Origin: J061 sp003695725 [NCBI: Candidatus Schekmanbacteria bacterium]
GTDB taxonomy: Bacteria > Schekmanbacteria > GWA2-38-11
DNA length: 7,031 bases
NCBI GenBank assembly: GCA_003695725.1
Contig: RFHX01000131.1
Span: 1-7,031, forward strand
Direction of reading: 5' to 3'
Shown piece by piece: positions 1 to 7,031 of the stretch. Below the pieces are notes generated by a model. It had not been told where the DNA came from. It saw nothing but the letters and a program-made list of their open reading frames with translations, and ran no database searches. The position numbers and the translations under genes are program-made. Each line of letters opens with the position of its first letter. The first letter of the stretch is position 1.

Positions 1-1
1 G

Positions 2-115
2 TATATTGTTATATTGAAAGAGGGGAGGATTTTATTAAAAGAAATTTTTAAAATTAACGATAACTATTTGTTAAATTTAAATAAATTATTGATGGGAGTT
101 TTCGAAATTGTATAA
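2..115 (+). CDS. Possible C-terminal end of an upstream gene (partial, weak)
   Basis: The second forward frame is open from the left edge to a TAA at 113-115, giving about 37 residues that end in LLMGVFEIV. It would overlap the TTG start of the next gene by 8 bases, an arrangement common in operons. The purine-rich stretch at 17-29 reads as Lys-Glu-Gly-Arg in this frame. No family is recognised. The stretch is very AT-rich and its leucines are all TTA or TTG, so a chance open frame in intergenic DNA is a real alternative. Another frame is also open from the edge to a TAA at 49-51. Sequence to the left of the window would settle it. Confidence 0.3.
   Translation, partial: YIVILKEGRILLKEIFKINDNYLLNLNKLLMGVFEIV
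94..98 (+). promoter_or_regulatory. Ribosome binding site fixing a TTG start
   Basis: GGGAG lies nine bases before the TTG at 108-110. An in-frame TGA at 90-92 rules out any earlier start. The first residues after the TTG (YKDYYELNAFPF) match the usual beginning of ExeA-type ATPases, so the TTG start is well supported despite the absence of ATG. Confidence 0.7.
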
Positions 116-899
116 AGATTACTATGAGCTCAATGCATTTCCTTTTGATAATGTGCCTGACCCTTTTTTCTATTTTCCTTCGTCTTCCCACGAAACCACT
201 TTGAGAAGATCTCTTTTTGCAATTCAAAATCGAAAAGGTGCAGTAATGATTTGCGGTGAGCCGGGATGTGGAAAGACTCTGTTGATTAGAACACTTATTC
301 ATTCTCTTGATAGTGAAAAATATGAAATTGGACTTATTGGCAATCCCTCTCTCGATACAATTGACCTTCAAAAGGAAATTCTATACCAAATAGGTGTTGA
401 AGATATCCCTGAAGATAAACTTGATATTATCCATTCGCTAAATGAAAATTTATTGAACAATTTCAAGAGAGGCAAGGATACTGTAATATTTATTGATGAA
501 GCGCATATAATCAAAAATAATGAAATTTTTGACGAGATTCGTTTACTTTTGAATTTTCAACTTGACGATAGATATTTGCTGACGATTTTGCTTGCAGGAC
601 AACCTGAATTGAGGACTAAGATAAGCAGGATTCCTCAGCTTGAACAAAGAATTTCTGTAAAATGTGAATTGAAGCCGTTAACATATGAAGAAACAGTAGG
701 GTATATTACACTACGGCTGAAGAAGAGCGGAGCAAAGAGAGGAATTTTTACAAAGGAGTCCCTTGATTTGATTTATGAATTGAGCGGTGGGATACCTCGT
801 TTGATAAATAATATCTGTGATTTAGCTCTATTGGCAGGCTATGAAAAAGGATGCGAACAAATAGATACTGTATTGGTCAATGAAGTAGCGCAAATTTAA
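108..899 (+). CDS. ExeA-type AAA ATPase (XrtA/PEP-CTERM-locus ATPase family)
   Basis: This is a 263-residue soluble P-loop ATPase of the ExeA/GspA AAA group. The N-terminus (YxLxxFPFxxxPDPxFFY, residues 5-22) is the family's usual opening. Walker A is GEPGCGKT (50-57) and Walker B is VIFIDEAH (126-133, with D130 and E131). A sensor-1 region LLAGQPEL follows at 161-168, a likely arginine finger at R181 (EQRIS), and a sensor-2 motif GGIPRLIN at 227-234. It ends soon after the AAA lid and lacks the C-terminal peptidoglycan-binding and membrane parts of true ExeA. This short form is common beside exosortase-linked exopolysaccharide genes, where its exact job is unknown. All nucleotide-binding motifs look intact, so it should hydrolyse ATP. 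The next gene begins 16 bases downstream, implying co-transcription with the HD-GYP protein. The assignment to the exosortase-locus subfamily is inferred from length and context; no exosortase is visible here. Confidence 0.88.
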   Translation: MYKDYYELNAFPFDNVPDPFFYFPSSSHETTLRRSLFAIQNRKGAVMICGEPGCGKTLLIRTLIHSLDSEKYEIGLIGNPSLDTIDLQKEILYQIGVEDIPEDKLDIIHSLNENLLNNFKRGKDTVIFIDEAHIIKNNEIFDEIRLLLNFQLDDRYLLTILLAGQPELRTKISRIPQLEQRISVKCELKPLTYEETVGYITLRLKKSGAKRGIFTKESLDLIYELSGGIPRLINNICDLALLAGYEKGCEQIDTVLVNEVAQI

Positions 900-915
900 T
901 AAAAGAGGATTCTCA

Positions 916-2109
916 ATGGTTAGGGCAAGCGAATTAGTAAATAAAGGGAAAAATTTAAAAGATAAGGGCAGTGGTAAAGAGGAAAAAAGGGAAACTGAGA
1001 TTTCTCTTGATGGAGTAAATAACGAATTTCCTACATTTGAAGACAAAAAGATTGAAAAAAATAAAAAAGAGTTGAGAAAGCCAAAATCTCTAAATATAGA
1101 TAAAAATTTTTTTGGAAAAGAATCGGCAGGTGCTGACACATTTGATGATATAGAATTTAAAAGACACAAAGTATCCTACGATGAAGAAAAATCGCTTGTT
1201 GAAACTAATGAAAATGATAAATCAGCGGAAATTTACCGAAATGCTCTTGATGTTTTGAAGGGGTCTTTAAATCTTTTTCTGGAAAAGAATAAGATTGATA
1301 TAGATGGCATAAAAGATGTAGCAGAAAAATTCATTAGGGATATACAAGACCCCAATTCTTCCTTGATTGCCAAAGCCCTTTTTTATCAATCTGCGTCCTT
1401 TAATTTGATACAGCATCAAGTCGATGTAGCTATTTTAAGTTTAAAAGTTGCAATGGCTTTGGGAATTACTGGAGAAAGATTGAGGCAACTTCTGATTGGC
1501 GCAATGATTCATGATATAGGTTTTGCGAAGATTCCTTCAGAAATTATTGATAAGAGGGAAGAACTTACTGAAAATGAGAGGGAAGAGATTAGAAAACATC
1601 CGATTTACAGCAGACAGTTTGTTCTCGATGCATTGGGTTCTGAATATGAATGGCTGGCAACAATAGTTAACCGAGAGCATGAGCGCCTTGATGGAAGCGG
1701 ATATCCAAAGGGATTAAGCGGCGAAAGTATAGGATTGTTGCCAGAAATTGTAGGTATTACAGATATTTATGAAGCCCTTACACACACTCGCCCACAGCGT
1801 GGAAGGATGACGCCTTTCGATGCTGTTAAAATGATCATAAACAGTTATAAGAAGTCTTTTTCAAAAGATGTGATTAAAGCTCTTGTCAGCGAATGGTCAG
1901 CCTTTCCCGTAGGAAGCTATGTCCTTTTAAGCTCAAATAAAGTTGGACGGGTAATTGAGGTCAATCCATTGAGTCCCTTAAAACCAAAAGTGGAAATACT
2001 TTATGATGCGCAGGGGAATAAATTAGAAGAAACTGAAATCGTGGATTTGAACAAAGATACGCTCGTTTATATCGTTGCGCCTGTCTTTTATGAAGACCTT
2101 ATAAGTTAA
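916..2109 (+). CDS. HD-GYP domain protein (cyclic-di-GMP phosphodiesterase family), signature partly altered
   Basis: This 397-residue protein starts at an ATG with AGAGG seven bases upstream (904-908). Residues 1 to about 105 are a charged Lys/Glu/Asp/Asn-rich, probably disordered extension with no receiver domain or membrane helix. Residues about 106-325 form the HD-GYP domain: H167, the HD pair H199-D200 in HDIGF, H228 in RKHP, then EHERLDGSGYPKGLSG (254-269), and D283 in ITDIYEAL. Residues about 327-390 form the small beta-rich C-terminal module (FPVGSYVLL...GRVIEVNP) often seen after this domain. Active HD-GYP proteins cleave c-di-GMP using two or three metal ions. Here the usual HDIGK lysine is F203 and the first histidine of HHE is E254, while GYP and the other metal ligands remain. 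Activity may therefore be reduced, altered or lost, with a c-di-GMP sensing role possible. Its position between an ATPase and export genes suggests post-translational or signalling control of exopolysaccharide output. Confidence 0.88.
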   Translation: MVRASELVNKGKNLKDKGSGKEEKRETEISLDGVNNEFPTFEDKKIEKNKKELRKPKSLNIDKNFFGKESAGADTFDDIEFKRHKVSYDEEKSLVETNENDKSAEIYRNALDVLKGSLNLFLEKNKIDIDGIKDVAEKFIRDIQDPNSSLIAKALFYQSASFNLIQHQVDVAILSLKVAMALGITGERLRQLLIGAMIHDIGFAKIPSEIIDKREELTENEREEIRKHPIYSRQFVLDALGSEYEWLATIVNREHERLDGSGYPKGLSGESIGLLPEIVGITDIYEALTHTRPQRGRMTPFDAVKMIINSYKKSFSKDVIKALVSEWSAFPVGSYVLLSSNKVGRVIEVNPLSPLKPKVEILYDAQGNKLEETEIVDLNKDTLVYIVAPVFYEDLIS

Positions 2110-2123
2110 TGCCTTTGAAATAA

Positions 2124-2154
2124 TTGCATAAATGACGATGTATAATGATATAAT
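2124..2154 (+). promoter_or_regulatory. Candidate extended -10 promoter for the export genes
   Basis: A perfect extended -10 (TG-A-TATAAT, 2146-2154) lies in the 69-base gap before the export lipoprotein gene. A TTGCAT at 2124-2129 could serve as a -35, though the 19-base spacing is long; extended -10 promoters tolerate a poor -35. A second TATAAT at 2141-2146 could pair with TTGAAA at 2115-2120 at 20 bases, which is less good. Transcription would start near 2161, leaving a leader of roughly 20 bases. No terminator hairpin is visible in this gap, so read-through from the upstream pair is also likely. AT-rich DNA yields such matches by chance. Confidence 0.45.
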
Positions 2155-2178
2155 ATAAGTATGTAAATTTACGGATTT

Positions 2179-3273
2179 ATGGCAATGAGAAAAATTTTAA
2201 TATTTCACATTATCCTTTTCTTAATATGTATTCTTTCTGCTTGTAAAAGTGTTGAAGACAATAGAATGCCCCAAAATGAATTATCTCAAGGAATTGAAAC
2301 TTCATCAGTCAATAGTACTACCCTTAATCCTGTTAGGGAAAGTTCAATAGATAAGGGTATAGACTATAATCTAAAACCTTTAACTGAAAGAAAAAATGTT
2401 TATAGAATAGGCATAGGCGACAGTATTTTAGTTTCTGTATGGAAACATCCTGAGCTTGGGACAGATGGAATATCTGCTGCGCGGGGAGGCACAATAGTGG
2501 AGGAAGATGGAAGCATCTTTCTCCCCTTGATAGGACGCGTCAAGGTTGCTTCACTAACTATTGGCGAAGCTCGTGAAAAGTTGGCAAAGGCGTATTCCAA
2601 ATATGTTAAAAATCCTCAGGTTGTGGTTTCTATTCAGAGTTATGAGAGCAAGCGCTTTTATATTCTTGGAGAGATTAGAAATGCAGGCGCTTATACAATT
2701 AAATTTCCAATTTCTCTTCGGCAGGCGCTCTCCTTGGCAGGCGGACTTTTGCCTTTAGCAGACCTTGAAAGGGCATATATTATAAGGAATGGCAGGATAC
2801 TTCCAATCGACTTCGTAAGTTTAGTAGAAAAGGGAGACGACAGATTTGATATTGAAATAATAGATGATGATTTCATTTTCATTCCCAAAAAAGGAGAGGA
2901 GAATGTTTATGTCTTAGGAGAAGTCAAATCTCCGGGGATTGTTAAGATGGTCAATGGAAAGATGAATCTCCTTTCAGCAATTGCGTCACGGGGAGATTTC
3001 ACAATCTTTGCGGTCAAGGACAATGTGAAGATTATTCGTGGCCCTCTCAATAGCCCCAAAGTAATAACGGTAAATCTTGGTAAACTCTCAAATAAAGCAC
3101 AGGAAGGAAATATATCCAATTTTGAACTTAAACCGGGTGATATCGTTTATGTGCCCGATACGGCTATAGGGCGTCTCGATAAAATATTGCAGAAGATTGC
3201 GCCTGTTTTAAGGACTATAAATGAGGGATTGCAGCCATTTTATATTTACGACTTAATAAGAAATACGAGATAG
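2179..3273 (+). CDS. Wza-like outer-membrane polysaccharide export lipoprotein (PES plus two SLBB domains)
   Basis: This 364-residue lipoprotein is predicted to form the outer-membrane channel for the exported polysaccharide. A signal peptide (hydrophobic core about 7-20) ends in the lipobox LSAC with lipidated C22. A polar Ser/Asn/Glu-rich linker (23-72) leads to the polysaccharide export domain (74-153: YRIGIGD, VEEDGSIFLPLIG, NPQVVVSI). Two SLBB repeats follow: about 157-236 (YILGEIRNAGAY) and about 243-326 (VYVLGEVKSPGIV, ending LKPGDIVYVPD). Residues 331-362 form a likely helical tail, comparable to the C-terminal helix that builds the Wza pore in the outer membrane. The in-frame ATG at 2185 (MRKILIF) is an equally good or better start, since the weak GGA at 2173-2175 lies nine bases before it but only three before 2179; either start keeps the signal peptide. 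The kinase gene follows 16 bases after the stop, so the two are probably co-transcribed and act together. Confidence 0.92.
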   Translation: MAMRKILIFHIILFLICILSACKSVEDNRMPQNELSQGIETSSVNSTTLNPVRESSIDKGIDYNLKPLTERKNVYRIGIGDSILVSVWKHPELGTDGISAARGGTIVEEDGSIFLPLIGRVKVASLTIGEAREKLAKAYSKYVKNPQVVVSIQSYESKRFYILGEIRNAGAYTIKFPISLRQALSLAGGLLPLADLERAYIIRNGRILPIDFVSLVEKGDDRFDIEIIDDDFIFIPKKGEENVYVLGEVKSPGIVKMVNGKMNLLSAIASRGDFTIFAVKDNVKIIRGPLNSPKVITVNLGKLSNKAQEGNISNFELKPGDIVYVPDTAIGRLDKILQKIAPVLRTINEGLQPFYIYDLIRNTR

Positions 3274-3289
3274 TTTACAGGGAAAGTTA

Positions 3290-5716
3290 ATGGCACAATA
3301 TGAACTTGATTTGCGCGATTATTGGCGAATTATCAGAAAAAGAAGATTTATAATTATCTCTGTAACACTGCTTGTGGGTTTTCTTACCTTTCTTTTCTCT
3401 CTTATTCAGCGTCCAACTCCACTTTACAAAGCAACAGCAAGCGTTAAAGTTGAAAGGGCAACAAGTTTGACAGGACTTTTGACTGAAGTTGTTTCATGGT
3501 CAACATGGGATGACATTGCGACACAATCCGTAGTTATTACAAGTTATCGCATTATGGAAAAGGTTGCCCAAAGATTAGGATTTGTTCCAAAGAATCTTAA
3601 AACAGAAGAGATAAGAAAGAATCCAAAATATGTTGAAATCATTTCCGAGCTTCAAGACAGTGTGGAAGCAGAGCAGGAAGAAGATACCAATATAATCAAT
3701 ATCTATGCTGAATCGGAAAATCCTGAAGATGCAACATTATTGGCAAATACCGTTGCAGAAGTTTATAAAGAAGAAAACAGAAAAGAAAGAAACGCTCAAG
3801 TTACTGAAGCGCGAAAATTTATTGAATCACAATTGAAAATAGTCGGCAAACAACTGAGAGAATCTGAAGAAAAGCTCAAGAATCTTCAACAAAGAAACGG
3901 CATTATGTCCGAAGATTCTCTTTATTATGACAGTTTGCTTAAAGAAAAGAGTTCGCTTCGTGATGAATACCGCAAAGTTGCAGAAGAGTTGGTTGAAGCA
4001 GAAAAACAATTGGCAATTCTTGAGAAGGGACAGACGATTGATGAGGATTTCGGAAGAATCTACACGCCTGATTATTATTCGCATTTATATGAGTTGAACA
4101 GAGAACTTTTAGACCTCCTGCTAAAAAGGAAAGATTTGAGAGAACAATATAATGATGATTATCCGCCACTGAAAGAATTGGAAGAAAAAATTAGAAGTAT
4201 TGTCAATGAAATGGAACAACAGATTAAAAAGAAAGTTGAGGTTCTCAATTATAAGAAGGAGGATATCCTATCGAGGATAAAAGAGGTCGATAAGGCAATC
4301 TATGAAAAGCCGGAAGATTTACTTTCAATTGCGAGAGCAAGAAATGAAGTGGAAGTCAATAGAGAGTTATTCAGTCAATTGAAGACTAAGTATCAGGAAG
4401 CATTGATAAAGGAAGCGGAAAAGGTTGACGAAGTGACAATTGTGAAGCCTGCATTTGAAGAACCGATAATTACTAATCCATCGAGTATTTCGCAAAAGAC
4501 GGCAGTAGGACTCTTTATAGGACTTCTCCTTGGCTTTGTAATGGCGCTCATAATTGAAACTTTGGATACTTCAATTGGCACAATTGAAGACCTCGAGCAA
4601 TATCTCGATATTCCTGTTACTGGCGTAATTCCTGATGTGGGAAATGAGGAGTTGATAAGTGAAATTCAGCAGTCAGGAGCTGTTCAGGAAAACTTGGATG
4701 CAGAAACGATTGACCTTTATTCCAAACTGATTTCCCACTTTGCCCCTTCTTCCATACTTTCTGAAAGTTACAGGGCAATGCGGACAAATATTCAATTTAT
4801 GCTCCTTGAAAAGAAATACAAAACTATAACGATCACAAGCGCCTCTTTGGGTGAAGGTAAAACTTCTGTTGCTATAAATCTTGGAATTACGCTTGCTCAA
4901 CTTGGTAAAAAAGTGCTCCTAATCGAAGGTGATTTACGGAAACCTCGTCTCCATAAGGTATTTGGTTTAGAGAAGGAACCGGGATTGACAGATATTATAA
5001 TAGGGAACAGCCACTGGAAGAATTCTGTGCGTACAGTTATCGATATGATGTTAGGCAATCTTCAGTTTGAACAACTTTTTCAAACACCGGGACTTGATAA
5101 TCTTTCTATAATTACTTGCGGCCATATTCCTCCAAATCCTTCAGAATTTTTGAATGCTCAGGGGATTGAAGAACTTATTGAAGAGATTAAAGAATATTTT
5201 GATCTAATAATTATTGATGTACCTCCTGTCCTTCCTGTTACAGATGCTGTGATCTTAGGCGCAAAGACGGACGCTGTTTTATTGGTCTATCGTGCAGGCA
5301 AAATTGCCCGTTCCGGATTGAAGCGGGCGAAAAATATTTTATCCAATGTAAAAGCGAATGTCATTGGCATTGTACTCCTTGGGCTTAAACCTGATGTGAA
5401 TCCGGAGTATTTTAAATTTGGATATAAGAGCTATACAGAGGATTCTAACAAACCTCCTGAGAGCAGATTTATAGATACAATCAGCAGATTTTTCTCAAAA
5501 TTGGAATCTTTCTTTACTAAAGAAAATTTGAGAAAATTCATTAGTTCTTTGGACAGCAAACAGTTAACAAAGATTATCATCTCTGCGATTATTGTTCTGC
5601 TGATTGTAATAGGCATATTATGGCAAACAGGTGGATGTAAGAGTGAGAAAAAATTCCAAAATAGATACTCACTGAAAAATACCACAACTGAAAATATTAA
5701 GATGAATATAGAGTAA
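3290..5716 (+). CDS. Wzc-type fused Wzz chain-length regulator and BY-kinase with extra C-terminal membrane helix
   Basis: This 808-residue inner-membrane co-polymerase sets polysaccharide chain length and engages the export channel. AGGGA at 3279-3283 precedes the ATG by six bases. Order: cytoplasmic N-terminus (LRDYWRIIRKRR), TM1 about 20-39, Wzz domain, long periplasmic coiled coils about 160-245 and 265-375, a proline motif (P387, P392, P397), TM2 about 404-423, then the kinase. The kinase has the oligomerisation motif ExxRxxR (E492, R495, R498), Walker A LGEGKT (520-525), Walker A' LLIEGDLRKP (543-552) and Walker B LIIIDVPP (639-646). BY-kinases phosphorylate tyrosines in their own C-terminal tail. 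Here the first Asp of Walker A' is Glu (E546). The tail has only a loose tyrosine group (Y707, Y712, Y715), then about 45 residues, a third hydrophobic helix about 760-778 and a 30-residue polar end containing C783 and Y793. A single fused chain resembles proteobacterial Wzc rather than the split Gram-positive CapA/CapB. The third helix is unusual. Confidence 0.93.
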   Translation: MAQYELDLRDYWRIIRKRRFIIISVTLLVGFLTFLFSLIQRPTPLYKATASVKVERATSLTGLLTEVVSWSTWDDIATQSVVITSYRIMEKVAQRLGFVPKNLKTEEIRKNPKYVEIISELQDSVEAEQEEDTNIINIYAESENPEDATLLANTVAEVYKEENRKERNAQVTEARKFIESQLKIVGKQLRESEEKLKNLQQRNGIMSEDSLYYDSLLKEKSSLRDEYRKVAEELVEAEKQLAILEKGQTIDEDFGRIYTPDYYSHLYELNRELLDLLLKRKDLREQYNDDYPPLKELEEKIRSIVNEMEQQIKKKVEVLNYKKEDILSRIKEVDKAIYEKPEDLLSIARARNEVEVNRELFSQLKTKYQEALIKEAEKVDEVTIVKPAFEEPIITNPSSISQKTAVGLFIGLLLGFVMALIIETLDTSIGTIEDLEQYLDIPVTGVIPDVGNEELISEIQQSGAVQENLDAETIDLYSKLISHFAPSSILSESYRAMRTNIQFMLLEKKYKTITITSASLGEGKTSVAINLGITLAQLGKKVLLIEGDLRKPRLHKVFGLEKEPGLTDIIIGNSHWKNSVRTVIDMMLGNLQFEQLFQTPGLDNLSIITCGHIPPNPSEFLNAQGIEELIEEIKEYFDLIIIDVPPVLPVTDAVILGAKTDAVLLVYRAGKIARSGLKRAKNILSNVKANVIGIVLLGLKPDVNPEYFKFGYKSYTEDSNKPPESRFIDTISRFFSKLESFFTKENLRKFISSLDSKQLTKIIISAIIVLLIVIGILWQTGGCKSEKKFQNRYSLKNTTTENIKMNIE

Positions 5717-5733
5717 CATTCCAAATCTAAACT

Positions 5734-7031
5734 ATGAACCGCTTGTTAAGTGGAAACAATATATATATACCCCTGTTCTTTTTATTTGCAGCAATCGTAT
5801 CTCTTGTAATAGTTTTTCTTCCTGCCAATCAATCCCTTTTTATAGGCGCCGCCTTTTTTATTATTATTGTTTCTTTTATAAGCAATGAAATTGCTCTCTA
5901 CTTTGTAATTTTCTCAATGCTTCTTTCTCCGGAAATCACTATAACAACTCTTGGATCAGGGGATATTGAACTTGGCAGAACTGTAGTTATAAGATTCGAG
6001 GATATTTTGCTTCTACTTTTAGGTCTTTCATGGTTTACGAAAACAGCAATCTACAAGGAAATTGGCTTGATTGCCAAAACACCATTGAATAAGCCAATTT
6101 TTTACTACATTGGCGTTTGTGTCTTATCGACTATCTTTGGTATTTTTAGGAATGATGTTTCTGTAATGTCAGGCTTCTTTTATGTCCTTAAATATTTTGA
6201 ATATTATGTCATCTACTTCATAGTTGTAAACAATATCGATAATTTGAAAGATATAAAAAAGATACTTTATGCTGTATTTTCAACTTGTATAATCATTTGC
6301 ATATATGGGCTTTATCAAATTCCGGCAGGCAAGCGTGTTTCTGCTCCATTTGAAGGTGAAACAGGCGAACCAAATACACTTGGCGGCTATCTTCTGATAC
6401 TCTTCTTTATTTCTGCAGGAATTTTTCTTTTTTCAAAGAGGTGGAAAGAGAAGGGAATTACATTGTTTTTAATGGGGATTATTTTTCTTCCCTTTGTATA
6501 TACACTATCAAGAAGCTCATATCTTGCATTTATTCCTGCATCATGCATTATTCTCTATTATGTAAGAAAAAGAATTGCTGTTGTAGCAACAGCGCTTCTT
6601 ATAATTATACTTATGCCTTTTTTCCTGCCAAAACCTGCTTATGAAAGAGTTGAATATACATTTAAACAGCCTCCCCAAGCAAAACAGCTCAAAATAGCAG
6701 GGATGAGAATTGATACATCTACTTCTGAAAGAATAAATGCATGGCTTGAAAGTGGAAAGGATTTTATAAAACATCCTTTTTTTGGCTACGGAATTACCGG
6801 CTACAAGTTTCGTGATGCACAATATGTGAGAATACTTATGGAAACAGGAATCATTGGGCTAATTGCTTTCATCTATCTCTTATACAGTCTTTACAAAGAA
6901 TCGTTGAGGATTCTTCCCAAACTATCTCTATGTTGGTGTAAAGGGCTGATTATCGGCTATATTGCCGTAATTACTGCACTTGCCACACACAGTATAGGTG
7001 CAAATACTTTCATAATTATCAGAATAATGGA
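5734..7031 (+). CDS. O-antigen ligase/polymerase-like membrane protein (Wzy_C type), 3' end outside window
   Basis: The frame from the ATG at 5734 stays open for 432 codons to the window edge, so the C-terminus is missing. The start lies 17 bases after the kinase stop. An in-frame TAA at 5728-5730 excludes an earlier start, and no clear ribosome binding site is seen, which suggests translational coupling. The protein is very hydrophobic, with about 11-13 membrane segments. Landmarks of the O-antigen ligase/polymerase family include EPNTLGGYL (212-220), TLSRSSYLAF (257-266, R260), and a large loop about 299-365 with TSERINAW (330-337, R333) and KHPFFGYGITGY (346-357, H347), followed by METGIIGL (369-376) and a further membrane segment. 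Family members join or polymerise undecaprenyl-diphosphate-linked glycans at the periplasmic face, using conserved Arg and His residues in this loop. Adjacent Wzc and Wza genes favour a polymerase role for exopolysaccharide, but ligase and polymerase cannot be told apart from sequence alone. Confidence 0.88.
   Translation, partial: MNRLLSGNNIYIPLFFLFAAIVSLVIVFLPANQSLFIGAAFFIIIVSFISNEIALYFVIFSMLLSPEITITTLGSGDIELGRTVVIRFEDILLLLLGLSWFTKTAIYKEIGLIAKTPLNKPIFYYIGVCVLSTIFGIFRNDVSVMSGFFYVLKYFEYYVIYFIVVNNIDNLKDIKKILYAVFSTCIIICIYGLYQIPAGKRVSAPFEGETGEPNTLGGYLLILFFISAGIFLFSKRWKEKGITLFLMGIIFLPFVYTLSRSSYLAFIPASCIILYYVRKRIAVVATALLIIILMPFFLPKPAYERVEYTFKQPPQAKQLKIAGMRIDTSTSERINAWLESGKDFIKHPFFGYGITGYKFRDAQYVRILMETGIIGLIAFIYLLYSLYKESLRILPKLSLCWCKGLIIGYIAVITALATHSIGANTFIIIRIM

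What the first reader, a model, noticed from the sequence alone, without database searches (positions are those of the whole stretch)
5390..5713. BY-kinase carries a third membrane helix and a possible periplasmic tail
Wzc-type kinases usually end soon after the kinase domain in a dense tyrosine cluster in the cytoplasm. Here residues about 760-778 (ISAIIVLLIVIGIL core) form a clear hydrophobic helix after a roughly 45-residue linker, followed by about 30 polar residues with C783 and Y793. With TM1 and TM2 placing the kinase in the cytoplasm, this helix would put the last 30 residues in the periplasm, out of reach of the kinase. Only Y707, Y712 and Y715 would remain as a sparse cytoplasmic tyrosine group. 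A tethered tail could change how phosphorylation controls octamer assembly or let the tail touch the export lipoprotein.
Basis: partly seen in the sequence, partly recalled or inferred. Interest (0 to 1): 0.6.

Follow-up and report, generated by a model that had tools for sequence, protein, structure and literature searches.

The report
Wzc-like kinase with third membrane helix
The enzyme that steers sugar-polymer export in this bacterium very probably crosses the membrane a third time near its end, and many distant relatives use that extra crossing to hold a SPOR-like, possibly cell-wall-binding domain outside, which makes them resemble receptor kinases.

Summary
ORF 3290-5716 (808 aa) is a Wzc/PCP-2a tyrosine autokinase. 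Residues 759-777 are its most hydrophobic 19-residue segment by Kyte-Doolittle, on a par with TM1 and TM2. It is no assembly artefact: the same-family genome G001 has a 64%-identical orthologue with the same helix. In 76 informative homologues the trait is bimodal: 39 have a third helix (TM3) and 37 end without it. TM3 often ends in W-Q (21 of 39, window included), a pair almost absent elsewhere in these proteins. A separate genus has RodZ_C at that place. Both domains are extracytoplasmic in known proteins, which supports the proposed topology. The window's protein, its sister and a Brocadiales-like group have TM3 with little beyond it. The window's C-terminal 31 residues are poorly conserved, so the helix rather than the tail is probably the working part. 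Best reading: a three-TM variant of PCP-2a whose kinase is tethered to the membrane at both ends and which in many relatives carries an envelope-facing domain. Ten searches of the held papers found no description of it. Function is inferred.

The parts
3290..5716 (+). Wzc-type (PCP-2a) BY-kinase ORF, 808 aa plus stop
   Evidence: Pfam Wzz, AAA_31 and CbiA above cut-off, GNVR just below; NCBIfam TIGR01007 above cut-off; best PDB matches Wzc
3350..3406 (+). TM1, residues 21-39
   Evidence: hydropathy; helix 19-39 in model
4499..4555 (+). TM2, residues 404-422
   Evidence: hydropathy; helix 400-425 in model
4838..4864 (+). Walker A stretch, residues 517-525, with K524
   Evidence: E522, G523 and K524 invariant in A2; motif name from general knowledge
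4916..4939 (+). Walker A' stretch LLIEGDLR, residues 543-550 (first Asp replaced by Glu)
   Evidence: sequence; R550 invariant and D548 at least 90% conserved
5204..5218 (+). Walker B stretch ending in D643, residues 639-643
   Evidence: D643 invariant
5408..5434 (+). Remaining cytoplasmic tyrosine group Y707, Y712, Y715
   Evidence: Y712 and Y715 invariant or nearly invariant
5438..5563 (+). Cytoplasmic linker, residues 717-758, modelled mainly as two helices
   Evidence: helices 724-741 and 744-753 in model, low to moderate confidence; 12 of 42 residues identical to the sister protein
5564..5620 (+). TM3, residues 759-777
   Evidence: corresponding helix in L005 and 37 further homologues
5621..5626 (+). 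W778-Q779 at the outer end of TM3
   Evidence: WQ at this place in 21 of 39 TM3 proteins
5627..5713 (+). Short presumed periplasmic tail, residues 780-808, no known domain
   Evidence: no Pfam match for residues 701-808 at E <= 1; residues 778-808: 6 of 28 aligned positions identical to the sister
2179..3273 (+). Wza-like polysaccharide export protein, upstream partner gene
   Evidence: Poly_export and SLBB; relative within 3 kb upstream in 34 of 38 TM3 loci
5734..7029 (+). Wzy_C / O-antigen ligase-like polymerase gene, cut by the contig end
   Evidence: relative within 3 kb downstream in 22 of 38 TM3 loci

Best explanation
This is a polysaccharide co-polymerase tyrosine kinase (PCP-2a, Wzc-like) of a three-helix variety. 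After the kinase domain and its conserved tyrosines (Y712, Y715), a linker of about 45 residues leads to TM3, which returns the chain to the periplasm. Shown by computation: the helix, its recurrence in a sister genus and many phyla, and SPOR or RodZ_C domains after it in relatives. Inferred: the kinase is tethered to the membrane at both ends. The tyrosine segment can still reach a neighbour's active site as in E. coli Wzc, but the chain end is not free, and TM3 may pack near the TM1/TM2 pairs of its own or the neighbouring subunit, which leave portals open to the lipid in the solved octamer. In relatives with a SPOR-like tail, TM3 would also fasten the Wzc-Wzy-Wza machine to, or let it respond to, peptidoglycan or another periplasmic glycan. 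In the window's family no such domain is present, only the anchor.
For: Hydropathy, shuffles and model. Sister orthologue with TM3. Bimodal split, 39 with and 37 without TM3 of 76 informative rows; insertion sums 1.18 or less against 5.25 or more, three rows without TM3 being too short to score. WQ at the TM3 end in 21 of 39 against about 0.0015 expected per segment, in both bare-tailed and SPOR-tailed members. SPOR in 19 of 20 tails scanned, 16 over the curated cut-off. A tail under the cut-off (L060) folds as tandem alpha/beta domains and matches the SPOR structures of CwlC (prob 1.00, TM 0.69 by target) and RlpA (0.99, 0.69). RodZ_C after a third hydrophobic segment in L029. Context wza-wzc-wzy. 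Wzc architecture and tail mechanism: PMC8285477 and PMC11986026, abstracts and passages seen.
Against: No experiment. The outer flank of TM3 in the window is basic (5 K/R after, 4 before), and of relatives with tails of 20 aa or more only 15 of 26 have more K/R before TM3 than after, so the positive-inside rule gives little help. TM3 shares fewer letters with the sister (6 of 19) than TM1 (9 of 19) or TM2 (12 of 19). The WQ motif was noticed after the fact, and its 21 carriers are not independent (many are one Brocadiales-like group). The window has no SPOR domain. The glutamine called highly conserved in SPOR domains (Q270 of RlpA) was seen in only 2 of 19 tails (L056, L065; read by eye, several offsets unsure), so glycan binding is doubtful for many. 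No Foldseek hit for L060 reached E <= 0.001, and the top-ranked hits were not SPOR. The two same-order genomes searched (G002, G003) gave only kinases without TM3 among the loci I read (L018, L020).
Confidence: 0.78

Rival explanations
1. TM3 is real but a passive relic: an ancestor carried a SPOR ectodomain, the domain was lost in the window's lineage and the Brocadiales-like group, and the leftover anchor has no function. (It shares the topology with the best explanation, so the confidences overlap.)
For: Tail and TM3 letters are poorly conserved between window and L005 (6 of 28 and 6 of 19). L062 ends just where TM3 begins in its near relatives L044 and L050, so TM3 seems dispensable there.
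Against: Bare-tailed members in the Brocadiales-like group and the window family keep a strong helix with a WQ end over long branches; a useless helix should decay. The tree cannot tell gain from loss, so an ancestral SPOR domain is not shown.
Confidence: 0.25
2. The segment is not membrane-spanning but a buried or re-entrant hydrophobic helix, so the tail stays in the cytoplasm.
For: Model confidence there is only moderate (block pLDDT 68-74); basic residues on the outer side.
Against: A 19-residue segment as hydrophobic as TM1 and TM2; SPOR and RodZ_C domains, extracytoplasmic in known proteins (general knowledge), follow it in relatives.
Confidence: 0.07
3. The extension is a frameshift, fusion or assembly error.
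For: The window is a short contig of a 374-contig assembly.
Against: An orthologue in another genome, on a 300-kb contig, has the same architecture; 34 of 71 informative loci have TM3.
Confidence: 0.01
4. It is a C-terminal sorting signal, as in exosortase systems, that is cut off, since the neighbours resemble XrtA-system genes.
For: Neighbours hit TIGR03015 and related models below cut-off; helix near the C-terminus.
Against: Such signals have the protein body outside and a basic end inside (general knowledge); here the kinase must be inside. Relatives carry folded domains after the helix.
Confidence: 0.02

Closest known systems
E. coli Wzc (PCP-2a; PDB 7nhr and others)
   Same: Wzz/GNVR periplasmic part, TM1 and TM2, BY-kinase with Walker motifs, tyrosines after the kinase, wza-like gene next door
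   Different: Wzc has two TM helices and ends in a free tyrosine-rich tail (PMC11986026, abstract and passages; PMC12004946 passages say the same of PCP-2 proteins); here a linker and TM3 follow the tyrosines
SPOR-domain proteins (FtsN, DamX, DedD, RlpA)
   Same: Relatives of the window protein carry a SPOR-like domain beyond a TM helix
   Different: Known ones are division or lytic proteins, not kinases (general knowledge); the window's own protein has no SPOR domain
PASTA serine/threonine kinases (PknB, StkP; recalled)
   Same: Cytoplasmic kinase, TM helix, cell-wall-binding ectodomain: how SPOR-tailed relatives might work
   Different: Unrelated kinase fold and ectodomain; single TM; no polysaccharide co-polymerase part
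YabT of B. subtilis (abstract beginnings in the listing)
   Same: Kinase anchored by a C-terminal TM helix
   Different: Hanks-type kinase, unrelated; no periplasmic polymerase part

Membership tests
PCP-2a / Wzc BY-kinase | Wzz and GNVR periplasmic modules between TM1 and TM2 | tested here: met
   Wzz 37.6 bits over cut-off 25.5; GNVR 26.6, just under 27.7 in the window but 38.6 in the sister L005; 40 of 40 A2 rows match GNVR at E <= 0.01
PCP-2a / Wzc BY-kinase | Cytoplasmic BY-kinase domain with Walker A, A' and B residues | tested here: met
   TIGR01007 179.4 over 108.05; K524, R550 and D643 invariant, D548 nearly so; first Asp of A' is Glu
PCP-2a / Wzc BY-kinase | Tyrosine-rich C-terminal tail | tested here: inconclusive
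   Only three tyrosines after the kinase and before TM3, Y707, Y712 and Y715, the last two conserved; followed by TM3 instead of a free end
PCP-2a / Wzc BY-kinase | Exactly two TM helices | tested here: not met
   Third segment 759-777 as hydrophobic as TM1 and TM2; hence filed as a variant
PCP-2a / Wzc BY-kinase | Octamer formation and tyrosine autophosphorylation | not testable with these tools
   needs protein
SPOR-domain proteins | PF05036 domain | tested here: not met
   Window residues 701-808: no Pfam match at E <= 1. Met in relatives: 19 of 20 tails scanned, 16 over cut-off
SPOR-domain proteins | Binding of denuded glycan (RlpA Q270 and basic patch) | tested here: inconclusive
   Glutamine at the Q270 place seen in 2 of 19 relatives' tails by eye; basic patch not tested; window has no such domain

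The most novel reading that the evidence does not exclude
Three-TM Wzc proteins are bacterial receptor-like tyrosine kinases: an ectodomain (SPOR-like, or RodZ_C in one genus) beyond TM3 reads the state of peptidoglycan or the nascent polymer, and through the tethered tyrosine segment changes octamer cycling and so polysaccharide length or place of export. The bare-tailed members, such as the window's, keep TM3 because it became a structural part of the octamer or of the Wzy contact.
Probability: 0.3. Interest if true: 0.82.

Novelty: new variant of a known kind. Interest (0 to 1): 0.62.

Why it matters
The Wzc papers I saw describe PCP-2a kinases with two TM helices and a free tyrosine tail whose phosphorylation takes the octamer apart. 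A broad set of relatives in which the chain after that tail is re-anchored in the membrane, often with a SPOR-like domain outside, bears on two questions. One is what, if anything, Wzc cycling senses; I know of no established sensor. The other is how surface polysaccharide export is placed relative to the cell wall and septum. Both become testable by deleting TM3 or the ectodomain.

Tried and rejected
Frameshift or assembly error: rejected by the G001 orthologue. Sorting signal: rejected on topology. A SPOR relic after the window's stop codon: no frame search was made; 17 bases separate the stop from the next ATG, so there is no room. A lipobox at C783 was considered: the residues before the cysteine (TGG in the window, FKG in L005) do not fit the usual motif (recalled), so I dropped it; L008 has LGSC after TM3 but its near relative L083 has not. 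Positive-inside counts: uninformative.

Paper searches (10, all used). 'SPOR domain' with 'tyrosine kinase' and 'Wzc': 0 papers. With 'polysaccharide copolymerase': 0. With 'denuded' and 'tyrosine kinase': 0. 'BY-kinase' with 'peptidoglycan-binding': 0. 'Wzc' with 'SPOR domain': 1, where the terms occur apart (passages). 'Tyrosine autokinase' with 'third transmembrane': 1, on a phosphatase by its listing, not read. 'SPOR domain' with 'peptidoglycan', 'exopolysaccharide' and 'fused': 2, listing only. 'BY-kinase', 'transmembrane', 'C-terminal' and 'SPOR': 24 papers, 15 listed, the last term apparently matching mostly spore words; of these only passages of PMC12004946 were seen. (Wzc, octamer): 8 papers, passages of two seen. 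(SPOR domains): 7 papers, passages of PMC6895207 seen. No paper was read whole. The 2009 PCP/OPX review that I tried to open (DOI recalled) is not held, so it could mention such variants. Whole-model TM-scores to Wzc are low (about 0.30 by query), probably because the domain arrangement of a monomer model is unsure (pTM 0.49); I use that search for fold assignment only.

Rows dropped: of 85 extracted homologues I left out 2 duplicates (L081, L110) and 7 without a readable C-terminus (L047, L057, L077, L080, L089, L091, L097), leaving 76. L079 (sum 5.25) is counted as without TM3. The tree has 77 rows, counts L047 and L079 as without TM3 and gives 8 changes; one search leaves those two uncounted and gives 7 changes over 75 rows. 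In one search the 44 loci called 'no' include the 7 rows without a readable C-terminus. Linker tyrosine counts are unreliable where the alignment ran past the linker (for example L036-L039, L049, L065) and are not used. Tails scanned alone: 20 (19 of the 20 that are 116 aa or longer, plus L006 with 63); L073, cut by its contig end, and L072 (86 aa) were not.

Full report
What is there. The window is a whole 7,031-base contig (C131) of a 2.77-Mb, 374-contig assembly. All on the + strand, it carries an XrtA-type ATPase relative (108-899), an HD domain protein (916-2109), a Wza-like export protein (2179-3273), the kinase (3290-5716) and a Wzy/ligase-like gene cut by the contig end (5734-7029). 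The kinase matches Wzz, AAA_31 and CbiA above Pfam's cut-offs and TIGR01007 above NCBIfam's. Its best solved relatives by sequence and fold are Wzc structures.

The helix. Residues 759-777 have the highest 19-residue Kyte-Doolittle mean of the whole protein (2.93, against 2.65 and 2.64 for TM1 and TM2). Their insertion sum (-2.7) is near those of TM1 (-3.27) and TM2 (-2.95), and the lowest among the other listed segments is +6.88 (scale values recalled). Shuffling residues 716-808 gave as good a window in 3 of 20,000. AlphaFold2, from an alignment of the window with 35 of the 80 loci, predicts one helix at 756-779 with block pLDDT 68-74, two helices in the linker, and very low confidence at 781-794.

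Not an artefact. G001, the only same-family genome among the 60 relatives searched, has a 64%-identical orthologue with the same order of parts, a TM3 of mostly different letters but the same character, and matching neighbours. The window genome's own second Wzc-like kinase, on contig C298, ends in a normal tyrosine cluster with no TM3, so the genome holds both kinds. The two same-order genomes searched, G002 and G003 (G003 70% complete), gave kinases without TM3 in the loci read (L018, L020). Of the 33 loci, two of which (L003, L004) are not BY-kinases by my reading, six have a third hydrophobic segment after the kinase: L001, L005, L006, L007, L008 and, weaker, L029.

How widespread. A scan of one genome per species with an alignment of five relatives found 109 relatives and kept the best 80 loci. 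With five loci from whole-genome searches, and after dropping 2 duplicates and 7 rows without a readable C-terminus, 76 rows are informative: 39 with TM3 and 37 without. Nothing lies between insertion sums of 1.18 and 13.6 except L079 at 5.25; three rows without TM3 (L053, L070, L092) have too little left after the kinase to score. By record title the TM3 rows include Planctomycetota and Brocadiales names (Brocadiaceae, Scalindua, Anammoxibacter; that the untitled Planctomycetota rows belong with them is my reading of the tree), Nitrospirae, Neomarinimicrobiota, Latescibacterota, Rokubacteria, Tectomicrobia, Gemmatimonadetes and Desulfobacterales. Of the 37 rows without TM3, 17 bear Omnitrophota or Omnitrophica names and 5 Mariprofundaceae. 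They include L034, the best match (46% identity), where the next gene starts directly after the stop. On a quick tree TM3 presence needs at least 8 changes over 77 rows, or 7 over 75 with L047 and L079 uncounted. The tree does not say which were gains, and many deep branches are weakly supported. The sample was chosen by likeness to the window and is not a survey of all BY-kinases.

A motif. In 21 of 39 TM3 proteins, the window included, the outer end of TM3 carries W-Q. Only 2 other WQ pairs occur in 35,875 residues of these proteins, about 0.0015 expected per segment. I noticed the motif after seeing the sequences and its carriers are related, so 21 is not a count of independent events. It is found in bare- or short-tailed members (window, L005, the Brocadiales-like group, L044, L050) and in SPOR-tailed ones (L035, L043, L065, L082, L090), which suggests that their TM3 is one inherited feature rather than many inventions (inference). 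The Neomarinimicrobiota rows lack it.

What lies beyond TM3 in relatives. Tails are 14 aa or less in 13 of 39, 25-86 aa in 6 (two of them, L063 and L069, cut by the contig end) and 116 aa or longer in 20. I scanned 20 tails against Pfam: 19 match SPOR at E <= 0.0084, 16 of them over the curated cut-off (below it: L046, L060, L067). The exception is the proline/alanine-rich tail of L006. In a whole-protein scan 16 of 40 members matched SPOR at E <= 0.01. The tail of L060 folds into tandem alpha/beta domains with block pLDDT of 81-97. It matches the SPOR domains of CwlC (1x60, rank 12) and of RlpA with denuded glycan (6i09, rank 50) at probabilities 1.00 and 0.99 but E-values of 0.017 and 0.089; longer, poorly superposed matches rank higher. 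A distant kinase, L029, has RodZ_C (E 4.6e-13) after a weaker third hydrophobic segment (sum 1.59), and in its two congeners searched (G060, G061) a match covers its full length at 90% and 75% identity. Both domain kinds are extracytoplasmic in known proteins (general knowledge), so they act as natural topology reporters for TM3.

Limits. The glutamine that contacts glycan in RlpA's SPOR domain (Q270, called highly conserved in PMC6895207, passages seen) appears in only 2 of 19 tails by eye (L056, L065), and several offsets are unsure. Many of these domains may bind something else, such as the exported polymer, or only hold a partner in place. The window's own tail has no Pfam domain and little conservation (6 of 28), so no receptor role is claimed for it. 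The window's genome does have SPOR domains elsewhere (two matches on other contigs).

Mechanism. In E. coli Wzc the tyrosine tail of one subunit lies in the active site of the next; [quoted passage not shown] In the three-TM form the conserved tyrosines (Y712, Y715) precede a linker that may be long enough to let them reach a neighbour, but the chain end is fixed in the membrane. I infer that TM3 holds the kinase near the membrane after octamer break-up and may pack at those portals or against Wzy. In SPOR-tailed relatives it would also join the export machine to the wall. TM3, its recurrence and the domains are computed results; every statement on function is inference.

Neighbourhood. A Wza relative lies within 3 kb upstream on the same strand in 34 of 38 TM3 loci and 22 of 44 others; a Wzy relative lies within 3 kb downstream in 22 of 38 and 33 of 44. 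Many loci are cut short, so these are lower bounds, and the 44 include 7 loci whose C-terminus is unread.

Known or new. Ten searches of the held papers gave no listing or passage that describes a Wzc kinase with a third TM helix or a SPOR domain (passages). Most subscription papers are not held, and the 2009 review of the family could not be opened. I rate it a new variant of a known kind.

Noticed in passing
L029 (G018:C1), and G060, G061: A BY-kinase with a weaker third hydrophobic segment and a RodZ_C domain at its C-terminus; matches in two congeneric genomes cover its full length at 90% and 75% identity.
   Followed up: partly
L008 / L081, around the Walker A' motif: The SPOR-tailed kinase of this lineage reads LLMGCNMRRP where the others have LLIEGDLR or LLIDCDLR-like letters; it may be a pseudokinase.
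   Followed up: no
L062, end of ORF 5983-8256: Ends right where TM3 begins in its close relatives L044 and L050; looks like a recent loss of TM3.
   Followed up: partly
window 916-2109: HD domain protein with an HD-GYP-like HERLDGSGYP stretch sits between the ATPase and the wza-like gene; a relative lies within 3 kb upstream of the kinase in 6 of 38 TM3 and 3 of 44 other loci. May hint at c-di-GMP control.
   Followed up: no
L117 (G000:C298) 994-3093: Second Wzc-like kinase of the same genome, 28% identical, ends in a dense tyrosine cluster without TM3.
   Followed up: partly
L060, L066, L067, L071, L074, L076, L078 tails: Neomarinimicrobiota kinases seem to carry tandem SPOR-like domains (shown by a model for L060 only), several ending in IVLR/IVIR-like residues.
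   Followed up: partly
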